From NCBI GenBank assembly GCA_947165045.1, contig CAMUYW010000007.1:1-64000 (forward strand): DNA of 64,000 bases. Direction: 5' to 3'. Every line of letters starts with the position of its first letter. The first letter of the stretch is position 1. Below the pieces are notes generated by a model. The model searched no databases, was not told the origin of the DNA, and saw nothing but the letters and a program-made list of their open reading frames with translations. Shown piece after piece: positions 1 to 64,000 of the stretch. The position numbers and the translations under genes are program-made. Origin of the DNA: an uncultured Fibrobacter sp. Lineage in GTDB: Bacteria > Fibrobacterota > Fibrobacteria > Fibrobacterales > Fibrobacteraceae.

Positions 1-1
1 A

Positions 2-100
2 AAAGGCGTGGAGTCGCTTAGCGTGCTTATCATCGCTGCGGGCTACCACACCCTTACCAATCAACAAGCACAAACGACCCACGCCCCAGATGGGACGTGA
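2..100 (+). other. possible C-terminal end of a gene cut by the window edge
   Basis: One frame is open from the first bases to a TGA at 98-100 and would encode about 32 residues ending in HAPDGT. No domain can be named. After the stop, an imperfect inverted repeat (TTCGTCTTATCCTC near 105 against AGAATAAGAGACGAA near 150) could be a terminator-like structure. It could equally be non-coding; I could not match it to tmRNA, RNase P RNA or 6S RNA. Confidence 0.2.
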
Positions 101-229
101 GCGTTCGTCTTATCCTCGATTGGTTTGAAAGTGGTAGTTTCAGCGATGAGAATAAGAGACGAATCTCAAAATTTCCGGTCGCCCAATGCCGGGTGGCAAA
201 GGGCTATGTCAGTGGGAAATATATATAAA

Positions 230-460
230 AAGTCGAGCTGGATTCTTCGACTTCGCCTTGCGGCTACGCTCAGAATGACGATAAAAGGGAGACGCCCCGT
301 CAAGCGGGGCATGACATTTGGGCGGGCGGGACAAGCCGGGGGTTTTAGGGGGCGGAGCCCCTTAGGCGAGGGGGTGCGCGGAAGACCCTTTGGGGCTGGA
401 GCCAGGGGGATTCTTCCCCCTCCACCAAAAATTTGCGGACGAAAATTTCGTCCACAAAAA
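230..460. repeat. cluster of dispersed-repeat and GC-rich palindromic elements
   Basis: This stretch has no credible gene. It holds a GGATTCTTCGACTTCG...CTCAGAATGACG element (about 240-281), the reverse-strand relative of the CATCCTGAGCGAAGTCGAAG element at 15931. It also holds GGGGC-GGA-GCCCC near 350-362, a hairpin AGGGGGA/TCCCCCT at 404-421, and the palindrome GGACGAAAATTTCGTCC at 437-453. Such elements recur through the window and look like non-autonomous dispersed repeats. With the partial reading frame at 2-100 and the promoter at 473-527 they account for the 578 bases before the first gene. Confidence 0.6.
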
Positions 461-472
461 AGAACAGACCTC

Positions 473-527
473 TTGACAATCGTATTCAAGTAATTTATAT
501 TATAGTGAACAAATGTTCAAATGAACA
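473..527 (+). promoter_or_regulatory. sigma-70-like promoter overlapped by nested palindromic operators
   Basis: TTGACA at 473-478 is followed after 17 bases by TATATT at 496-501, a near-consensus promoter for the KilA-N gene at 579. Directly downstream lie two overlapping perfect palindromes with the same half-sites and an AAAT spacer: TGAACAAATGTTCA (506-519) and TGTTCAAATGAACA (514-527). Their position over the likely transcription start suggests a repressor operator. The repressor is not identified; the KilA-N product itself is one candidate. Confidence 0.6.
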
Positions 528-578
528 AAAAGTAACTAAATTTCCGTCTTTTTTGCTTGTAGGCGGAAGGAGCAATCA

Positions 579-1388
579 ATGAAGAAAATGATAGTCGACG
601 ATATGGCAGTGGCTTTCACAAAAAGAAATCAAGACGACTATATCAGCCTTACTGATATGGCTAAATGCAAAAACGTCGAAGCGACAGGTTTGGTCATTTC
701 CCATTGGCTGAGTACCCGATATGCCATAGAATTTCTAGGAATTTGGGAAACTATCAACAATCCCGATTTTAATGTTACGGAATTCAGTAACATTAGAATT
801 GACTCGGGAAGCAATGGCTATGTTCTTTCCTCAAAGCAATGGATTGAAAGGACGAACGCTATCGGAATCGTTTCCTCCGCAGGGCGTTATGGAGGAACTT
901 TCGCCCATAAAGATATCGCTTTTGAATTTGGCTCGTGGTTGAGCCCGAAATTCAAATACTACCTCATCCGCGAATACCAGCGCCTCAAAGAACAGGAACA
1001 GGCCAAATTGGGCTGGTCAGTACGCCGCGAACTATCCAAAATCAACTACCATATCCATACGGACGCTATCAAACAGAACCTGATTCCCGCAGTACTCACC
1101 AAACAGCAGATGAGTATTGTCTATGCGAACGAGGCGGATGTCTTGAATATGGCCCTGTTCGGGTTTACGGCAAAGGACTGGCGGGACGCGCACCCAGACT
1201 TGCAAGGAAATGTTCGTGATTATGCGACGGTAAACCAGCTAATTTGTCTTTCCAATATGGAATCTCTGAATTCCGTTCTGATTAACGACGGCGTTCCTCA
1301 GTCGGAACGCCTGCAAAAACTGAACCAGATTGCCATTTCGCAGATGACGGTGCTGGAATCCGTTGGGGAACATAAGCTGCTCAAATAG
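579..1388 (+). CDS. KilA-N domain protein
   Basis: A 269-residue protein whose N-terminal half matches the KilA-N fold: an opening strand followed by ISLTDMAK near residue 22, then ISHWLSTR, then a YGGTFAHKDIAFEFGSWLS block near residues 106-124, the typical end of the domain. KilA-N is a DNA-binding domain common in large DNA viruses, temperate phages and mobile elements. The C-terminal half, from about residue 140, is a helical region of unknown role. A good ribosome site (GGAAGGAG) lies about eight bases before the ATG. It has its own promoter with palindromic operators and no phage structural genes nearby, so it looks like a solitary mobile or regulatory remnant. The DNA target is unknown. 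Confidence 0.8.
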   Translation: MKKMIVDDMAVAFTKRNQDDYISLTDMAKCKNVEATGLVISHWLSTRYAIEFLGIWETINNPDFNVTEFSNIRIDSGSNGYVLSSKQWIERTNAIGIVSSAGRYGGTFAHKDIAFEFGSWLSPKFKYYLIREYQRLKEQEQAKLGWSVRRELSKINYHIHTDAIKQNLIPAVLTKQQMSIVYANEADVLNMALFGFTAKDWRDAHPDLQGNVRDYATVNQLICLSNMESLNSVLINDGVPQSERLQKLNQIAISQMTVLESVGEHKLLK

Positions 1389-1451
1389 TTGAATAGCCCG
1401 GGGCACATCCCCTTCATTCAGAAACAGCTTTGGCATATCCACCGTCCTTCC

Positions 1452-1466
1452 ATACCTTTTAGGCAT
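1452..1466. promoter_or_regulatory. degenerate LysR-type binding site (upstream copy)
   Basis: ATACC-TTTTA-GGCAT is the imperfect counterpart of the perfect palindrome ATGCC-TTTTA-GGCAT at 5858-5872. Both lie the same short distance before a lysR start codon. The T-N11-A form fits LysR-family operators. Its place ahead of bioF suggests it once controlled, or still controls, biotin gene expression. Confidence 0.45.
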
Positions 1467-1485
1467 AATTATTATATTAAAGCCT

Positions 1486-1578
1486 ATGGAACTCAGGACT
1501 ATCAGATACTTTTTGGCGATGGCCGAGCAAGAACTGGGGATGGAATATTTTTATATTGTGGCCTCGGTTGGAAAATGA
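1486..1578 (+). pseudogene. internally deleted remnant of a LysR-family gene
   Basis: An ATG opens a 30-codon frame beginning MELRTIRYFLAMAEQE, the same N-terminus as the LysR gene at 5892, and then runs straight into ELGME, which matches the last residues of that gene. Everything between is missing. The joint falls at a short shared sequence (AGCA(A/G)GA) found at both places in the longer copy, so deletion by recombination between short repeats is likely. Similarity to the 5822-5945 region extends about 60 bases upstream and includes the putative operator. The frame ends in an ATGA overlap with bioF, so this relic may now act as a translated leader. Confidence 0.75.
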
Positions 1579-2789
1579 ACAATATCATTGACAAATTCAC
1601 AGATGCGACTCTCACGCAAATGCGCGAAAGCCACACTTACCGCACCATGCGCCACATAGAATCACCGGAAGCTGCGCACGTGATGCTCCGCGATGCAAAC
1701 GGGATTTCGAGCGAACAATTTTTGCTCGCGTCCAATTCTTACCTGGATTTGGCGGATGTTCCCGAACTCAAGCAGGCCATGGCCGATGCCGTACTCAAGT
1801 GGGGTACAGGGAGTGGCGGCGCGCGGCTCACCACGGGCAACAAGACACCGCATGTGGAACTGGAAGCCGAAATTGCACGGTTCAAGGGCGAAGAGGCCGC
1901 CATTACGTTCAACACGGGCTACATGGCAAATGTCGGGACGATTTCTGCGCTTTGCGGAAAAGGCGATTACATCTTTAGCGACGAATTGAACCACGCGAGC
2001 ATTATCGACGGGATCCGTTTATCGCGTGCCAAGTGCTTTGTTTACAAGCACAACAACATGGCCGATTTGGAACGCGTCATTTTAGAAGCGAAGGCCGACG
2101 CCCGCGAACAAGCCGCAAAAATCGATGCGGATTTCCGCGGCATGATTGTGACGGATGCCGTATTCAGCATGGATGGCGACCTGGCAAATTTGCCGGAACT
2201 GTTGAAGATTGCAAAGGCCCACGAAGTTTTGCTGATGATTGACGAAGCGCATGCCACGGGAGTTCTTGGCAAAACGGGTCGCGGTTTGGCAGAGCACTAT
2301 GGTTGCGAGCACGCCGACGTCACAGTCGGCACGCTCAGCAAAGCCGTCGCCGCCGAAGGCGGTTTCGTGGCAGGCAAGCAGAAACTGATTGACTTTTTGA
2401 GAAACAAATCCCGCAGTTTCATATTCACTACAGCGATGGCCCCGGCAGTTGCGGCAGCCGCCTTGAACAACCTGAAATTTATCGAAGCTCACCCCGAAAG
2501 GGTTCAACAGCTTCGCGGCAATGTAGATTTCTTCTGCGAAAGCCTGCGACGCGAAGGATTGAATGTCGCCACATCGCCTTCTGCGATTATCCCCATTGTT
2601 ATCGGCGACGAAGCCAAAGCGATGCAGATTTCTGCGACACTCCAGGAACATGGAATTCTGATTCCGGCAATCCGCTACCCGACTGTAGCCAAGGGGAGCG
2701 CCCGACTCCGCGCAAGCCTAATGGCTACGCACACCCATGAAGAACTTAGGCTCGCTGCAAAAAACATCGCTGAGGCAATAAAATTTTAG
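1575..2789 (+). CDS. bioF: 8-amino-7-oxononanoate synthase
   Basis: A PLP-dependent alpha-oxoamine synthase of 404 residues that condenses pimeloyl-CoA with L-alanine in the first committed biotin step. Visible are the glycine-rich cofactor region (GTGSGGARLTTGN), the aspartate motif DEAHATGVLG, and the Schiff-base lysine in TLSKAVAAEGG at residue 256. I start at ATG 1575, where the family N-terminus begins; a longer frame from TTG 1389 would only add residues read from the lysR remnant. The start overlaps the stop of that remnant (ATGA). The family also includes 2-amino-3-ketobutyrate CoA ligase, but the following bioD, bioA and bioW genes support BioF. It is the first gene of the biotin operon. 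Confidence 0.9.
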   Translation: MNNIIDKFTDATLTQMRESHTYRTMRHIESPEAAHVMLRDANGISSEQFLLASNSYLDLADVPELKQAMADAVLKWGTGSGGARLTTGNKTPHVELEAEIARFKGEEAAITFNTGYMANVGTISALCGKGDYIFSDELNHASIIDGIRLSRAKCFVYKHNNMADLERVILEAKADAREQAAKIDADFRGMIVTDAVFSMDGDLANLPELLKIAKAHEVLLMIDEAHATGVLGKTGRGLAEHYGCEHADVTVGTLSKAVAAEGGFVAGKQKLIDFLRNKSRSFIFTTAMAPAVAAAALNNLKFIEAHPERVQQLRGNVDFFCESLRREGLNVATSPSAIIPIVIGDEAKAMQISATLQEHGILIPAIRYPTVAKGSARLRASLMATHTHEELRLAAKNIAEAIKF

Positions 2790-2800
2790 TAGAAAAGGAG

Positions 2801-2820
2801 ATGCCCGCCTACGCGGGCAT
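2801..2820. repeat. dispersed palindrome in the bioD leader
   Basis: ATGCCCGC-CTAC-GCGGGCAT is a perfect 8-bp stem with a four-base loop. It immediately follows an AAAAGGAG ribosome-binding sequence (2793-2800) and is followed by ten bases and then the bioD ATG at 2831. The same family of palindromes occurs at 5212, 12638 and 36453. Confidence 0.8.
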
Positions 2821-2830
2821 GACAGACTGC

Positions 2831-3529
2831 ATGACAAATTCTAAACCAAAAGGATATTTCGTAACAGCCACGGGGACCGATGTCGGAAAAACCTTTGTCA
2901 CGGCCCTGCTTGTAAAAAAGTGGCGTGATTTGGGAATTGATGCCGGCTATTACAAGGCTGCCCTGAGCGGCGCCGAACTGCGTGACGGCAAGTGGATTGC
3001 CGGCGATGCCGATTACGTAAAACGCATCGCAAGTCTCCCCGATTCTCAGGAACAGTTGGTGAGTTACGTATACAAAGAAGCGGTGTCGCCGCATCTTGCC
3101 GCCCGCAAAGAAGGCAACCCCGTAGAACTTTCAAAAGTCCGCGAAGATTTCGAAGCGGCCTGCGCACGCCACAAGTTTATTTTCGCTGAAGGCTCCGGCG
3201 GAATCATCTGCCCGATTCGTTACGATAACGAAGAGTCGGCCGCACCGCAAAAAATCTTCCTTGTAGACATCATCAAGACACTCAACTTGCCGCTTCTCGT
3301 GGTAACTACGGCTGCCCTCGGCTCCATTAACGCCTGCGTTCTCACAGTCGAATACGCAAGGTCCCACGGCCTTGAAGTTCGCGGGATTATCGTGAACCGC
3401 TACGGCATGAGCGGAAATTTCGAAATGGAAGATGACAACATCAAGATGATGCAGGATTTGACCGGACTTTCCATACTCGCAAAATTGCGAGAAGGTGCAA
3501 ACGACTTAGGCGTTAACGAAATTTTCTAA
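2831..3529 (+). CDS. bioD: ATP-dependent dethiobiotin synthetase
   Basis: A 232-residue P-loop enzyme that closes the ureido ring of dethiobiotin from 7,8-diaminopelargonate, CO2 and ATP. The N-terminus has the characteristic GTDVGKT P-loop (residues 15-21) and the middle has EGSGGIICPI, matching the family substrate loop. I choose ATG 2831 because translation from an earlier ATG at 2801 would read through a dispersed palindrome (MPAYAGMT). Only the unfolded leader puts the Shine-Dalgarno sequence too far away; with the hairpin folded the spacing is about ten bases. It lies between bioF and bioA in the same orientation. Confidence 0.93.
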   Translation: MTNSKPKGYFVTATGTDVGKTFVTALLVKKWRDLGIDAGYYKAALSGAELRDGKWIAGDADYVKRIASLPDSQEQLVSYVYKEAVSPHLAARKEGNPVELSKVREDFEAACARHKFIFAEGSGGIICPIRYDNEESAAPQKIFLVDIIKTLNLPLLVVTTAALGSINACVLTVEYARSHGLEVRGIIVNRYGMSGNFEMEDDNIKMMQDLTGLSILAKLREGANDLGVNEIF

Positions 3530-3541
3530 ATTTGCCGCCGT

Positions 3542-4891
3542 ATGAATTTCTCTAGCGAAAGTTTTTCAAAAAAGATTGCGTTCGATAGCGAACATTTGTG
3601 GCACCCTTATGCAGCGCTCAAGAACACTCCCGCTCGTTTCCTCGCAAAGTCTGCGCATGGAACGACCATTGAAACCGCCGACGGTTTAAAACTCATTGAT
3701 GCCGTATCCAGCTGGTGGTGCATGGCTCACGGGCACAACGCTCCTGAAATTGTAGAAGCGATTCAGAAACAGAGCGAAAAGATGTGTCACGTGATGTTCG
3801 GCGGATTCACGCACGAGCCCGCCATCGAACTCGGTGAACGCCTTGTAGAATTTTTGCCGGAAGGCCTGAACAAGATTTTCTTCGCGGACTCGGGAAGTAT
3901 TGCCGTGGAATGCGCCGCCAAGATGGCGGTGCAGTACCAGCATTCGCTCTCCCGCCCGGAACGCTGTAAGTTGGTCGCCTTGAAGGGCGGCTACCACGGC
4001 GACACCGCAGGCGCAATGGCCTTAAGCGATCCCGACGGAATGCACGTGCTTTTCCGCGGAATCATGCCGCAGCATTACTTCGCCGAACGCCCGAACTGCC
4101 GTTTTGACAGCACATGGGACGACAGCGATTTCGCCTCGATGGAGCGCGTCGTCGAAGAACACGAAAACGAAATTGCAGCCATCATCTGCGAACCCGTCTT
4201 TCAAGGCGGAAACGGCATGTGGCTTTACAACGCCGGCTACTTAAAACGCCTCCGCAAGCTTTGCGACGAAAAAGGCATCCTGCTGATTCTGGACGAAATC
4301 GCCTCCGGATTTTTCCGCACGGGCCCGCGATTCGCGATGATGCATACCGCCGACGCAAACGGCAACTACATCAAGCCCGACATCATGTGCATCGGTAAGG
4401 CGCTTACCGGCGGAAGCATTACCATGGCCGCCTGCGTCGCTTCTGACAAAGTCGCAGAGATTATCACGAACAGCAAAATTCCCGCATTCATGCACGGTCC
4501 CACCTACATGGCGAATCCGCTTGCATGTGCGGCAGGCATCGCCTCGCTCGATCTGTTCAAGAGCCGCAACTACGCCGAAAAAGTCAAGCGCATCGAAAGC
4601 CGCCTTCGTGCAAACCTCGAACCGCTCCGCAGCCTCGAAAATGCCGCCGACGTGCGCATTCTCGGAGCCATCGGCGTATTGGAACTCAAGGCAAAGCCTT
4701 CTGCCGACGACATCCTGAAAGTCATCAAGGATACCGGCGTTTGGCTGCGCCCCTTCTGCAATTACGTTTACACCATGCCCCCGCTCATCACCACCGATGC
4801 CGAAATCGACCGCATCTGCGAAGCCATCAAGCGCATTGGCGAATGCGAGCCCGCCCCGGTCATAGAAGGCGAAGACGAATTTCACGAGTAG
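3542..4891 (+). CDS. bioA: adenosylmethionine-8-amino-7-oxononanoate aminotransferase
   Basis: A 449-residue class III PLP aminotransferase that transfers an amino group, normally from S-adenosylmethionine, to 8-amino-7-oxononanoate. Family motifs are present in order: HLWHPYA near residue 20, SSWWCMAHGHNAPEI, KGGYHGDTAGAMALSDP, DEIASGFFRTG, the PLP lysine in GKALTGG (Lys286), and HGPTYMANPLACAAG. The length matches the family. It starts 12 bases after bioD and ends just before bioW, within one operon. Confidence 0.95.
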   Translation: MNFSSESFSKKIAFDSEHLWHPYAALKNTPARFLAKSAHGTTIETADGLKLIDAVSSWWCMAHGHNAPEIVEAIQKQSEKMCHVMFGGFTHEPAIELGERLVEFLPEGLNKIFFADSGSIAVECAAKMAVQYQHSLSRPERCKLVALKGGYHGDTAGAMALSDPDGMHVLFRGIMPQHYFAERPNCRFDSTWDDSDFASMERVVEEHENEIAAIICEPVFQGGNGMWLYNAGYLKRLRKLCDEKGILLILDEIASGFFRTGPRFAMMHTADANGNYIKPDIMCIGKALTGGSITMAACVASDKVAEIITNSKIPAFMHGPTYMANPLACAAGIASLDLFKSRNYAEKVKRIESRLRANLEPLRSLENAADVRILGAIGVLELKAKPSADDILKVIKDTGVWLRPFCNYVYTMPPLITTDAEIDRICEAIKRIGECEPAPVIEGEDEFHE

Positions 4892-4895
4892 TGCT

Positions 4896-5675
4896 ATGGA
4901 TTATTACAGTTTGAAAATGCGCGCCTCGCAGCAAGTGGGCGAAGGCGACCAGAAACACGAACAGCATATTTCCGGTGCGGAACGCATCGTGAGCCGCGAC
5001 GCTGTGGAAGCAGTCTGTTCGGCGATGGCCCACCGCGCCATGACCCATTCCAAAGGCGACCCAGACTTTATCAACATCAAGATCGAAAAAGTTTGCGAAA
5101 AAGACATCCAGATTTTGAAGGCGCTGCCCGTCACCCGCATCGACGTGGACACATGGCAACAAGGGCTCGACAAGGCTTTTGAACTCATAAATGAAGCCGT
5201 TTTTTCTTGTCATCCCCGCGAAGGCGGGGATCTAAGCTCCTTAATGAATTTCGCCAGAAAGCTGCCGGAACTTCTGCAGGCCACGTTCCCCATGCGCGGC
5301 GCCATGCTTTACGACATCGCAACAGGAACGCGCCTAGAACCCGACCAACAGCGCGGCGTACGCGCCACCTACATGGACGCCCTCCACTCCAGCACGGTCG
5401 ACAGCTGCAAGAACCATTTTAACGAAGCCATCGTCCTTGCCACAAAGGTGGCGAACGCTCCCGGCATGGTTGCGGAACTCTGCATCTCCGACGACCCGAA
5501 TTACATCACGGGCTATGTCGCAAGCAAGGAACTCGGTTACGTACGCATCATGAAAATGAAGGAAATGGGCGACGAGAACGGAGGCCGCATTTTCCTGTTC
5601 GATTCCCGCAAGGCAAAAGCCGAAGATTGCATCGAATTCTTGCAGAAAAAGAAAGTGCTTGTCGAAACCGAGTAA
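4896..5675 (+). CDS. bioW: 6-carboxyhexanoate-CoA ligase with an in-frame repeat insertion
   Basis: This enzyme activates pimelate to pimeloyl-CoA, the substrate of BioF. Family blocks are clear: YSLKMRAS and HISGAERIV at the N-terminus, RGAMLYDIATGTRLEPD in the middle, and VAELCISDDPNYITGYVA near the C-terminus. Between them, residues 104-115 (SCHPREGGDLSS) are encoded by a dispersed palindrome and have no counterpart in my recollection of the Bacillus protein, which is about 14 residues shorter over the same interval. The frame stays open to a normal C-terminus. The insert lies in a weakly conserved linker before the YDIATG block, so activity may survive. Presence of bioW indicates that pimelate, made or imported, feeds the pathway; bioB is not in this window. 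Confidence 0.9.
   Translation: MDYYSLKMRASQQVGEGDQKHEQHISGAERIVSRDAVEAVCSAMAHRAMTHSKGDPDFINIKIEKVCEKDIQILKALPVTRIDVDTWQQGLDKAFELINEAVFSCHPREGGDLSSLMNFARKLPELLQATFPMRGAMLYDIATGTRLEPDQQRGVRATYMDALHSSTVDSCKNHFNEAIVLATKVANAPGMVAELCISDDPNYITGYVASKELGYVRIMKMKEMGDENGGRIFLFDSRKAKAEDCIEFLQKKKVLVETE
5212..5231. repeat. dispersed palindrome inside bioW
   Basis: ATCCCCGC-GAAG-GCGGGGAT, a perfect 8-bp stem with a GAAG loop, sits in the bioW reading frame and encodes part of SCHPREGGDL. A half copy (GGCGGGGAT) recurs just past the bioW stop near 5690. Confidence 0.85.
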
Positions 5676-5857
5676 AGCTAAAAAAGGCGGGGATTTAGGT
5701 TATTTTGCATCGTGCGCGAAAAGTTGTTTTCTACACACTTGTGCACTGAATATAAATTTCTAAAAACGAGTTGTCAAGGGGTTGTCTTAATAAGATTTTA
5801 ACCCACTCAAATTCGAGGAGGTTAGAAGAACAGCTTTGGCATGGCCAGTGCCTCTCC

Positions 5858-5872
5858 ATGCCTTTTAGGCAT
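5858..5872. promoter_or_regulatory. putative LysR-type operator
   Basis: The perfect palindrome ATGCC-TTTTA-GGCAT lies 20-34 bases before the lysR ATG at 5892, where an autoregulated LysR protein would bind. A one-base-degraded version sits at the matching position before the lysR remnant at 1486. Confidence 0.5.
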
Positions 5873-5891
5873 AATAGCTATATTCCCCCAT

Positions 5892-6588
5892 ATGGAACTC
5901 AGGACGATTAGATACTTTTTGGCGGTGGCCGAGCAGGAGAGTTTTTCTGCAGCGGCGAACAACGTGCTTTTCGTAACGCAGCCGACGCTTTCGCGACAGA
6001 TGCAGGAGCTAGAAGAAGAACTGGGCGTGCAGCTGTTCGTGCGCAGCAACAAGAAGACGACGCTGACTGAAGAAGGGCTTCGATTCCGCAAGCGAGCGCA
6101 AGAAATCATGGAACTGGTGGGCCATACCGAAAAGGAATTCGCCGAAGCGAGCAAGGAAGAAATCGTGGGCGACGTGTATATCGGCGGCGGTGAAACCAAG
6201 GCGTTCAGCTTTATCGCGGCGGCCTGCAAGCGCATGCAGGCGAAGCACCCGAAAATCCGTATGAATATCACCAGCGGCAACGCCCAGGACGTGACGGAAA
6301 AACTGGACCAGGGGCTTCTGGATTTTGGGCTTTTGGCTGCATTCGCTCAATGTGATTGCAACTTACAACCTGATTTACAACGCCTCAGTTTTTGTGGAGC
6401 AGGGACTCGGAGCGGCATTATGCCTGGAAGGCCTTTTGAACACCGGCGGCAAGAGCAAGCTCGTCTTCGTGCCGTTCACGCCGTTACGCACCAGCGGTCT
6501 CGTGGTGGTATGGAAAAAGAGTCCCGTGTTCAGCAAGCCCGCCGCAGCGTTCCTGCAAAGCCTAAAGCAAGAACTCGGAATGGAATAA
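5892..6588 (+). pseudogene. LysR-family regulator, internally deleted and frameshifted
   Basis: The N-terminal 150 or so residues are an intact LysR start: a winged helix-turn-helix (MELRTIRYFLAVAEQESFSAAA, then TQPTLSRQMQELEEELG), the linker helix, and the first part of the effector domain up to LDQGLLDFGLL. The normal continuation is then lost, and matching sequence resumes in another frame as LNVIATYNLIYN and runs to QELGME at 6588. A full LysR protein is about 300 residues; roughly 80-100 codons of the effector domain are missing at about 6330-6350. Translation from the start would shift frame there and run on to 6689 with unrelated residues. The gene is probably inactive as an effector-responsive regulator, though a DNA-binding half could still be made. 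Confidence 0.8.
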
Positions 6589-6609
6589 TTTTTAAAATAA
6601 AGCGGAATA

Positions 6610-7494
6610 TCAAGCGGAGCGCGGTTTCCCTGTCCAGCCCAGCTTTTCGCGAAGAGCGCCCACAAAGCCCGTGTGGCGCATACGAATAAACGTTGTCACG
6701 AGTTTGCTTTCAGACAACATCACATATTCGTCCGGTTTCATTTCGAGCGTAATACGACCATCAAAAACAAGATCGAGCGAGCAATTCACTGCCGAAGCCA
6801 TGCGCAACTTTTTATCAGTCAACGAAAGCACGAGCGGGCGCACAGAAAGGCTGTTCGGCGCCACAGGCGTAAGCACCACCGCAGGCGTTGAAGGGTGAAT
6901 AATCGGGCCACCAGCCGCTAAGTTGTATGCAGTCGATCCCGTCGGCGTCGAAACGAGAATCGAATCGGCCCAGTATTCCGTAAGGCAGGTGTCGTTATAA
7001 GCCACATTCACGTTTACCATGCGTTCCGGAGCATGCGCACGCACATGGACTTCGTTCAAAACGGTCTGCTTGGCAATGCACTTTTTGCCGTGGTAAACCG
7101 CAGCCTCAATCATCATGCGTTCGCGTGTTGAAAAATCGCCTTCAATCAAACTGTCGAGCGTCTTGGTCAAGCCTTCTACACGCGATTCTGCCAAGAATCC
7201 AACGCGGCCTGCATTCACACCCAGAATCGGGATGTTATGGCCAAGCGCAATATGCGCTGCGGTAAGCACAGTGCCATCGCCGCCAATCGCAATCAGCAAA
7301 TCGGTCTTTTGCAACGCGGATTCTTTCACAACGCGAATCGGCTTTTTCACAAGTTCTTTCAAGGAATCAAGCGCGCAAAACTTCACTTGCGGATGTTCGA
7401 GCGCCCACGCAGAAATCTGCTTCAAGGCACAAGCCAAATCGGCACTTTTGTCCTTAAACCCGACAATTCCAATGTTGCTGAAAGACTTGCTCAT
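6610..7494 (-). CDS. nadK: NAD kinase
   Basis: A 294-residue ATP-NAD kinase producing NADP. The diagnostic GGDGT motif is at residues 71-75 and is followed by the NE segment (TVLNEVHVRA), the glycine-rich STPTGSTAYNLAAGGPI stretch, and LTPVAPNSLSVRPLVL, all in family order. The start lies two bases beyond the stop of the EPSP-synthase-like gene upstream, so the two are probably cotranscribed. Confidence 0.95.
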   Translation of the reverse strand: MSKSFSNIGIVGFKDKSADLACALKQISAWALEHPQVKFCALDSLKELVKKPIRVVKESALQKTDLLIAIGGDGTVLTAAHIALGHNIPILGVNAGRVGFLAESRVEGLTKTLDSLIEGDFSTRERMMIEAAVYHGKKCIAKQTVLNEVHVRAHAPERMVNVNVAYNDTCLTEYWADSILVSTPTGSTAYNLAAGGPIIHPSTPAVVLTPVAPNSLSVRPLVLSLTDKKLRMASAVNCSLDLVFDGRITLEMKPDEYVMLSESKLVTTFIRMRHTGFVGALREKLGWTGKPRSA

Positions 7495-7496
7495 TT

Positions 7497-8864
7497 TTAT
7501 TCCTTTTTCTCCGCGTGTTCGGCGACAAGGACGTTCTTCAATTTGTCATAAACGCCCGGGAACACAGCCTCGACCTTGTCCATATTCTCGACCAGTTCAT
7601 CGTTCTGCAACGCAAGCGACAACACGCTCAACGCAAGCCCCATCTGCGCCGAATCGCCGCCATCAAAATCGCTACCGTTCACAATCGTTTCCAGCCCGCG
7701 AATGACAAGGCCATCGTCATACACGCCAACCTCGGCACCCGTCTTGCGCAAATTCACCGCCAAGACTTCATTCTTCGGGCGCATTTCAACACGCACTTCC
7801 TTGGGCACGCGCAAAATCGTTTCGCCTTCGGCGTAGCAAGCTGCCACCGCCAACAGCGGGTATTCTTCAAGTCCCGTCGCAATCACGTCTTCGCTAAAGC
7901 GGCGGCCCTGCAAACGTTTGCCCGAAGCGAGCGGTTTGATTTCGACATCGCCAAAAACGTCGCCATACTTTTCACGACGGCTTACCGTTTCAACGTTTGC
8001 GCCCATGCGCTTGAGGCATGTCAAAGCACCCGCACGGCTGCTGTTCAAATCCACATTCAACAGCTTGATGACATTATCCTTCGGCATATTGCCGACCGTC
8101 GCAAGCACCGCAAAAGCCGTCGCTTCGGTCGTATCACCTGGCACATAGTATTCGCGCGCCGTAATCACCTTCGTTTCGGAAAGTTCCGTAAACTGCGTGC
8201 GTTCAATTTTTTTGCCCTGCGCAATCATCAAGCGTCGTTCGAATTCGCTCAGCTGTTCCATGCCACGGCCTTCGTACTTTACCGCAGCACCAAAGTAAAT
8301 GAGCATTTTCGTCCACTGGTCATGAACCGTCGATTTTTCTTCAAAATTCAAATATTCATTACGGATAAGCGCCCGAAGTAAAAGCCTATTGCGCATCACG
8401 CTCGACACGTTCCCCAGCGAATCCTTCTTGACATTCAGTTCATCACGCAAAAAATTAAAGACAAACTTTGCGGGTTCATCCTTTTGAACCTTAATCTTGA
8501 AATACTTCTGGAGCGTTTCCTTTGCCGTATTCACGCGGGCGATTCCCGCATCATCCACTTCAGCGGCAAACGTATAAATCTGTTCTTCATCCTTACTCGC
8601 GAGCGTCCAAAGCATCACGTTGTCCGCTTCGCTAAACTTAATCGGAAGCATTGTCGGCACGGGATACTGAAACCCTTTGCCATTGAGCACCAGCTGGTGC
8701 CCCTGCAATTCGTAAGACAACCCGAATTCCTTAAGAGCCTCGGCATATTTTTCACTGCCACTCGCCCACGCGAAATCTTCTAGCACGGTGCGACCATTCA
8801 CAAGGAGCGCCATCACCAGTGTCAAATTCATCCGTTCACGGTCGGGGTTCATCAAGAATTCCAT
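7497..8864 (-). CDS. EPSP-synthase-like protein lacking the usual catalytic motifs
   Basis: A 455-residue protein related to 3-phosphoshikimate 1-carboxyvinyltransferase (AroA). The fold is recognisable from VPGDTTEATAFAVLATV (family VPGDxSSAAFFL), from SSVMRNRLLLRAL followed by FGAAVKYEG (family SAQVKSALLLA ... FG), and from EEYPLLAVAACYAEGETIL. However, the N-terminal phosphate-binding GSKSxxxR is replaced by NPDRERMNLTL. The GNSGTxxR loop is unrecognisable, the aspartate of the D-x-x-P/D-x-x-M motif is a glutamate, and KESDR reads EMRPKNE. It lies between nadK and tyrA, so an aromatic-amino-acid role is plausible. Either it is a very divergent AroA, or a paralogue that binds ligand without the standard chemistry. 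A canonical aroA would be expected elsewhere in the second case. Confidence 0.7.
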   Translation of the reverse strand: MEFLMNPDRERMNLTLVMALLVNGRTVLEDFAWASGSEKYAEALKEFGLSYELQGHQLVLNGKGFQYPVPTMLPIKFSEADNVMLWTLASKDEEQIYTFAAEVDDAGIARVNTAKETLQKYFKIKVQKDEPAKFVFNFLRDELNVKKDSLGNVSSVMRNRLLLRALIRNEYLNFEEKSTVHDQWTKMLIYFGAAVKYEGRGMEQLSEFERRLMIAQGKKIERTQFTELSETKVITAREYYVPGDTTEATAFAVLATVGNMPKDNVIKLLNVDLNSSRAGALTCLKRMGANVETVSRREKYGDVFGDVEIKPLASGKRLQGRRFSEDVIATGLEEYPLLAVAACYAEGETILRVPKEVRVEMRPKNEVLAVNLRKTGAEVGVYDDGLVIRGLETIVNGSDFDGGDSAQMGLALSVLSLALQNDELVENMDKVEAVFPGVYDKLKNVLVAEHAEKKE

Positions 8865-8894
8865 CGTCTTTTCCTTAAATTCCTTATTAACTAA

Positions 8895-10079
8895 TTAACG
8901 TCTTTCTTTAACTTCGTATTCCAAGTATTGCAAAGTCTTAACAGCTCGTGCGGCTTCTTCTTCGGTCTTGAACGCAAGCAAAAGCGTGCCCGCCACATTT
9001 TCGCGGACCTTCATCAGTTCGATATCGCGAATGTTAATTCCTTCTTCGGCAAGCGGCTGCATCACGCTCAAAAGCGCACCCGGTTTATCCTTGAGCTGCA
9101 CAGTGATTTCAAAGAACGACGCGATATTGCGCCCCGGAGCAAACAAACTCGCACGGCCTTCGTTACCCGCCTTGAAAATATCCGCAAGCGCCTGCGAATT
9201 ATCAGCAATTACGCTCTGTTCGTCATTTTCAAAATTGCCCGAAGCAGGTTTACCGTTCTTCACAACGTTGAGCCCGTTCATCGCCGCAATCGTCTTGTCG
9301 AGCCCGTCACGAACTTCGCAAAGCGCACGCATCGTCTCATCGCGATTGGTCACAGCAATATCATGCCACATGCCCCAACCCGAAGCTGCAATACGAGTCA
9401 TATCGCGGAAAGCGCGGCCCGCAAAATGCTGATAGTTGTGCGAAAGCAAACGCTCCGGCAAATTTCCAGCAAGCGTCGAACTCAGCATCTGCGGCATGTG
9501 ACTGACCCACGCCATCGTGCGGTCGTGATGTTCCGGCGGGAACACCACAGAATTAGCGCCTACGAAACGAATCAACTCCAAAAGCGGAGCATAAACAGAT
9601 TCTTCCGTCCCTTCGGGCGGGCAAACAAACCAATACGCATTTTCAAAAATCGCAGGATCATTGTATTCGCAAGTGCGCTTTTCGGAACCCGCCATCGGGT
9701 GGCTCCCGACAAAGCGGAACGGACGCGGCAAACGCATCCCCGCCTTACAAATTTCAACCTTCGTCGAACCGATATCGCTCACCAAAATTTCACGACCCGA
9801 GGCACCATTGCCAGCCCACGAAACACGGCCCAGCGCATCAATCATCTTTAGAATGTGGATAATCGGCGCACAAAGCAAAATGAGGTCACTATCCTTCGCC
9901 CATTTTTCAGTCTCGTCATACTCAAAAAATTCGTCGGCAAGATCCAGCTCTTTCGCGCGCTTGAGTGTCGCGGGTGAACTCACCGCACGGATGACAGTCG
10001 GGAGTTTAGCCTGTTTGATGGCTGCAGCAATCGAACTTGCAAGCAGTCCAAAACCCACCATTGTAATGCGGCCAACCAT
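8895..10079 (-). CDS. tyrA: prephenate dehydrogenase with C-terminal ACT domain
   Basis: A 394-residue NAD-dependent dehydrogenase of tyrosine biosynthesis. The N-terminus has the dinucleotide fold GFGLLASS (residues 9-16). SDIGSTK and VGSHPMAGSE form the prephenate site, and HHDRTMAWVSHMPQML is a typical helical-domain signature. Residues from about 325 to the end (EITVQLKDKPGALLSVM) form an ACT domain, usually the site of feedback by tyrosine. The start overlaps the stop of the chorismate mutase gene by one base (TAATG), so the two consecutive pathway steps are translationally coupled. Confidence 0.93.
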   Translation of the reverse strand: MVGRITMVGFGLLASSIAAAIKQAKLPTVIRAVSSPATLKRAKELDLADEFFEYDETEKWAKDSDLILLCAPIIHILKMIDALGRVSWAGNGASGREILVSDIGSTKVEICKAGMRLPRPFRFVGSHPMAGSEKRTCEYNDPAIFENAYWFVCPPEGTEESVYAPLLELIRFVGANSVVFPPEHHDRTMAWVSHMPQMLSSTLAGNLPERLLSHNYQHFAGRAFRDMTRIAASGWGMWHDIAVTNRDETMRALCEVRDGLDKTIAAMNGLNVVKNGKPASGNFENDEQSVIADNSQALADIFKAGNEGRASLFAPGRNIASFFEITVQLKDKPGALLSVMQPLAEEGINIRDIELMKVRENVAGTLLLAFKTEEEAARAVKTLQYLEYEVKERR

Positions 10080-10348
10080 TATTCTTCCACCTTGCGAGTT
10101 TCTTCCATAATGACACGGAATATATTCCTGAACGATTCTTCGGAGAGCGGGCCACCGGCCTTTCGAGCCTTTTCGGCAACACCGTTCAACACCGCCGTTT
10201 CGCGACCTTCGTCAAACACAGGCAAGCCTTTCAGCTTTTTGATTTTTCCAATCTCAGCAGCGTAAGTCGCCCTTTTGTTGAGGATTGTCATCAATTCATC
10301 ATTCAGTTCGTCAATGCGAATGCGCCATTCATTAATATCCATACTCAT
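10079..10348 (-). CDS. chorismate mutase, AroQ type
   Basis: An 89-residue all-helical protein: WRIRIDELNDELMTILNKRATYAAEIGKIKK at the start and FDEGRETAVL in the middle match the AroQ fold, which converts chorismate to prephenate. Arg10/12, Lys39 and Arg/Glu of GRE are in the places expected for active-site residues. It feeds TyrA directly and overlaps its start codon. An alternative start is the second methionine (10342). Confidence 0.88.
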   Translation of the reverse strand: MSMDINEWRIRIDELNDELMTILNKRATYAAEIGKIKKLKGLPVFDEGRETAVLNGVAEKARKAGGPLSEESFRNIFRVIMEETRKVEE

Positions 10349-10390
10349 GAATGTAGAAAATTTCGCAAACGCATTGAGGATGACAAAGCC

Positions 10391-11554
10391 TTACGGAATG
10401 CGGTTCGCATACTCATACAGCGAAAGACCGAATTCAGGAAGAGCCGCAATCAAGAAATCGAAAATATCCGATTGCACATTTTCATAATCTTCCCACTTTA
10501 CTGTATTCGCAAAAGCGTAGATCTCAAGCGGGAGTCCCGTCGGTGTTGGAGCAAGTTGGCGAGTCATCAACGTCATGTCTTGAGCAATGGTATTTCTGCT
10601 ACGAAGATAAGCCGTACAAAAAGCTCTAAATGTTCCAATATTTGTCAAATGACGACCATTCAAACGAGTTATCGTGTCATTTTCAGTCACATTTGTAGAC
10701 TTACCGATTTCGTTCATCTTTTGTTCCAAGTACGGTCGCAAAATATCAATTTTCATGAAAGATTCAATTTCATCATCCGTCAAAAAACGGATACTCTGTT
10801 GTTCTATATAAAGCGAACGTTTGATGCGACGACCGCCAGATTCTTGCATCCAGCGCCAGTTACGGAATGAATTTGTTATCAAGTCATACGCAGGAATCAC
10901 AGAAACAGTATTATCCCAATTGCGCACTTTCACAGATGTAAGCGTAATGTCGATGACCGACCCATCAGCGTGATGGCGTTCAATTTCAATCCAGTCCCCC
11001 TTGCGTAAAAGGTCCGAAATATTGATTTGAATTCCAGCAACCAAACCTAAGATTGAATCACGGAACACCAACAAAAGCACCGTTGCCATCGCACCAAGTG
11101 CAGATAAAATAATCACAGGACTTTTATTGACCACCTGCGATGCCACCAGTATCGTTGCCACGCAGAAAACCACCAATTTGACAGCTTGGAAAATTCCATG
11201 CAGCGGCCGCACTTTCATTCTTGCATTGCGTTCGTTCAAATTTTCAATAACATCAAGAACCGAACATGCCAAAAGGAACGAAACAACGGTGAATAAGATA
11301 TTCCCTACATGTTCACAAGCTTCATAAATAAAAGTCTCTTTTGTAAGAATCTGCGGAAACGCATTCACAAAAAGCATTACCGGCACAAACATAAGCCCGC
11401 GATTGATAACACCTTTGTTCACAAGCAAGTCATCAAATTTATTCGGAGTCTTTGCCGCAATCCATTTCGCCAGCGGATGGACCACAAAATACAAAAGCGT
11501 ATAAGCTATTATGACAGAAACAACAAGAATTATAAATTGAAGATAATCATCCAT
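10391..11554 (-). CDS. MscS-family mechanosensitive channel
   Basis: A 387-residue membrane protein. Several hydrophobic segments in the first 190 residues are followed by FRDSILGLVAGIQINISDLLRKGDWIEI, the pore-helix and beta-domain junction typical of MscS, then SVKVRNWDNTVSVIPAYDLITNSFRNW. The C-terminal region is a soluble vestibule similar to the YbdG subgroup. I start at ATG 11554 (MDDYLQFIIL); a longer frame runs back across the divergent galE gene and is not credible. It probably relieves turgor on hypo-osmotic shock. Confidence 0.85.
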   Translation of the reverse strand: MDDYLQFIILVVSVIIAYTLLYFVVHPLAKWIAAKTPNKFDDLLVNKGVINRGLMFVPVMLFVNAFPQILTKETFIYEACEHVGNILFTVVSFLLACSVLDVIENLNERNARMKVRPLHGIFQAVKLVVFCVATILVASQVVNKSPVIILSALGAMATVLLLVFRDSILGLVAGIQINISDLLRKGDWIEIERHHADGSVIDITLTSVKVRNWDNTVSVIPAYDLITNSFRNWRWMQESGGRRIKRSLYIEQQSIRFLTDDEIESFMKIDILRPYLEQKMNEIGKSTNVTENDTITRLNGRHLTNIGTFRAFCTAYLRSRNTIAQDMTLMTRQLAPTPTGLPLEIYAFANTVKWEDYENVQSDIFDFLIAALPEFGLSLYEYANRIP

Positions 11555-11614
11555 GAACACCAATCTAAAAAAATTTCGTATATTATGTCCCGAACAATTT
11601 TCTTTGGAGCAATT

Positions 11615-12631
11615 ATGAAAATAGCTGTTATGGGTGGTGCAGGTTACATCGGAAGCCATACCATTATTGAGCTTTACAAAGCAGGCCATTCCGTCGTTGT
11701 AGTCGATAATCTTGTGAACTCCAGCAACGAATCTCTCCGTCGCGTGGGCGAACTCGTTGGAACCCCTATACCGTTTGTGAATGCCGACGTCCGTGACGCA
11801 GCCGCCATGGACAAGATTTTCAGCGAAAACAAGTTTGATGCATGCATTCATTTCGCAGGCCTCAAGGCTGTGGGCGAATCGGTCACCAAGCCACTCGAAT
11901 ACTACGAAAACAACATGAACGCCACGTTCGTGCTCCTTAACGCCATGCGTAATCACGACTGCAAGAACATCATTTTCAGCTCGTCAGCTACGGTTTACGG
12001 CAATCCGGCCGTCATCCCGATTACCGAAGAATGCCCCAAGGGCCAGTGCACCAACCCGTACGGACAAACAAAGTCCATGCTCGAAGAAGTCCTCCGCGAT
12101 GTGCAAAAAGCTGACCCGGAATGGAACGTAGTGCTGCTGCGTTACTTCAACCCGATTGGAGCGCATCCAAGCGGTCGCATCGGTGAAGACCCGAACGGCA
12201 TTCCTAACAACCTCATGCCGTACATCACGCAGACCGCAGTTGGACTCCGCAAGGAACTCGGCGTATTCGGCAATGACTACGACACACCAGACGGCACTGG
12301 CGTTCGCGACTACATCCACGTTTGCGACCTCGCCGCAGGCCACGTTGCTGCACTCCAAGCCATCGAACGCAAATGCGGGCTCGCCATTTACAACCTCGGC
12401 ACGGGCCACGGTTACTCCGTTCTCGATGTTGTGAAAGCTTTTGAAAAAGCAAACGGCATCAAGATTCCGTACAGCATCAAGCCGCGTCGCGCAGGCGACA
12501 TCGCCACTTGCTACTGCAATCCGCAAAAGGCATTCGACGAACTCGGCTGGAAGGCCAAGTACGGTATCGAAGAAATGTGCCGCGATGCATGGAACTGGCA
12601 AAAACAAAACCCGAAGGGGTACAGAGGGTAG
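11615..12631 (+). CDS. galE: UDP-glucose 4-epimerase
   Basis: A 338-residue short-chain dehydrogenase-type epimerase, the same length as the E. coli enzyme. GGAGYIGSH (residues 7-15) binds NAD, SSSATVYG carries the catalytic Ser/Thr, and NPYGQTKSMLEE carries the Tyr-x-x-x-Lys pair. GVRDYIHVCDLAAGHVAAL is a further GalE signature. It interconverts UDP-glucose and UDP-galactose for surface polysaccharide or galactose use. GGAGC precedes the ATG, and TATATTAT around 11578-11585 is a likely -10 region in the 60-base gap to the divergent MscS gene. Confidence 0.95.
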   Translation: MKIAVMGGAGYIGSHTIIELYKAGHSVVVVDNLVNSSNESLRRVGELVGTPIPFVNADVRDAAAMDKIFSENKFDACIHFAGLKAVGESVTKPLEYYENNMNATFVLLNAMRNHDCKNIIFSSSATVYGNPAVIPITEECPKGQCTNPYGQTKSMLEEVLRDVQKADPEWNVVLLRYFNPIGAHPSGRIGEDPNGIPNNLMPYITQTAVGLRKELGVFGNDYDTPDGTGVRDYIHVCDLAAGHVAALQAIERKCGLAIYNLGTGHGYSVLDVVKAFEKANGIKIPYSIKPRRAGDIATCYCNPQKAFDELGWKAKYGIEEMCRDAWNWQKQNPKGYRG

Positions 12632-12637
12632 ATCGTC

Positions 12638-12657
12638 ATTTCCGCGAAAGCGGAAAT
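12638..12657. repeat. dispersed palindrome after galE
   Basis: ATTTCCGC-GAAA-GCGGAAAT, preceded by CGTC and followed by CTTA, is an AT-shifted version of the CATCCCCGCGAAGGCGGGGATC family at 5212. The paired changes on both arms keep the stem perfect. Confidence 0.75.
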
Positions 12658-12663
12658 CTTATA

Positions 12664-12696
12664 AAAAAGACCTCTCGTTTTACGAGAGGTCTTTTT
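12664..12696. terminator. bidirectional intrinsic terminator
   Basis: AAAAAGACCTCTCGT pairs with ACGAGAGGTCTTTTT around a TTT loop. A-rich and T-rich flanks on both sides let it serve galE from the left and the minus-strand gene at 12730 from the right. Confidence 0.9.
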
Positions 12697-12729
12697 ACTA
12701 CGCGAGCATTCGCTCGCCATTTTCAAATT

Positions 12730-13200
12730 TTAGTCACGATGGTGGTGATGTTTCTTGCGCGGCGGTTCCGGGCGATTGTAATTGCGATGGACATCTTCGC
12801 ATTCGCTGATGCTACGAGCCGCAAAGTACTTATGACGCTTCGGGTCCATGCATTCAATACGATCCGCGCGGTCGCGACGGTAATCGATCTGCATCCAGAC
12901 ATCACCATTGGAGCAATAAAAATCGAACTTACGTTCCTTTTCACCACTATAGCATTCGCCACGGCTGTACATTTTCTGATCGTTGCTGTAACGTTCTACC
13001 TGGATTCTATCGTGACGGTCGCATTTCGGTTCTACGAACTTGCAAGTCACCGCAGGAACAGCGGAAGGTGGCGGCGGCGGAGGAGGTACTGCACGAGTGG
13101 AAGATTCCTCCTTCTTGGGTTCAACGTTAATCGTCAATGCCATTGCAGAAGTGCTTAGCAACATCAACGACATAGCGCAGGTAAGCAAAAGCTTGTTCAT
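12730..13200 (-). CDS. small exported cysteine-containing protein with proline and histidine tracts
   Basis: A 156-residue protein of unknown function. Residues 1-22 form a signal peptide (MNKLLLTCAMSLMLLSTSAMA). A run of seven prolines lies near residues 39-45, and the mature part holds six cysteines (for example CKFVEPKCDR, ECYSG, FYCSNGD), suggesting disulfides in the periplasm. It ends in a basic histidine-rich tail (KKHHHHRD). The tail could bind metal, but nothing else supports that. It is monocistronic, convergent with galE. Confidence 0.7.
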   Translation of the reverse strand: MNKLLLTCAMSLMLLSTSAMALTINVEPKKEESSTRAVPPPPPPPSAVPAVTCKFVEPKCDRHDRIQVERYSNDQKMYSRGECYSGEKERKFDFYCSNGDVWMQIDYRRDRADRIECMDPKRHKYFAARSISECEDVHRNYNRPEPPRKKHHHHRD

Positions 13201-13308
13201 AAGACCTCATTATACTTTAATTGTTACATCAAAGATAATATATTAAATATTTTGTTACAAAACCAATAAATTCAAAAAAAATATGGCCTCATCATCAGAC
13301 AAGGTCAT

Positions 13309-13330
13309 AAAAACATGCAAGCATGTTTTT
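13309..13330 (-). terminator. terminator after pyrophosphatase
   Basis: AAAAACATGC and GCATGTTTTT form a perfect inverted repeat 12 bases past the ppa stop, with a T-run on the minus strand. Confidence 0.7.
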
Positions 13331-13342
13331 GCGACGCTCGGC

Positions 13343-13933
13343 TTATATCAATTCCTCAGCTGTAATCTTCTCGTCGTGTTCGGGTTCCTGATAACAGGAT
13401 TCCGGCACTTGAACCTGGTTTTGAAAATAAGCCTTGTGAGCCGCAATCACCTTTTCACGAGCAAACGCAGCATCCTTCCATTCACCAATCTGTACATCCT
13501 TGCCTTCCAGTTCCTTATAGTTCTGGAAGAAATTCTTCGTAATGCGGAGGAACATTTGGTCTACATCGGTGATGTCGCAGAACGGACGCGGGTTAAACAC
13601 CGGCACGCCCAAAACCTTGTAGTCCTTCTTGCCACCATCGGTCATGTCAAGTGCGCCAATCACACGGCAAGTGCAAACTGTACCCGTAATCATCGAAGCA
13701 GGGCTGTAAATCAGCATATCCAAAGCATCGCCATCATCGGCCTTGGTACTCGGGATAAAACCGTACGTGCAAGGATAGCTCATGGAACTCAAAAGGCAAC
13801 GGTCAAGACGGAACACATGGAGGCGTTCGTCGTATTCGTATTTCAAATTCGTATCTTTGCCGATTTCCACGACGCAATCAACTTCATAGGGATATTTGCG
13901 TCCGATAGGAAGATCAAGGTAATTAATAGACAT
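13343..13933 (-). CDS. ppa: inorganic pyrophosphatase (family I)
   Basis: A 196-residue soluble enzyme that hydrolyses pyrophosphate. The signature D-G-D-A-L-D within KADDGDALDML holds the metal-binding aspartates. YPYEVDCVVEIGKDTNLKYEYD and YPCTYGFIPST are the typical preceding strands, and KVLGVPV follows. The C-terminal tail (PEHDEKITAEELI) is acidic. It has its own 115-base leader and a terminator. Confidence 0.93.
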   Translation of the reverse strand: MSINYLDLPIGRKYPYEVDCVVEIGKDTNLKYEYDERLHVFRLDRCLLSSMSYPCTYGFIPSTKADDGDALDMLIYSPASMITGTVCTCRVIGALDMTDGGKKDYKVLGVPVFNPRPFCDITDVDQMFLRITKNFFQNYKELEGKDVQIGEWKDAAFAREKVIAAHKAYFQNQVQVPESCYQEPEHDEKITAEELI

Positions 13934-14048
13934 TTATTCTCCGTAGCCCACTTTGAGCTTTATTATCATTTTGTTACAACTTTGAGTACTAATTTAGTAT
14001 TTATCCAGAAATTGTAAAGGATTTATTTACGTTTTAACACAAATTTAA

Positions 14049-15350
14049 CTACCTACTACGCCATCGTTGCGTTGTTGTTTTACCCGTAATTCCCCATGTA
14101 AACTTCGGCTCGCCCTTATCCGGACTGTAACCAACTTCAAAACGGATTCGATCCAGCGCAGGAATTACAATATGCAGGCCGCCATAAACAGCTCCTTCAT
14201 AATTTTCCCAGCCAGGAGCACCGTTGTCCCAAAGCACGCTACCGTCAAACCCAGCCACAAGCTGAATTCCGTAAAAGAAATTGACACCCCACAACGAAGC
14301 CGAACGACGCTCCAGCAACACAAAACGTTCTTCAAGATTCAAGAGCATTTCATGAACGCCAAGATGTTCTTCGTCAGGTTTTTCAAGGCCACGGAAGGAA
14401 TTCGTTCCTCCATGATAGAAGTAATCATAATTTTTGACATCGCCCGGACGCAAACGAACAAGCGCCGTTGCACCAGTTACAAAGCGCCCAAACGTATAGT
14501 AGGCACGAGCATCTTCCAAGAACTCGACATAGTTTTCACCGCGCGATCCGCCAACACCCACATGCGTCACAGCACTTTCAAAATAAATTCCCTTACGGCT
14601 GTCCAATTCACTATCACGGAAATCGACAGCGGCTCCAAGCCCAAATTCCGGTAATACGCCAGGTCCCCCTTCAAGATAGCGATAAACTAATTTTCCCAGC
14701 ACAGAAAAATGGGGAATCATTTTCCAGTTTACATCTAAGCTTAATAACCAACTGGCATCTTTAAAATTTCGGATATTATCCCAACTATCCGTTCGCGTAA
14801 AATCAATATTCCAACCTAGCGGAATACCCAAGAAATAAGGTGAACTAGCATAGATGGCATACTCATTTTTCTCAAAAAACGGATCTACCGCCGTACGGTA
14901 ATGCACCTCGGCACGAATATCCTCACCAAACATATTCAGGTTTGCAAGAGCAAGCCCCAGCATGAGTCCATCGCGATCGGTCGTTTTGCTATCCGGCGAT
15001 GGGATCCAGCGGAAGATTTCCTTGAAATGGTATGTTAAATTAAAAGTGAGAGTATCAGAAGTCTTTTCACAAGTTACAGAAATTTCTGTAAATAAATCGA
15101 GGTCTTCCAAACGTCGCTTTTCAGAAAGAAACGTTTCATGAGAAAAAACGCCACCCGCCTTATGAGCAAGTTCGCGTTCGACCACATGCGATTTCGTATG
15201 TTCCAGCCCCTGAAATTTTACGGAAGCTATTGGAGCACCGTCTACACACTGCAAAGAATCCTTGCGGAGAGAATCGGGTTCCTCCGCAAAAGAGACCGAC
15301 AGTCCCGTGCACGCAAAAAAAAGAACAAAAACTAGTCCGAACGCTTTCAT
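14049..15350 (-). CDS. BamA/TamA-like outer-membrane protein
   Basis: A 433-residue exported protein. A signal peptide covers about residues 1-22. Residues 40-120 (IASVKFQGLEHTKSHVVEREL ... LFTEISVTCEK) form a single POTRA-like domain, and from about residue 130 alternating strands form an Omp85-type barrel, with the late FYHGGTNSFRGLE segment matching the conserved RGxx motif of the barrel and GYSPDKGEPKF at the end. It is shorter than BamA, which has five POTRA domains, so it is probably an accessory Omp85 protein rather than the central one. The substrate is unknown. Confidence 0.8.
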   Translation of the reverse strand: MKAFGLVFVLFFACTGLSVSFAEEPDSLRKDSLQCVDGAPIASVKFQGLEHTKSHVVERELAHKAGGVFSHETFLSEKRRLEDLDLFTEISVTCEKTSDTLTFNLTYHFKEIFRWIPSPDSKTTDRDGLMLGLALANLNMFGEDIRAEVHYRTAVDPFFEKNEYAIYASSPYFLGIPLGWNIDFTRTDSWDNIRNFKDASWLLSLDVNWKMIPHFSVLGKLVYRYLEGGPGVLPEFGLGAAVDFRDSELDSRKGIYFESAVTHVGVGGSRGENYVEFLEDARAYYTFGRFVTGATALVRLRPGDVKNYDYFYHGGTNSFRGLEKPDEEHLGVHEMLLNLEERFVLLERRSASLWGVNFFYGIQLVAGFDGSVLWDNGAPGWENYEGAVYGGLHIVIPALDRIRFEVGYSPDKGEPKFTWGITGKTTTQRWRSR

Positions 15351-15428
15351 ATACGCAAATCCATAAAACGGGTTAAAAATACAAAATTTTAAAAATTGCT
15401 ATATTTGGAGCACCAAATTGAGGTGATT

Positions 15429-15893
15429 ATGTTAGACTTTTTAGCAAACTATTGGCCGTACCTGGTAGTCCTGGTCGTGGTCATTCTTTTGTTTTTTGTT
15501 CTCCGCGGTGTATTCAAAGGTTTGAAGGCAAGAAGCCCCTTCAACATGGAAAACATCCGCAAGAGCACCGAGCCGAACTTCCTCGCTCTCCAGCAGAAGT
15601 CCAAGGCTTTGCTCGCCGACGCCGACATGATTTGCGAAATCAAGCCGGGGAGCGATCAGGTCATTCCGAAAAAAGAAGACGTTAAGTTTTTCCGTCGCGC
15701 GGTTTCGCAGAAGTTCAAACTTGCTGTGTTCCAAGTGCCGGGCACAAATAAGGTCGTATTCTTCTTCTGCAAGACCGAAGCCGGCATTCGCAGAAGACTC
15801 CAGAACTTGGTTATCAACCAGAAGTATCGCGAAGGCAAACCGCCTTACATCGATAACGAAACTGGCGAAAAGTTGAGATATCCAAGAGCTTAG
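15429..15893 (+). CDS. small membrane-anchored protein of unknown function
   Basis: A 154-residue protein with one transmembrane helix at residues 8-28 (YLVVLVVVILLFFVL) followed by a basic soluble domain (FKGLKARSPFN, then KPGSDQVIPKKEDVKFFRR). The soluble part has several beta-type segments (FKLAVFQVPGTNKVVFFF) and no recognisable motif. I start at ATG 15429, which has GAGGTG nine bases before it, rather than 33 bases earlier. It is divergent from the BamA-like gene. Confidence 0.7.
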   Translation: MLDFLANYWPYLVVLVVVILLFFVLRGVFKGLKARSPFNMENIRKSTEPNFLALQQKSKALLADADMICEIKPGSDQVIPKKEDVKFFRRAVSQKFKLAVFQVPGTNKVVFFFCKTEAGIRRRLQNLVINQKYREGKPPYIDNETGEKLRYPRA

Positions 15894-15930
15894 AGAGACA
15901 AGAGTGGTTCGACAGGCTCACCAACCTTGT

Positions 15931-16010
15931 GTCATCCTGAGCGAAGTCGAAGGATCCAGTACATTTCAGTAACATTGTCACCCCGCACTTGTTGCGGGGT
16001 CGCCTTTTTT
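15931..16010. repeat. dispersed repeat plus terminator-like hairpin
   Basis: GTCATCCTGAGCGAAGTCG at 15931-15949 continues to AAGGATCC, a widespread bacterial dispersed repeat (it would translate as CHPERSRRI). It is followed by ACCCCGCA-CTTGT-TGCGGGGT (15980-16000) and CGCCTTTTTT, which may act as a terminator for the gene ending at 15893. Confidence 0.75.
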
Positions 16011-16043
16011 AAAGAGCATCCCAACAAAATCCAGCGAGTCCCC

Positions 16044-18584
16044 ATGCGCACGTACAAAGATTTAGCCATTGCCGAAGAAGAAGACAAGCTAGTCCACGCT
16101 ATCGCGACTTCGAGAAATTTGCTTATCGAAGCGCCTACCGGTAGCGGTAAATCATTGTACATTCCGTGGTTCTTGAGCAGGCACTTTAGCGGGCGTATTG
16201 TCGTGTTGCAGCCGAGGCGAATCGCGGCCCTCGCCCTCGCCCAATACTCAGCAAAATTGCACAACGAACCGTGCGGAAAAACAGTCGGTTATCAGTTCAG
16301 ACAAGACAGTTGCAAGTCTAACGAAACGAGAATTTTATTCCAGACGTACGGTAACTTTTTACAGGAACTTTTACACGGGAAATTAAACGCCGACTGGGTT
16401 GTGTTTGACGAATACCACGAACGCAAAGCTGATATGGATTTGCTGTTCGCGTATTTGACAGGGAATACGAACATGCCGAGAATCGCAGTAATGTCTGCGG
16501 CCTTGAATCGCGACGAACTTGAAGCCGCTCTTGGCGTTAAATGTTTGCAACTAGGTCACCCACTTTACCCAGTACAAATTATACACCAGAAACCAGCCGC
16601 GGGAATCAACATTGCCGCAGGCCAAGGAATCGAAAGCGAAGTCGTGCGAGCATTGCGCACGTTGTACCGCAATAACATTTGGCAAACAACGCTAGTATTT
16701 TTGCCCGGTAAAGCAGAAATTGCTCGTTGCCACACCGCCGCAAGCGAGGCGCTTGGCGACAACGTCGCAGAGTTCCTTGAACTCTACGGCGGTCAAGACC
16801 GCGAAACGCAAGACCGCATTTTCGAAGAAACGGAACGCCCGCGTGTTATTTTTACGACCAACATTGCCGAAACATCTATCACGGTGCCGAATGTAACAGG
16901 CGTTATCGATAGCGGTATCGAGCGCGTGAACGAATACGACGACAGCAAGAAAGTGAACGTCTTGCGAACGCTCCCCATTTCGTTACAGAATGCAATACAG
17001 CGCAGCGGCCGTAGCGGTCGTACGCAAAATGGATGTGCTATTCGCCTGTGGACTGAAGATGCCGAAAAGCACATGGCACAAGGCATCGTGCCTGAAGTCT
17101 TGCAAATCGAGCCCTCGGAACTCATACTGCAAAAAGCAATGCTTGAAACCAATGATTCCAAGATTATTCTGCCCACGCCAATTCCCGAGGCGCGTAAAAA
17201 GACTGCAACCGCGATGCTCGAAAACTTCGGCATGTTGCAAAACGGCATAATCACGGAACTCGGCAAGAGAGCTATCCAAACTCCGATTTCAAATATTCCG
17301 CTTGCGCTCATCCTCGCGAAAGCAAACAGCGCCACTGACCTCCCCGACTTGCTTTTAGCGGCTATGGCATGGATCCATTCGGGAACCGAATTTGTCCAAA
17401 AATCTAAGACCTCGCTTGACTTGTTCACGCTTGCGAAAGATACACTTTCAAAAGCAATAAACGCTCCGCGCGAAGTCACATTTACGCTAAAGCAGTTGAG
17501 AGATTACCGAGACAAAATCGCTCAGGATAACATAACAACTCAAAGCTCAGCAACCACAAAGGGAAAATCGCTTTCGACTCCATACCTCATAGCCCAAAAG
17601 CTCCTTATTTCATTCCCAGATGCTCTTGCAACGCCAAGCGGCAACGTTTACAAGCTCAGCAACGGCAACACCATTCGCCTGCAGGTGGCCGAACCACCTT
17701 ACGCGATACTCGCGCTTTCGATGCTCCGCACCGAAGCAGGCTCCAAATCCGAATTGCGAGTAAATCTTTACGCCCCCATTCCCGAAGAATTGCTCGGCGG
17801 CGAAAGCGAAAACATCCGCTACGAGCTTTTGTGGCGTAGTGGTCAAGAACGCTTCATCGGCATAGAGATTCACGAAAGCGAAAGCCCCAACGGCGACGTG
17901 CGCGAAATCAGCCGCAAAGAAATTCTCCCGCAAGAAGCCTCGCCAAAAATTCTCGAAAAGCTTAAAGAACTCACCGTAGAAGCATGGCGCGACAAACTCG
18001 AAAAAGAAAATTGGACCGGTCGCTACCTCACGGAAAATTTGCAGACGCTTTTGATAAAAATGCGCCTTGCCGCAAAACTTTATCCTGAATACGGGCTCCC
18101 GGAATTCAACGATGAGGACATGGAGCTCATCTTCAATGAGCTTACTGACGGAATCTTTTTACTGCGCGACATCAACGAAGACCGTTACAGAAACATCGTC
18201 GAAGATTACTTCGGAAAGTCCATGCTCGCGTGGTTGCAAAAGACATTCCCCGACCATTACGTTTTGCCCAATGGCAAACGCGCCCGCTACAGCTACCAAG
18301 CGGTCGCCACCGCCGATGAACAAAGCAGCGGCAAAATCGTACAAAGTGCAGACGGAGTTCTTGTTGAAATTTCCGCGCGCATCGAAGACTTTATGCAGCT
18401 TCGCGGAGAGCACAAAATTGCTGACGGGAAACTCAAAGTGCGCTATGACATTCTAGCGCCAAACTTCCGCACGATACAGAAAACGTGGGACCTCACGAGC
18501 TTCTGGCAAAACACCTACGCCGAAGTCCGCAAAGAGCTAAGAGGAAGATACCCAAAGCATCCGTGGCCAGAGAATGTTGTGTAA
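16044..18584 (+). CDS. hrpB: ATP-dependent helicase HrpB
   Basis: An 846-residue DEAH-type helicase of the HrpB family. Walker A is EAPTGSGKS (near residue 32), the DEAH box reads DEYHER, motif III lies in MSAALN, and motif VI is QRSGRSGR. The HA2-like region and the long HrpB C-terminal domain follow. I start at ATG 16044 (MRTYKDLAIAEEEDKL); the frame is open to 15927 but that extension is dispersed repeat. The exact cellular role of HrpB is unsettled; in some bacteria it affects RNA processing or virulence. It is monocistronic. Confidence 0.93.
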   Translation: MRTYKDLAIAEEEDKLVHAIATSRNLLIEAPTGSGKSLYIPWFLSRHFSGRIVVLQPRRIAALALAQYSAKLHNEPCGKTVGYQFRQDSCKSNETRILFQTYGNFLQELLHGKLNADWVVFDEYHERKADMDLLFAYLTGNTNMPRIAVMSAALNRDELEAALGVKCLQLGHPLYPVQIIHQKPAAGINIAAGQGIESEVVRALRTLYRNNIWQTTLVFLPGKAEIARCHTAASEALGDNVAEFLELYGGQDRETQDRIFEETERPRVIFTTNIAETSITVPNVTGVIDSGIERVNEYDDSKKVNVLRTLPISLQNAIQRSGRSGRTQNGCAIRLWTEDAEKHMAQGIVPEVLQIEPSELILQKAMLETNDSKIILPTPIPEARKKTATAMLENFGMLQNGIITELGKRAIQTPISNIPLALILAKANSATDLPDLLLAAMAWIHSGTEFVQKSKTSLDLFTLAKDTLSKAINAPREVTFTLKQLRDYRDKIAQDNITTQSSATTKGKSLSTPYLIAQKLLISFPDALATPSGNVYKLSNGNTIRLQVAEPPYAILALSMLRTEAGSKSELRVNLYAPIPEELLGGESENIRYELLWRSGQERFIGIEIHESESPNGDVREISRKEILPQEASPKILEKLKELTVEAWRDKLEKENWTGRYLTENLQTLLIKMRLAAKLYPEYGLPEFNDEDMELIFNELTDGIFLLRDINEDRYRNIVEDYFGKSMLAWLQKTFPDHYVLPNGKRARYSYQAVATADEQSSGKIVQSADGVLVEISARIEDFMQLRGEHKIADGKLKVRYDILAPNFRTIQKTWDLTSFWQNTYAEVRKELRGRYPKHPWPENVV

Positions 18585-18610
18585 TTTCATTACACAACAA
18601 TATTCTTTTT
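18575..18610 (+). terminator. terminator that contains the hrpB stop codon
   Basis: TGTTGTGTAAT (18575-18585) pairs perfectly with ATTACACAACA (18589-18599) around a three-base loop, followed by ATATTCTTTTT. The hrpB stop TAA is at 18582-18584, inside the left arm. Confidence 0.75.
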
Positions 18611-18809
18611 AGAAACGCGGGCGGGGCCCCAGCTCAGAGTTGACGCCTGCGGCGTCAGCGGCTTCACTCGGTCATGAACGCCTGCAAGCAGTCGTTCGCG
18701 ACTCTCGTTTTGCACGCTACTGCGAAGTTTTACCTTGGCCGACGCTCTTTTCATCAACTAAAAATCAGTTGTTCTAATTTTATAATTTTCAGTCTTTTGA
18801 CCTGACAAT

Positions 18810-20396
18810 TTATTTTACAGTATACACCGCGAGGGTTTTGCTGTACTCATAGCCGACGATTAAGAGCGGTTCGCCATTGGGACTTTTTTCAGCGGGGATA
18901 AACAGCACGCCTTCGGGACCGCGGTCTTTCGGATTCAAATAGAAGTCCACGATTCTCGGAGCATTTCCGTTTTCAACACCTGTAATGTCGAACACAGCAA
19001 TAGCACTTGTGCGTTCTAGCCCGGCAAACACATAGCGTTTTTCGCCAACGATACCCGTCGTCACATTTTCCGGTTCGCAACCCTTGTCTTCACTGCGGGC
19101 ATCCATCTTGACTTTACCTTTCTTGGAATTCCAGTTGAAGTAATCCGGGGCAACCTTAGCCATAGTCTGTTCAAACATGTCTCCAGAATCCCACATCAAA
19201 TGCCCCGTTGCACCATCAAAAATGCTGATAGAGCGCGTTCCGAAAGAATACATGTAAGGACACTTGCCATTCGCAGCCTTATCAGGAGCGCGATCACAAC
19301 GTTCCAAGCTACTTACCGTCAAATTTTTCAAATCTTCAAGGACGCTTGATGTGAACACACTAGAATCAAGCACGCCCTGCTGCGCAAGCATCATCGGAGT
19401 CGTCACATCCGTCCAGGCCTTATAATCATTGACCGGAGCGCCTTCATTTGCAGTCACCACGAATGTCGTTCCATTGACCGAGAACGAAGAAATTCCATCC
19501 GGCTGGCGCAAGCCACGTAACGGGTAATTCTTAATTTCAATGGCCTTGTTTTTTTTGACATCAAGCCCAGAACCCGGCATGGAATGATCTACATAGCCAA
19601 GTGGAAACACATCCAAAATTTTTTTTGCTTCAACGTCAAATTTCACAAGAGCATTATTTTCTTGCAAACTAATCCAAGCTATTTTCGAATTCTCGGAAAC
19701 CGTAATATATTCCGGTTCAAGCGACTGAGCAAAGCTCTTCACGCCAGTCTTGCGCACGCCCTTAGCCATCAATTTTAACGTGTCGAGTTCATTAAAACCA
19801 ACAACCGTCTTTTGCGGTTTTTTCCAAGCTTTAGGCAAGTCCACCGCATTCGCAGGCGCATTAGCACCCGCTGCCGCAATCGACAAAACGCCAATACCGC
19901 CTTCAGGATCTTCAGAGAACGTTTCGTCCGGCGAACCTTCGCAAGCCACGAGCAAATTCAATCCATCCGGCGTAAACGTAATCATGTCGGGCATATAGCA
20001 AAGTTCATGCAGGCCTAGAACCTTTAAGCCTTTATTATATTGCATCACCTGCACGTGGCCTTTTTTCCATTCGGGATTATTCAAGAGGCTCACGGCCACA
20101 AGGTCGCCATGCACAGTCACACTAGAGGCGCCCCCCGGCAATTTGACTTCGCTGATTTTCTTTGGATTTGTCGGATTAGCCAAGTCAATCACTTCGAGAA
20201 CTTTCTCGCCACCGACTACGAACAGCACATTCTTTTCAGGCATGAACGCCGAAATTTCAGCCGTCGTCATGGGAATCGAAGCCACCTGCTTTAGCGCAGT
20301 CCCCATCTGGAACGGACCTGCTGGAACATCCGACTTTTTAGCAAATGAAAAGCCCGCGCCTAAAAGCAGACACAAAACTAAAGTGGTACGTTTCAT
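18810..20396 (-). CDS. exported choice-of-anchor-I-type beta-propeller protein
   Basis: A 528-residue protein with a signal peptide (residues 1-19). The body has propeller-like repeats such as VLEVIDLANPTNPKKISEVKLPGGASSVTVHGDLVAVSL (residues about 66-105), PDMITFTPDGLNLLVACEGSP and RYVFAGLERTSAIAVFDI. These match the secreted family described as choice-of-anchor I, often annotated as alkaline-phosphatase-like or surface proteins. PDGISSFSVNGTTFVVTANEGAP is another family-like block. No anchor or sorting signal is obvious at the C-terminus, which ends at YSKTLAVYTVK. The substrate is unknown. It is monocistronic with 225 bases of repeat-like sequence between it and hrpB. Confidence 0.78.
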   Translation of the reverse strand: MKRTTLVLCLLLGAGFSFAKKSDVPAGPFQMGTALKQVASIPMTTAEISAFMPEKNVLFVVGGEKVLEVIDLANPTNPKKISEVKLPGGASSVTVHGDLVAVSLLNNPEWKKGHVQVMQYNKGLKVLGLHELCYMPDMITFTPDGLNLLVACEGSPDETFSEDPEGGIGVLSIAAAGANAPANAVDLPKAWKKPQKTVVGFNELDTLKLMAKGVRKTGVKSFAQSLEPEYITVSENSKIAWISLQENNALVKFDVEAKKILDVFPLGYVDHSMPGSGLDVKKNKAIEIKNYPLRGLRQPDGISSFSVNGTTFVVTANEGAPVNDYKAWTDVTTPMMLAQQGVLDSSVFTSSVLEDLKNLTVSSLERCDRAPDKAANGKCPYMYSFGTRSISIFDGATGHLMWDSGDMFEQTMAKVAPDYFNWNSKKGKVKMDARSEDKGCEPENVTTGIVGEKRYVFAGLERTSAIAVFDITGVENGNAPRIVDFYLNPKDRGPEGVLFIPAEKSPNGEPLLIVGYEYSKTLAVYTVK

Positions 20397-20438
20397 ATAT
20401 TCTCCCAGCGGTACGGCCGCAATCCCGTTTCAATAAAT

Positions 20439-20888
20439 TTAATCCAAGATAAGCCACATAATTAACATGCCAAGTCCAAAACTTGCGGCCATAGATGCCG
20501 ATTGCAACACTACATCAGACTTATCCTTTTCTTTTGCTTCTTCCTTTTTCTCTTGCGAAGCTTGAACAGCGACCCTCAAAGCCTTGGCACAAATTTCATT
20601 GTCTTTCTTGAGAGAGTTGTAGCTCTGCTCCCAATTTTCGCACTTTGCCCGTTCCATTTCGAGATCCGAACGAAGTGATTTTTTTTCGACAGTACAAGCA
20701 CTATCATGGAGAGCCATCACGCTATCGCGCACAGCAAGTTCCGCAACAAGCTCTGCCTTCTCAGCATCAGGAACAGCATTTGTCCCCGCATTCGCCACAT
20801 TTTCCTGCGCCAAAGCAGGCACAGATGCAAATGTGACAAAAGCAAGAATTACAAGCGACTTTACAAAAGAATGGACCATAGAATTCAT
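20439..20888 (-). CDS. exported coiled-coil protein with C-terminal membrane segment
   Basis: A 149-residue protein of unknown function. A signal peptide (VILAFVTFASVPALA) is cut near residue 28; residues about 35-120 are a charged helical region likely to be coiled coil (EKAELVAELAVRDSVM, KKSLRSDLEMERAKCENWEQ), and a hydrophobic helix (SFGLGMLIMWLILD) ends the protein. Its start lies 11 bases after the adenosine-kinase-like gene. The frame extends further upstream, but only across that gene. Confidence 0.65.
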   Translation of the reverse strand: MNSMVHSFVKSLVILAFVTFASVPALAQENVANAGTNAVPDAEKAELVAELAVRDSVMALHDSACTVEKKSLRSDLEMERAKCENWEQSYNSLKKDNEICAKALRVAVQASQEKKEEAKEKDKSDVVLQSASMAASFGLGMLIMWLILD

Positions 20889-20898
20889 ATTTTGCAAA

Positions 20899-21858
20899 TT
20901 ACATTTGGGCCAAAATGCGCTTCCAACCATCTTCTGGAATTTGCGCGCCCATGACCTGAACAACTTCGTTCGAGACAATGCTTCCGAGATTGCCCGAGCG
21001 TTCCATATCCCAGCCGTTCATGTAGCCGTAGAGGAATCCCGATGCCCAGAGGTCACCAGCACCCGTCGTATCAATAGCCTTTGCAGCACCAGCCAACACG
21101 CGAGTCACCTTGCCATCCTTAGCAATCAAGGCTCCGCGCTTGCCAATCTTCACGACAGCAACCTTAGCCTTCTTGGCCAATACTTCGAGAGCGGCTTCTT
21201 CTTTGACGCCCGCGTAAGCATATGCTTCGTCTTCGTTTGCGATGATAATATCAATCATCTTGTTTTCGAAAAGTTCATCGAATAACTTGCGGCAAGCATC
21301 GACAACTCCAAACGAGCTAAAGTCAAGAGCCGTTTCGACACCGAGACTGCGAGCCAGTTCAAAAGACTTCTTGAAGCATTCGCCATTGAATGCGCGATAA
21401 CCTTCGGCATACAAAAGTCCAACATCGTCATAAAGTGCCGGCGTAAAATCATCCGAACCCAAGAAATCCGAAGCGCCAAGATAAGTCCACATCGAACGCT
21501 GAGCATCCGGCGTCACCGCAGAGAACACGCAACCCGTAGCAGCACTCGAAAGACCTACCTTCGATTCCACTCCGTTATTCTTCAAATGATCCTGGAAGAG
21601 TCTGCCAAGTTCGTCATCGCCCACCTTGCTGATAAAAGCAGCCTTGCCACCGAGACGGGCCACGCCCACCATCGTATTGCAAGTAGAACCGCCCGGCACG
21701 CGAATCGGATTTTCAAGAGAACTCAAGAACTTTTCCATCTGCGGCCAATCGACCATGTTCATGCCGCCCTTCTGTACGCCTTGCGCAGCAATCCATTCAT
21801 CGCTCACATTAGCCAAAATATCAACAAGGGCTGCGCCCATTCCAAGAACTTTTTTCAT
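20899..21858 (-). CDS. PfkB-family carbohydrate/nucleoside kinase, adenosine-kinase-like
   Basis: A 319-residue ribokinase-fold kinase. It has GGSTCNTMVGVARLGGKAAFISKVGDDELG near residues 56-85 (family signature 1) and DTTGAGDLWASGFLYG near residue 265 (signature 2 with the catalytic aspartate GAGD). The overall layout, including the lid strand at the N-terminus, resembles bacterial adenosine-kinase-like proteins, but the substrate cannot be fixed from sequence. Its ATG overlaps the rhomboid stop (TAATG), with the GGAGG ribosome site inside the rhomboid gene. Confidence 0.85.
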   Translation of the reverse strand: MKKVLGMGAALVDILANVSDEWIAAQGVQKGGMNMVDWPQMEKFLSSLENPIRVPGGSTCNTMVGVARLGGKAAFISKVGDDELGRLFQDHLKNNGVESKVGLSSAATGCVFSAVTPDAQRSMWTYLGASDFLGSDDFTPALYDDVGLLYAEGYRAFNGECFKKSFELARSLGVETALDFSSFGVVDACRKLFDELFENKMIDIIIANEDEAYAYAGVKEEAALEVLAKKAKVAVVKIGKRGALIAKDGKVTRVLAGAAKAIDTTGAGDLWASGFLYGYMNGWDMERSGNLGSIVSNEVVQVMGAQIPEDGWKRILAQM

Positions 21859-22742
21859 TAGAAACCTCCGCGACGGCGACGCAACTTGTCACCCGCTTTT
21901 AATAAAAATTCACGTTCCGATTCACTCAAGGACTGGATACCTTCGCGCTCCACCTTCTTGAGGATAGCGTCCATGCGCTTCTGTTCGTTTACGTAGAACA
22001 CTTCACCTTCGAGAACTTCCGGTTCTTCAGTATTACGCGCGCGAGAACGCGAAGAGCCGTTATCATACTTTTCGGGATTACTGGAGAACAAGCGGAATAT
22101 TGCCGAAAGCGGTGAATGGTAAAGTACCTTCGGTCCGTTTTGGTAAACCGCCATGTAAAGGAATCCTGCAACCACGCCGCCCAAGTGAGCAAAATGCGCA
22201 ATCATGTCACCCGAATTCGCAAAGAGAATGTCGAGAGCAATCATCACCCACATTGCATGCTTAATCTTCATCGGAATCACAAAGAACATGAGAAGCATGC
22301 GTTCCGGGAAGAACTTGTAATAAGCCACAAAAACACCCATCAAGGCGCCCGAAGCACCGATAATCGGGTTGTTCGTAAGGCCGAGCAAACACATGAAAAA
22401 GCTGAACAGCGCTGCAAAAATACCGCAGAAGAAATACATCGAGACAAAATGACGCGTTCCCATCCATTCCGCCACTTCGGAGCCAAACATCCAAAGCATG
22501 AGCATATTGAAAAAGAAATGCATAAAGTCGAAATGGATAAACATGTACGTCACATAACGCCAAAGTTCAAGCGGAACTCTCGGCATAAAAGCGCCGTAAT
22601 AATTAATGTAATCCGCCAAGGAACCGTAACCGGCACCCAAGTTGACTTCAAGCCCGCGCCCTAAAAAGGCAATGACAAAGACAATCGCATTGGTAAGTAA
22701 TAGGACCTGCAAGGGTTTGGATAAATATTTAAATGGTTTCAT
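21858..22742 (-). CDS. rhomboid-family intramembrane serine protease
   Basis: A 294-residue six-helix membrane protein. The catalytic serine is in GASGALMGV and the histidine in AHFAHLGGVVAG, the two conserved rhomboid sites; WRYVTYMFIHFDFMHFFFNML is the L1/TM2 region with the oxyanion-helping histidine. A soluble C-terminal tail of about 90 residues ends in an acidic and basic helix (LSESEREFLLKAGDKLRRRR). The substrate is unknown. It sits between coaD and the PfkB kinase and overlaps the latter by one base. Confidence 0.92.
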   Translation of the reverse strand: MKPFKYLSKPLQVLLLTNAIVFVIAFLGRGLEVNLGAGYGSLADYINYYGAFMPRVPLELWRYVTYMFIHFDFMHFFFNMLMLWMFGSEVAEWMGTRHFVSMYFFCGIFAALFSFFMCLLGLTNNPIIGASGALMGVFVAYYKFFPERMLLMFFVIPMKIKHAMWVMIALDILFANSGDMIAHFAHLGGVVAGFLYMAVYQNGPKVLYHSPLSAIFRLFSSNPEKYDNGSSRSRARNTEEPEVLEGEVFYVNEQKRMDAILKKVEREGIQSLSESEREFLLKAGDKLRRRRGGF

Positions 22743-22743
22743 T

Positions 22744-23271
22744 TTATTTCCTATACAGTTTCAAAAGCATGGAAACGATGTTTTTCGGGACGAACTTCGA
22801 AATAAGATTTTTTTGTTCCGCGGCAGATTCCCCCCTAGTGCAACCACACTTGAGGAGTTCGCGAACAACAGAGCTACTAACAACAAGATGCTCTTGGGCA
22901 CTCATCAAAAACACTGTTTCGACTTCAGGGTAAAGAACTTTATTGTTCCAAGCAACAGCCTGTTCTGCATCCAAGTCAGACGCGTTGCGAATTCCGCGCA
23001 CCAAGTAGCGTGCGCCCACGGATTTCATGAAATCGACCGTCAAACCATCGTAACACGCGACCTTGACATTCGGAATCTCAGAAACTGCAGCCTCGATCAT
23101 CGACTTACGCGTTTCGGCATCGAACATGTTCTTTTTGCTTGCGTTCTGCGCAACAAGAACATACAGAATATCGAACATGCACGCAGCACGCTTTACAATG
23201 TCAAAATGTCCAATGGTAAACGGATCGAACGAGCCGGCAAATACAGCCACGCGGGATTCGCGGCCATTCAC
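22744..23271 (-). CDS. coaD: phosphopantetheine adenylyltransferase
   Basis: A nucleotidyltransferase that makes dephospho-CoA from 4'-phosphopantetheine. AVFAGSFDPFTIGHFDIVKRA carries the T/H-x-G-H nucleotide-binding signature, LVRGIRNASDLDAE matches the family RG(L/I)R block and VVSSSVVRELLK the C-terminal ISSSxVRE motif. I choose the GTG at 23271, 175 codons, because it has GGAGG at suitable spacing and places the family core near the N-terminus; an ATG at 23325 would add 18 atypical residues. The C-terminus (EQKNLISKFVPKNIV) is slightly extended. It is next to rsmD, a common bacterial pairing. Confidence 0.9.
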   Translation of the reverse strand: MNGRESRVAVFAGSFDPFTIGHFDIVKRAACMFDILYVLVAQNASKKNMFDAETRKSMIEAAVSEIPNVKVACYDGLTVDFMKSVGARYLVRGIRNASDLDAEQAVAWNNKVLYPEVETVFLMSAQEHLVVSSSVVRELLKCGCTRGESAAEQKNLISKFVPKNIVSMLLKLYRK

Positions 23272-23344
23272 GTTGCGACCAACCTCCACTACAGTCCGTT
23301 TTTGTGCTTTAGATTTCCACACCATGTGGTATAATTTACAAAAA

Positions 23345-23875
23345 TCACGCCCTAAATATAATCAGCGAGGATTCACCATAGCGACGAACTTGCCCTTCTG
23401 CAGCCCATTCTGGCAACTTGCGGCTCGGAGCCTCAAAAACAGCTACTCCACCGGGGTTTAGCCATTCGATAAACGGACGTAAATCAGGATAATCCATATC
23501 CTTAAACGGCGGATCCGCATAAATCAAGTCAAAGCCACCATTAGCGCAAACAATCTCTTTTTTGAGAGTGAGCACACTTGTCTCTAGCAGCCTAAGTTTA
23601 GACTCAGCTCCAACGGACTTATACGAACGTTCAATCATTTTTGCTTGCGGGCGCGCAAGTTCCACAGCAGTTACGCATTCCGCTCCACGGCTAATCGCTT
23701 CAAGTCCCATAATGCCGCTTCCGGCAAAAAGGTCCAACATGCAGAATCCATCCACGCCCTGCAAAATGTTAAAGAGAGCTTCCCTTGTTCGGGATGCTGT
23801 CGGGCGCGTTTTCATGGTATCCGGGGACTCGATGTTGCGCCCCCGTAAAGAACCGCCAGTAATTCGAATCGGCAT
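23345..23875 (-). CDS. rsmD: 16S rRNA (guanine966-N2)-methyltransferase
   Basis: A 176-residue SAM-dependent methyltransferase. It has ITGGSLRGR at the N-terminus, RPTASRTREALFNIL, the SAM motif LDLFAGSGIMGLEAISRGA and the catalytic DPPF near residue 121. These are the hallmarks of RsmD, which modifies the small-subunit rRNA. It is followed by coaD and preceded within two bases by the pilN/O-like gene. Confidence 0.93.
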   Translation of the reverse strand: MPIRITGGSLRGRNIESPDTMKTRPTASRTREALFNILQGVDGFCMLDLFAGSGIMGLEAISRGAECVTAVELARPQAKMIERSYKSVGAESKLRLLETSVLTLKKEIVCANGGFDLIYADPPFKDMDYPDLRPFIEWLNPGGVAVFEAPSRKLPEWAAEGQVRRYGESSLIIFRA

Positions 23876-23876
23876 A

Positions 23877-24866
23877 CTAACGGAGAACGAACATTTCGAC
23901 GCGCATGGAAGTGATCAGATTCTTCTTAACAAATCTGAGGTCAGCCTTCGATACGCCCATGCGAATCGGTGAATTGGCAAATGCGTTGTAGAAATTCAGC
24001 AAGTCAGCAAAATCTGCCGTCGTTGACACGCTGTACGCATAACGTTTAAACACACCAAAATCTTCAACAACCGGTTTTTCCAAGCCCTTCACATGAACTT
24101 TATTCGTTGAAGCAAGCGACTTGAAAGCCTTGATTTCTGCAGCAATTTCCGAGGTCGAGACAAAGCTACGCACGGCATCCAAGCGGATCTGCGGAACAGA
24201 AAACTGACCAAAAGCAGACACTTCCGTTGCCGCTTCAGATGCAATCGGAGTCTGGAACTGCTTACTGACCGCCTTGAGACGATCCATCAACGTATGCTGC
24301 GAAGAAGCCTTCATTGCAACACCACGGAGATAATAGAAGTTCGGAGCCTGATACACACATTCCGAGAATCCAATATCATCAGGAACAGCTGTATTCAAGA
24401 ATGACATGAACTGAGCCAACGATGTTTTCTGGAACGAAAGTTTTTCGAGCGGCAAATAACTGTTGTAACTAGTTCGTTTGTTATTAAACAACGCCTGCGG
24501 ATCAATTTCCCCCACAATATCCTTAGCAGACAAAGCGGCGCGAGCCTTTGCCAAAGCTTCTTTCTGTTGAGCAATTTGTTCTGCAGTCGGACCAGCAGGG
24601 GTCGTCGCCTGCGCAGGAGCAGGTTTAGCACCAATGAAATTCAAATAAGATTCCGGGAAAACGCCATCCAACGCAGCCGGTACGCCATTAATGCTCAAGA
24701 AGCAGCTAAAGGCAACCACCGCAAACAACGCAGCAACAGCAACGGTCAAATACTTTCTCTTGTAACGGCGTTCCACATCGGCAACGTTCGTCACATGCAA
24801 ATGCTGAGAAACACTACCAATGGAGGCATTCTTTTCTGCCACCGCAATAAGGTTCATGTGAATCAT
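23877..24866 (-). CDS. PilN/PilO-like pilus alignment protein
   Basis: A 329-residue inner-membrane protein: about 35 cytoplasmic residues, a single transmembrane helix (YLTVAVAALFAVVAFSCFL, about 38-56), a proline/alanine-rich linker with a coiled-coil stretch (TAEQIAQQKEALAKARAAL), then a periplasmic domain. This layout, and its ATGA overlap with the PilM-like gene, fits the PilN/PilO component that links PilM to the secretin side of type IV pili or type II secretion. Sequence similarity is weak, so the assignment rests on topology and context. Confidence 0.55.
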   Translation of the reverse strand: MIHMNLIAVAEKNASIGSVSQHLHVTNVADVERRYKRKYLTVAVAALFAVVAFSCFLSINGVPAALDGVFPESYLNFIGAKPAPAQATTPAGPTAEQIAQQKEALAKARAALSAKDIVGEIDPQALFNNKRTSYNSYLPLEKLSFQKTSLAQFMSFLNTAVPDDIGFSECVYQAPNFYYLRGVAMKASSQHTLMDRLKAVSKQFQTPIASEAATEVSAFGQFSVPQIRLDAVRSFVSTSEIAAEIKAFKSLASTNKVHVKGLEKPVVEDFGVFKRYAYSVSTTADFADLLNFYNAFANSPIRMGVSKADLRFVKKNLITSMRVEMFVLR

Positions 24867-25780
24867 ACACCCTCCATCTGGTTCAATGCAGCACCGACAG
24901 CACCAACACAGTACACCATATTAATCGGGTCAACACCATCGTCAGACGGCAACTGCGACAAAGACCTCACCAGCGACACATTGTAACCGCCCAGCTTGCC
25001 CATAAGATGTTCAACGAAATCATCTTCCGTTGCCATTTCACCACACAGGCGAACGTCTTTCACGCCGTTAACAGCATTTTCAGTCTCGACCAGTTTCATC
25101 TGTTCGACAATTTCATCAGCAAGAATCGGGTATGCATCATCAGCGGTTTTACCAACCATCGAAAGAGTCGAAACACCACGCAAAGCCAAGAGTTCATCAC
25201 GACGCATCCAAGCAATCGTCACTCCGTCAAAGTCAGCCTTCACGACACAGACCGCATCCTTGATCTTTTCGCCAACATCCATCACATTCATGAGCGACAG
25301 CACATCAACTTCCAGAGACTTCGGAGCAAGAACACGGGAGCGGAAACCCTTGCGAAGAGCATCGACCCATTCCTTGCGAACAGCCATCACAAGTTCGTTA
25401 TAACCAAAAGTATCATCCCCACTCAGCGTCTTGGAATCCACAATGTAAGCATCCACATCGGCATTGGTAAACAGTTCCATATACCATTTCAAGTACTGGT
25501 CCTTGTTCGCAACAGCTTCTTGCGGCACATAAACCTTACGGATAATCGACATTTTCGCCGGAATGGTAACAGAAGTCGCTATGACATCCTTAATTTGATT
25601 TTCATCGATCCACAACTGAAGCGTGCTTTCAAAAAGGAAAATATCGTAAATGGGGTTGCACTCCACAGGGAGAACAGCCAACTTGACCACTTTCTTTGCA
25701 GAAGCGTCCACAAGGGCGACCTTCATGTAATGGTCCCCAACTTCAACACCTAGGTATAACTTCGATTCGCTCATATACAT
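24863..25780 (-). CDS. PilM/GspL-like actin-fold protein
   Basis: A 305-residue protein beginning LYLGVEVGDHYMKVALVD, the phosphate-1 strand of the actin/HSP70 ATPase fold as seen in PilM (family GIDIGSxxIK). A second phosphate-type segment, AVCVVKADFDGVTIAWM, and LCGEMATEDDFV correspond to later fold elements. PilM is a cytoplasmic ring protein that recruits PilN in type IV pilus machines. The gene overlaps the PilN/O-like gene by four bases, and comEA and pilB lie within 8 kb. Translation could also begin at the second methionine (25774). Confidence 0.6.
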   Translation of the reverse strand: MYMSESKLYLGVEVGDHYMKVALVDASAKKVVKLAVLPVECNPIYDIFLFESTLQLWIDENQIKDVIATSVTIPAKMSIIRKVYVPQEAVANKDQYLKWYMELFTNADVDAYIVDSKTLSGDDTFGYNELVMAVRKEWVDALRKGFRSRVLAPKSLEVDVLSLMNVMDVGEKIKDAVCVVKADFDGVTIAWMRRDELLALRGVSTLSMVGKTADDAYPILADEIVEQMKLVETENAVNGVKDVRLCGEMATEDDFVEHLMGKLGGYNVSLVRSLSQLPSDDGVDPINMVYCVGAVGAALNQMEGV

Positions 25781-25806
25781 ACTTATGTAAAGTTTTCTTC
25801 CTAAAA

Positions 25807-26316
25807 CTAATCAAAAATTATCGATTGTAACATGTTTTCAAGTTTTTTCTTTCCAATTCCATGCACTTTTTTAAGGTCCGAGGGGCCTTTAAACGTTCCA
25901 ATCGCCTTTCTGCGTTCAATAATTTTCTCCGCAAGCTTGGGTCCAACCCCCTTTAGCGCGCACAAATCGTCGGCACTCGCCGTATTGATATGAAGCGGAA
26001 GTTCGACAATCTTTTTTGCTTTTCGGTGATGTTCAGAAGAAGTCGGATGGAGTCGTTTGTCAATCGAAGATGTATCTATGAGAGGTTCCGCAGCAGATTC
26101 TAATTTATTTGCAATTGCAAGAGAATCGTCAACCACGTCCGCATCTCCAGGATTCACCTTTTCAAAAGTAGGCAAAGGAGAATTCGCAATAACGACAGCG
26201 TCCCCCACCTCAAATTCTTCGATAGACGGGAGTCCCCATGGGAGATAACGGACGATTAAACCAATTGTAAAGAGAATGATAGCTAGTTTGAGTGTTCTTT
26301 TTTCAGATGCGTTCAT
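25807..26316 (-). CDS. ComEA-like helix-hairpin-helix DNA-binding protein
   Basis: A 169-residue membrane-anchored protein: one N-terminal hydrophobic helix (LKLAIILFTIGLIVRYL), a linker of about 80 residues, and two helix-hairpin-helix motifs at the C-terminus (INTASADDLCALKGVGPKLAEKIIERR, then LKKVHGIGKKKLENML). ComEA proteins bind incoming DNA in natural transformation, working with type IV pili. The nearby pil genes make that plausible, though no comEC is in this window. It overlaps the kdsB stop (ATGA). Confidence 0.85.
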   Translation of the reverse strand: MNASEKRTLKLAIILFTIGLIVRYLPWGLPSIEEFEVGDAVVIANSPLPTFEKVNPGDADVVDDSLAIANKLESAAEPLIDTSSIDKRLHPTSSEHHRKAKKIVELPLHINTASADDLCALKGVGPKLAEKIIERRKAIGTFKGPSDLKKVHGIGKKKLENMLQSIIFD

Positions 26317-27050
26317 AGCCTTTTCTGTTCATGTTCATCTAGCAAAGGATATAATAAACGATCTAATAAAATATTCTCAACGTGGGTCGCGTCTGACGGG
26401 ACGTCCACCGAGATGCTCGGGTAAGCGCTTTGAACAATGCGGATCGGGCGGCGCCCAAGGATTCGCATTTGCTCCAGCGAGCGTTCCTGCTCAATTTTGC
26501 TCTGCGGAAGAGACGCAAACTCGTCACGCGCCGCGCGGGAGTAAGCATAAATGCCCTGGTGCTGGAACCAACGGCTAGCTTCAGCAGGCGGAACCGACCG
26601 CGTAAAGTCGATTGCCAAGCCATCGCGAACGAGCACTTTCACGACGGTCTTAAGTTCAGCTTCTGCCGGATTCAGTGGACAAGCCACCGTCACCCAACAG
26701 TCGGGGTGTTCCGAAAGTTCACAGGCGACATCGCGAAGCACCGAAGGTTCTACAAGAGGCTCATCGCCTTGAAGATTCACGACTAAGTCGAGGTCGAGCT
26801 TTTGAGCCGCCTCAGCCACGCGGTCAGACCCAGTAGCGCACTCGCCCGTCATCACACAGTCAAAGCCCGCGGCCTCGACAACCGTTTCGATTTCGGGAGA
26901 ATCCGTTGCGCAGACAATGCGATCAAAGCAATCCGCAAGCATTGCCCGTTCCAGCGTACGGACAATCATTTCCTTGCCGTTGAGCTTTAGGAGAGGTTTC
27001 CCCGGGAATCTGGATGAGCCCATACGGGCAGGAACAATGCAACTGACCAT
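26313..27050 (-). CDS. kdsB: 3-deoxy-manno-octulosonate cytidylyltransferase
   Basis: A 245-residue sugar nucleotidyltransferase that makes CMP-Kdo for lipopolysaccharide. The N-terminus is IVPARMGSSRFPGKPL, the typical CMP-binding loop, followed by VCATDSPEI, TGSDRVAEAA and NLQGDEPLV. I start at 27050 so that the conserved core is at the N-terminus; a frame 17 codons longer has no family match. With lptD in the same window it indicates a Kdo-containing outer membrane. Confidence 0.93.
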   Translation of the reverse strand: MVSCIVPARMGSSRFPGKPLLKLNGKEMIVRTLERAMLADCFDRIVCATDSPEIETVVEAAGFDCVMTGECATGSDRVAEAAQKLDLDLVVNLQGDEPLVEPSVLRDVACELSEHPDCWVTVACPLNPAEAELKTVVKVLVRDGLAIDFTRSVPPAEASRWFQHQGIYAYSRAARDEFASLPQSKIEQERSLEQMRILGRRPIRIVQSAYPSISVDVPSDATHVENILLDRLLYPLLDEHEQKRL

Positions 27051-27112
27051 TTCGGATTGCGTCAAAATGCGCAGGCACAAAATGCACGCGGAAAAGCGCA
27101 AAAATGCGCCGA

Positions 27113-27394
27113 CTACATCACCTTCGGGATAGCGAAGTGGTCGTTTTCGACTGCCGGAGCGTTTGCAAAAGCCTGATCGAGCGTAAAGCCCTGCACCGGG
27201 ACATCTTCGCGAAGGATGGTTGCGCCGTTTTCGACAGCAGTCATCGGTTCCACGTTAGAAAGGTCCAATGCCTTCAATGCTTCGAGATGGTCGAGCATCT
27301 TGTCCAAATGACCCTTGATAGCCGGAATATCTTCTTCTGCAATACTCAAGCGAGACAACTTCGCGAGCTTCAAAACTTCTTCACGTTCAAGCAT
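27113..27394 (-). CDS. gatC: aspartyl/glutamyl-tRNA amidotransferase subunit C
   Basis: A 93-residue protein matching GatC over its length: LKLAKLSRLSIAEEDI at the start, LDHLEALKALDLSNVEPMTAVEN in the middle and LREDVPVQGFTLDQAFANAP towards the end. It stabilises GatA in the GatCAB complex that makes Gln- or Asn-tRNA by transamidation. AGAGG precedes the start. gatA and gatB are not in the window. Confidence 0.93.
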   Translation of the reverse strand: MLEREEVLKLAKLSRLSIAEEDIPAIKGHLDKMLDHLEALKALDLSNVEPMTAVENGATILREDVPVQGFTLDQAFANAPAVENDHFAIPKVM

Positions 27395-27478
27395 AAAAAA
27401 CCTCTTTTTTTACAGGATGCAAGATAGAAAATTTTTTCTACTCCGCTAAGATTTGTTCCTCGGTATACCCAAAGTAAG

Positions 27479-28456
27479 TTATCCATGAGACTGTCTACTT
27501 TGACGAAGTACCTCTAATTTGGCCTGCATTTCGGCAATTTTTTCATCGGACATTCCCATTTCACGCAAAACGGCTTCAGTATCGTTTCGATTCTGAGCTA
27601 ATTCCGCTTCTGCATTCTCGGCTTTTTGACGTTCTTCGTTAATCAGCTTTTTCGCCTTGGCTTGCGCATCGGCAATTTCCTGGCGGTAAACATCGCCGGC
27701 ACTGACGAATCCGTACTTTTGTCCAATGCTCTTGAAAGCCATGTTCAACTCCTTCATAACTTCTTTACCGAGATACTCCAGTAAATATAGACTTATTTTT
27801 TCGAGCAAACAAGAGAGCTCGTTGCTGGGCATTTTTCGCAATCTCGGCTTGAATTGACGGAACACTTCAAGGAAGGCATCCTTGTCGTAAGCATGCGCCA
27901 TCGCCGCGATTCCAAGGCCAGTTGCGACATCTTCGCAAGCGAGGCTGTCGCTATCCGGAATGTCCGACATGTTCACGAACGCACAGCGGAACGGCAAAAC
28001 CATGCCGTGAAAATATGCAGGATAGTCCTTTTCAAGCAACTCTAGCGGGTTCCAGTTATCACGTCCATTGTAGAATATCATCGCCATCGTCGGGAGTCCG
28101 TCGAATAGGCGGCCCTCGTCAAAGCGTTTCATCACGGAACGCATGTAACGCGCAAGCTGATTGAACATATCGGCATCGCGGCCAGACTTATGTTCCACAA
28201 GGATGCCCACAAACACGGGAGCGCCTGTCAGGACATTCACGCGGAATGCCAAATCTGCGTCACCCGTTTCATAGACCTCGGAATACGAATCCGGAATGCG
28301 TACAAGCGTATCCAAATTTACCGCAGCGAGGAACTCCCCCACATCAATATTTATTTTACCTGCAAGTTCCAGCAAGTACCTGAGATGTTTTACATCTGCA
28401 AATAGCCAACGGAAAAAAGCATCGTGAGGCTTTTTTGCAGTCTGTTTTTCTTCCAT
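27479..28456 (-). CDS. Rpn/YhgA-family PD-(D/E)XK nuclease
   Basis: A 325-residue protein opening with PHDAFFRWLFAD, the family hallmark, followed by the nuclease core: GDADLAFRV (Asp), then FVGILVEHKSGRD (Glu-x-Lys). The C-terminal 60 residues form a charged coiled coil (EERQKAENAEAELAQNRNDTEAVLREMGMS). Rpn proteins are DNA endonucleases that promote RecA-independent recombination and are often multicopy and called putative transposases. I see no terminal inverted repeats or target duplication. A series of GATATAA-type AT-rich repeats lies just upstream (28500-28535). Confidence 0.88.
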   Translation of the reverse strand: MEEKQTAKKPHDAFFRWLFADVKHLRYLLELAGKINIDVGEFLAAVNLDTLVRIPDSYSEVYETGDADLAFRVNVLTGAPVFVGILVEHKSGRDADMFNQLARYMRSVMKRFDEGRLFDGLPTMAMIFYNGRDNWNPLELLEKDYPAYFHGMVLPFRCAFVNMSDIPDSDSLACEDVATGLGIAAMAHAYDKDAFLEVFRQFKPRLRKMPSNELSCLLEKISLYLLEYLGKEVMKELNMAFKSIGQKYGFVSAGDVYRQEIADAQAKAKKLINEERQKAENAEAELAQNRNDTEAVLREMGMSDEKIAEMQAKLEVLRQSRQSHG

Positions 28457-28612
28457 AGAATATCCTTTCTCTTTTTAGAGACAAGTTCATAAAAGAAATG
28501 ATATAAGAAAGGATATAGAAAACGATATAATAAAGTCAGTTCGTTAGAACTGGCTATAATCTAACAAACACGTTCAAGAAAAACAAGGGGGCGTTTTGCA
28601 GAGCATCCATTT

Positions 28613-28703
28613 TGCAAACAACCGTTTGCACGAGTGTCGCGGCAACCAAGCTAGCTTGTTTTCATGACCGAGTCGCAGGTTGTTCTATAAACAACCGTTT
28701 GCA
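28613..28703. repeat. paired copies of a short inverted repeat with an internal palindrome
   Basis: AAACAACCGTTTGCA occurs at 28616-28630 and again at 28689-28703, 73 bases apart. The first copy extends to the inverted repeat TGCAAAC-AACC-GTTTGCA. Between them lie CAAGCTAGCTTG (a 12-base palindrome) and CATGACCGAGTCGCAGG, whose core TCATGACCGAG recurs near 57827. No gene is evident here; the stretch between 28457 and 28711 otherwise appears empty. Confidence 0.55.
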
Positions 28704-28711
28704 AACTAAAT

Positions 28712-29290
28712 TCACTCAGTAAAGGTAAACGGGATGGTGACAGTTGTTTCACCCGTTTTTTCCCTGTGGAAAAACCAGCGACGTATGTATTGTTGTATTT
28801 CGGCATCAAATTCGCGATTTTGCGTTGTAGATGAAACAATGGAAACGTCAGTCACTCCGCCATCTGCAGCAATTGTTAATTTTAAGGTAATCTTGCCTCG
28901 GAATTTATGGCCTTTTTTCAAATACTTTTCATAAACATGGCGAAGCCCCGGTACACGCATACGAACTATTTTTTTAATATCCGAAACAGTTCGATTGGCT
29001 CCATTTTTATTTTTCACCTTAATATCACGTTCAGAAGGCATCTTAACAGAGCCCTTTATTTTTTGCGCAGCTAAAATATTACTTCCAACCTGATCACCGA
29101 AAAAAGAACCAAAACTTTCATAACCACGGTTATAATAATCATGCTCTGACGAGTCTTGACTACTCTCGGATTCATTTGAACTACTTGAATTTTCTACTAG
29201 CCCCTTTTCTTCATTACAACCTGAAAAAATAAAGGCGACACATGCGATGACAATCGCAATGATAAACTTGTCCATTTTACAAATTTTCAT
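28712..29290 (-). CDS. lipoprotein with AgmX/TonB-like C-terminal domain
   Basis: A protein of about 192 residues with a lipoprotein signal (IVIACVAFIFSGC, lipobox FSGC), a serine-rich linker (ENSSSSNESESSQDSSE), and a C-terminal domain of the AgmX/PglI and TonB type (GLRHVYEKYLKKGHKFRGKITLKLTIAADGGVTDVSIV, ending TTVTIPFTF). In gliding or transport systems such domains transmit force or bind an outer-membrane partner; here the partner is unknown. Starts at 29275, 29290 or 29299 are all possible; I took 29290. It follows no obvious operon partner. Confidence 0.75.
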   Translation of the reverse strand: MKICKMDKFIIAIVIACVAFIFSGCNEEKGLVENSSSSNESESSQDSSEHDYYNRGYESFGSFFGDQVGSNILAAQKIKGSVKMPSERDIKVKNKNGANRTVSDIKKIVRMRVPGLRHVYEKYLKKGHKFRGKITLKLTIAADGGVTDVSIVSSTTQNREFDAEIQQYIRRWFFHREKTGETTVTIPFTFTE

Positions 29291-29380
29291 ATTCACCATA
29301 CATTCTGTATTACAAACGTTAGCACCACTGAATATCATTTACAAAAATACAGAAACAATACCAAGCGTTTTTATGAAAAT

Positions 29381-31930
29381 TTACCCAATCACTTCCAATG
29401 CAGCGTACTTGAGGATAATGGTGCGATTGACGCTATCGCGATCAAAGCGGACATCGACGCGGGCATTGTCGCCACTACCGTAAGCCTTCATGATAACGCC
29501 ATTGCCGTACTTGGAATGGCGAACACGAACGCCTGCCTGGTATGGATTCTGATTTGCAACTTGGCTATATTCATCATAAACGACTTTCGGGCCACTCGGA
29601 GCAGTAGGCTTCGGTGAAGCCACCTTAATCGGGTTACGATAAACGATATGCTTATCATTCTTTTTGACGGATGCAGGCACTACAGCCGGGCGAGAACCAT
29701 AAGAACCGTACGAAGAACCGCCATAGTTGCCTGAGCCGCTACGAGAGCCGTACGAATTGCCGCCACCATACGATCCGCCGGACGGACGCGAATTACCGTA
29801 AGAACCCGACGATCCGTAAGACGGACGGGAGCCATAATTTGAAGAACCGTACGAAGAACTAGAACGAGTATTCCCGACAAAACTGGGAACGGACGGACGC
29901 GTATTCAGGCATGGCGTAAAGTCTACAACAGACGGGTCCAATTCCTTGAGGAATCGCGACGGCGCAAACGGACGGATATTGCCTTGGAAGAATCGACGTT
30001 CGGCATGGTACAGATAAAGTTTCTTTTCGGCACGGGTGCAGCCGACATAGAACAAACGACGTTCTTCTTCCATCTGCTCGTTGATTTCGGCCATCGAAAG
30101 CATGGATGTTCCACGCACCAGCGGGAAGATTTCGTCATCGCAACCGGCAAGGTGAACCGTATTGAATTCAAGACCCTTCGCCATGTGGATCGTCATGAGC
30201 GTCACAAGGCCCTTCGACGTATCGACCTTCTTGTCGCCATCGGTCAAAAGCGAAATATCCTGCAAGAACGCATCGAGCGTTGCACCCGGATGGTCTTCGT
30301 CAAATTCGCGGATAGCGTTGATCATTTCGTCCAAGTTCGCAATGCGTTCGTCGGCCGTGACTTCGTCTTCCTTGCGCAAAAATTCCTTATAACCGATATC
30401 GTTGATAATGTTTTCGGCAAGAATCGGGAGCGGAGTTTCGCCAGAATTCATCATATTCTTCCAGCGGATTACAAGATCGGTAAAGCCTTTCAACTTCGGA
30501 GCACCGCGCCCCGTGCCGTTCGCCTCGGTCAACAAATTGTCCCACAGCGACCCCTCGCCCGCTTTCACCTTGGCGAGTACGCCTTCGACAGTCGTCTTGC
30601 CGATGGCACGCGGTGGCGTATTGATCACACGCAGGTAAGCCGCATCATCTTTTTCATTGGCGAGTACGCGCAAGTAGGCCAAAATATCCTTGATTTCCTT
30701 GCGGTCCCAGAACCTCGTTCCGCCAAAAATCACCGACGGAATACGCATGTCGTTCAGCGCCTTTTCGAGCAAACGCGACTGTGCGTTCGTGCGGTAGAAC
30801 ACCGCCGTTTTCGCGTAAAAATCAGGCCCGGCCTGCGCAATCGCCTTGGCAATGTTCGAAGCTTCGGAGCGGTCATCCTCGAAATAGCGCACGTAAATGA
30901 GTTCGCCCGCTTCCTCCTTAGAATACACATTTTTTTGCATTTCAGCAGGGCGCACGTTATGCGCGATTACGGACCCCGCGCCCTTCACAATGTTCGCCGT
31001 CGAGCGGTAATTACGTTCGAGCTTGACAATCGTCACCGGTGCAAAATCGCGATGGAAGTTGCGAATAATCTTGATGTTCGCACCACGCCAGCCGTAAATA
31101 CTCTGGTCGTCATCACCCACTACCGTTACATTCTTGGTTTCCGGATTGATTAGCATTTTCAAAAGTTCATACTGAACATCGTTCGTGTCCTGGTATTCAT
31201 CGACCACGACATACTGGAATTGACGTCTCAGCTGGCGAACAAGTTCCGGCACCATCTGGAGCATTTTGACCGTATTGAAAAGCAAGTCATCGAAGTCCAT
31301 GGCGTTCGATTCGGAGAGCTTTTTCTGGTAAGCCGCATAATACTTCGCATAGCGTTCCTGGTCTGCAAATTCGGCATTCATCATCGCAATGTCCGGAGTC
31401 TGCAACGTAGCCTTATCGCCCTTGTACAAAATCGTATTCTTGTAGCGCGAAATCGCACCATGAATCTTTTTCAGTTCAGCGGCATCGTAATCGTCACCCA
31501 AATCATCCTTCAAAATTTCCTTGAGGATTCGCTTCTGATCGTCATCATCGTAAATCGAAAAATTCGCATCAAACCATTTGCCGCCAAGCGCCTGAATCAC
31601 AAAATCCTTCGCGAGGCAAAGTTTCAAAAGCTTAAGGCACACGGAATGGAACGTTCCCATCCACATAAAGGGCAAGCGATTATCCAAAAGTTTCTGGATA
31701 CGGTCCTTCATTTCGCGAGCGGCCTTGTTTGTAAACGTCACCGCCAAAACACGATTGGATTCCACTTTGTGGAATGAAACCAAATGGGCAATCTTGTAAG
31801 TAATGCAACGAGTCTTTCCAGAACCTGCACCAGCAAGAATCAGCATCGGGCCGTTAATTTTCTTGGCAGCTGCCGCCTGTTCCGGGTTCAACTCACGATC
31901 TAAAACACTACCATCTACAGTATTTGCCAT
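29381..31930 (-). CDS. UvrD/PcrA-family DNA helicase with a Gly/Ser/Tyr-rich linker
   Basis: An 849-residue superfamily 1 helicase. Walker A is AGAGSGKT near residue 34, motif II DEYQDTN, motif III GDDDQSIYGWRGA, and motif VI VGCTRAEKKLYLYHA. The two 2B/1B insertions are normal. After about residue 675 comes a stretch of some 75 residues made almost wholly of Ser, Gly, Tyr, Asn and Arg in SYGS/NYGS/GSYG units. The protein then closes with a Tudor-like domain (VRHSKYGNGVIMKAYG ... VRFDRDSVNRTIILKYAALEVI) of the PcrA type that binds RNA polymerase. The role is DNA repair and removal of proteins from DNA. The linker is far more regular than in the usual homologues. Confidence 0.93.
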   Translation of the reverse strand: MANTVDGSVLDRELNPEQAAAAKKINGPMLILAGAGSGKTRCITYKIAHLVSFHKVESNRVLAVTFTNKAAREMKDRIQKLLDNRLPFMWMGTFHSVCLKLLKLCLAKDFVIQALGGKWFDANFSIYDDDDQKRILKEILKDDLGDDYDAAELKKIHGAISRYKNTILYKGDKATLQTPDIAMMNAEFADQERYAKYYAAYQKKLSESNAMDFDDLLFNTVKMLQMVPELVRQLRRQFQYVVVDEYQDTNDVQYELLKMLINPETKNVTVVGDDDQSIYGWRGANIKIIRNFHRDFAPVTIVKLERNYRSTANIVKGAGSVIAHNVRPAEMQKNVYSKEEAGELIYVRYFEDDRSEASNIAKAIAQAGPDFYAKTAVFYRTNAQSRLLEKALNDMRIPSVIFGGTRFWDRKEIKDILAYLRVLANEKDDAAYLRVINTPPRAIGKTTVEGVLAKVKAGEGSLWDNLLTEANGTGRGAPKLKGFTDLVIRWKNMMNSGETPLPILAENIINDIGYKEFLRKEDEVTADERIANLDEMINAIREFDEDHPGATLDAFLQDISLLTDGDKKVDTSKGLVTLMTIHMAKGLEFNTVHLAGCDDEIFPLVRGTSMLSMAEINEQMEEERRLFYVGCTRAEKKLYLYHAERRFFQGNIRPFAPSRFLKELDPSVVDFTPCLNTRPSVPSFVGNTRSSSSYGSSNYGSRPSYGSSGSYGNSRPSGGSYGGGNSYGSRSGSGNYGGSSYGSYGSRPAVVPASVKKNDKHIVYRNPIKVASPKPTAPSGPKVVYDEYSQVANQNPYQAGVRVRHSKYGNGVIMKAYGSGDNARVDVRFDRDSVNRTIILKYAALEVIG

Positions 31931-31970
31931 CCTGCACCTCTAGTCGATACACGGATGTGCAATATAGCAA

Positions 31971-33896
31971 TTATTCGTCAGCGGTAGATGCACCAACAGC
32001 CTGTTCCAAGGTCGTAAGACCTTGCAAAGCCTTGTTGATACCGTCCATACGGAGCGTAATCATTTCGCAAGACTTGATTGCCTCGCGCTTGATTTCGTCA
32101 CCGGATGCGCGCTTAATCACGAGGTTACGCACAGATTCGTTCGGCACGAGGAATTCATAAATACCGCAACGGCCTTTGAAGCCCGAACCATCGCACTTTT
32201 CGCAACCGCGTCCGTGGTAGAACTGCATGTCCGGCGAAAGGTGGAGTTCATCGCGGAGTTCCTGGGAAATTTCGACCGGTTCCTTACAGTTCTTGCAAAT
32301 GCGGCGCACAAGTCGCTGGGCAAGCACTCCCTTAATTGCGGTAGACACAAGGAACGGTTCCAATCCCATTTCGAGCAAACGAGGGAAAGCACCTGCAGCA
32401 TCATTCGTATGGAGCGTACTGAAGACCAAGTGGCCCGTCAAAGCAGCTTCGATTGCCATCGTCGAGGTTTCTTGGTCACGCATTTCACCGATCATGATAA
32501 CGTCCGGGTCCTGACGGAGCAAGGCACGAATGCCTGCCGCGAAAGTAAAGCCTGCGGCATTGTTAATCTGACCTTGGTTCACACCATCAATATTCAATTC
32601 CACCGGGTCTTCCATCGTAGAGATGTTGATGGTAGAATCCAAAATTTCACGAATAGACGCATACAATGTAGTAGACTTACCGGAACCCGTCGGACCGGTA
32701 ACCAGAACAATGCCGTTAGGAGCGTTAATTGCATCGATAAACTGCTTAAGCACGCGCGGGTCGAAACCCATTTCTTTAAGCGGGAACTGACCCGAGTTCG
32801 GGTCCAAAATACGCATAACGATCTTTTCGCAAACGCCGCGCTTACGCAGAGATATCGGGAACGAGCTCACACGAAGGTCAACTTCGCTACCCTTGTAACG
32901 CACGGTAAAACGTCCGTCCAACGGTTTACGTTTTTCTGCAATGTCCATCTTGGACAAAAGCTTGATACGCGAAAGAATCTGCGGCATCAAACGTGCCGGA
33001 ATCGGAGACATCACCTGCAAGTCACCATCGATACGGTAACGCAACTTGAGGAACGTTTCCTGCGGTTCAAGGTGAATATCGGATGCATGGCGGGCAATCG
33101 CTTCGTGAATCAATGTTGTCACGATTTTCACGACCTGACGACCTTCTTCGTCAGTAAGTTCAGGTTCGTCGTTACCGCCCTGGCCACGCTCAACAGTTTC
33201 GAGTTCATCGTCGCTAGAAGAACCGATAAGTTCTGCAAGGGATTCTTCGGCAGGTCCATGGCCCGCAAAAAGGATATCGATAGTCTTCTTGATGTCCTGT
33301 TCGGACGCCATGACCACATCGACGTTTTTCTTGACCTTAAACTTGATGGAGTCTCTCAAACGCACGTTCGTCGGGTCTGCCATAGCGACCACGAGAGCCT
33401 GACGCGAGTCCTTCGTCACATAAAGCGGAACAATCTTATGCGTTTTACACTGGTCTTCGGAGATATACTCGTAAACCTTTTCATCAAGCTTGATGGAATC
33501 AAGCTTTACAAAAGGAACTTCAAACTGGCAGCAAAGAATGTCCGTAAGCTTTTTTTCGTCGATAAATTTTAAATCGACAAGCACGCGACCGAGACGCTTA
33601 CCACCCGAAGTTTTCTGCTTTTCAAGAGCTTCGTTTAACTGTTCTTGAGTAATGAAGCCCTGGTCCAGAAGCATTTCACCAATACGCTTCTTGGTAACAC
33701 TCTGCATCTGAACGCCAAGAATATCGGTCAGCTGTTCTTGTTTGACCATGCCAGCCTTAACAAGGATCTGGACAAGGGTCACCTTTTTACCCAACTGCGC
33801 CTGATACTTGACTTCGTCTTCGGCGTACTTCAACTGGTCTTCGTTAATCAAGTTAACGCGAACCAGCAACTGTCCTAAGCTGTTTGAATCCTTCAT
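31971..33896 (-). CDS. pilB: type IV pilus assembly / type II secretion ATPase
   Basis: A 641-residue GspE/PilB-family motor ATPase. The N-terminus has successive MshEN-like cyclic-di-GMP-binding-type segments (LGQLLVRVNLINEDQLKYA, IGEMLLDQGFITQEQLNEAL, LGRVLVDLKFIDEKKLTDIL). Walker A is TGPTGSGKST, the Asp box and Walker B include MIGEMRDQET, the His box is HLVFSTLHTNDA, and two CxxC pairs (CKNCKEP and CEKCDGSG) bind zinc. I start at ATG 33896, which overlaps the thiL stop (ATGA). It would power pilus extension with the PilM and PilN/O-like proteins encoded about 6 kb away. pilC, pilQ and pilin genes are not in the window. Confidence 0.9.
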   Translation of the reverse strand: MKDSNSLGQLLVRVNLINEDQLKYAEDEVKYQAQLGKKVTLVQILVKAGMVKQEQLTDILGVQMQSVTKKRIGEMLLDQGFITQEQLNEALEKQKTSGGKRLGRVLVDLKFIDEKKLTDILCCQFEVPFVKLDSIKLDEKVYEYISEDQCKTHKIVPLYVTKDSRQALVVAMADPTNVRLRDSIKFKVKKNVDVVMASEQDIKKTIDILFAGHGPAEESLAELIGSSSDDELETVERGQGGNDEPELTDEEGRQVVKIVTTLIHEAIARHASDIHLEPQETFLKLRYRIDGDLQVMSPIPARLMPQILSRIKLLSKMDIAEKRKPLDGRFTVRYKGSEVDLRVSSFPISLRKRGVCEKIVMRILDPNSGQFPLKEMGFDPRVLKQFIDAINAPNGIVLVTGPTGSGKSTTLYASIREILDSTINISTMEDPVELNIDGVNQGQINNAAGFTFAAGIRALLRQDPDVIMIGEMRDQETSTMAIEAALTGHLVFSTLHTNDAAGAFPRLLEMGLEPFLVSTAIKGVLAQRLVRRICKNCKEPVEISQELRDELHLSPDMQFYHGRGCEKCDGSGFKGRCGIYEFLVPNESVRNLVIKRASGDEIKREAIKSCEMITLRMDGINKALQGLTTLEQAVGASTADE

Positions 33897-34879
33897 AGAT
33901 GCGACCACGCCTGAGCGTTTAGAATAATCCTACCACCAACTTGTTTTTTCAAAAAAACTCCACACCCCGAATCGACAGAACCAATTTCATGGATTTCTGC
34001 CATTTTGGGCGTTCCCTCTAAATATATACTTTTTGTAAGATTAGAAGTAAACAGTAATTCGTATTCTTCGCCCCCATTTAGCGCAAATTTGAGGGGAGAA
34101 AGCCCGAAATACTCGCACATTTCCAAAACATCGGGGTCAATAGGCAGTTTTTCCTCGTCTATTTCGATGGACACCCCCGAAGAAAGCGCCAAATGATTTG
34201 CCTCGGAACTGAGCCCGTCGCTAATGTCCATGCAGGCGCCACGCACCCCAAGCTTCACCAATTGCGGCCCAGCATCTTCGCAAATATTCGGAGAAAGGTG
34301 GTAATCCACCAATCGTTGGAAGCGCGAAGCCTCCTCGGGATGGTTCATCAAAAGCCATAATCCGGCATCGGATTTGCCAAGAGTCCCTGCCACAAAAACG
34401 CGGTCACCCGGTTTTGCACCGCTGCGAAGAAGAGTCGTTTCGCCATCGGTTGTGCCAAGAAGAGTTGTCGAAAACATCCCGACATCGCCCGAAACCGTAT
34501 CGCCGCCAATCAATGTAATTCCTCTTCTCTCAAAGCCTTGCGCAATCGCCTTTGCAATTCTGTCGCAAGTTTCTTTGCTCCAGGATTTGTTCACGCAAAG
34601 TCCAAAGAGAGCAATGCGGGGCCGACCGCCCATGGAAGACACATCCGATACGTTAGACACAATGTGCTTCTCGACCGCCTGTTCAGGACTAGACCAGTCC
34701 AACCTAAAATGCGTGTTCTCTACCGAGAGATCCTTTGTCGCAAGCCAGCCATCGAAGATGGCGCAGTCATCCCCGGCAGACAACCAGCTGCGGTGCACTG
34801 GAGATTCACGTTTCAAAGGTGCGGCTCCATTCAAAATTTTGCTGACGAACTTAAACTCGCCAAGATCAGGGAATTTCAT
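33893..34879 (-). CDS. thiL: thiamine-monophosphate kinase
   Basis: A 328-residue PurM-like kinase that makes thiamine diphosphate. GDDCAIFDG near the N-terminus, HIVSNVSDVSSMGGRPRIALF, GGDTVSGD, and CMDISDGLSSEANHLA are family signatures in order. A TTG three codons upstream is a possible alternative start. It overlaps pilB by four bases; the two are functionally unrelated. No thiamine riboswitch is evident in the short leader, which is shared with a divergent gene. Confidence 0.93.
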   Translation of the reverse strand: MKFPDLGEFKFVSKILNGAAPLKRESPVHRSWLSAGDDCAIFDGWLATKDLSVENTHFRLDWSSPEQAVEKHIVSNVSDVSSMGGRPRIALFGLCVNKSWSKETCDRIAKAIAQGFERRGITLIGGDTVSGDVGMFSTTLLGTTDGETTLLRSGAKPGDRVFVAGTLGKSDAGLWLLMNHPEEASRFQRLVDYHLSPNICEDAGPQLVKLGVRGACMDISDGLSSEANHLALSSGVSIEIDEEKLPIDPDVLEMCEYFGLSPLKFALNGGEEYELLFTSNLTKSIYLEGTPKMAEIHEIGSVDSGCGVFLKKQVGGRIILNAQAWSHL

Positions 34880-34943
34880 ATTTTTCAAGGCTAAATCAAT
34901 TTTTCTTGCAATAATTTAACAATAAACTTTCTATACTTTAAGC

Positions 34944-35399
34944 GTGGGACACATATTTTTTATAACGCCATCATCGCCAGGCAGTCTGGACAAACTAAAC
35001 CAGTGGACTTTCCGCTGGCTGTTAGAGCATGGCAACATGGCAGACGATTCCACCCTTTACACATGCAATTCCATCGAAAGCGCACAGAGCCTTTTGGAAT
35101 CTGCACTCATCATCGGTCAGTCTCCGGCGCTCATCATCTTTGATCACGCCAATCATGCGACCGAAAAAAATCTTGCATTCAGCAAGGAACTCCACAATGG
35201 CATCCCGGAATCCTGGATCATCGAAATCATCCCGGACGACATGCCACTCCCCGAAGATTCTAGAGACGAAAGTACGTTCTGGATTAGGCGCCCCGTCAGC
35301 GAAGAAGAATGGTGCGCCACGCTCGAAAACGTTCTGCACAAGAACGGTTGTCCGCAATGGGCCAAGTGGACCCAGCACAAGAGCTATCGAGGATTTTAA
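34944..35399 (+). CDS. hypothetical protein, possibly a degenerate receiver domain
   Basis: A 151-residue soluble protein starting at GTG. The order of elements resembles a CheY-type receiver: an opening strand (HIFFITPSS), PALIIFDHANHATEKN where the phospho-aspartate strand would be, WIIEIIPDD, and WIRRPVSEEEWCATLENVL, which is similar to the KP-x-S end of receivers with Arg in place of Lys. If so it is a pseudo-receiver or a signalling remnant. The similarity is weak. It lies divergent from thiL and 15 bases before the next gene, probably its operon partner. Confidence 0.55.
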   Translation: MGHIFFITPSSPGSLDKLNQWTFRWLLEHGNMADDSTLYTCNSIESAQSLLESALIIGQSPALIIFDHANHATEKNLAFSKELHNGIPESWIIEIIPDDMPLPEDSRDESTFWIRRPVSEEEWCATLENVLHKNGCPQWAKWTQHKSYRGF

Positions 35400-35414
35400 C
35401 AGAGGTTTTTAACC

Positions 35415-36392
35415 GTGATTAAAGGCGTCAGCTATTTTGGTGTGCGCTCTCCGAAGCTCGCACGCATGGACCTTGTACAGATAAAAGAAGCGGGATTCAA
35501 CGCAATACTCCATACTTGGAGCGAAGAAGACCTGCAATATTATTACGATACCATGAAGCAAATCGTGAACGAGTCTGCCGCCATGGGGCTCTCCGTTTAC
35601 GTGAATCCGTGGGGCGTTGGTCGTGTGTTCGGCGGTGAAGCATATTCGGAACTCACAGCTCGCAATCACGACATGTGTCAAGTCGCCATCGACGGAATGC
35701 CGAAAGTAGCCGCCTGCCCGAATCATCCAGAATTTCGCGCTTACATGCACAAGTGGATTGCTACGGTTTGCGATACGAACGTCTCTACGATTTTCTGGGA
35801 CGAGCCGCACTTTTACTTTGAAAAGGGCGGGCTTAGTAACTGGAGCTGCCGCTGCGAGAAATGCCGTGAGTCGTTCCGTACAACGTTCGATTACGAGATG
35901 CCCGTTGAGCTTACCGACGACGTCAAAAAGTTCCGCGAGGAAAGTTTAATTGACTTTTTGGACGAGATGACGAAAGACGTGCATGACCGCGGCAAACGCA
36001 ACTGCGTTTGCATGCTCCCGCCGTGGTTCCCGGCGGGGCTCGACGACTGGGGACGCGTCGCCAGTCTCGCCGCGGTTGATGAAATCGCGAGCGACCCGTA
36101 CTGGGAACGGGGAGCGAGCGAAAAGTGGGTTCGCCAAAAGTATCGCGAAACCGCAAACAAGCTCGTGGAAGTCGCAGGCAAATACGGAAAGGCCGTTCAA
36201 ATGTGGATCAAGGCGTACCAGATTGAAGCTGGTCACGAAAACGATCTCGCCATTGCTGTTGCCGAAAGCCGTGCCGCTGGCATCAAGAATATTTTCGCTT
36301 GGAGCTATCGCGGCACAGAAACGCTCAGTTGGCTCAAGAGCGATAACCCCGACAAGGTTGCGGAAGTTTACCGCAAAGCGCTTGAGCTTTAA
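35415..36392 (+). CDS. TIM-barrel protein resembling glycoside hydrolases
   Basis: A 325-residue protein starting at GTG. Alternating strands and helices suggest a (beta/alpha)8 barrel: KEAGFNAILHTWSEED, MGLSVYVNPWGVG, TIFWDEPHFYF, RNCVCMLPPWFP, KAVQMWIKAYQI and GIKNIFAWSYRG are strand ends. The acidic pair in WDEPHFY is a candidate catalytic site. CRCEKCRESF, a Cys-x-Cys-x2-Cys cluster, resembles the zinc sites of some barrel glycosidases. It has no signal peptide, so it is cytoplasmic. No family name can be given with confidence; the substrate is unknown. A terminator follows at 36406. Confidence 0.6.
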   Translation: MIKGVSYFGVRSPKLARMDLVQIKEAGFNAILHTWSEEDLQYYYDTMKQIVNESAAMGLSVYVNPWGVGRVFGGEAYSELTARNHDMCQVAIDGMPKVAACPNHPEFRAYMHKWIATVCDTNVSTIFWDEPHFYFEKGGLSNWSCRCEKCRESFRTTFDYEMPVELTDDVKKFREESLIDFLDEMTKDVHDRGKRNCVCMLPPWFPAGLDDWGRVASLAAVDEIASDPYWERGASEKWVRQKYRETANKLVEVAGKYGKAVQMWIKAYQIEAGHENDLAIAVAESRAAGIKNIFAWSYRGTETLSWLKSDNPDKVAEVYRKALEL

Positions 36393-36405
36393 TGGAATAT
36401 ACAGA

Positions 36406-36434
36406 AAAAGCTCCCGTTTAACGGGAGCTTTTTT
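36406..36434. terminator. bidirectional intrinsic terminator
   Basis: AAAAGCTCCCGTT pairs with AACGGGAGCTTTT around a short TA-rich loop, with a T-run on each strand. It lies between two converging genes (stop at 36392, efp stop at 36480). Confidence 0.88.
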
Positions 36435-36452
36435 CATATCCAAGCAATGGAG

Positions 36453-36474
36453 ATTCCCGCTCGGAGGCGGGGAT
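36453..36474. repeat. dispersed palindrome before the efp stop
   Basis: ATTCCCGC-TCGGAG-GCGGGGAT is another member of the ATCCCCGC/GCGGGGAT family, with one mismatch and a six-base loop. It ends a few bases from the efp stop codon. Confidence 0.65.
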
Positions 36475-36479
36475 CTAAA

Positions 36480-37064
36480 TTACTTTGCGCGTTCGAGGTA
36501 AGAACCGTCGCGAGTATCGACGCGGATCTTGGTGTTGTTTTCGATGAAGAGCGGAATCATCACCTTAGCGCCAGTTTCGAGAGTAGCTTCACGCATCACG
36601 TTACCGCTGGTGTTGCCCTGAACTGCCGGAGGAGCGTCAACAATCATCAAGTCAACGAAAGTCGGCGGAATAACTTCGATCGGGAGCGTAGCGAGCGTCT
36701 TCGGATCCTTCCACCATGTAACTTCGACAGTAGCGCCATCGAGGAGCCAAACTTCACAGCCATTGAGAGCTTCCTTCGGGATTTCCATCGTTTCTTGAGT
36801 GGTGTTGTCCAAGAAATACCAAGTAGAACCATCATTGTAGAGGTATGTCATTTCGGTGTAGGTCACATCAGCTTCTTCCACCGTATCACCACTCTTCCAG
36901 GTACGTTCGAGAGTACGGCCAGTCACCAAGTTCTTGATACGAACGCGGTTGAAAGCCTGACCCTTACCCGGCTTCACAAACTGGTTTTCGATGATTTCAT
37001 ACGGCTGACCATCAACCATGATTTTCAATTTTTTACGGAATTCGTTGGTGCTTACAGTACCCAT
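36480..37064 (-). CDS. efp: elongation factor P
   Basis: A 194-residue translation factor that rescues ribosomes stalled at polyproline. Lys34 lies in VKPGKGQAFNRVRIKNL, the conserved loop modified by beta-lysylation in E. coli-type EF-P. LTYLYNDG-type sequence (MTYLYNDGSTWYF), PPTFVDLMIVDAPP and GNTSGNV follow the standard three-domain layout. It is divergent from an epmB-like gene 41 bases away, which supports the modification. Confidence 0.95.
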   Translation of the reverse strand: MGTVSTNEFRKKLKIMVDGQPYEIIENQFVKPGKGQAFNRVRIKNLVTGRTLERTWKSGDTVEEADVTYTEMTYLYNDGSTWYFLDNTTQETMEIPKEALNGCEVWLLDGATVEVTWWKDPKTLATLPIEVIPPTFVDLMIVDAPPAVQGNTSGNVMREATLETGAKVMIPLFIENNTKIRVDTRDGSYLERAK

Positions 37065-37105
37065 ATTATCCTCTTTTGGTTTTTGATTCTAAATTTAGCA
37101 ATATA

Positions 37106-38074
37106 ATGGAAAAATCTGTTACTGTTTTTACGCATATTCCTGAATTTTTAGACTATTTGGGCAAAGATTTTACAGGTTTAACAAGCGAAATGCTGGCAAA
37201 CCTGGACACAAAACCATCGTTTGCTTTTGATTGCTCCAAGCATTACGCCGACCTGATAAAGAAGTCCAGCGAGCCCGTCAAACTGCTACGCGAGGTTCTA
37301 CCTTCTACAGACGAACTCAAGGAGGCACCCGGTTTTGTAGACGACCCTGTGGGCGACCTCCCCGCCGGCAAGTCCGAATGTATTTTGCAAAAATACGAGA
37401 ACCGTGCGCTCATCGTTTCGACGTCCGCATGCGGTGTGCGTTGCCGTTTCTGCTTCAGGCGCAATTACCCATTCCAGGACACGCAGAACATCGCTAAAGA
37501 AGTTTCAGATTGGCTCGACGTTCATACGAACATCTGGGAAGTGATCCTCTCGGGTGGTGATCCGCTTACGCTTGGACCGGGGCCATTCCGCGACCTCATT
37601 GAAGCGATCGCATTCCACCCATCCGTGACAACGCTCCGCATTCACACACGCTTGCCCATCATGCGGCCCGATCTTGTGATGCAACATTTTGAATTGCTCC
37701 GCGAACTCCCCGCACGCTTCAATTGCGTTCTCGTTTCGCACGTAAACCATCCCGACGAACTCGACGAAGAATCCGCCGCAGTCTTTGCGCAGCTCAAGTT
37801 CAGCGGCTGGACGCTTTTAAACCAGAGCGTGATGCTAAAAGGCGTGAACGACGATGCAACAACACTCGAACGCCTATGCCGCAAGCTTTTCGAGCAAGGA
37901 GTCCTCCCCTACTACTTGCACCAGCTGGACCATGCGAAAGGCGTTGCGCATTTTGAAATCAGCGACGAACGCGCCAAAGAACTCGTTGCGCAAATTCGCA
38001 CCAAGCTCCCCGGCTACCTCGTGCCAAAACTCGTCCGCGAAATCGCCGGCGAAAAAAGCAAAACACCGATTTAA
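37106..38074 (+). CDS. epmB: EF-P beta-lysylation-type lysine 2,3-aminomutase
   Basis: A 322-residue radical-SAM protein of the KamA family. The CGVRCRFCFRRNYPF cluster binds the iron-sulfur centre. WEVILSGGDPLTLG, RIHTRLPIMRP and LVSHVNHPDEL are family motifs, and LLNQSVMLKGVNDD and PYYLHQLDHAKGVAHF complete the site for lysine and PLP. The length fits EpmB rather than the longer catabolic lysine 2,3-aminomutase, and the divergent efp gene agrees. No epmA is in the window. The stop overlaps that of the next, convergent gene. Confidence 0.9.
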   Translation: MEKSVTVFTHIPEFLDYLGKDFTGLTSEMLANLDTKPSFAFDCSKHYADLIKKSSEPVKLLREVLPSTDELKEAPGFVDDPVGDLPAGKSECILQKYENRALIVSTSACGVRCRFCFRRNYPFQDTQNIAKEVSDWLDVHTNIWEVILSGGDPLTLGPGPFRDLIEAIAFHPSVTTLRIHTRLPIMRPDLVMQHFELLRELPARFNCVLVSHVNHPDELDEESAAVFAQLKFSGWTLLNQSVMLKGVNDDATTLERLCRKLFEQGVLPYYLHQLDHAKGVAHFEISDERAKELVAQIRTKLPGYLVPKLVREIAGEKSKTPI

Positions 38075-38862
38075 AACCAATAGCCTATGCCGAGCTGGAT
38101 TTTATTGAAAAAGAAGTACGAGCCTGCTTCAATACCACTGGCATAATCAAAGTCCTTCTCATTAACAGTCTCTCCCGTCTCAGGGTCGAGATAAGATTTC
38201 CACACTGTAACAGTGTAACTGCCGCAGTTTTTATCAACCGTAACAACATCCGTCAGCTGATAAGACAATCGCAAATCGATAAAGAGTCCAAAAGAAAATT
38301 CATGTCCGATGCCCACAGAAATTCCCGCACCAGCAAAGCGATCTTCTTGGCATTTGTCTTCACGCGCCCCTTCGGGTTCGGGATGGTCACTTTTTCGCAT
38401 GAGCTTAAAATCCAACACAGGACCCACTTCAAAATAAATAACGTTCGGGATCTGCAATTGCGCCAACAATGGAATTTCTAGATAAAGCAAATAATCCTTA
38501 TCATAACCAGACCAACTGTAATCACCATCGTCATATTCACAAGGCGATCCGATAAGACATGTCGAATTTAGAGATTCAAGAGATCCATGCTGGAATTCTG
38601 AGCTAAAATAGCGATAATCCAAGCCAACCCCCGAATGAAGCGAAAGCCAAGGCGAAAAGCGGTACGACACATCAAGCGAAAGTGTCGCGCCATAGCCTAC
38701 GCCATCGGCATAAACGCCCCAAGTAGCATCCGTTATTTCGCCTACTTGATTAAAGCTCACATGAGCACCCAAACGTAGCGGCGTTTCTGCAGCCCACACA
38801 AGCATCGGCAAGCAAGCCAATAAAGCCACCACCATTCTGCACATTCTTTTTTTCAACAACAT
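38071..38862 (-). CDS. outer-membrane beta-barrel protein
   Basis: A 263-residue exported protein. Signal peptide about residues 1-24 (MVVALLACLPMLVWAAE). The rest is amphipathic strands: PLRLGAHVSFNQVG, YGATLSLDVSYRFSPWLSLHSGVGLDYRYF, GAGISVGIGHEFSFGLFIDLRLSYQL, ending KIQLGIGYWF with the terminal aromatic residue typical of barrels. It resembles small eight- to ten-stranded PorT/OmpW-like proteins. Four cysteines in loops (STCLIGSPCEY, EDKCQED, KNCGSY) are unusual. The function is unknown. The stop codon overlaps epmB. Confidence 0.78.
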   Translation of the reverse strand: MLLKKRMCRMVVALLACLPMLVWAAETPLRLGAHVSFNQVGEITDATWGVYADGVGYGATLSLDVSYRFSPWLSLHSGVGLDYRYFSSEFQHGSLESLNSTCLIGSPCEYDDGDYSWSGYDKDYLLYLEIPLLAQLQIPNVIYFEVGPVLDFKLMRKSDHPEPEGAREDKCQEDRFAGAGISVGIGHEFSFGLFIDLRLSYQLTDVVTVDKNCGSYTVTVWKSYLDPETGETVNEKDFDYASGIEAGSYFFFNKIQLGIGYWF

Positions 38863-38887
38863 ATTTTCCTCCTAACACTATTTATTT

Positions 38888-39865
38888 TTAATTATTTATT
38901 TCTCGTCCGAGAATGCGGTTGAGACAGTTCTCAAATTCTATTTCATTACTTTTCTCGTATTGCAAAGCATCTGATTCAGAACTAGACCTCGTATGTTGCA
39001 AATATTCCGCGTTTTCATCGCGACACAATTCTGGCGGAACATCGCGTTTTCTGCTATAATCACCCACACAAGTTGTTTCTCCAGACTTTAAAGATACAGA
39101 AACGCTATCGTGATAACGAGCATAATTCAAGTTCAAATCAAACTCTCGATTATCATAAGTAAACTTCATACTCTTATTCGTTTTGTCCAGAATCGTAATT
39201 CCATTTTTTTCTGCTCTAGAGTCAACAAATCCCGAGCCATAAAACACATATTCTACACGAAGGTAACTATTCGTCTCGCCCAAGAACTGGAACAAATCAT
39301 TCACAAAAACAGATTTCATGTAATCAAAATCAGCACGGTCATCCGCACGATATTCTACTTTATTTCCGTCAATTTTTAAATACTTATTATAACCTTCATT
39401 ACCACAAACATATTCGTCATTAACATACATGCACTGCGTCATAAGCCATGTACCATCTAACTTGCCAAAAGTTCCCCCAACAAGAATGGTCGTTTCAATA
39501 TCCTTTGTATTTTTATCTTCATAGGTATACGAAAGCAACAAAGTATCATTGCGGAATTTATAAGCGAAATTATTTTCATCAACGAAATAATAATCGGGAT
39601 CGTAAACAAACGCTCCATCACGTTTCAAACAGCCTCCCAAAACATCCAAAAATACCGTTATAGAATCACTTACTTCGTCAATTTTGGCAGATCCAGACGC
39701 GGTCACACGAGCTCGTGCAAATTGATTTTTCAAATCAACAGAAATTGAATTTTCCGTTTCTAAACAATTTCCATCTTCGGTAAAACCGGCGCATCCCGCA
39801 AGCAAAGCGAGGCAAGCCACGCAATTTGTCAGTATTTTTCGTACAATAAATTTATTCTTTTTCAT
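38888..39865 (-). CDS. lipoprotein paired with a TIGR02147-type regulator
   Basis: A 325-residue lipoprotein (lipobox LLAGC near residue 24) with no recognised domain. Its mature part is beta-rich with repeated short strands (SDSITVFLDVLGGCLK, NDTLLLSYTYED, TILVGGTFGKLDGTW), and it has several cysteines and an acidic C-terminus. It shares 14 bases with the end of the TIGR02147 gene upstream, a close coupling also known for this paralogous family in Fibrobacter, so it is probably controlled by or works with that protein. A short AT-rich gap separates it from the barrel gene. Confidence 0.7.
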   Translation of the reverse strand: MKKNKFIVRKILTNCVACLALLAGCAGFTEDGNCLETENSISVDLKNQFARARVTASGSAKIDEVSDSITVFLDVLGGCLKRDGAFVYDPDYYFVDENNFAYKFRNDTLLLSYTYEDKNTKDIETTILVGGTFGKLDGTWLMTQCMYVNDEYVCGNEGYNKYLKIDGNKVEYRADDRADFDYMKSVFVNDLFQFLGETNSYLRVEYVFYGSGFVDSRAEKNGITILDKTNKSMKFTYDNREFDLNLNYARYHDSVSVSLKSGETTCVGDYSRKRDVPPELCRDENAEYLQHTRSSSESDALQYEKSNEIEFENCLNRILGREINN

Positions 39866-40685
39866 TTTTTTCCACCTTTTTGCTCAATGGAAAGAGCTGT
39901 AAATTCAAACGGTAAACACGGTCATAACTTTTCACATTCGAAACTATGTCCGCTACTTTTTTACGGAACGCATCAAGTTCTGCAGCAAGACGTTCATACG
40001 CTTCACGGTCGAGCCCCATCGTCATTCCCGAAACATGGCGGTAATCGCGCGTATAACGTTCTAGTGCTTCGGCAGCAAGTTGCGCATACTGTTTTTGCAT
40101 GTTAACGACCGTCGCCGATACCACTTCGCGGGTACTTGAAACACCTTCACTCGTTTGATAGTAATTTCCGCATTCGTCCTTTTTCAAGAGCCCAAGCGAT
40201 TCCTGAAGTTCCAAAGATTCACGTGCTTCCGCCGCAGAGATTGCAGGAACAAGCGCATGTCCCATTTCAAGCGGAGTCGCGCCTTTCATAATCGGGGCAA
40301 GTTCTCTAAGCGCAGGATTCGCCCATGACGAAAAATACTCAAACGATTTCGCTTCCAAGAATTCCACGCGATTTTCTTGCGCAATAGACATCATCTGTTG
40401 AAACGCGGCTTGTCGAACTTCAGGGCGCGGGGAATCGCAAAACATCACCATTTGACGGAAAAAATCAGCCTGCACACCAGACAATTTCATTGCTGGCAAA
40501 ACTTTTTCGATGCCGACCTTAGAAAGTCTCGTTTTGCCATCGCATACAAGTTTCAAGAACCCAGACGAAGAAAATCCCGCAAGTTTTGCAAACTCGCGCC
40601 ACGTAAACGCGGAACATCTTTTACGGCTCTCGTAAAAGTCCCGAATGTACTCGCGGTAATTTCTGTATTCAAAAACGGATTTCAT
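39852..40685 (-). CDS. TIGR02147-family regulator
   Basis: A 277-residue protein starting MKSVFEYRNYREYIRDFYESRKR and continuing FTWREFAKLAGFSSSGFLKLVCDGKTRLS, the opening of the TIGR02147 family first described in Fibrobacter succinogenes. The opening block reads as a helix-turn-helix; the rest is helical with a recurring heptad pattern near the C-terminus. It is taken as a DNA-binding regulator, but the targets are unknown. It precedes and overlaps a lipoprotein gene. A strong terminator lies in the 233-base gap upstream, between this gene and the hisB operon. Confidence 0.82.
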   Translation of the reverse strand: MKSVFEYRNYREYIRDFYESRKRCSAFTWREFAKLAGFSSSGFLKLVCDGKTRLSKVGIEKVLPAMKLSGVQADFFRQMVMFCDSPRPEVRQAAFQQMMSIAQENRVEFLEAKSFEYFSSWANPALRELAPIMKGATPLEMGHALVPAISAAEARESLELQESLGLLKKDECGNYYQTSEGVSSTREVVSATVVNMQKQYAQLAAEALERYTRDYRHVSGMTMGLDREAYERLAAELDAFRKKVADIVSNVKSYDRVYRLNLQLFPLSKKVEKNEKE

Positions 40686-40837
40686 GGTCTTTACAACTCT
40701 ATCTATTCTAAAAATAAATTAAGTCCGGTAACAATTCAATATTTATGAAACATTTTTTGCAAATTTCTTTAAATTTGAACTATTTTTATATAAAATTCGC
40801 AATTTTCAACACATTATAAGAAACAACGTGTTTCATA

Positions 40838-40863
40838 TAAAAAGCCCCGACCTAGTCGGGGCT
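40838..40863 (-). terminator. terminator of the lptD-hisB operon
   Basis: On the minus strand AGCCCCGAC-TAG-GTCGGGGCT is followed by TTTTTA. Between it and the hisB stop, TGGATTCTTCCGCCTTCGG (40886-40904) and the following CGTCAGAATAACG are a variant of the dispersed repeat at 240. Confidence 0.88.
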
Positions 40864-40918
40864 GACAAAATTTTTTTAGAAATAATGGATTCTTCCGCCT
40901 TCGGCGTCAGAATAACGA

Positions 40919-41503
40919 TTACAGCACGCCCTTGCTGCTCGGGATGCCTTTCACGTTACGCGAGGGAGCAATTGCCATCGCAACAGCGCGGGCAAAAGCC
41001 TTGAAAATCGATTCCAAGCAGTGATGGTTGTCATTGCCGTAGAACAGTTCCACATGCAAGTTCATGCGAGCATTTTCGCAAAGACTCTTGAAGAAATGTT
41101 CAAACATGCTGGCTTCGATTCCGCCAGCCGTTGCAGCCGGGAGCTTTACGTTCCAGACAAAGCCAATGCGGTTGCTAAAGTCGATGCAAACGCGACTCAA
41201 GGCTTCGTCCATAGGAACAAAGTAAAATCCATAGCGTTCGATTCCCTTCTTGTCGCCAAGAGCTTCAACGAGAGCCTGACCGAGCACAATCGCGATATCT
41301 TCCATACTGTGGTGCATATCGACTTCAGTATCGCCCTTGCAAGTCAAATCAAGGTGAAATCCGCCGTGGACTTGGAACAAATTCAGCATGTGATCCAAGA
41401 AGCCCGAGCCCGAACTGATCTTACCTCTAGTGCAATCGTCCAAGTTCAAGAAAAGTTCAATATCGGTTTCACCCGTCTTGCGAGAAATCTTTGAAGAACG
41501 CAT
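40919..41503 (-). CDS. hisB: imidazoleglycerol-phosphate dehydratase
   Basis: A 194-residue enzyme of histidine synthesis. The manganese-binding signatures HHSMEDIAIVLG near residue 64 and NDNHHCLESIFKAFARA near the C-terminus are both present, as are SGFLDHMLNLF and the Gly/Ala stretch at the end (family H-x-x-E patterns). It lacks the N-terminal phosphatase domain of the E. coli bifunctional form. AGAGGTG precedes the ATG. Other his genes are absent; it is the last gene of the PDZ/lptD/maf/rodZ-like block. Confidence 0.95.
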   Translation of the reverse strand: MRSSKISRKTGETDIELFLNLDDCTRGKISSGSGFLDHMLNLFQVHGGFHLDLTCKGDTEVDMHHSMEDIAIVLGQALVEALGDKKGIERYGFYFVPMDEALSRVCIDFSNRIGFVWNVKLPAATAGGIEASMFEHFFKSLCENARMNLHVELFYGNDNHHCLESIFKAFARAVAMAIAPSRNVKGIPSSKGVL

Positions 41504-41514
41504 CTTAGCACCTC

Positions 41515-42453
41515 TTATTTAAGGACACGACCATCATAAACGCTGAAGCGAGCCACACGGCCAAACTTCGGCACAGGAACTGGAGTTTCAACACCATTCA
41601 AATACATCTTGCCAATAGCACGCGGTTCACCAATCACGATATACAACGTTCCACTTGCAGTATAAACAAGCTTGTTATCGACCGTTGCAATGTTCGCTTC
41701 TTTCACAAATTCATCATCGTCTTCGTCGCGCTTAATACCGACCCAGGAACGCATTTCACCAGAGCCCACAAGTTCAATCTTCGTGCGGCCATTATCCGAA
41801 ACCGGGCCCGTCACAGAATCTTTCTTAGAGGATGCCGAAATGAAGATTGTTGCAGAAGCCGGGAGATTTTCAGACTTTTTCATTGCCTTATCGACATCAG
41901 CCTGTGTCACCTTCTCGTTCTTTTCGTCCTTGATTGAATCGGCGGGAACAGCTTCAGCACCTTCAGGCATGTCCTGATTGATTTCCGTAGAATCTTCAGC
42001 AGCGACCACCGCTGGAGGATTAACATCCGCACTAGAAGAAGATTCGCCCTTCGTCACAAAGTGGAGAGCCACAATAAAAAGCGCAACGATAACGACGATT
42101 GCCACCGGTACAGCTTTGCTACGCGGCTTCTTTTCCTCATCCGACACAGGAGAAATATTCTTAATCGGTTCCGTTTCACGCACGGTATAAGAGGAACCAA
42201 CTTCTTCTGCATAAATTTTCAGAACAGCCTTTGGATCTAAACCCAACTTAGAACTTACAGAGTTCAGGTAGCTACGAACGTATGCTTCTACCGGCAAAGA
42301 TTTCCAATCGCTCGCTTCAATAAAACGAAGCATCTTCACCGAGATTTTTGTACGTTCCGAAAGGTCATCAATAGAAAGCCCTTGAGATTCGCGAACGCGG
42401 ACCAAAAAAGCGCCTAAGCGTTCGTTGGGATTTTTCTCATCCAATTGAATCAT
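41515..42453 (-). CDS. RodZ-like helix-turn-helix membrane protein
   Basis: A 312-residue protein with an N-terminal HTH of the RodZ type (LGAFLVRVRESQGLSIDDLSERTKISVKMLRFIE, residues 12-45), a transmembrane helix (VPVAIVVIVALFIVALHF, about 115-132), an acidic periplasmic linker, and a C-terminal beta domain with RSWVGIKRDEDD and MYLNGVE, resembling DUF4115. RodZ links MreB to the envelope in rod-shape control, which suits its place beside maf and lptD. The start is four bases from the maf stop. Confidence 0.82.
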   Translation of the reverse strand: MIQLDEKNPNERLGAFLVRVRESQGLSIDDLSERTKISVKMLRFIEASDWKSLPVEAYVRSYLNSVSSKLGLDPKAVLKIYAEEVGSSYTVRETEPIKNISPVSDEEKKPRSKAVPVAIVVIVALFIVALHFVTKGESSSSADVNPPAVVAAEDSTEINQDMPEGAEAVPADSIKDEKNEKVTQADVDKAMKKSENLPASATIFISASSKKDSVTGPVSDNGRTKIELVGSGEMRSWVGIKRDEDDDEFVKEANIATVDNKLVYTASGTLYIVIGEPRAIGKMYLNGVETPVPVPKFGRVARFSVYDGRVLK

Positions 42454-42456
42454 TTG

Positions 42457-43029
42457 CTATACCTTAACTTCTAAACCATCCAACATTTCCAGTGTACGTG
42501 CAACTGGTAACCCAACCACGTTGTAGTAGCAACCGTTGATAGACTTTATCAGGCGCGCACCATTTGTTTGAATGCCATACGCTCCGGCTTTATCCATCGG
42601 GTCTTTAGAATTTACATAATCTTCAAGTTCCTGTAATGAACAGTTTCTAAAAAAGACCTCTGTTTTCTCCTCAGAAGCTCTGAGAATTTCGCCATTACGA
42701 GCAATCGCAACTCCAGTGATGACAAAATGCGATCGATTGTTCAGTTTGTTCAGCATTTCGAGAGCGTTCGCTTCGGATTTGGGCTTTCCTAGCGGTATGT
42801 TGTCCAAAAAGACTAACGTATCAAAGCCAAGAACGTAAGCATCGCGTTCAATGCGAGACACAGACAGAGCCTTGATGCAGGCGTTTTCACGCGGGAAATC
42901 GAGTGGGTTTGTGCTTGTGGGCTTTTCATCCTCTCCGGAGACGACCACACGGAATTTAACGCCCAGCTGTTTTAAAATTTCAGAACGGCGCGGAGAGCCG
43001 CTCGCGAGAACAATTTCTGTATTAGTCAT
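42457..43029 (-). CDS. maf: Maf-family nucleotide pyrophosphatase
   Basis: A 190-residue protein. It opens with IVLASGSPRRSEILKQLG, has ENACIKALSV and GFDTLVFLDNIPLGKPKSEANALEML, and DPMDKAGAYGIQ near the C-terminus, all Maf signatures. Maf proteins hydrolyse non-canonical or canonical pyrimidine triphosphates and have been linked to septum control. I start at ATG 43029, which overlaps the end of lptD by eight bases. Confidence 0.93.
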   Translation of the reverse strand: MTNTEIVLASGSPRRSEILKQLGVKFRVVVSGEDEKPTSTNPLDFPRENACIKALSVSRIERDAYVLGFDTLVFLDNIPLGKPKSEANALEMLNKLNNRSHFVITGVAIARNGEILRASEEKTEVFFRNCSLQELEDYVNSKDPMDKAGAYGIQTNGARLIKSINGCYYNVVGLPVARTLEMLDGLEVKV

Positions 43030-45502
43030 AATTCTTTGTATCAGTACTACCGGCATTCAGCTTAATATCCGGCAAGTCACGCACGTAAACGGAGAAACTC
43101 CAACCAGCGGCAGGGCCTGTCGGCGTCCATGTAAAATCGAGTTGCCAGCAATGCAACACTCGTTTGAACGTAAACTCATGCGATACGAACTTGCCTTCGT
43201 TATAATCGTAACGAGTGCTATACGAGACATCCCAGTTGACCGTCGGTTGGAACGTTGCCGAAATTCCAGTAGAATGATTTATGTTATCCTTAAACAAATT
43301 CTTGGCAACACGAGTACTGCTAAACGAATAGCGGTAATCCAAACTTAAGGACCATTTCAACATTTCGTACTTTTCCATCTGCGATGGAAGACCGCCATTA
43401 AACGTACCGCTCCAATGGAAATTCTTTGAAAGTTCATAGCCCCAATACGTGAGTTCCGGAATCCGAACCTTATTCGGGTTCGATTCGTACTTGTGATAGA
43501 AGCTATGACGCGTGTTGATGGTAAACATATAGTCCGGTAAAATCTGCAAACCAAACGACGACGAGATATCCGAGAAATTAAGCGAATCCGCGGCGAAGTT
43601 ATACGAAAAACTATGTCTTGTCGTAAGCAAACGGCGAGTTCCATATTGGTCATCAACCGCTTTAGCCTTCTTTGAAGAATCTCCGCGAGTCGTATCGACT
43701 TTTGCAGCCACCTTGAGATACTTGATATCAAAGTCATTGTTTAAGCTAAAGCCAATCGTCTGTTGTTTTTGCTGGTACGGATACTGCCCAAGTAGCGGAT
43801 GCGGCGCGAACGTTTTAACCGTATCAATTTCTGGAGCATATGTATAAGAAATGCTCGGAGAAAGCACATGGCGGATACCGGTAAAGCGCCCAATTTCAGG
43901 AACCCAGATACCATAAAGTTTTGTATCGGCCGTTAAACTGTAACTGTGGTTATATGCGACATTACCATAAGATCCTTCATCAGGATTAAAGCTCATATAA
44001 CGTTTTCTTTTGTGCAAAGAATCATTCGGATTACGCCAGGATGTTCCTGTCCAATACCCAGAAAAAGTCGCACGAGGAGTAATATTGATAACGTCGAAGA
44101 GGCGCCCAGAATAATCCAACGTATAAGTTCCCGCATAACCAATGTAATGAGCCGTCGTATCCTTATTTTGCACGGAATCTCTATCACTACGCATGAAGTA
44201 ATTGAAACGGTTCGTAAAGCTGTAGTTGAACTTTTCTAGGAACGACTGGAACGAGCCGTCCTCAGCAGCGACCTCGCCTTCTTCCAATTCAAAGCTGAAT
44301 AGATTTCCGCTCATGCGGTACTGGATATCAGGCAAGTTTCTTTCGAGCATGCCCGTCGTCAAGTTATGGTTCTGCGAGACCTTCACCGTCAAGCTCTTGT
44401 TGTTGCCGAACTTACCGGAATAAGCAAGGGAGGCATTCGCTTGCTGGTTCAAGATTGTATTCGCCTCTAGCGAATTACTTTTACGGACACTGCGGTCACT
44501 GACAAAAGAGCCCTGACCGCTCAAAGTATGTTTGGCATCAGGCGTCAAATTTTGATTGTGCGAAAATGCGATATCATACCCGCTATTGCTAAAATCAAAT
44601 TCTTGAAGGTAGCTCGTGTACCTCAAATAACCATCTAGCAAGTAACGCTTTTTATACCGGATCTCGCCCGACAAAGTCGACTTTTCAAAACGCGCCTCGT
44701 CACCTTCAATCACGTCCGCAGAAACCGTTGCATCCCAATAATCGTTGGCGGCGTAATAGAAACCGATATTGCGCAAGTAGTAACCCTGCTTTTGGTCACC
44801 ACCGAACTTAGGCGTCAAAAGACCTGACTTGCGTCCGCTCTTGAGTGGAGCCACAATCATAGGGAGAACCGCCACAGGCACATCGGCAATATTCAAAACA
44901 ACCGGTCTTGCAGTAATCGTTTCCTTAGGTTTCACCACCATGCGACGGCCATAAAAGTAGAAGTGCTGGTGCGTTGTATCATTACACGTACTAAAGTCAC
45001 CACGCGCAATCTGGATTCGCGTATCCGGCAAACGGCGGACCTCCATACCGTTCAACTGCTGGTTGTCCTGGAAGGTTGTCGCGTAATAAACCTCGCCTAT
45101 TTTAGACTTGAGGTTGTACTTGAGGCGCATCCCCGACAAAGACGGATTCTTGGATTCGCGAAGGATCGGATTACCAGAAGCAGCCAAGATCTGATTTTTT
45201 TGGTCCATCCAGATCGTATCGGATTCAAGCGTTGCGGTACGGTACTTGAGCTGCGCCGACTTGTTCAGGTTGAATGTCGACGTTTCCACATCATAAACCA
45301 AATCGACCGCATGGTATTCAATCGTATCCACGCCTGTCGTATCGTTCATCCAATCCACTTCAGTCGTATCTTCTACAGGCTGTTCACGCTCTTCAAGTTC
45401 AAAGCGAGTCATTTCCTCGCCGAAAGAGCAAGGAGCAAAGACAGCTGCGACCAAAAAAGCAAAAATGGCCCAAAGATATCGATGGGTTTTGGATAAAATC
45501 AC
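43022..45502 (-). CDS. lptD: LPS-assembly outer-membrane protein LptD
   Basis: A protein of about 826 residues. A signal-like segment (WAIFAFLVAAVFAPCSF) leads into an OstA-like beta-jellyroll (VDLVYDVETSTFNLNKSAQLKYRTATLESDTIWMDQKNQILAASG), then DFSTCNDT, with the first conserved cysteine, and a long C-terminal barrel of amphipathic strands ending WSFSVYVRDLPDIKL. It inserts lipopolysaccharide into the outer leaflet. The nominal longer frame (to 45553) crosses a rho-independent terminator, so I place the start at GTG 45502. Confidence 0.9.
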   Translation of the reverse strand: MILSKTHRYLWAIFAFLVAAVFAPCSFGEEMTRFELEEREQPVEDTTEVDWMNDTTGVDTIEYHAVDLVYDVETSTFNLNKSAQLKYRTATLESDTIWMDQKNQILAASGNPILRESKNPSLSGMRLKYNLKSKIGEVYYATTFQDNQQLNGMEVRRLPDTRIQIARGDFSTCNDTTHQHFYFYGRRMVVKPKETITARPVVLNIADVPVAVLPMIVAPLKSGRKSGLLTPKFGGDQKQGYYLRNIGFYYAANDYWDATVSADVIEGDEARFEKSTLSGEIRYKKRYLLDGYLRYTSYLQEFDFSNSGYDIAFSHNQNLTPDAKHTLSGQGSFVSDRSVRKSNSLEANTILNQQANASLAYSGKFGNNKSLTVKVSQNHNLTTGMLERNLPDIQYRMSGNLFSFELEEGEVAAEDGSFQSFLEKFNYSFTNRFNYFMRSDRDSVQNKDTTAHYIGYAGTYTLDYSGRLFDVINITPRATFSGYWTGTSWRNPNDSLHKRKRYMSFNPDEGSYGNVAYNHSYSLTADTKLYGIWVPEIGRFTGIRHVLSPSISYTYAPEIDTVKTFAPHPLLGQYPYQQKQQTIGFSLNNDFDIKYLKVAAKVDTTRGDSSKKAKAVDDQYGTRRLLTTRHSFSYNFAADSLNFSDISSSFGLQILPDYMFTINTRHSFYHKYESNPNKVRIPELTYWGYELSKNFHWSGTFNGGLPSQMEKYEMLKWSLSLDYRYSFSSTRVAKNLFKDNINHSTGISATFQPTVNWDVSYSTRYDYNEGKFVSHEFTFKRVLHCWQLDFTWTPTGPAAGWSFSVYVRDLPDIKLNAGSTDTKNYD

Positions 45503-45516
45503 GGTTTCACAAGATA

Positions 45517-45549
45517 GAAAAAAAGAACGCTCCAAAAAAGAAGCGTTCT
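45517..45549 (-). terminator. terminator between the PDZ gene and lptD
   Basis: AGAACGCT (45524-45531) and AGCGTTCT (45542-45549) form a stem, followed on the minus strand by a run of T at 45517-45523. It lies just before the lptD start and would end transcripts of the PDZ gene. Confidence 0.85.
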
Positions 45550-45571
45550 CCAAATTTATTGTAATCTTGAA

Positions 45572-46381
45572 TTACTTCAACACGGCGTTTGCACCGCTAA
45601 CTGCGCCATTGTGGTCGATGGAAATAACATAGCGGCCGCTCGGGAGCTGAGAACCATTCCAAGAAATCGTGTTCACGCCAGCAACAGCATCATCAAGGCC
45701 AAGCTTTGCAACCTGTTCGCCATCAGCATTCAAGATGCTCACAGATACGCGGCCCTTGGACTTCACCGTAAACGAAAGAGCCTTGCGGTTGAAAAGACGA
45801 AGCGTTGCATCACCCTTGCGAATCGGAGTTGTCTTGCTAAACTTCGGAGAGGTCTGAGACTTTTCCACATAAACGCCATTAACATCGGCAGAAGAAATCG
45901 AGACATCACTCTTGACGAGGTTACCGCGGCTAAGCACAGCAACAAACTGCTTGTCGTTTTCGGTAGCGCTTGCATACGTTTCAAGTTCCTGAACGTTCAC
46001 GCGTTCCTTGTCGCCGTACCAGTTCTTAACAGCTTTATTGTCCAAGTCCTTCACGGTAATCTGAGCGCGACGAATGACCGTAGAATAGGTTTCGCCATTG
46101 CTCGTGTACGTGATTTCGAGCGGCTTGTTGACCTGACCGCGGAGCTTCGACTTTGAAAATTCAATATTCTGACCCTTGAGGCTCACACCATCAACAGAAG
46201 TGATGACATCGCCAGCACGAAGGTTCGTTTCAGCAGCAGGCGTACCCGGGATAACTTCTGCCACATGGACGCCCTCGCCCACCTGGTAAATCGTAATGCC
46301 GACACCACCAAAGGATTCGTCAGCCATAATCGGAGCCGTCATCATAGCGGCGATCAAAGAAGCCTTAACAAAACGATTCAT
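45572..46381 (-). CDS. exported PDZ-domain protein with FlgD-Ig-like tail
   Basis: A 269-residue protein. Signal peptide residues 1-21. Residues 25-108 are a PDZ domain (GVGITIYQVGEGVHVAEVIPGTPAAETNLRAGDVITSVDGVSL). The C-terminal 75 residues (KGDATLRLFNRKALSFTVKSKGRVSVSILNADGEQVAKL ... LPSGRYVISIDHNGAVSGANAVLK) resemble FlgD-type immunoglobulin or type IX sorting modules. A sorting role is an inference. AAGGAG lies seven bases before the ATG. Terminated before lptD. Confidence 0.8.
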   Translation of the reverse strand: MNRFVKASLIAAMMTAPIMADESFGGVGITIYQVGEGVHVAEVIPGTPAAETNLRAGDVITSVDGVSLKGQNIEFSKSKLRGQVNKPLEITYTSNGETYSTVIRRAQITVKDLDNKAVKNWYGDKERVNVQELETYASATENDKQFVAVLSRGNLVKSDVSISSADVNGVYVEKSQTSPKFSKTTPIRKGDATLRLFNRKALSFTVKSKGRVSVSILNADGEQVAKLGLDDAVAGVNTISWNGSQLPSGRYVISIDHNGAVSGANAVLK

Positions 46382-46469
46382 AAAAATCTCCTTAAATTTC
46401 TTCCATAATATATAATAAAAATTTGTTATTTCAAACCGAATAGGACCAAAATATGCCGATTAAAACGGC

Positions 46470-46497
46470 AAAAAGCCCTCCAACGCAACGGAAGAGC
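46470..46497 (-). terminator. probable terminator of the TIGR02145 pair
   Basis: On the minus strand GCTCTTCC and GGAGGGC form an imperfect stem with one bulge, followed by TTTTT. It lies 30-60 bases past the stop of the lipoprotein gene. Confidence 0.5.
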
Positions 46498-46528
46498 ACA
46501 AAAGCGGTCTTTTTAGGCTAATGCAATC

Positions 46529-48643
46529 CTACTTTTTAATGCAACGGACGGACATATACGTACGGGAATTCAAAAGTGCCGCCAATTCATCGTTCATTTG
46601 GATGTCTGCACTCACTTGAATCATTCCAGACCAAAACATTTCGGCTTTTCCCGTGCCCAGATTGAGGGCAAGGCGTTTTCCATCTTTAATCGAGTTCATC
46701 CATAAGAATGTTGCATACCCCTGCCAAGGCAATTCATAGGGGTCACCGCCACTCAGAATTCTCCCTGACAAAATAAAACTCATGCCATAAGTATCGGGAG
46801 CAGAATACGCGCTACCCGTACCACCGAGTTGTGAATAAAGCTCCATAAAATCTACCGGATTGTACCCAAGACTTTTCACGTCGTTCGAATCGGGCAATCG
46901 CCAACCGTCGGGACACACTTCGCCAGCGACATCAACACTATAAAACCGCCCTACATTTTTACAATCGTCTTCCAAGCAAGCAGTCGGTTTAGCAAAATCG
47001 GCAACAAACGGCCCCTCGTATTTCATATTTTCAGCCATCCAAGTTTTGCCCTTGAACACTACAGTTCGGTAAACATGATGGTCACGCGGATCTTCGAATC
47101 GGCCGTATTCGACATCAGGATTGAAATAGTATTCCGTAGGATAATCCGCATGCCATTCATACGTGGGTCGCCAAGTTTTATCGTAGCAGATATATTCCGT
47201 AAATTTGGTATAAACTTTTTCGTTAATTATCTTGACACGTTTGTTGTCTGTATCGCAGGGCATATTAAAAAATTCAGTCCATTTTTCGTCGTGGCAAACG
47301 TAATACAGGTTCGGGTCTTTAGGGCTTTGGTATGTTACGCCTTCGCTATCGCATTCAGCTTTTGACGTTTCAAAATCTTTTTGCTGAGCGTAATCCCAGC
47401 CATTGTCAAAGCAAGGCGCGTTATTCGTGTACACATCATAATGCCTGCAAAAATGTTCCGTCCGGCACACATAAGTGACATTAGGCCTGTTCGGGCTTTC
47501 GAAAAGTTTGCCGTGCTTATCGCAAGGGACGTCAAACGTTTCGGCATCAATCGTTTCAACCTTATGCCATCCAGAATCTAGGCTGCACACGAACGAACTG
47601 TCGGCACGTTTCGAATAAACAACATACTTGCCTTCACGATCGCACGGGGTGCCGTAAGTTTCGATTTCCATGCGTGTCGGTGCATCCCAGCCTTCGGCCC
47701 TGCAGATAAACGGAGACAAGTCCATTTCACCGTAAATCGTCTTCGACCAGATTATCGTATCGCGAATAGAGTTATCGCAAACCGGGAGATTCATGCACTT
47801 GCGCTTTGTTTCGTTGACAATTTCACGAGGAATCGGGCGACCAGGACCCATCGCGCAGCCCACCGATTCATAAGCACTGTTGTCGTACAAGGCGTAGTCG
47901 GGAAAATCGCTATGTTCGCCGTATATGGAAATGCCTTCAATTCTTTTATCCCTAAAGTAGTTCAACCCAACGAAATTACAATAATGCTTAGGCTCTAGCG
48001 CACCATTCTCCGTAAAGTAATTTTTCACGTCCTTATAAAATTCACTTTTGGTCGTTCCACCAAAAATATCGTCGAGCGCATGGTTGATGGATTCTGTCGA
48101 AGTATCCTGTTTTGCACGAAGCACTGAATCGAAGCCAAGAGCCGTAAAGAGTTCTGACTTTGCCATAGCCGTAGCTTGTTCCTGCGTATTCCCGGACTCT
48201 GTGAGTTTCTTGATTCGACCTTCGAGAACACTGTCAAGAGTAATCAAACTTGGAGGATCCCTGACAATCTCAGTCGTATCAAAAGGAAAATTATTCCTGG
48301 CATACCTAGACCAATTGGATGCACCATCCCAAGCACAACCACCGCCATAGTTCTGATTTCCTGAGTTTCCGCCAGCACTGGAGCTAGAATTTGCAATAGT
48401 CGCACTTGACGATGACGCAGACAACGATTCAGACGCACCCGAAACCGGCGCATTTTCCGATGCAGTTTCCGTAGCAGACGAACTTGAGGCCGGCGCATTT
48501 TCATCGAACACTCTGTCCGACGACAATTCCTCGACGCTCGAAGAGCTCTCCCCTTGCGCTACAAAATCAACATCTGCAATATTTTCGGATTCAGAGCAAG
48601 CAATTAACGCCACTGCGGCCAACAGGTATATTAGTTTATTCAT
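46529..48643 (-). CDS. Fibrobacter major paralogous (TIGR02145) lipoprotein
   Basis: A 704-residue lipoprotein. Signal and lipobox end at LIAC (residue 16), followed by a serine-rich linker with several SSSS runs. Residues about 270-500 hold cysteine-containing repeats of about 45 residues with a C..(E/D).GW....(2-3 turns)..PCD.(E/D)GK pattern (for example FVCSLDSGW ... VPCDKHGKL). The last 180 residues are the TIGR02145 domain: TVVFKGKTWMAENMKYEG, GRFYSVDVAGEVCPDGWRLPD, and VRCIKK at the end. The domain is a Fibrobacter-enriched surface module of unknown binding partner. Its start overlaps the stop of its paralogue by one base (TAATG). Confidence 0.9.
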   Translation of the reverse strand: MNKLIYLLAAVALIACSESENIADVDFVAQGESSSSVEELSSDRVFDENAPASSSSATETASENAPVSGASESLSASSSSATIANSSSSAGGNSGNQNYGGGCAWDGASNWSRYARNNFPFDTTEIVRDPPSLITLDSVLEGRIKKLTESGNTQEQATAMAKSELFTALGFDSVLRAKQDTSTESINHALDDIFGGTTKSEFYKDVKNYFTENGALEPKHYCNFVGLNYFRDKRIEGISIYGEHSDFPDYALYDNSAYESVGCAMGPGRPIPREIVNETKRKCMNLPVCDNSIRDTIIWSKTIYGEMDLSPFICRAEGWDAPTRMEIETYGTPCDREGKYVVYSKRADSSFVCSLDSGWHKVETIDAETFDVPCDKHGKLFESPNRPNVTYVCRTEHFCRHYDVYTNNAPCFDNGWDYAQQKDFETSKAECDSEGVTYQSPKDPNLYYVCHDEKWTEFFNMPCDTDNKRVKIINEKVYTKFTEYICYDKTWRPTYEWHADYPTEYYFNPDVEYGRFEDPRDHHVYRTVVFKGKTWMAENMKYEGPFVADFAKPTACLEDDCKNVGRFYSVDVAGEVCPDGWRLPDSNDVKSLGYNPVDFMELYSQLGGTGSAYSAPDTYGMSFILSGRILSGGDPYELPWQGYATFLWMNSIKDGKRLALNLGTGKAEMFWSGMIQVSADIQMNDELAALLNSRTYMSVRCIKK

Positions 48644-50814
48644 TATTTTCTCCCCCTATCATACTCTTTTACGCAACGGATTGGCACGTAATCGTCTTGT
48701 GACACCGAACGATAGTAATCATCCCAAATGTTGAAGAACTTGAAAAAGACTTCTTTTGTACTCACATCTCCATAAACCCAATAATTGCTGTGCATTTGGT
48801 TATCAAATTTATCTCGACCTTTATCGTAAAATCCAACATCCAAAAAAGATGTTCCATAAACATTGCATTCATAGGAATTACAGTTGTGACCAATCACAGA
48901 CATGAACTGGCTCATATACGAATCCTTACCGGATCTATTTAGGCTCTGGAACTCGGGCGTTTTAACTAAAGCATTTATATCTATAGAATCAGGCAGCCTC
49001 CAGCCAGCAGGGCAAGCATTTGGCGCAGCATCCTTGGAATAGTACCGGCCTGCAATTTCACACCCATCTTGAGCAGCAACGCTTTGCGATGCATCCGCAG
49101 TCACATACCTCAAGTTTTCAGCCATCCACGTTACGCCAAAAACATCGACCGTCTTATACATTTCGCCATCGCGTTCATCCACGAGCGTTCCATACTCGAC
49201 ATCTGGATTCAAGTAATACTCCCTCGGAAGTTCACAATTCCATGTTCTAGAAGCATACCATTTGCCGTCGTAACAAATATAAAGGTAATGCTGATTTCTT
49301 ATCGGGTCACTCACTCTCTTGTTATTGGTATCGCAGGGCGCCTTGTAAAATTCAGTCCAGGCATCATTATAGCAAACGTAATACATCAACGTATTGTTTA
49401 TTCCCTGTATTCTCTCACCATCCACATCACAAAAGCGTTCTCCAATATCGACCTCTCTAGAGGTAGCATCATCCCAACCCGTATCACGACAGATATAATG
49501 TCCAGATGTATAAATCGGTCGCATTTCCTCTGAATCAAAATGAATAATCCATGATTCTTCCTTGAATATACTTTTTACCATTTTCCCCAGATTGTCTCGG
49601 TCGCAAGGAATGCCAAAAGTCGAAGCTTCCATGTGAGTTGCCACTTTCCATTTCGAGTCTTTGCATAAATAGTACAACGTATCAATAGTCGGGCTTCTCA
49701 CAAGTTGAGGCGTAGTATCGCATGGAAAATTTCTCGTTTCGTAAGCCACTCTTGGAGCAACATTCCAGCCATCTTCCTTACAAATGTAGAACAGATTATT
49801 TTTATAAGTACTCTTGCGTACTTCCCCTATTTTGTCACAAGGAATTCCCTCAAGATCCCTGTCATAAGTTCTCGCAACATTCCACCCTTTCTCAGTGCAT
49901 ACGTAAGGATCTTCGTTGATGATATCTCCAAAACCGATTCTTTTTACCGTTCCAAACAGTTCATCAGTGCAATAAGGAAGGTCAAGGCATTTACGGTGAA
50001 TATTACTGAATATAAGATAAGGATTTTCAATATCCTCATTCGAAACAGCACATCCGCGAACACCTACTGTTCTAGCCCAAGAATAAATTGTTTCATCGTC
50101 GCCTGAATTCAAAAACCACGGCACGCCTTTCCATGCACCGCAATAATCCAACCGATCAAGCATTCCTGTTTCAGCAAAATCTTGAGCATAATAGCTCATT
50201 CCGGTTGAGTCCATAAAAAAGACATAGTTTACAGCATTAACAATATCAACATCTCTGATATACCTTCTCGTAAAAGGCGCATTCGTGTTTTCAATAAGCG
50301 TATCAATTCCCAATGTTTTATAAAGTTCGTCTTTCGCAGTTTTTACAGCATCTTCTGTTGAAGCTCCTTTTGTAACAAGTGCATTCGCGCGAATATTAAT
50401 CAGAAATTCATAGTAATTGAAGTCATTCCAAGGAAACCGTCTTTTAGAGACGGCACACGAAACAACGCTAGGAATCTGAGTTGAATCTGTAAAGATTTTC
50501 GCAAACGAGCTGGAAGAAAAATCTCTATTCTCGCGAGATCTCATTGAAGAGCTAGAGGATCGAGCAACACTGCTGCTGCGGGCGAGTTCGGACGAGCTCG
50601 ACGATTGAACACTTGAACTCGACAATTGCACAACTGAACTTGACAATTGCGCATTGCTGCTAGCTGCAATTTCCGAAGAACTTGATAGATCCTCGGCGCT
50701 CGAAGAGCTCCCCTCCTGAGCGGTGAGGTCGCTATCATTGAGAAAAGCAACATTTTCTGAATCCGTGCAGGCCAACAACACCAGCACCGACAACAGAAAT
50801 GCAAAAATTTTCAT
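48643..50814 (-). CDS. Fibrobacter major paralogous (TIGR02145) lipoprotein
   Basis: A 723-residue paralogue of the next gene, with lipobox LLAC near residue 16 and a longer serine-rich linker (runs of SSSS separated by VQL, VQS and ELA units). Cysteine repeats such as YVCTEKGWNVARTYDRDLEGIPCDKIGEVR are more numerous than in the partner. The C-terminal TIGR02145 domain includes TVDVFGVTWMAENLRYV, GRYYSKDAAPNACPAGWRLPD and VPIRCVKEYD. The two genes are likely to be a tandem duplication transcribed together. They are probably displayed on the outer membrane surface. Confidence 0.9.
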   Translation of the reverse strand: MKIFAFLLSVLVLLACTDSENVAFLNDSDLTAQEGSSSSAEDLSSSSEIAASSNAQLSSSVVQLSSSSVQSSSSSELARSSSVARSSSSSMRSRENRDFSSSSFAKIFTDSTQIPSVVSCAVSKRRFPWNDFNYYEFLINIRANALVTKGASTEDAVKTAKDELYKTLGIDTLIENTNAPFTRRYIRDVDIVNAVNYVFFMDSTGMSYYAQDFAETGMLDRLDYCGAWKGVPWFLNSGDDETIYSWARTVGVRGCAVSNEDIENPYLIFSNIHRKCLDLPYCTDELFGTVKRIGFGDIINEDPYVCTEKGWNVARTYDRDLEGIPCDKIGEVRKSTYKNNLFYICKEDGWNVAPRVAYETRNFPCDTTPQLVRSPTIDTLYYLCKDSKWKVATHMEASTFGIPCDRDNLGKMVKSIFKEESWIIHFDSEEMRPIYTSGHYICRDTGWDDATSREVDIGERFCDVDGERIQGINNTLMYYVCYNDAWTEFYKAPCDTNNKRVSDPIRNQHYLYICYDGKWYASRTWNCELPREYYLNPDVEYGTLVDERDGEMYKTVDVFGVTWMAENLRYVTADASQSVAAQDGCEIAGRYYSKDAAPNACPAGWRLPDSIDINALVKTPEFQSLNRSGKDSYMSQFMSVIGHNCNSYECNVYGTSFLDVGFYDKGRDKFDNQMHSNYWVYGDVSTKEVFFKFFNIWDDYYRSVSQDDYVPIRCVKEYDRGRK

Positions 50815-50937
50815 CCTTCCCCCTTCAACACACTACAGCAGTGTTCCCAAGCACTTGTCTTAAAATACATTCAACTTGATTGCATAAATCAAAAAAAAGC
50901 CCATTCATAAGAATAAGCGTTGAGAATTACACATTTT

Positions 50938-51678
50938 TTAGAATTTCAACTTTACGAAAGACTCGTAGTGATCGCTGGTATAATAAATGTTGCAGCCACT
51001 AGCATAAACTAAACGTCTGGGACCTCGGTTCGTTTCGAAATAGTCCACGTCAGCTTCGCGGTAATCGCCTTGAGGCAAGCGTCCATCGCGGTTGCTGAAA
51101 CGATCGCCCCCAATCATCACGCCAAGCGTTCTTTGCGGATTAAAATTCCAACGCTCTAAACGTTTTCCCGTCTTGGATTCGTACATGCGAATGCCTTCAT
51201 TTTTGTTCACATAGTTCGGTGGCAAATAGCCATTTTCGCAAATAAACCGAGCTACTTCATCTTTCGACGTGTATTGAGAAGCGTTCACATTCGTTTGCGT
51301 TGCGGTCGATTGAGGCTGTTGAGAAGACGAACCCAGTTTGCCGACAAGGGTATAAGTGCCAGCGATTAAGGCAAGAACAACGCACAAAACTCTCATGAAA
51401 TTGCGCACAGGCCGTTGCTTGCGTGGCCGAGCAAAATGCGTTTGGCGGGGCATATTTTCAAGAGTAGGAACGCCGTCAAGCAAGCCACTTTCAATTCGCG
51501 GCCCTTTTTCGCCTTTTCCAAATGTATTCACGACAATCGTATCACCCACGCGCGGAGAACGAGACGGACGTCCCAGCGCACTCACATGCACAAAATACTT
51601 GACTCCGTTTGCCGTCGCAAAACCGAATCCCTTTTCATTATTCCACTGAATTATTGTCGCTTTGTTTGTAATAGTCAT
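50938..51678 (-). CDS. cold-shock domain / transmembrane / barnase-type ribonuclease fusion
   Basis: A 246-residue protein. Residues about 6-70 are a cold-shock domain: ATIIQWNNEKGFGFA carries RNP-1 and YFVHVSALG carries RNP-2. A basic stretch (PRKQRPVRNF) precedes one transmembrane helix at about 96-117 (VLCVVLALIAGTYTLVG). The C-terminal 105 residues match barnase: LPPNYVNKNE, GGDRFSNRDGRLP, YREADVDY with the general-base Glu, RRLVYASG with the catalytic Arg, and TSDHYESF with the His. The order and the residues fit an active guanyl-specific RNase. With basic residues on the cytoplasmic side, the RNase should face the periplasm. I start at 51678 (MTITNKA). No barstar-like gene was seen nearby. 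Confidence 0.88.
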   Translation of the reverse strand: MTITNKATIIQWNNEKGFGFATANGVKYFVHVSALGRPSRSPRVGDTIVVNTFGKGEKGPRIESGLLDGVPTLENMPRQTHFARPRKQRPVRNFMRVLCVVLALIAGTYTLVGKLGSSSQQPQSTATQTNVNASQYTSKDEVARFICENGYLPPNYVNKNEGIRMYESKTGKRLERWNFNPQRTLGVMIGGDRFSNRDGRLPQGDYREADVDYFETNRGPRRLVYASGCNIYYTSDHYESFVKLKF

Positions 51679-51764
51679 ATTGGAAAGATAAGTATTATTC
51701 AAAGGATTTTTGCAACGCAGCCACCCCAAAATCGCAGAAATTTCGAGATTCGCCGAGCCAAAAT

Positions 51765-51909
51765 ATTGCAAAGTAGCATTTTAAGGGGTAAAAAAAGGAT
51801 TGAAAAGTAGCATTTTAGACCACAAAACAGGGTTGAAAAGTAGCATTTTCTATTGCCAAAACGGATTGAAAAGTGTATTTTTAAGGATAGAAAAGGTATT
51901 GAAAAGTAG
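51765..51909. repeat. array of five phased direct repeats
   Basis: The unit ATTGAAAAGTAGCATTTT starts at 51765 (one change), 51799, 51832 (one change), 51865 (GTGT in place of GTAGC) and 51898 (first 12 bases only). Spacing is 34, 33, 33 and 33 bases, close to three helical turns. The array fills the gap between the divergent cold-shock/barnase gene and the ATPase gene and ends 38 bases before the ATPase start. Phased A-tracts could bend DNA or offer repeated protein sites. Confidence 0.85.
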
Positions 51910-51947
51910 AAAAGCTAGCGAATTTGAGTTAAAAAGGGCAAAAAATC

Positions 51948-53255
51948 ATGCTTTACCGAAAGATACAAGAACGGATTGATGAATACTTTTCCAACGGCTC
52001 CAACAAGGTGCTGGTTATCGATGGCGCCCGCCAGATAGGAAAATCGTTCATTATCCGCTACATGGGGAAAAAACATTTTCGCAACTACATCGAATTAAAC
52101 CTTCTAGAAGACACACTCAACAAGCGCCTTTTTGCAGACATTCAAAACACCGAAGACTTCTACCTGCGCCTCAGCATGTTCGCTGGCGATAAAATGGGCG
52201 ATAACAAAAACACACTCGTATTCCTCGACGAAATCCAGGAATGCCCGCGCCTACTTACCCTGCTCAAATTTTTAAAGCAAGAAGACCGATTCACTTACAT
52301 AGCCAGCGGCTCGCTCCTCGGCGTAGCCTTATCAAAGACATCATCCATCCCGATGGGGAGCATTGAAACGGTACACATGTACCCGCTAGATTTCGAAGAA
52401 TTTCTACTCGCTAATGGATTCAACGAATTCGCCATCAGCGGATTGAAAAATCGATTTTTGAGCAAACAGGCACTTGACAACGCAATGCATGAAAAGGTGA
52501 TGGACCTCTTCAAAAAATTTCTGCTTGTCGGTGGCATGCCGGATGCAGTGAACATGTACGTTCAAGAAAAAAACATCGTCAAAATTCGCAAAATCCAAGA
52601 CGACATTCACAAGTTTTACGCAGCAGACGCAAGCAAATACGACGATCAAAACAGGTTAAAAATTCGCAAAATTTATGACTTAATCCCGTCGATGATGGAG
52701 AACAAGAAAAAGCGACTTGTCGCCAACAAAATCGAGTCCAAAAAAAACAAACTCGATAAATACGAGGACGAATTCGAATACCTGACCAATGCAGGTGTGG
52801 CGTTGGAAGTTTCTGCGATTACAGATGTCAAATTTCCGCTAGTACAATCAACAACTAAGAATCTGTTAAAGCTATACCTCAATGATGTCGGAATTTTAAC
52901 AGGAATCCTTTACGGTAACAACATAAACGCCGTAATGGGAGACATCCCTAGCATAAATCTCGGAGCCGTATACGAAACGGTCGTTGCAAGCGAATTGAAT
53001 GCACATGGGAAAAAGCTGTACTACTACGACAATCGCCTAAAAGGTGAAGTCGACTTTTTAATTGATGATTACGACTCTCTATCCGTCATCCCAATTGAAG
53101 TCAAGTCCGGTCGTGATTTCAAAATTCACAGTGCACTCAACAATCTGCAAAAAACGGGCAGTGTTCAAACAGGGATAGTTCTTTCAAACAGCGCTGAAAT
53201 AATACAAAAGGAAAACACGTTGTATTTGCCAGTGTACTTCGTGATGTTCTTGTGA
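51948..53255 (+). CDS. AAA ATPase with DUF4143 domain
   Basis: A 435-residue protein. Walker A GARQIGKS is near residue 26 and Walker B VFLDEIQECP near residue 90; TYIASGSLLG matches sensor 1 of this AAA-like family. The second half is DUF4143, with GAVYETVVASEL and a nuclease-like end (KGEVDFLIDDYDSLSVIPIEVKSGRDF: Asp, Glu-x-Lys). Families of this type are numerous in Fibrobacter and other anaerobes, usually of unknown biological role; some are thought to act on DNA. It is preceded by the phased repeats and converges on the minus-strand cluster, with a three-base gap between stops. Confidence 0.9.
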   Translation: MLYRKIQERIDEYFSNGSNKVLVIDGARQIGKSFIIRYMGKKHFRNYIELNLLEDTLNKRLFADIQNTEDFYLRLSMFAGDKMGDNKNTLVFLDEIQECPRLLTLLKFLKQEDRFTYIASGSLLGVALSKTSSIPMGSIETVHMYPLDFEEFLLANGFNEFAISGLKNRFLSKQALDNAMHEKVMDLFKKFLLVGGMPDAVNMYVQEKNIVKIRKIQDDIHKFYAADASKYDDQNRLKIRKIYDLIPSMMENKKKRLVANKIESKKNKLDKYEDEFEYLTNAGVALEVSAITDVKFPLVQSTTKNLLKLYLNDVGILTGILYGNNINAVMGDIPSINLGAVYETVVASELNAHGKKLYYYDNRLKGEVDFLIDDYDSLSVIPIEVKSGRDFKIHSALNNLQKTGSVQTGIVLSNSAEIIQKENTLYLPVYFVMFL

Positions 53256-53258
53256 TCA

Positions 53259-54638
53259 TCAAGGATTCCAACAATCCAATATTTTTATTGAAACAGAATC
53301 TGCAAGTCCATAATGTTCAGCAACCTTTGATGCTATTTGACGATTAAAATCAGCCAAGGAACCATATGGAACTTGTTCGCGAATAGTTCGGTAATCACAA
53401 TATAATCGGAACAAATCTTGACGTAAAGAATCATTAGAATAGGATTCTTCATACGCAGAACGTTGAGCCATTATCCAAAGCTTACGAGTTGCATCATTCA
53501 GCACAGAGAGCCGATGATGCATCGCAAAAATTTCCATTCGACCTATCGCAGAAAGCAAAGAAACATTCGGAGCAGGATTAAAAATTGCAGCCGTAATATG
53601 AGCCGAAAATTCGGCATCCAAATTCAACGTTAGTTCAGGATGTTCAATTTGATCCACAAGATGTTTTGCCTCATGTATAGCAACTTCCATAGACAACGCT
53701 CGAGTCACAAAACTTTTCTTTTTTCCTAAAAAATCCTTCTTCATCAATTTATTATAAACCTTGCTCGCATTTTCAACACTCATATCCAAACCGATAGAAC
53801 GCCAAAATTTTACGAAGCGTTTATCTTCATACTTAGAAAAAAATCTATTTTGTTCAATTTCAAGGATTTTCGCATTTGCCTCAAAATCAACCATATCGTT
53901 TAAAACAACCACTCTATCTGCTCCCGCTGTATAATATCCCAATTTTGAAGGCAACAAACCAGGCATAATCCTTCTTAAGCCAAGAATTGAAACAGATTTA
54001 TCTTTATATGGCGTAGGCGGTAAAATCATTTCTTTTACCTCAAGCATATTCAAATTACTTTGAGCATTCCAATCAACAAAAAGATTATATTTGAGCAAAT
54101 TTTCATTCAAACGATTCAAATAATCTGTATTTGATATACCACCATTGTTATATCGATAAACATCATCAATAAAGCTTTTCAATGAATTAGATTCGCGAGG
54201 TTCATTAAAAAATTTTCCATATAAGGAACAAACACTAGCTTCAAATATTTTTCGGTCAAGATCAGACTTATAAGGACTATTTTTGCTCAAAGCATTTAAA
54301 TATGGAGCAAGTACATTAACAACAAAATCATTTTTTTCATTTGCATCCTCCCCCAGCAATTCCACAACTTTAGCATGCAAAGCCGATTCAAATCCATAAC
54401 GCAAATTTGGCTCCGTTTTTTTTGACATAATGAACTTTTGAATTTTTCTAACAGACTTTGGAGTCATTCCAAAAGACTTTGCTAGCAAATCAATATATTC
54501 ATCATCGTCGTTTTCTAAGTCCAATTGACCTTCACTAAAAACATGATAAGCAAGGACATCAACATCCATTTCTGGATATTCAGAACACCCTGTAAAAAGA
54601 AGGACCACAAAAAAGAAAATACACAAAAAATTTTTCAT
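53259..54638 (-). CDS. lipoprotein with a gluzincin-like HExxH motif
   Basis: A 459-residue lipoprotein (lipobox LFTGC near residue 18). The middle is helical. VAIHEAKHLVDQIEHPELTLNLDAEFSAH carries HExxH followed after about 17 residues by Glu, the arrangement of a gluzincin zinc protease, although no known family is obvious. It is last in the AT-rich cluster, seven bases after the membrane-protein gene. A periplasmic or surface peptidase is the main inference; a non-catalytic metal site is possible. Confidence 0.65.
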   Translation of the reverse strand: MKNFLCIFFFVVLLFTGCSEYPEMDVDVLAYHVFSEGQLDLENDDDEYIDLLAKSFGMTPKSVRKIQKFIMSKKTEPNLRYGFESALHAKVVELLGEDANEKNDFVVNVLAPYLNALSKNSPYKSDLDRKIFEASVCSLYGKFFNEPRESNSLKSFIDDVYRYNNGGISNTDYLNRLNENLLKYNLFVDWNAQSNLNMLEVKEMILPPTPYKDKSVSILGLRRIMPGLLPSKLGYYTAGADRVVVLNDMVDFEANAKILEIEQNRFFSKYEDKRFVKFWRSIGLDMSVENASKVYNKLMKKDFLGKKKSFVTRALSMEVAIHEAKHLVDQIEHPELTLNLDAEFSAHITAAIFNPAPNVSLLSAIGRMEIFAMHHRLSVLNDATRKLWIMAQRSAYEESYSNDSLRQDLFRLYCDYRTIREQVPYGSLADFNRQIASKVAEHYGLADSVSIKILDCWNP

Positions 54639-54644
54639 AACAGA

Positions 54645-56000
54645 TTATCTGTACTGTCTCACATGTTTTAAAATACACTTATCAGCAGTGTATGAGCCAA
54701 GAGTCACGCCTCGCCCGATACAACTTGCTGCAAAAGCATTTCCCTTTTGCATTTTTTCTATAGATTCAGCTTGCTGATGGGAAAAAGTTAGTACCATAGA
54801 CTTAATTTCTTTTTGATAACCATCAGGCAACAGAGACATTCCATCAAGTTTTACTTCATATTCTCCAAACATGTTCTTCTTCACGGAGCCAACCTGAGCA
54901 ATTATGCTAAATCTTCTATTTTCAAATCGTTTTCGATCTGCAATTGAATTATTCCTGTACACATCCACAATTTCATTCCAGTACACATGACCACCATAAT
55001 CTTTTAGTCTCGAGTCACGAATGTCAGAGAACAAATTCGAACAACAATGCAAAATATCTATAACACAAGCAGCAATTATTACACCACGAAAAACGGCTTT
55101 AATTTCCCTACAAGGTTTATTACCGAAAAATTTTTTGGCAAACATATTGAAAATATCTATAGTCACCCATATTCCCAAAACCAATACAATCAAAGAAGAA
55201 AAAACGTAAAGATCTTTACGCATTGCAATAAGCAACGTAAAAACAAGAATAAGTTTTACAATTCCAAATACAGTTTTTCCCCAAATAAAATCATGAACAC
55301 CAATTCGTCCAAATAAAAAAGCAACTACGGAGGCTTTTGTTATGCTAATTTTCCCATCATTTTCAAGTTCTTCGTTTTCAACTTCTTCAGCAAAAGGATT
55401 TGCAATTTGTTTAGAAACCTTAAAGTCTACATTCTTTTCAATTTTATTTTCATTTTGAGGAACATCCTTAATCTTTGGGAGTTCACTTTCTTTTGATTTG
55501 ACATTTTGTGATATCGTTTTTGAGGCCGTATTTTTTGCGTTATCATTTTCGCACCCCCGCAATTGTCTAAACACATTTTCCATGCTTCGGGTTGTATTCA
55601 CCATAGCATTTTCAATCGTAATAATTCCTTTGTCCAAAACAATTACTAATTGTCCAAGAGCTTTATTTTGCGAAGCCACCATACCGGAGACTTTTCCTAC
55701 AGCAAAACTCTTTACAATAGGAGACGATTTAGGATTGGATGCATTTATCAGGATAATCCGTTCTGTACTCAAAACAACAAGCCAAGATTCTTTGCCGAGA
55801 CTCGTTATTTTTCCATCTACAGAAAGATGAACAGTTCCCGCAGTAAATCCCAAAACAATTTCATCTTTTTTTAGAGCACTTTTCAATAAGGGAAATTCAT
55901 TTTTTGTCCAAAAATAATCGTATTCCACACCATTCAGAGAACAAATTCCCTGCCAGTCAGCATTCAACGTTCTTATCTTGTATTCAGCAAGCATTAACAT
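54645..56000 (-). CDS. membrane protein with PH-like, TM2-like and OB-like regions
   Basis: A 451-residue protein. Residues about 42-150 look like a bacterial PH domain (EIVLGFTAGTVHLSVDGK, SWLVVLSTERIILINA). A charged linker (about 155-220) leads to a TM2-like pair of helices (AFLFGRIGVHDFIWGKTVFGIVKLILVF), then a third hydrophobic segment and a C-terminal region (RFENRRFSIIAQVGSVKKNMFGEYEVKLDG) of the OB/tRNA-anti type often found with TM2 and zinc-ribbon domains. Such modular sets occur in bacterial stress and defence membrane proteins. The function is unknown. It is AT-rich and sits in the NERD-led cluster. Confidence 0.65.
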   Translation of the reverse strand: MLMLAEYKIRTLNADWQGICSLNGVEYDYFWTKNEFPLLKSALKKDEIVLGFTAGTVHLSVDGKITSLGKESWLVVLSTERIILINASNPKSSPIVKSFAVGKVSGMVASQNKALGQLVIVLDKGIITIENAMVNTTRSMENVFRQLRGCENDNAKNTASKTISQNVKSKESELPKIKDVPQNENKIEKNVDFKVSKQIANPFAEEVENEELENDGKISITKASVVAFLFGRIGVHDFIWGKTVFGIVKLILVFTLLIAMRKDLYVFSSLIVLVLGIWVTIDIFNMFAKKFFGNKPCREIKAVFRGVIIAACVIDILHCCSNLFSDIRDSRLKDYGGHVYWNEIVDVYRNNSIADRKRFENRRFSIIAQVGSVKKNMFGEYEVKLDGMSLLPDGYQKEIKSMVLTFSHQQAESIEKMQKGNAFAASCIGRGVTLGSYTADKCILKHVRQYR

Positions 56001-56042
56001 ATCGAACCTAATTGCATATGAGTACGTAAAATTTAATGGGAT

Positions 56043-56630
56043 CTACCGACTTTCTTGTATTACAATTTTACCGGAGCCACTTTCATTAATAATAATTCCA
56101 GAAGCCTCGCCATTTTGAATCTTTTTAGCGCGATTTTCGCTTACATAATTGAATGAGCCTCGAATATTTAGAACACCTTGTGTTGGCGTAAACTCAAACT
56201 CGCCCTTCTGCTTACGAAATTCAAAACCTGTACGATTAAACCAATACAACCGAGGCAATAATTCAGAAGATTTCCATTCACTCCATTTTTCGCCCACATT
56301 CCGAGTACGATAAGAATTTCCCTCAACCCAAATTGTTCCTTTAACCTCAATACCATTTAATCTATCCGCTTGAGAATAGACTTTCTGCTGAATGTAATTC
56401 ACACGGCATTGGTCAATTTCATATTCAATATCAGCATTGCGAGTTATTTCTATATAATAGCACCGTTTATTTTTGGCAACGATTTTATCACCATACATTT
56501 TATCTAACGTTCTCGCAAGAGTCTCACCATACTTGTCCTTAACTTGCAACAGAAAAGGCTGATACTGCAAATCATAGGAGAAAGCTGATACGCATAAAAA
56601 GGAAAGGAGTATTATAAAAACATCTTTCAT
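56043..56630 (-). CDS. exported protein of unknown function
   Basis: A 195-residue protein with a signal peptide (IILLSFLCVSAFS, cut near residue 18). The mature part is beta-rich with aromatic residues (CYYIEITRNADIEYEIDQCR, EKWSEWKSSELLPRLYWFNR), has a disulfide-capable cysteine pair, and a glycine/isoleucine tail. No family is recognised. Its ATG overlaps the NERD gene stop (ATGA), so the two are likely to act together. Confidence 0.65.
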   Translation of the reverse strand: MKDVFIILLSFLCVSAFSYDLQYQPFLLQVKDKYGETLARTLDKMYGDKIVAKNKRCYYIEITRNADIEYEIDQCRVNYIQQKVYSQADRLNGIEVKGTIWVEGNSYRTRNVGEKWSEWKSSELLPRLYWFNRTGFEFRKQKGEFEFTPTQGVLNIRGSFNYVSENRAKKIQNGEASGIIINESGSGKIVIQESR

Positions 56631-57628
56631 ACATCCTCTCTATACCAGCACTTCGGGAATCCAGAGCATCCCCAAAACTGATTTCCAAAATTTTCGCCTT
56701 TCTTCGCAGTTCTCAAAACAAGAAGTTTACCACATTTAGGACATACTTTTTCTGTAGATACAGATTCCTTTTGAGAGAATTTTTCTTTTGGATCAGCCTC
56801 TTTTTTCGAGCACAATTTTTCCAGACGTTTTTCGTTTTGAGGTTCAACCTTATTTGCATTTAACTCAGCAAGTAAGTCTTCATATTTCTTTGCATAATCC
56901 GATTTATTTGGTTTACTACACTTAATAAACGAATCTAACAATTCATGCATATCTTTTTCTGAAGATTTTAACGAATCATCCTGATCTTCAATTTTTTTGA
57001 TATAGGCAACAAGCTGATCCAAACGAATGACGACTTTACGAACTTCTTCTGGAGCTTTAGTGTCATTCAGAATTGTCTTTGGATTCGCCAAAACCACTAT
57101 AGAGCGGTATGTTTGCGGGAACAACTTATCAAACAAGCCCTGCATCACAAAATTATTTTTGTATTCCCGACGAATTTCTTTAAGTATATTCAAATGCCTT
57201 TCGTTTTGAGAAACCGGAGAAGGAAATCCTTCTTTTCGTTCAAACTTACCAGACCCCTTATGACGAATAAAGTTTCCCTTTTCATCAATTTCAATATTTC
57301 CGTAAAGGTTTTTGCACTCTATAACAAAAATATGCTTTCTTGCAATCACTAAAAAATCAATCTGAGCCGACAGACCATTCTTTTCCAAATAAAGGTCATG
57401 TACAACAAGCATATCCATGCCACTATTTTTCAGTTCAAAAGCAATTTGTTTTTCGCCTTTTAAACCAGCCTCAGCAATAGTAATTTGCTCATCAATCTTA
57501 TCTTTGAGTTTTCCAGAAGCTCTTAATGAAAGCGACTTCATCTTTTCAATAAAGGATTCTGCATCACTATCTTCCTTAATGAAAACTGGACCAAAATATT
57601 TGAAAAACAAAGCATCAATAATACCCAT
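56627..57628 (-). CDS. NERD-domain nuclease-like protein with C-terminal topoisomerase zinc finger
   Basis: A 333-residue protein. The NERD domain spans about residues 52-170, with QIDFLVIARKHIFVIECKNLYGNIEI supplying the Asp and Glu-x-Lys of the PD-(D/E)XK type. A helical linker rich in lysine and glutamate follows, and the protein ends with CPKCGKLLVLRTAKKG and CSGFPKCWYRE, a four-cysteine topoisomerase-type zinc finger that binds single-stranded DNA. NERD proteins are usually linked to DNA processing or defence. It is the first gene of an AT-rich four-gene cluster. Confidence 0.85.
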   Translation of the reverse strand: MGIIDALFFKYFGPVFIKEDSDAESFIEKMKSLSLRASGKLKDKIDEQITIAEAGLKGEKQIAFELKNSGMDMLVVHDLYLEKNGLSAQIDFLVIARKHIFVIECKNLYGNIEIDEKGNFIRHKGSGKFERKEGFPSPVSQNERHLNILKEIRREYKNNFVMQGLFDKLFPQTYRSIVVLANPKTILNDTKAPEEVRKVVIRLDQLVAYIKKIEDQDDSLKSSEKDMHELLDSFIKCSKPNKSDYAKKYEDLLAELNANKVEPQNEKRLEKLCSKKEADPKEKFSQKESVSTEKVCPKCGKLLVLRTAKKGENFGNQFWGCSGFPKCWYREDV

Positions 57629-57712
57629 AATAGCTCCTTTGCAACAATTTCCGTAAAACTTTTCTCTACAAAGATATACTCATCAATTGTTTAAATCAAC
57701 ATTTTCATACCA

Positions 57713-57739
57713 AAAAACGTTCCAAAAAGGAACGTTTTT
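57713..57739. terminator. terminator-like hairpin in the NERD leader
   Basis: AAAAACGTTCC pairs with GGAACGTTTTT around a five-A loop, with a further T-rich run (CGCCTTTTT) to the right. It lies about 85 bases before the NERD gene start. Confidence 0.6.
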
Positions 57740-57759
57740 CGCCTTTTTATATAAGAAAG

Positions 57760-57870
57760 TTGATCCCGGCACAGTGACCGGAATGACACGGGAGCCGAGA
57801 GTCGCGACAGAACGATTACGTTCTGTCATGACCGAGGCGAACCTGTCATGCACAACGAGCAATGACAATG
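57760..57870. repeat. dispersed repeat region with hairpin
   Basis: GATCCCGGCACAGTGACCGG at 57762-57781 and AATGACA are a Fibrobacter-type dispersed repeat. GACAGAACG-ATTA-CGTTCTGTC is a perfect 9-bp hairpin near 57805-57827, and TCATGACCGAG there is shared with the 28613 repeat and, reversed, with 18670. It is bracketed by terminators. No gene is seen in 57629-57919. Confidence 0.6.
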
Positions 57871-57871
57871 C

Positions 57872-57897
57872 AAAAAAAAGCCGGTTCAAAGACCGGC
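57872..57897 (-). terminator. terminator of the lipoprotein operon
   Basis: On the minus strand GCCGGT-CTTTGA-ACCGGC is followed by eight T residues, 22 bases beyond the lipoprotein stop. Confidence 0.85.
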
Positions 57898-57919
57898 CTC
57901 AAAAAACTAAACGTTACAT

Positions 57920-58489
57920 TTATTCGTATTGATTAAGTAGATTTTTGATTCTATCGTAATCAACTTCATCACAATTCTCAGAGAGATCCGCATAATGATT
58001 GTCTAAGGAACCTTCGTCTACTTCCTTAACAATTACGGTATTTTCCGTACATTCAACTTTCATGCTGCCATCAAGCCAACGCGAAGCTTGATTCTGATAA
58101 AGGTCGCAATTGTACTTGGCGGCCTTTGTCGAAGAGAACCAATATTCAGAGACGATACTTACATAACGCCCTGTTCCCTTTGTAACAGTCATCTTAGAAG
58201 TCGCTCGGCCATCAACGCCCATGTAACTCCATACCGAGTTTGCATCTCGGCCCACTTCGCAATAATCACCAGTCTTTACCTGAACTCCTTGAGAAAGATT
58301 TTCAGAAGACGAACTGGACTCGTCATTAATAACAGAAGAACTGCTTGTCGGATTCAGCGGATCAGAAAGAACACCGCTATTATCACTTTTTTTAGCATCC
58401 CCGGATGCACTCACTCCGCTATCATCGCAAGCCACCAAACAAGCCAAGCTCAAAGCAAAAGCAATGATTTTAAACTTTTCCAACTTCAT
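57920..58489 (-). CDS. lipoprotein of unknown function
   Basis: A 189-residue lipoprotein (lipobox LVAC near residue 21), with a serine-rich linker (NPTSSSSVINDESSSSSE). The mature domain has cysteines in CEVGRDANSVW, KYNCDLYQN, VECTEN and ENCDEV. Strand-like segments (ATSKMTVTKGTGRYVSIVSEYWF) suggest a small beta domain. No family is recognised. It follows an exported protein gene by 23 bases and is transcribed with it. Confidence 0.68.
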   Translation of the reverse strand: MKLEKFKIIAFALSLACLVACDDSGVSASGDAKKSDNSGVLSDPLNPTSSSSVINDESSSSSENLSQGVQVKTGDYCEVGRDANSVWSYMGVDGRATSKMTVTKGTGRYVSIVSEYWFSSTKAAKYNCDLYQNQASRWLDGSMKVECTENTVIVKEVDEGSLDNHYADLSENCDEVDYDRIKNLLNQYE

Positions 58490-58512
58490 ATTTTCTCCTT
58501 TTTTGTAAAAAA

Positions 58513-59625
58513 CTATTCCGTCATTTCGCGGGATTCTTCGTAAGACGGGCGGTCATCTTCGTAATCCTTGATGCTCTTGTCACCAGGAACAACGATCAAG
58601 CCAAGCGTTACAGGTTCACCCTTCAAGTTGATGTAAGCTTCCAGATAAAGTGTTGTCGAAAGGCGGATGAGTCTAAGGTCCATCATCGTGCCGCCCTTGT
58701 GGATGCTCATCGGATTGCGATTGAAGAAAAGGAACTTTTTGTTGATGTATTCAAAGCGGTCTTTTTCGTAGTTGATTGACCATTCCGTGTCGCCATCGTT
58801 TTCTTGGCGGTACGTGCAGCGGTCATTATCAATATCGCATTCAAAGCTAGCGCTTTCTTGATAGCGCTTATTCCATTCGCGGCTAAAAGCGCACGATTGC
58901 ACGCGGGAGCCACCATTGCGTTGTTTGTTCAATTGGTCATTGATAACAACGTAATCCATTTTCAGGTTCTTGACTTGATTGTAGACATTCATCAAAATGA
59001 TGTACGCTTCGATATCCTTGGGGCACTTGCCGGTAAGATTCACGTCTTCGTGAGCCTTCAAGAGAGTTTGTTGCAAATCAATATCGATAGCATCCGGAAT
59101 TTCGCTCTTCTTGATTTTTTCAAGCGTTTCCTTGGGCGGAACATGAATAATCTTATCGCCCCTCTTGATGGCGTAACCAAGCTGGTCGCGAACATAATCC
59201 AAGCACTGTTGCACGTGAATATGAACGGTGTTAGAACCAGCCGAAACGAAGTCCGCACCGATGCGCACATTCCATTCGTCCGCTGAATTCTTTGCATCTT
59301 TATCGAGTTCGCAGAACGGGTCTTCGCGAGTACCATCCACAAAAATCAAGCTGACGTGGAGTTTCGTCACGAGAGACTCTTCTTTATTGATGGCGCTGCC
59401 TAAGCTCCAGAAATTCGGATTGAGGCGGAGCACTTCGGCAAAAGCCTTGTCGCCATCGAAAGCCGGCAGCAGCGAGTCATTTCGAGCATTCTTTTCTTGC
59501 AACAGTTCAGAGTAAGATGTTTTAACATCCATGTTGTTAAACGAATTACGGGCCACCGCCGAGAACGCCGAGGTTGCAAGTAACGAAATCAAGAGAACTA
59601 CAGATACGCGTAACATAGAAAGCAT
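58513..59625 (-). CDS. exported protein of unknown function
   Basis: A 370-residue protein with a signal peptide (LRVSVVLLISLLATSAFSA). Visible features are an HIHV beta pair, a helical middle with KKETLEKIKKSEIP-like charged segments, and a C-terminal beta part (FEYINKKFLFFNRNP, TLYLEAYINLKG). Cysteines occur in CELD, CLDYV, CPKDIE, CAFSRE and CDIDNDRC. I use ATG 59625, which has AGGAGAGG at good spacing. It partly overlaps the znuB-like 3' region only by adjacency. No family is recognised. Confidence 0.65.
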   Translation of the reverse strand: MLSMLRVSVVLLISLLATSAFSAVARNSFNNMDVKTSYSELLQEKNARNDSLLPAFDGDKAFAEVLRLNPNFWSLGSAINKEESLVTKLHVSLIFVDGTREDPFCELDKDAKNSADEWNVRIGADFVSAGSNTVHIHVQQCLDYVRDQLGYAIKRGDKIIHVPPKETLEKIKKSEIPDAIDIDLQQTLLKAHEDVNLTGKCPKDIEAYIILMNVYNQVKNLKMDYVVINDQLNKQRNGGSRVQSCAFSREWNKRYQESASFECDIDNDRCTYRQENDGDTEWSINYEKDRFEYINKKFLFFNRNPMSIHKGGTMMDLRLIRLSTTLYLEAYINLKGEPVTLGLIVVPGDKSIKDYEDDRPSYEESREMTE

Positions 59626-59635
59626 TTCCCCTCTC

Positions 59636-60442
59636 CTATTTTTTAACAATCTTTTTTACAGCAAAATTGAGCAGATACAGAACAACTCCGCCTGCGATAA
59701 TCGTTGGCCCCACAACAAAATTGAACTGGCACGCGACCAAAAGTCCGAGCACCACGAGGACTAACGAAACCAAGACCGAAATCACCATCATCTGCAGCAA
59801 ATTTTTGGCGTAACATTCCGCGATATAAGCCGGAATTGTCAAAAGCGCAATCACGAGAATCATACCCACGGCCTGCACAGCAATCACGACCGTAAGGGCG
59901 ATGAGCGCAATCAAAAGCATGTAATAATTCAGCACAGGAATTCCACGGACACGCGCAAATTCCGGATCGTACGAAATCGAAAGAAAGTTACGGTAGCAAA
60001 TGGAAACCGAAGCAAGGATAAACACGAGCAATGCGCCCATCCACCACAAAAGCTCGGTCGGCACGGTCAAAAGGCTACCGAACAAGAAACTCATCATTTC
60101 ACTGCTATAACCCGGCGTCAAATCCGTGAGAATCACGCCAAGCGCCATACCAGCCGCCCAAATGATGCCAATGAACGTATCGGCATGTTTGCGATCACGC
60201 CACGTGAGCATTCCCATAAGCATCGCACAAGCCAAAGCAAAGCCGAGTGCGCCAAGCATCGGAGAAAAACCGATAAAGCACGCCAACCCTACGCCACCGA
60301 ACGAAGCATGCGCCACCCCGCCCGAAAGCGATACGAGGCGATTCACGACGACGTACGTTCCCATCACGCCACAAGCAATGGCCACAAGCACCGCTGCAAT
60401 CAGGGCGTTCTGCATAAAATCCATGGAAAGTAAGTCGAGCAT
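59636..60442 (-). CDS. ABC-3-type metal transporter permease (ZnuB-like)
   Basis: A 268-residue inner-membrane protein with eight or nine helices. GTYVVVNRLVSLSGGVAHASFGGVGLA near residues 27-55 is the ABC-3 permease signature; ILTDLTPGYSSEMMSFLFGSLL and VGMILVIALLTIPAYIA follow. Such proteins move zinc or manganese. The ATPase and binding protein are not in the window. I start at ATG 60442 (MLDLLSMDFMQ), directly after the HAD gene stop; longer starts lie within that gene. Confidence 0.9.
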   Translation of the reverse strand: MLDLLSMDFMQNALIAAVLVAIACGVMGTYVVVNRLVSLSGGVAHASFGGVGLACFIGFSPMLGALGFALACAMLMGMLTWRDRKHADTFIGIIWAAGMALGVILTDLTPGYSSEMMSFLFGSLLTVPTELLWWMGALLVFILASVSICYRNFLSISYDPEFARVRGIPVLNYYMLLIALIALTVVIAVQAVGMILVIALLTIPAYIAECYAKNLLQMMVISVLVSLVLVVLGLLVACQFNFVVGPTIIAGGVVLYLLNFAVKKIVKK

Positions 60443-60444
60443 GT

Positions 60445-61146
60445 TTAGGAGTCCGAAGTGACAAGTTTGTCTTTTAAATTTAGTAAATGCGGGATGTGAA
60501 AATCCACCCAATCGGGCGCTTGTATGTTAGGATTTACAAGAATGGTCGTCCAACCGCGTTCATGAGCCGGTTCCAAATTGCGAAGCGAGTCTTCGAGCAG
60601 CACTATTTGCGACTTATCCTTAGCATCTTTTTCCAAAACGCCTCGCGCGACAAGCCAATTTTCAATTTTTTCGTAGGCGCTAACGTGCGGTTTTCCTTCC
60701 CAATCCATCAACTTGAGGTCAAAAACGTCTTCAATCGCAGGCGCAATTTCCATGCAAGCCATGCCCGCGCGGCTCCAGTCCCCACGCCCATTCGTAAACA
60801 CAAAGCGATGCCCCACAAGCGACATCAGCAAAGCAAATTTTTCAAGCGATACTTTCGGGTAAATCAAGTATTCCGGTTCATGGATAAAGTCAAAGAAATC
60901 ATCGGGCGCGGTCCCGTTCATCGCCATGAGTCCCGAAAGCGTTGTGCCAAAACGATGCAAGTAATCCTTACGGATTTCCGTTGCGCTTTCGAACGTTCCG
61001 CCAACAGTTTTCTGAACAAACTCAGCAATGCGGTGGTCGAGAGAATTCAAGACAAAGCGTTCCTCCTCGCCGTAAAGCGTGAGGTCGTAATCGAACAACC
61101 AGATTTTCGAGGAATCGTTTTTTATGCCTGCGTTCAATTCGCGCAC
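60445..61146 (-). CDS. HAD-family phosphatase, pyrimidine 5'-nucleotidase-like
   Basis: A 233-residue HAD hydrolase. Motif I is WLFDYDLTLYG (Asp-Tyr-Asp), motif II is FVFTNGRGDW, and motif III/IV lies in KSQIVLLEDSLRNLEPAHERGW. The FDxDxTLY form with a helical cap is typical of the pyrimidine 5'-nucleotidase (YjjG/Sdt1) group. It ends two bases before the permease start and begins two bases after dgt, in a tight operon; a dNTP-salvage role alongside dgt is plausible. Confidence 0.85.
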   Translation of the reverse strand: MRELNAGIKNDSSKIWLFDYDLTLYGEEERFVLNSLDHRIAEFVQKTVGGTFESATEIRKDYLHRFGTTLSGLMAMNGTAPDDFFDFIHEPEYLIYPKVSLEKFALLMSLVGHRFVFTNGRGDWSRAGMACMEIAPAIEDVFDLKLMDWEGKPHVSAYEKIENWLVARGVLEKDAKDKSQIVLLEDSLRNLEPAHERGWTTILVNPNIQAPDWVDFHIPHLLNLKDKLVTSDS

Positions 61147-61148
61147 CT

Positions 61149-62456
61149 TTAGTAGCCCATGGCAAGGCCGCCAATTTGGCGAGCCAAGTAAGTTGCGTAA
61201 TTGTCCGTCATGCCGCTAACAAAGTCGAGTACCTGGTGGTATGCTTCAGCAGTCGTTACACTCTGGCCAATTTTCGCTTGCCCGATAAGGCGCACAATGC
61301 GATTAGCGCGGTAAGAGTTGCGACCGTTCTGGCGGTAATCGTAAACGCCGTTGATAAATGCATCGAGTACAGTGCTGAGCGTCGTGTAACTACCAACTTC
61401 AAGTTCTGTTTTGCGGCGGTCAGGATAAATTCGTTCCACGCCCAAGCGCTTTGCAATACGAATACCTTCCATCGTATCGGAACGGGAAAGATCAATCAAA
61501 TGCTTGTCGAGCGTCCCTTCCATGATGCGGTCATAATGCTTCACGAAAAGCACAGCGACGTCATCAATTAAATTCTGGATAGCGCGCCCACGAATGCTGC
61601 TGAGGAAGTCTCTAAAATTCTGGCCGTTTTCTTCGAATTCTCGATCGATATCCACGTCCGGGCCGCACAAGAAACTGAACATGTTGCGCACATCGCCAAA
61701 CGTGAGGATGCCAAGTTCAATTGCATCCTCGACATCGAGAATCGAATAGCAAATGTCATCGGCGGCCTCCATCAAATACACCAGCGGATGACGCGCCCAC
61801 ACACCATTTTCAATTTCAGGAATGCCGAGAATTTCCGCCGTTTCGCGGTAAAGCTCTGCTTCTGTTCTGAACAAGCTCGTCGGGCAGCCGTAATAAGCAA
61901 GGCGCGGATACTTGATCATAGAGCCAATCGTTGCGTACGTAAGGCGCATGCCACCATCGAGGAAGTGGTATTCCAGCTTGCTCAAAATGCGATGACCTTG
62001 AGCATTGCCATCGAAATTTTCGAAGTCCGCAATTTCCTTATCGCTCATTTCGGACATCGGCGCGGAATGACGATTTTTGCGGAACCATTCGCGGATTGCA
62101 GCTTCGCCGGCGTGACCAAACGGTGGGTTGCCAATATCGTGCGCGAGGCATGCCGACTGCACAATCGTTCCGAACTGGTATTCGTTCACGTACTTCGGCA
62201 AATGCTTTTTAATCAGGTGATACACCGTAATCGCGAGGCTGCGGCCAACGCTCGAAACTTCAAGACTGTGCGTGAGGCGGCTGTGCACATGGTCGTTCAC
62301 CGAGAACGGATGCACTTGCGTTTTGCGCCCAAGGCGACGGAATGCGGTAGAAAAAACAATGCGGTCGTAATCGCGATGGAAGTCAGAACGGTTCGGATCC
62401 GGATCGGCCGGGTGACCGTAACGCGTTGCAGAAAGAAGCGTATCCCATTGAAGCAT
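61149..62456 (-). CDS. dgt: dGTP triphosphohydrolase-like HD protein
   Basis: A 435-residue HD-domain protein. The metal site is visible: HSRLTHSLEVSSVGRSLA and LAHDIGNPPFGHAGEAAI, preceded by DRIVFSTAFRRLGRKTQVHP, the Dgt hallmark. It hydrolyses dGTP (or dNTPs) to the nucleoside and tripolyphosphate. The tail (SGMTDNYATYLARQIGGLAMGY) completes the family pattern. A heptamer repeat lies about 20 bases before the start. Confidence 0.92.
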   Translation of the reverse strand: MLQWDTLLSATRYGHPADPDPNRSDFHRDYDRIVFSTAFRRLGRKTQVHPFSVNDHVHSRLTHSLEVSSVGRSLAITVYHLIKKHLPKYVNEYQFGTIVQSACLAHDIGNPPFGHAGEAAIREWFRKNRHSAPMSEMSDKEIADFENFDGNAQGHRILSKLEYHFLDGGMRLTYATIGSMIKYPRLAYYGCPTSLFRTEAELYRETAEILGIPEIENGVWARHPLVYLMEAADDICYSILDVEDAIELGILTFGDVRNMFSFLCGPDVDIDREFEENGQNFRDFLSSIRGRAIQNLIDDVAVLFVKHYDRIMEGTLDKHLIDLSRSDTMEGIRIAKRLGVERIYPDRRKTELEVGSYTTLSTVLDAFINGVYDYRQNGRNSYRANRIVRLIGQAKIGQSVTTAEAYHQVLDFVSGMTDNYATYLARQIGGLAMGY

Positions 62457-62474
62457 AATGCAAATATAAAATTT

Positions 62475-62502
62475 AGACGAAAGACGAGAGACGAGAGACG
62501 AA
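62475..62502. repeat. tandem heptamer repeat upstream of dgt
   Basis: Four units AGACGAA, AGACGAG, AGACGAG, AGACGAA lie head to tail, 19-46 bases before the dgt ATG. On the coding strand they read (T/C)TCGTCT. The position fits the promoter region. Confidence 0.8.
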
Positions 62503-62563
62503 AGAATTTGTTACTCTGAAAGCGTAGATGCCATTACTAGAACTTAGTAGGAAGTGTCCACAG

Positions 62564-63553
62564 CTACATAGCATCAACCCAAACGAATTTTTTAGCATCG
62601 AGTTTTTGTTCGCCGTCAAAACGGTATGCGACAAGGCGACCATCACCACGGTAACCAGCAACACTGTAATCCAAGCAGCAAACGTTATCACGAATAAGTT
62701 CAGGCAGCCCCGTCAACCAATAATGTCCAAAGAAAACAGGGCGTTCATTTTCGCCATAGAAATCGCGGTCACGAACATCTTGAGGAATCTCAAGCGGAGG
62801 CAATTCAACGCCCGGCTGGAAATTAATTTCTTGAAGGTTTGCATTTTTCGGGTCAATCCACCAACGCAAACGCGTACGTTTGCGCCGCACGCCTTCGGCA
62901 TCCTGGAATGTAAGGCCATTTGGCAAATCCATTTCAGGGCCTTTCAAGAACAAATTCAACGGATAATAAAGTGAGTCTTCGTATTCGTTATATTGGTCGT
63001 TCGCACGCGCAATCAGTTCATCAAAATTGCCATCCGAAAAAGCCCGGAGTTTCATCGACTTCAAAAGTTCTGCGCCTTTCAAATCAAAGCACGCATGCTG
63101 CGCACGGAACGTTTCAGTTTCCAAGTAAAACGGGAGCGTTTTCAAAAAATCTAGAACTTCCAGAAATTCAGCTTTCCGCCCGCGATAGCTTTCAACAGTC
63201 TTAACGTGAATCGCAACTTTGTTAAAAGCATGTTCGCGCAAATAGCCGCCGCGTATCGCATGAATGACATGCCCACCATCGCCATTCTCGTGCCAAAAGC
63301 TAAGCGCATTGAATTCGTGATTGCCCATCAGCGCCACAGCGGAACCTGCATCGCGCATAGCACGCACAAGATTCACCGTTTCGCGAACTTGACTTCCGCG
63401 GTCGATATAGTCACCTAGAAAAACAGCCGTTCGCGCATTGCCGGGATAGCGATAGGCACCACAGCGTTCTTCATAACCCAACTTTTTAAGGAGCACCACG
63501 AGTTCATCGTAGTGCCCATGAATATCGCCAATGAAGTCGATTGAAGCGTTCAT
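62564..63553 (-). CDS. PPP-type metallophosphoesterase
   Basis: A 329-residue protein with the three phosphoesterase motifs: FIGDIHGHYDE (GDxHG), FLGDYIDRGSQV (GDxxDRG) and ALMGNHEFNAL (GNHE). FFGHYWLTG supplies a late histidine. It resembles bacterial serine/threonine phosphatase or diadenosine tetraphosphatase-like enzymes; the substrate cannot be told from sequence. The start codon overlaps the thyA stop (TAATG). Confidence 0.88.
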   Translation of the reverse strand: MNASIDFIGDIHGHYDELVVLLKKLGYEERCGAYRYPGNARTAVFLGDYIDRGSQVRETVNLVRAMRDAGSAVALMGNHEFNALSFWHENGDGGHVIHAIRGGYLREHAFNKVAIHVKTVESYRGRKAEFLEVLDFLKTLPFYLETETFRAQHACFDLKGAELLKSMKLRAFSDGNFDELIARANDQYNEYEDSLYYPLNLFLKGPEMDLPNGLTFQDAEGVRRKRTRLRWWIDPKNANLQEINFQPGVELPPLEIPQDVRDRDFYGENERPVFFGHYWLTGLPELIRDNVCCLDYSVAGYRGDGRLVAYRFDGEQKLDAKKFVWVDAM

Positions 63554-64000
63554 TACACCGCAATCGGAGCCTTAATGGTCGGCCACGGATCGTAATTCAC
63601 CAGTTCAAAATCTTCAAACTTGAAATCGAACAAATCCTTGACATCAGGATTCATCTTCATTGTCGGGAGCGCGCGCGGCGTTCTCGAAAGCTGTTCGTGA
63701 GCCTGATCAAAGTGATTGCTATACAAATGCAAGTCACCAAATGTATGGACAAATTCACCCGCTTCGTAACCGCAAACCTGAGCCAGCATCATCGTCAACA
63801 GCGAGTACGATGCAATGTTGAACGGCACACCGAGGAACATGTCGGCACTGCGCTGGTAAAGCTGGCAGCTGAGCTTACGCTTACCACTAGCGCCAACACC
63901 GCCCACATAGAATTGGAACAGGCAATGGCAAGGCGGGAGCGCCATTTTGTCAACTTCTGCAACGTTCCAAGCGCACACGAGGTGACGGCGAGAATCCGGA
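63553..64000 (-). CDS. thyA: thymidylate synthase (3' part; 5' end beyond the window)
   Basis: The visible 148 or so C-terminal residues include [29 protein letters not shown] with the catalytic cysteine in PPCH, then [26 protein letters not shown] and [20 protein letters not shown], all classic ThyA. It converts dUMP to dTMP with methylene-tetrahydrofolate. The gene continues past position 64000. Its stop overlaps the phosphoesterase start by one base. Confidence 0.97.

Follow-up and report, generated by a model that had tools for sequence, protein, structure and literature searches.

A cold-shock-like domain and a barnase domain joined by one membrane helix in Fibrobacter

Described relatives and layout of the gene

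Membrane proteins with an N-terminal cold-shock domain (CSD) have been described before. A 2015 count of the CSP-Excalibur architecture gave 301 proteins, nearly all of them proteobacterial (PMC4679880), and CSD-DUF1294 proteins are likewise known. For these proteins, referred to here as CSD-TM-X (X being Excalibur or DUF1294), no assigned function was found in the literature. A sequence-only reading knew of no described system combining a CSD, a transmembrane (TM) helix and a barnase domain. In our literature search no paper joining CSD and barnase in one protein was found, but the layout of CSD, TM helix and outer domain is published (PMC4679880) and also occurs in Fibrobacter itself.

The window, the whole analysed stretch of 64,000 nucleotides, derives from a rumen-type Fibrobacter with an 87%-complete genome. 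The open reading frame starts with ATG and has the same limits as in the sequence-only reading (Table 1). Pfam, PDB, AlphaFold2 and Foldseek agree on the three parts proposed there for this one gene. In the AlphaFold2 model, calculated from 11 relatives, an OB-fold (6-67) and one long helix (92-115) are followed by a disordered linker, variable among relatives, and by the barnase domain, mostly with pLDDT >90. Chance or an assembly artefact is excluded, as the arrangement recurs in 21 genomes.

Table 1 Features of the CSD-TM-barnase locus and of related proteins (window positions unless a contig is named)
Feature	Position	Strand	Basis
CSD-TM-barnase gene, 246 aa plus stop	50938..51678	-	ORF and homologues
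Cold-shock (OB-fold) domain, residues 5-70	51469..51666	-	PF00313 sub-threshold; AlphaFold2 and Foldseek to CspA/CspB; conserved
Basic stretch ARPRKQRPVRNFMR, residues 83-96, before/into membrane helix	51391..51432	-	positive-inside signal
Single transmembrane helix, residues 92-115	51334..51405	-	AlphaFold2 helix, hydropathy
Barnase domain, residues 136-245, predicted extracytoplasmic	50944..51273	-	PF00545, PDB, Foldseek
Catalytic Glu208 (= barnase Glu73)	51055..51057	-	alignment to barnase
Arg222 (= barnase Arg87)	51013..51015	-	alignment to barnase
Catalytic His237 (= barnase His102)	50968..50970	-	alignment to barnase
Cys147, predicted disulfide partner	51238..51240	-	cysteine pair in 77 Fibrobacterota barnases, in no Firmicutes one
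Cys229, predicted disulfide partner	50992..50994	-	cysteine pair in 77 Fibrobacterota barnases, in no Firmicutes one
Tandem array	51765..51909		4.4 copies of a 33-bp unit
AAA_14/DUF4143 ATPase gene	51948..53255		PADLOC PDC-S01 candidate match, 9e-170
PH-like/TM2-like membrane protein	54645..56000		no Pfam match
NERD plus zinc-ribbon protein	56627..57628		
Fibrobacter CSD-TM-Excalibur proteins	L205 3665-4285, L206 3251-3850, L207 3665-4225		CSD specifically related to that of CSD-barnase

The enzyme domain passed the curated Pfam threshold of PF00545 (E=1.4e-12, 48.4 bits against a cut-off of 24), and binase and barnase were the nearest solved structures (PDB search, E=8e-14). The good structural match of the full model to barnase (Foldseek, E=4.6e-10, target TM 0.82-0.85) indicates the barnase fold. 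In the alignment Lys27, Glu73, Arg83, Arg87 and His102 of barnase correspond to K159, E208, R218, R222 and H237; the catalytic Glu, Arg and His are in place, as read before from the letters. The guanine-loop residues N196 and R197 are present at the positions of Asn58 and Arg59, and Y238 aligns to Tyr103. The first five residues, N196 and R197 are invariant or nearly so across 11 relatives. Compared with barnase, the loop following residue 42 (barnase numbering) carries an insertion of six residues. The domain is complete and is predicted to be an active, guanyl-preferring RNase.

The N-terminal domain is a real but divergent CSD-like domain. Its match to PF00313 (E=0.005, 17.1 bits) lies under the Pfam cut-off of 27, and annotation pipelines using this cut-off would therefore probably name the ribonuclease alone. 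Folded alone with AlphaFold2, it gave a five-stranded OB fold (pLDDT 89) with the RNP motifs KGFGFA and YFVHV already noted in the sequence-only reading, and the model matched CspA, CspB and YB-1 (Foldseek, E about 1e-4, TM 0.73-0.78). The aromatic surface is partly kept: W12, F18, F20, F29 and H31 are found in the alignment, of which W12, F20 and H31 are invariant among relatives. The Phe12 of CspA, following the conserved Trp, is missing and CspA Phe34 is replaced by Val. With two aromatic positions of CspA lost and a Pfam score below threshold, nucleic-acid binding by this domain is not assured. As a side observation, no canonical stand-alone cold-shock protein above the Pfam cut-off was detected in the 87%-complete genome.

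Topology, cysteine pair and barstar

Hydropathy revealed one hydrophobic helix in each of 25 CSD- or TM-type proteins, and in all 25 the net positive charge before the helix exceeds that after it. From this single helix and the charge bias an N-in/C-out topology is predicted, with the CSD in the cytoplasm and the barnase domain in the periplasm, in accordance with the sequence-only reading. It is further supported by a lineage-specific cysteine pair and by the lack of barstar.

Cys147 and Cys229 are both present in 77 barnases of Fibrobacterota, whichever anchor these carry and lipoproteins included, and the pair occurs in none of the Firmicutes barnases compared. Four lipoproteins of the same phylum (L004, L011, L047 and L058) are without either cysteine. 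The two residues align to Gln15 and Trp94 of barnase. Trp94 of barnase is packed onto one end of helix 1; a disulfide between Cys147 and Cys229 is thus plausible and is predicted here. An oxidised pair would fit an enzyme of the periplasm or the extracellular space, since these are oxidising compartments. In the same direction, related barnases of the genus are lipoproteins, and those of rumen Firmicutes have signal- or TM-like N-termini.

The absence of barstar, first noted for the surroundings of the gene, extends to the own genome, where a profile search with PF01337 found none. Among 168 Fibrobacterota genomes none had barstar except for one match in a genome with 8% contamination.

Family, scaffold and neighbourhood

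Barnase domains were found in 73 of the 168 Fibrobacterota genomes. By open-frame reading they fall into two main types, the lipoproteins, which are the majority, and CSD-TM-barnase, with 22 proteins in 21 genomes from three genera. Fifteen of these 21 genomes carry a lipoprotein barnase too. Three further proteins (L030, L035 and L045) have the helix and the enzyme without a CSD, their N-terminus being simply lysine-rich. The enzyme domains were placed in a maximum-likelihood tree, which has few columns and many weak forks and was read at the level of its large groups only. One branch (support 91/90) separates every CSD and TM-only protein from the rest, with the lipoproteins in another clade and the Firmicutes outside. 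As the TM-only proteins nest inside the CSD-barnase clade, one fusion followed by loss of the CSD is the simplest history, and the CSD appears dispensable for export. Outside Fibrobacteraceae no CSD-barnase was detected among the best 80 of 562 relatives on GTDB contigs, a scan in which rarer cases may be missed. In one genome (G083; L091, 1998-2345) a CSD runs in one reading frame into the final third of a barnase, without TM helix and catalytic Glu; this is either a deletion or an assembly collapse.

Between relatives, dN/dS was 0.03-0.14 for the CSD, 0.04-0.11 for the enzyme and up to 0.47 for the linkers. Both domains had a mean pairwise identity of 0.76, compared with 0.42 in the TM helix and 0.35 and 0.22 in the two linkers. 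Purifying selection on the CSD is as strong as on the enzyme. Thus, leaving aside the lineage from which it was lost, the CSD is maintained and is no relic. These values bear on the proposal that the CSD is a mere cytoplasmic plug inherited from the scaffold, anchoring and orienting the helix after nucleic-acid binding had been lost. The two lost aromatic positions, the low Pfam score and the replacement of the CSD by a lysine-rich N-terminus in the nested TM-only group would suit such a plug, but the selection on the domain and its three invariant residues speak against it, and we consider it rather unlikely. The same data concern regulation across the membrane, in which the CSD would sense cytoplasmic RNA or temperature and control the outer RNase, or the reverse. 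Two conserved nucleic-acid-related domains are set on either side of one helix with an invariant Cys99. The poorly conserved linkers, however, do not favour mechanical coupling and the CSD can be lost, which makes a regulator improbable.

A search with the isolated CSD recovered the barnase proteins and three proteins of the same genus with CSD, TM helix and Excalibur (Table 1), whose CSDs match the barnase-type CSD profile at 1e-32. Full-length homologues of this Excalibur type are located on plasmids of Aeromonas, Aliivibrio, Vibrio and Thiodictyon. In another genus of Fibrobacteraceae, the search detected a CSD-DUF1294 protein (L214). CSD-barnase shares the make-up of the scaffold, with an N-terminal CSD, a basic stretch, one TM helix and a predicted extracytoplasmic C-terminal domain. 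Pfam detected no Excalibur (PF05901) in it and PF00545 stands in its place. As the same CSD-TM module is joined to Excalibur within the genus and CSP-Excalibur is published, the protein is a known CSD-TM scaffold in which a barnase of the secreted type has taken the place of the outer domain; within the range of the searches, this was seen in Fibrobacteraceae only. Six short CSD-TM proteins of about 120-140 aa (L208, L209, L211, L212, L213 and L219), with eroded RNP motifs and no outer domain, were also observed; they may be remnants or form a small-protein family of their own.

The CSD-barnase gene appears to be monocistronic, with neighbours that differ between genomes. In many relatives the surroundings are metabolic, with an adjoining gene (c4) that is ilvC-like by sequence, and no conserved nucleotide uptake genes were seen beside CSD-barnase. 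Two small co-directional neighbours, c16 and c17, were rejected as immunity partners, each being present in just three of 20 loci.

The sequence-only reading had also offered attack on competitors; neither an immunity gene nor a delivery module nor a conserved neighbourhood was found in support of it. The barnase would have to be freed by proteolysis after the TM helix and enter neighbouring cells. Barnase is a recurrent polymorphic-toxin domain, listed for Fibrobacteres too (PMC3482391), and the disordered, variable linker behind the helix would allow for such a release. Against this, the protein is small and fixed in the inner membrane, it has no secretion, PAAR or RHS-type delivery module of a polymorphic or contact-dependent toxin, and its C-terminal domain shows no diversification within the clade. 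Use as a weapon is therefore highly improbable.

Next to the gene and divergent from it lies an AAA_14/DUF4143 ATPase gene (Table 1), the sole DUF4143 gene of the genome. A 94% identical copy is divergent beside a much less similar CSD-barnase in another genome (G120, L229), and genes of this type lie within 2 kb of CSD-barnase in four of 21 cases, including G074 and G080. This proximity was noticed post hoc and may reflect shared variable islands or a functional link. Together with the toxicity of the enzyme class, the PDC-S01 candidate could point to a self-directed or phage-triggered RNase, acting in the cytoplasm or entering it on membrane damage, where the CSD would bring the barnase to RNA (abortive infection or a death switch). 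The charge bias and the cysteine pair point outward, however, the CSD-barnase protein itself had no PADLOC match, which led to rejection of defence-system membership, and neither barstar nor a conserved partner gene accompanies it in its often metabolic setting. This makes a death switch very unlikely. Phage origin was rejected, as no match was found in phage records and none for the CSD in IMG/VR.

Between the two genes lies the tandem array, whose TTGAAAAGTAGCATTTT core has no other site in the own genome. With one genomic locus and a similar run in just one relative, the repeat was rejected as a family feature. An upstream RNA regulator or thermosensor was also rejected; there was no Rfam match, and the 5' regions are unconserved across the family. 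Two further genes of the window were observed (Table 1). In G152 (L227) a relative of the PH-like/TM2-like protein is encoded 23 bp upstream of CSD-barnase, and in G134 (L224) relatives of both are found near CSD-barnase.

Proposed role and comparison with known systems

The explanation we prefer, with a probability of roughly 0.55, is an RNase anchored in the inner membrane and acting in the periplasm for clearance or scavenging of RNA, with a cytoplasmic CSD binding nucleic acid, perhaps the protein's own mRNA or those of membrane proteins. A type II (N-in, C-out) single-pass protein would display a guanyl-preferring RNase of the barnase type in the periplasm. The cell would be protected by export itself, so that no barstar would be needed. 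The substrate would most likely be RNA entering the periplasm or freed by lysed cells, used for nucleotide or phosphate scavenging or simply cleared, alongside the lipoprotein barnase of most of these genomes. Scavenging was already suggested in the sequence-only reading and is plausible; scavenging or clearance would be the simplest role.

The CSD would most likely bind single-stranded nucleic acid, plausibly U-rich mRNA of membrane proteins, the protein's own included, which would bring synthesis of a dangerous enzyme to the membrane that receives it. In E. coli, CspE and CspC bind U-rich transcripts that encode membrane proteins (PMC4520561), and by this precedent mRNA binding at the membrane is a reasonable idea for the CSD. 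A stronger form, in which two nucleic-acid activities are coupled across the inner membrane, is unlikely in our view. Here the barnase would trim RNA arriving in the periplasm and single strands would be captured by the CSD inside; alternatively, the CSD would hold the protein's own mRNA at the membrane and thereby confine synthesis of a toxic RNase to the site of export. If true, such coupling or mRNA holding would be, to our knowledge, the first function assigned to a CSD-TM-X protein.

An assayable outer enzyme on a member of this group offers a handle on the role of the cytoplasmic cold-shock half. CSD-TM-barnase also shows how a Gram-negative bacterium can carry a barnase while lacking barstar. 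Two exported barnases on different anchors are the rule in the genomes with CSD-barnase, and that rumen Fibrobacter keep both hints at RNA as a genuine substrate of these fibre degraders.

Compared with barnase and binase, which are N1/T1-type secreted bacterial RNases (PF00545), the Fibrobacter domain has the fold, the catalytic residues and the predicted extracytoplasmic action in common. Barnase is released from the cell and has barstar as its partner, whereas the Fibrobacter domain is attached to a CSD-TM module and lacks barstar; the cysteine pair and the six-residue loop insertion are its own features. The nearest relatives of the enzyme domain are the Fibrobacter lipoprotein barnases (L002 and about 50 others). 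They have the same cysteine pair, but a lipobox signal peptide in place of the CSD-TM module, and form a separate clade. CSD-DUF1294 proteins also have a CSD followed by membrane helices, but these are several, the CSD is canonical and no exported enzyme is present. In the CSD-TM-Excalibur proteins the outer domain is Excalibur, putatively Ca-binding, and no RNase. Their architecture is otherwise the same, and Aliivibrio CED57953.1 and Thiodictyon WP_100922978.1 likewise consist of an N-terminal CSD, a basic stretch, one TM helix and an extracytoplasmic C-terminal domain.
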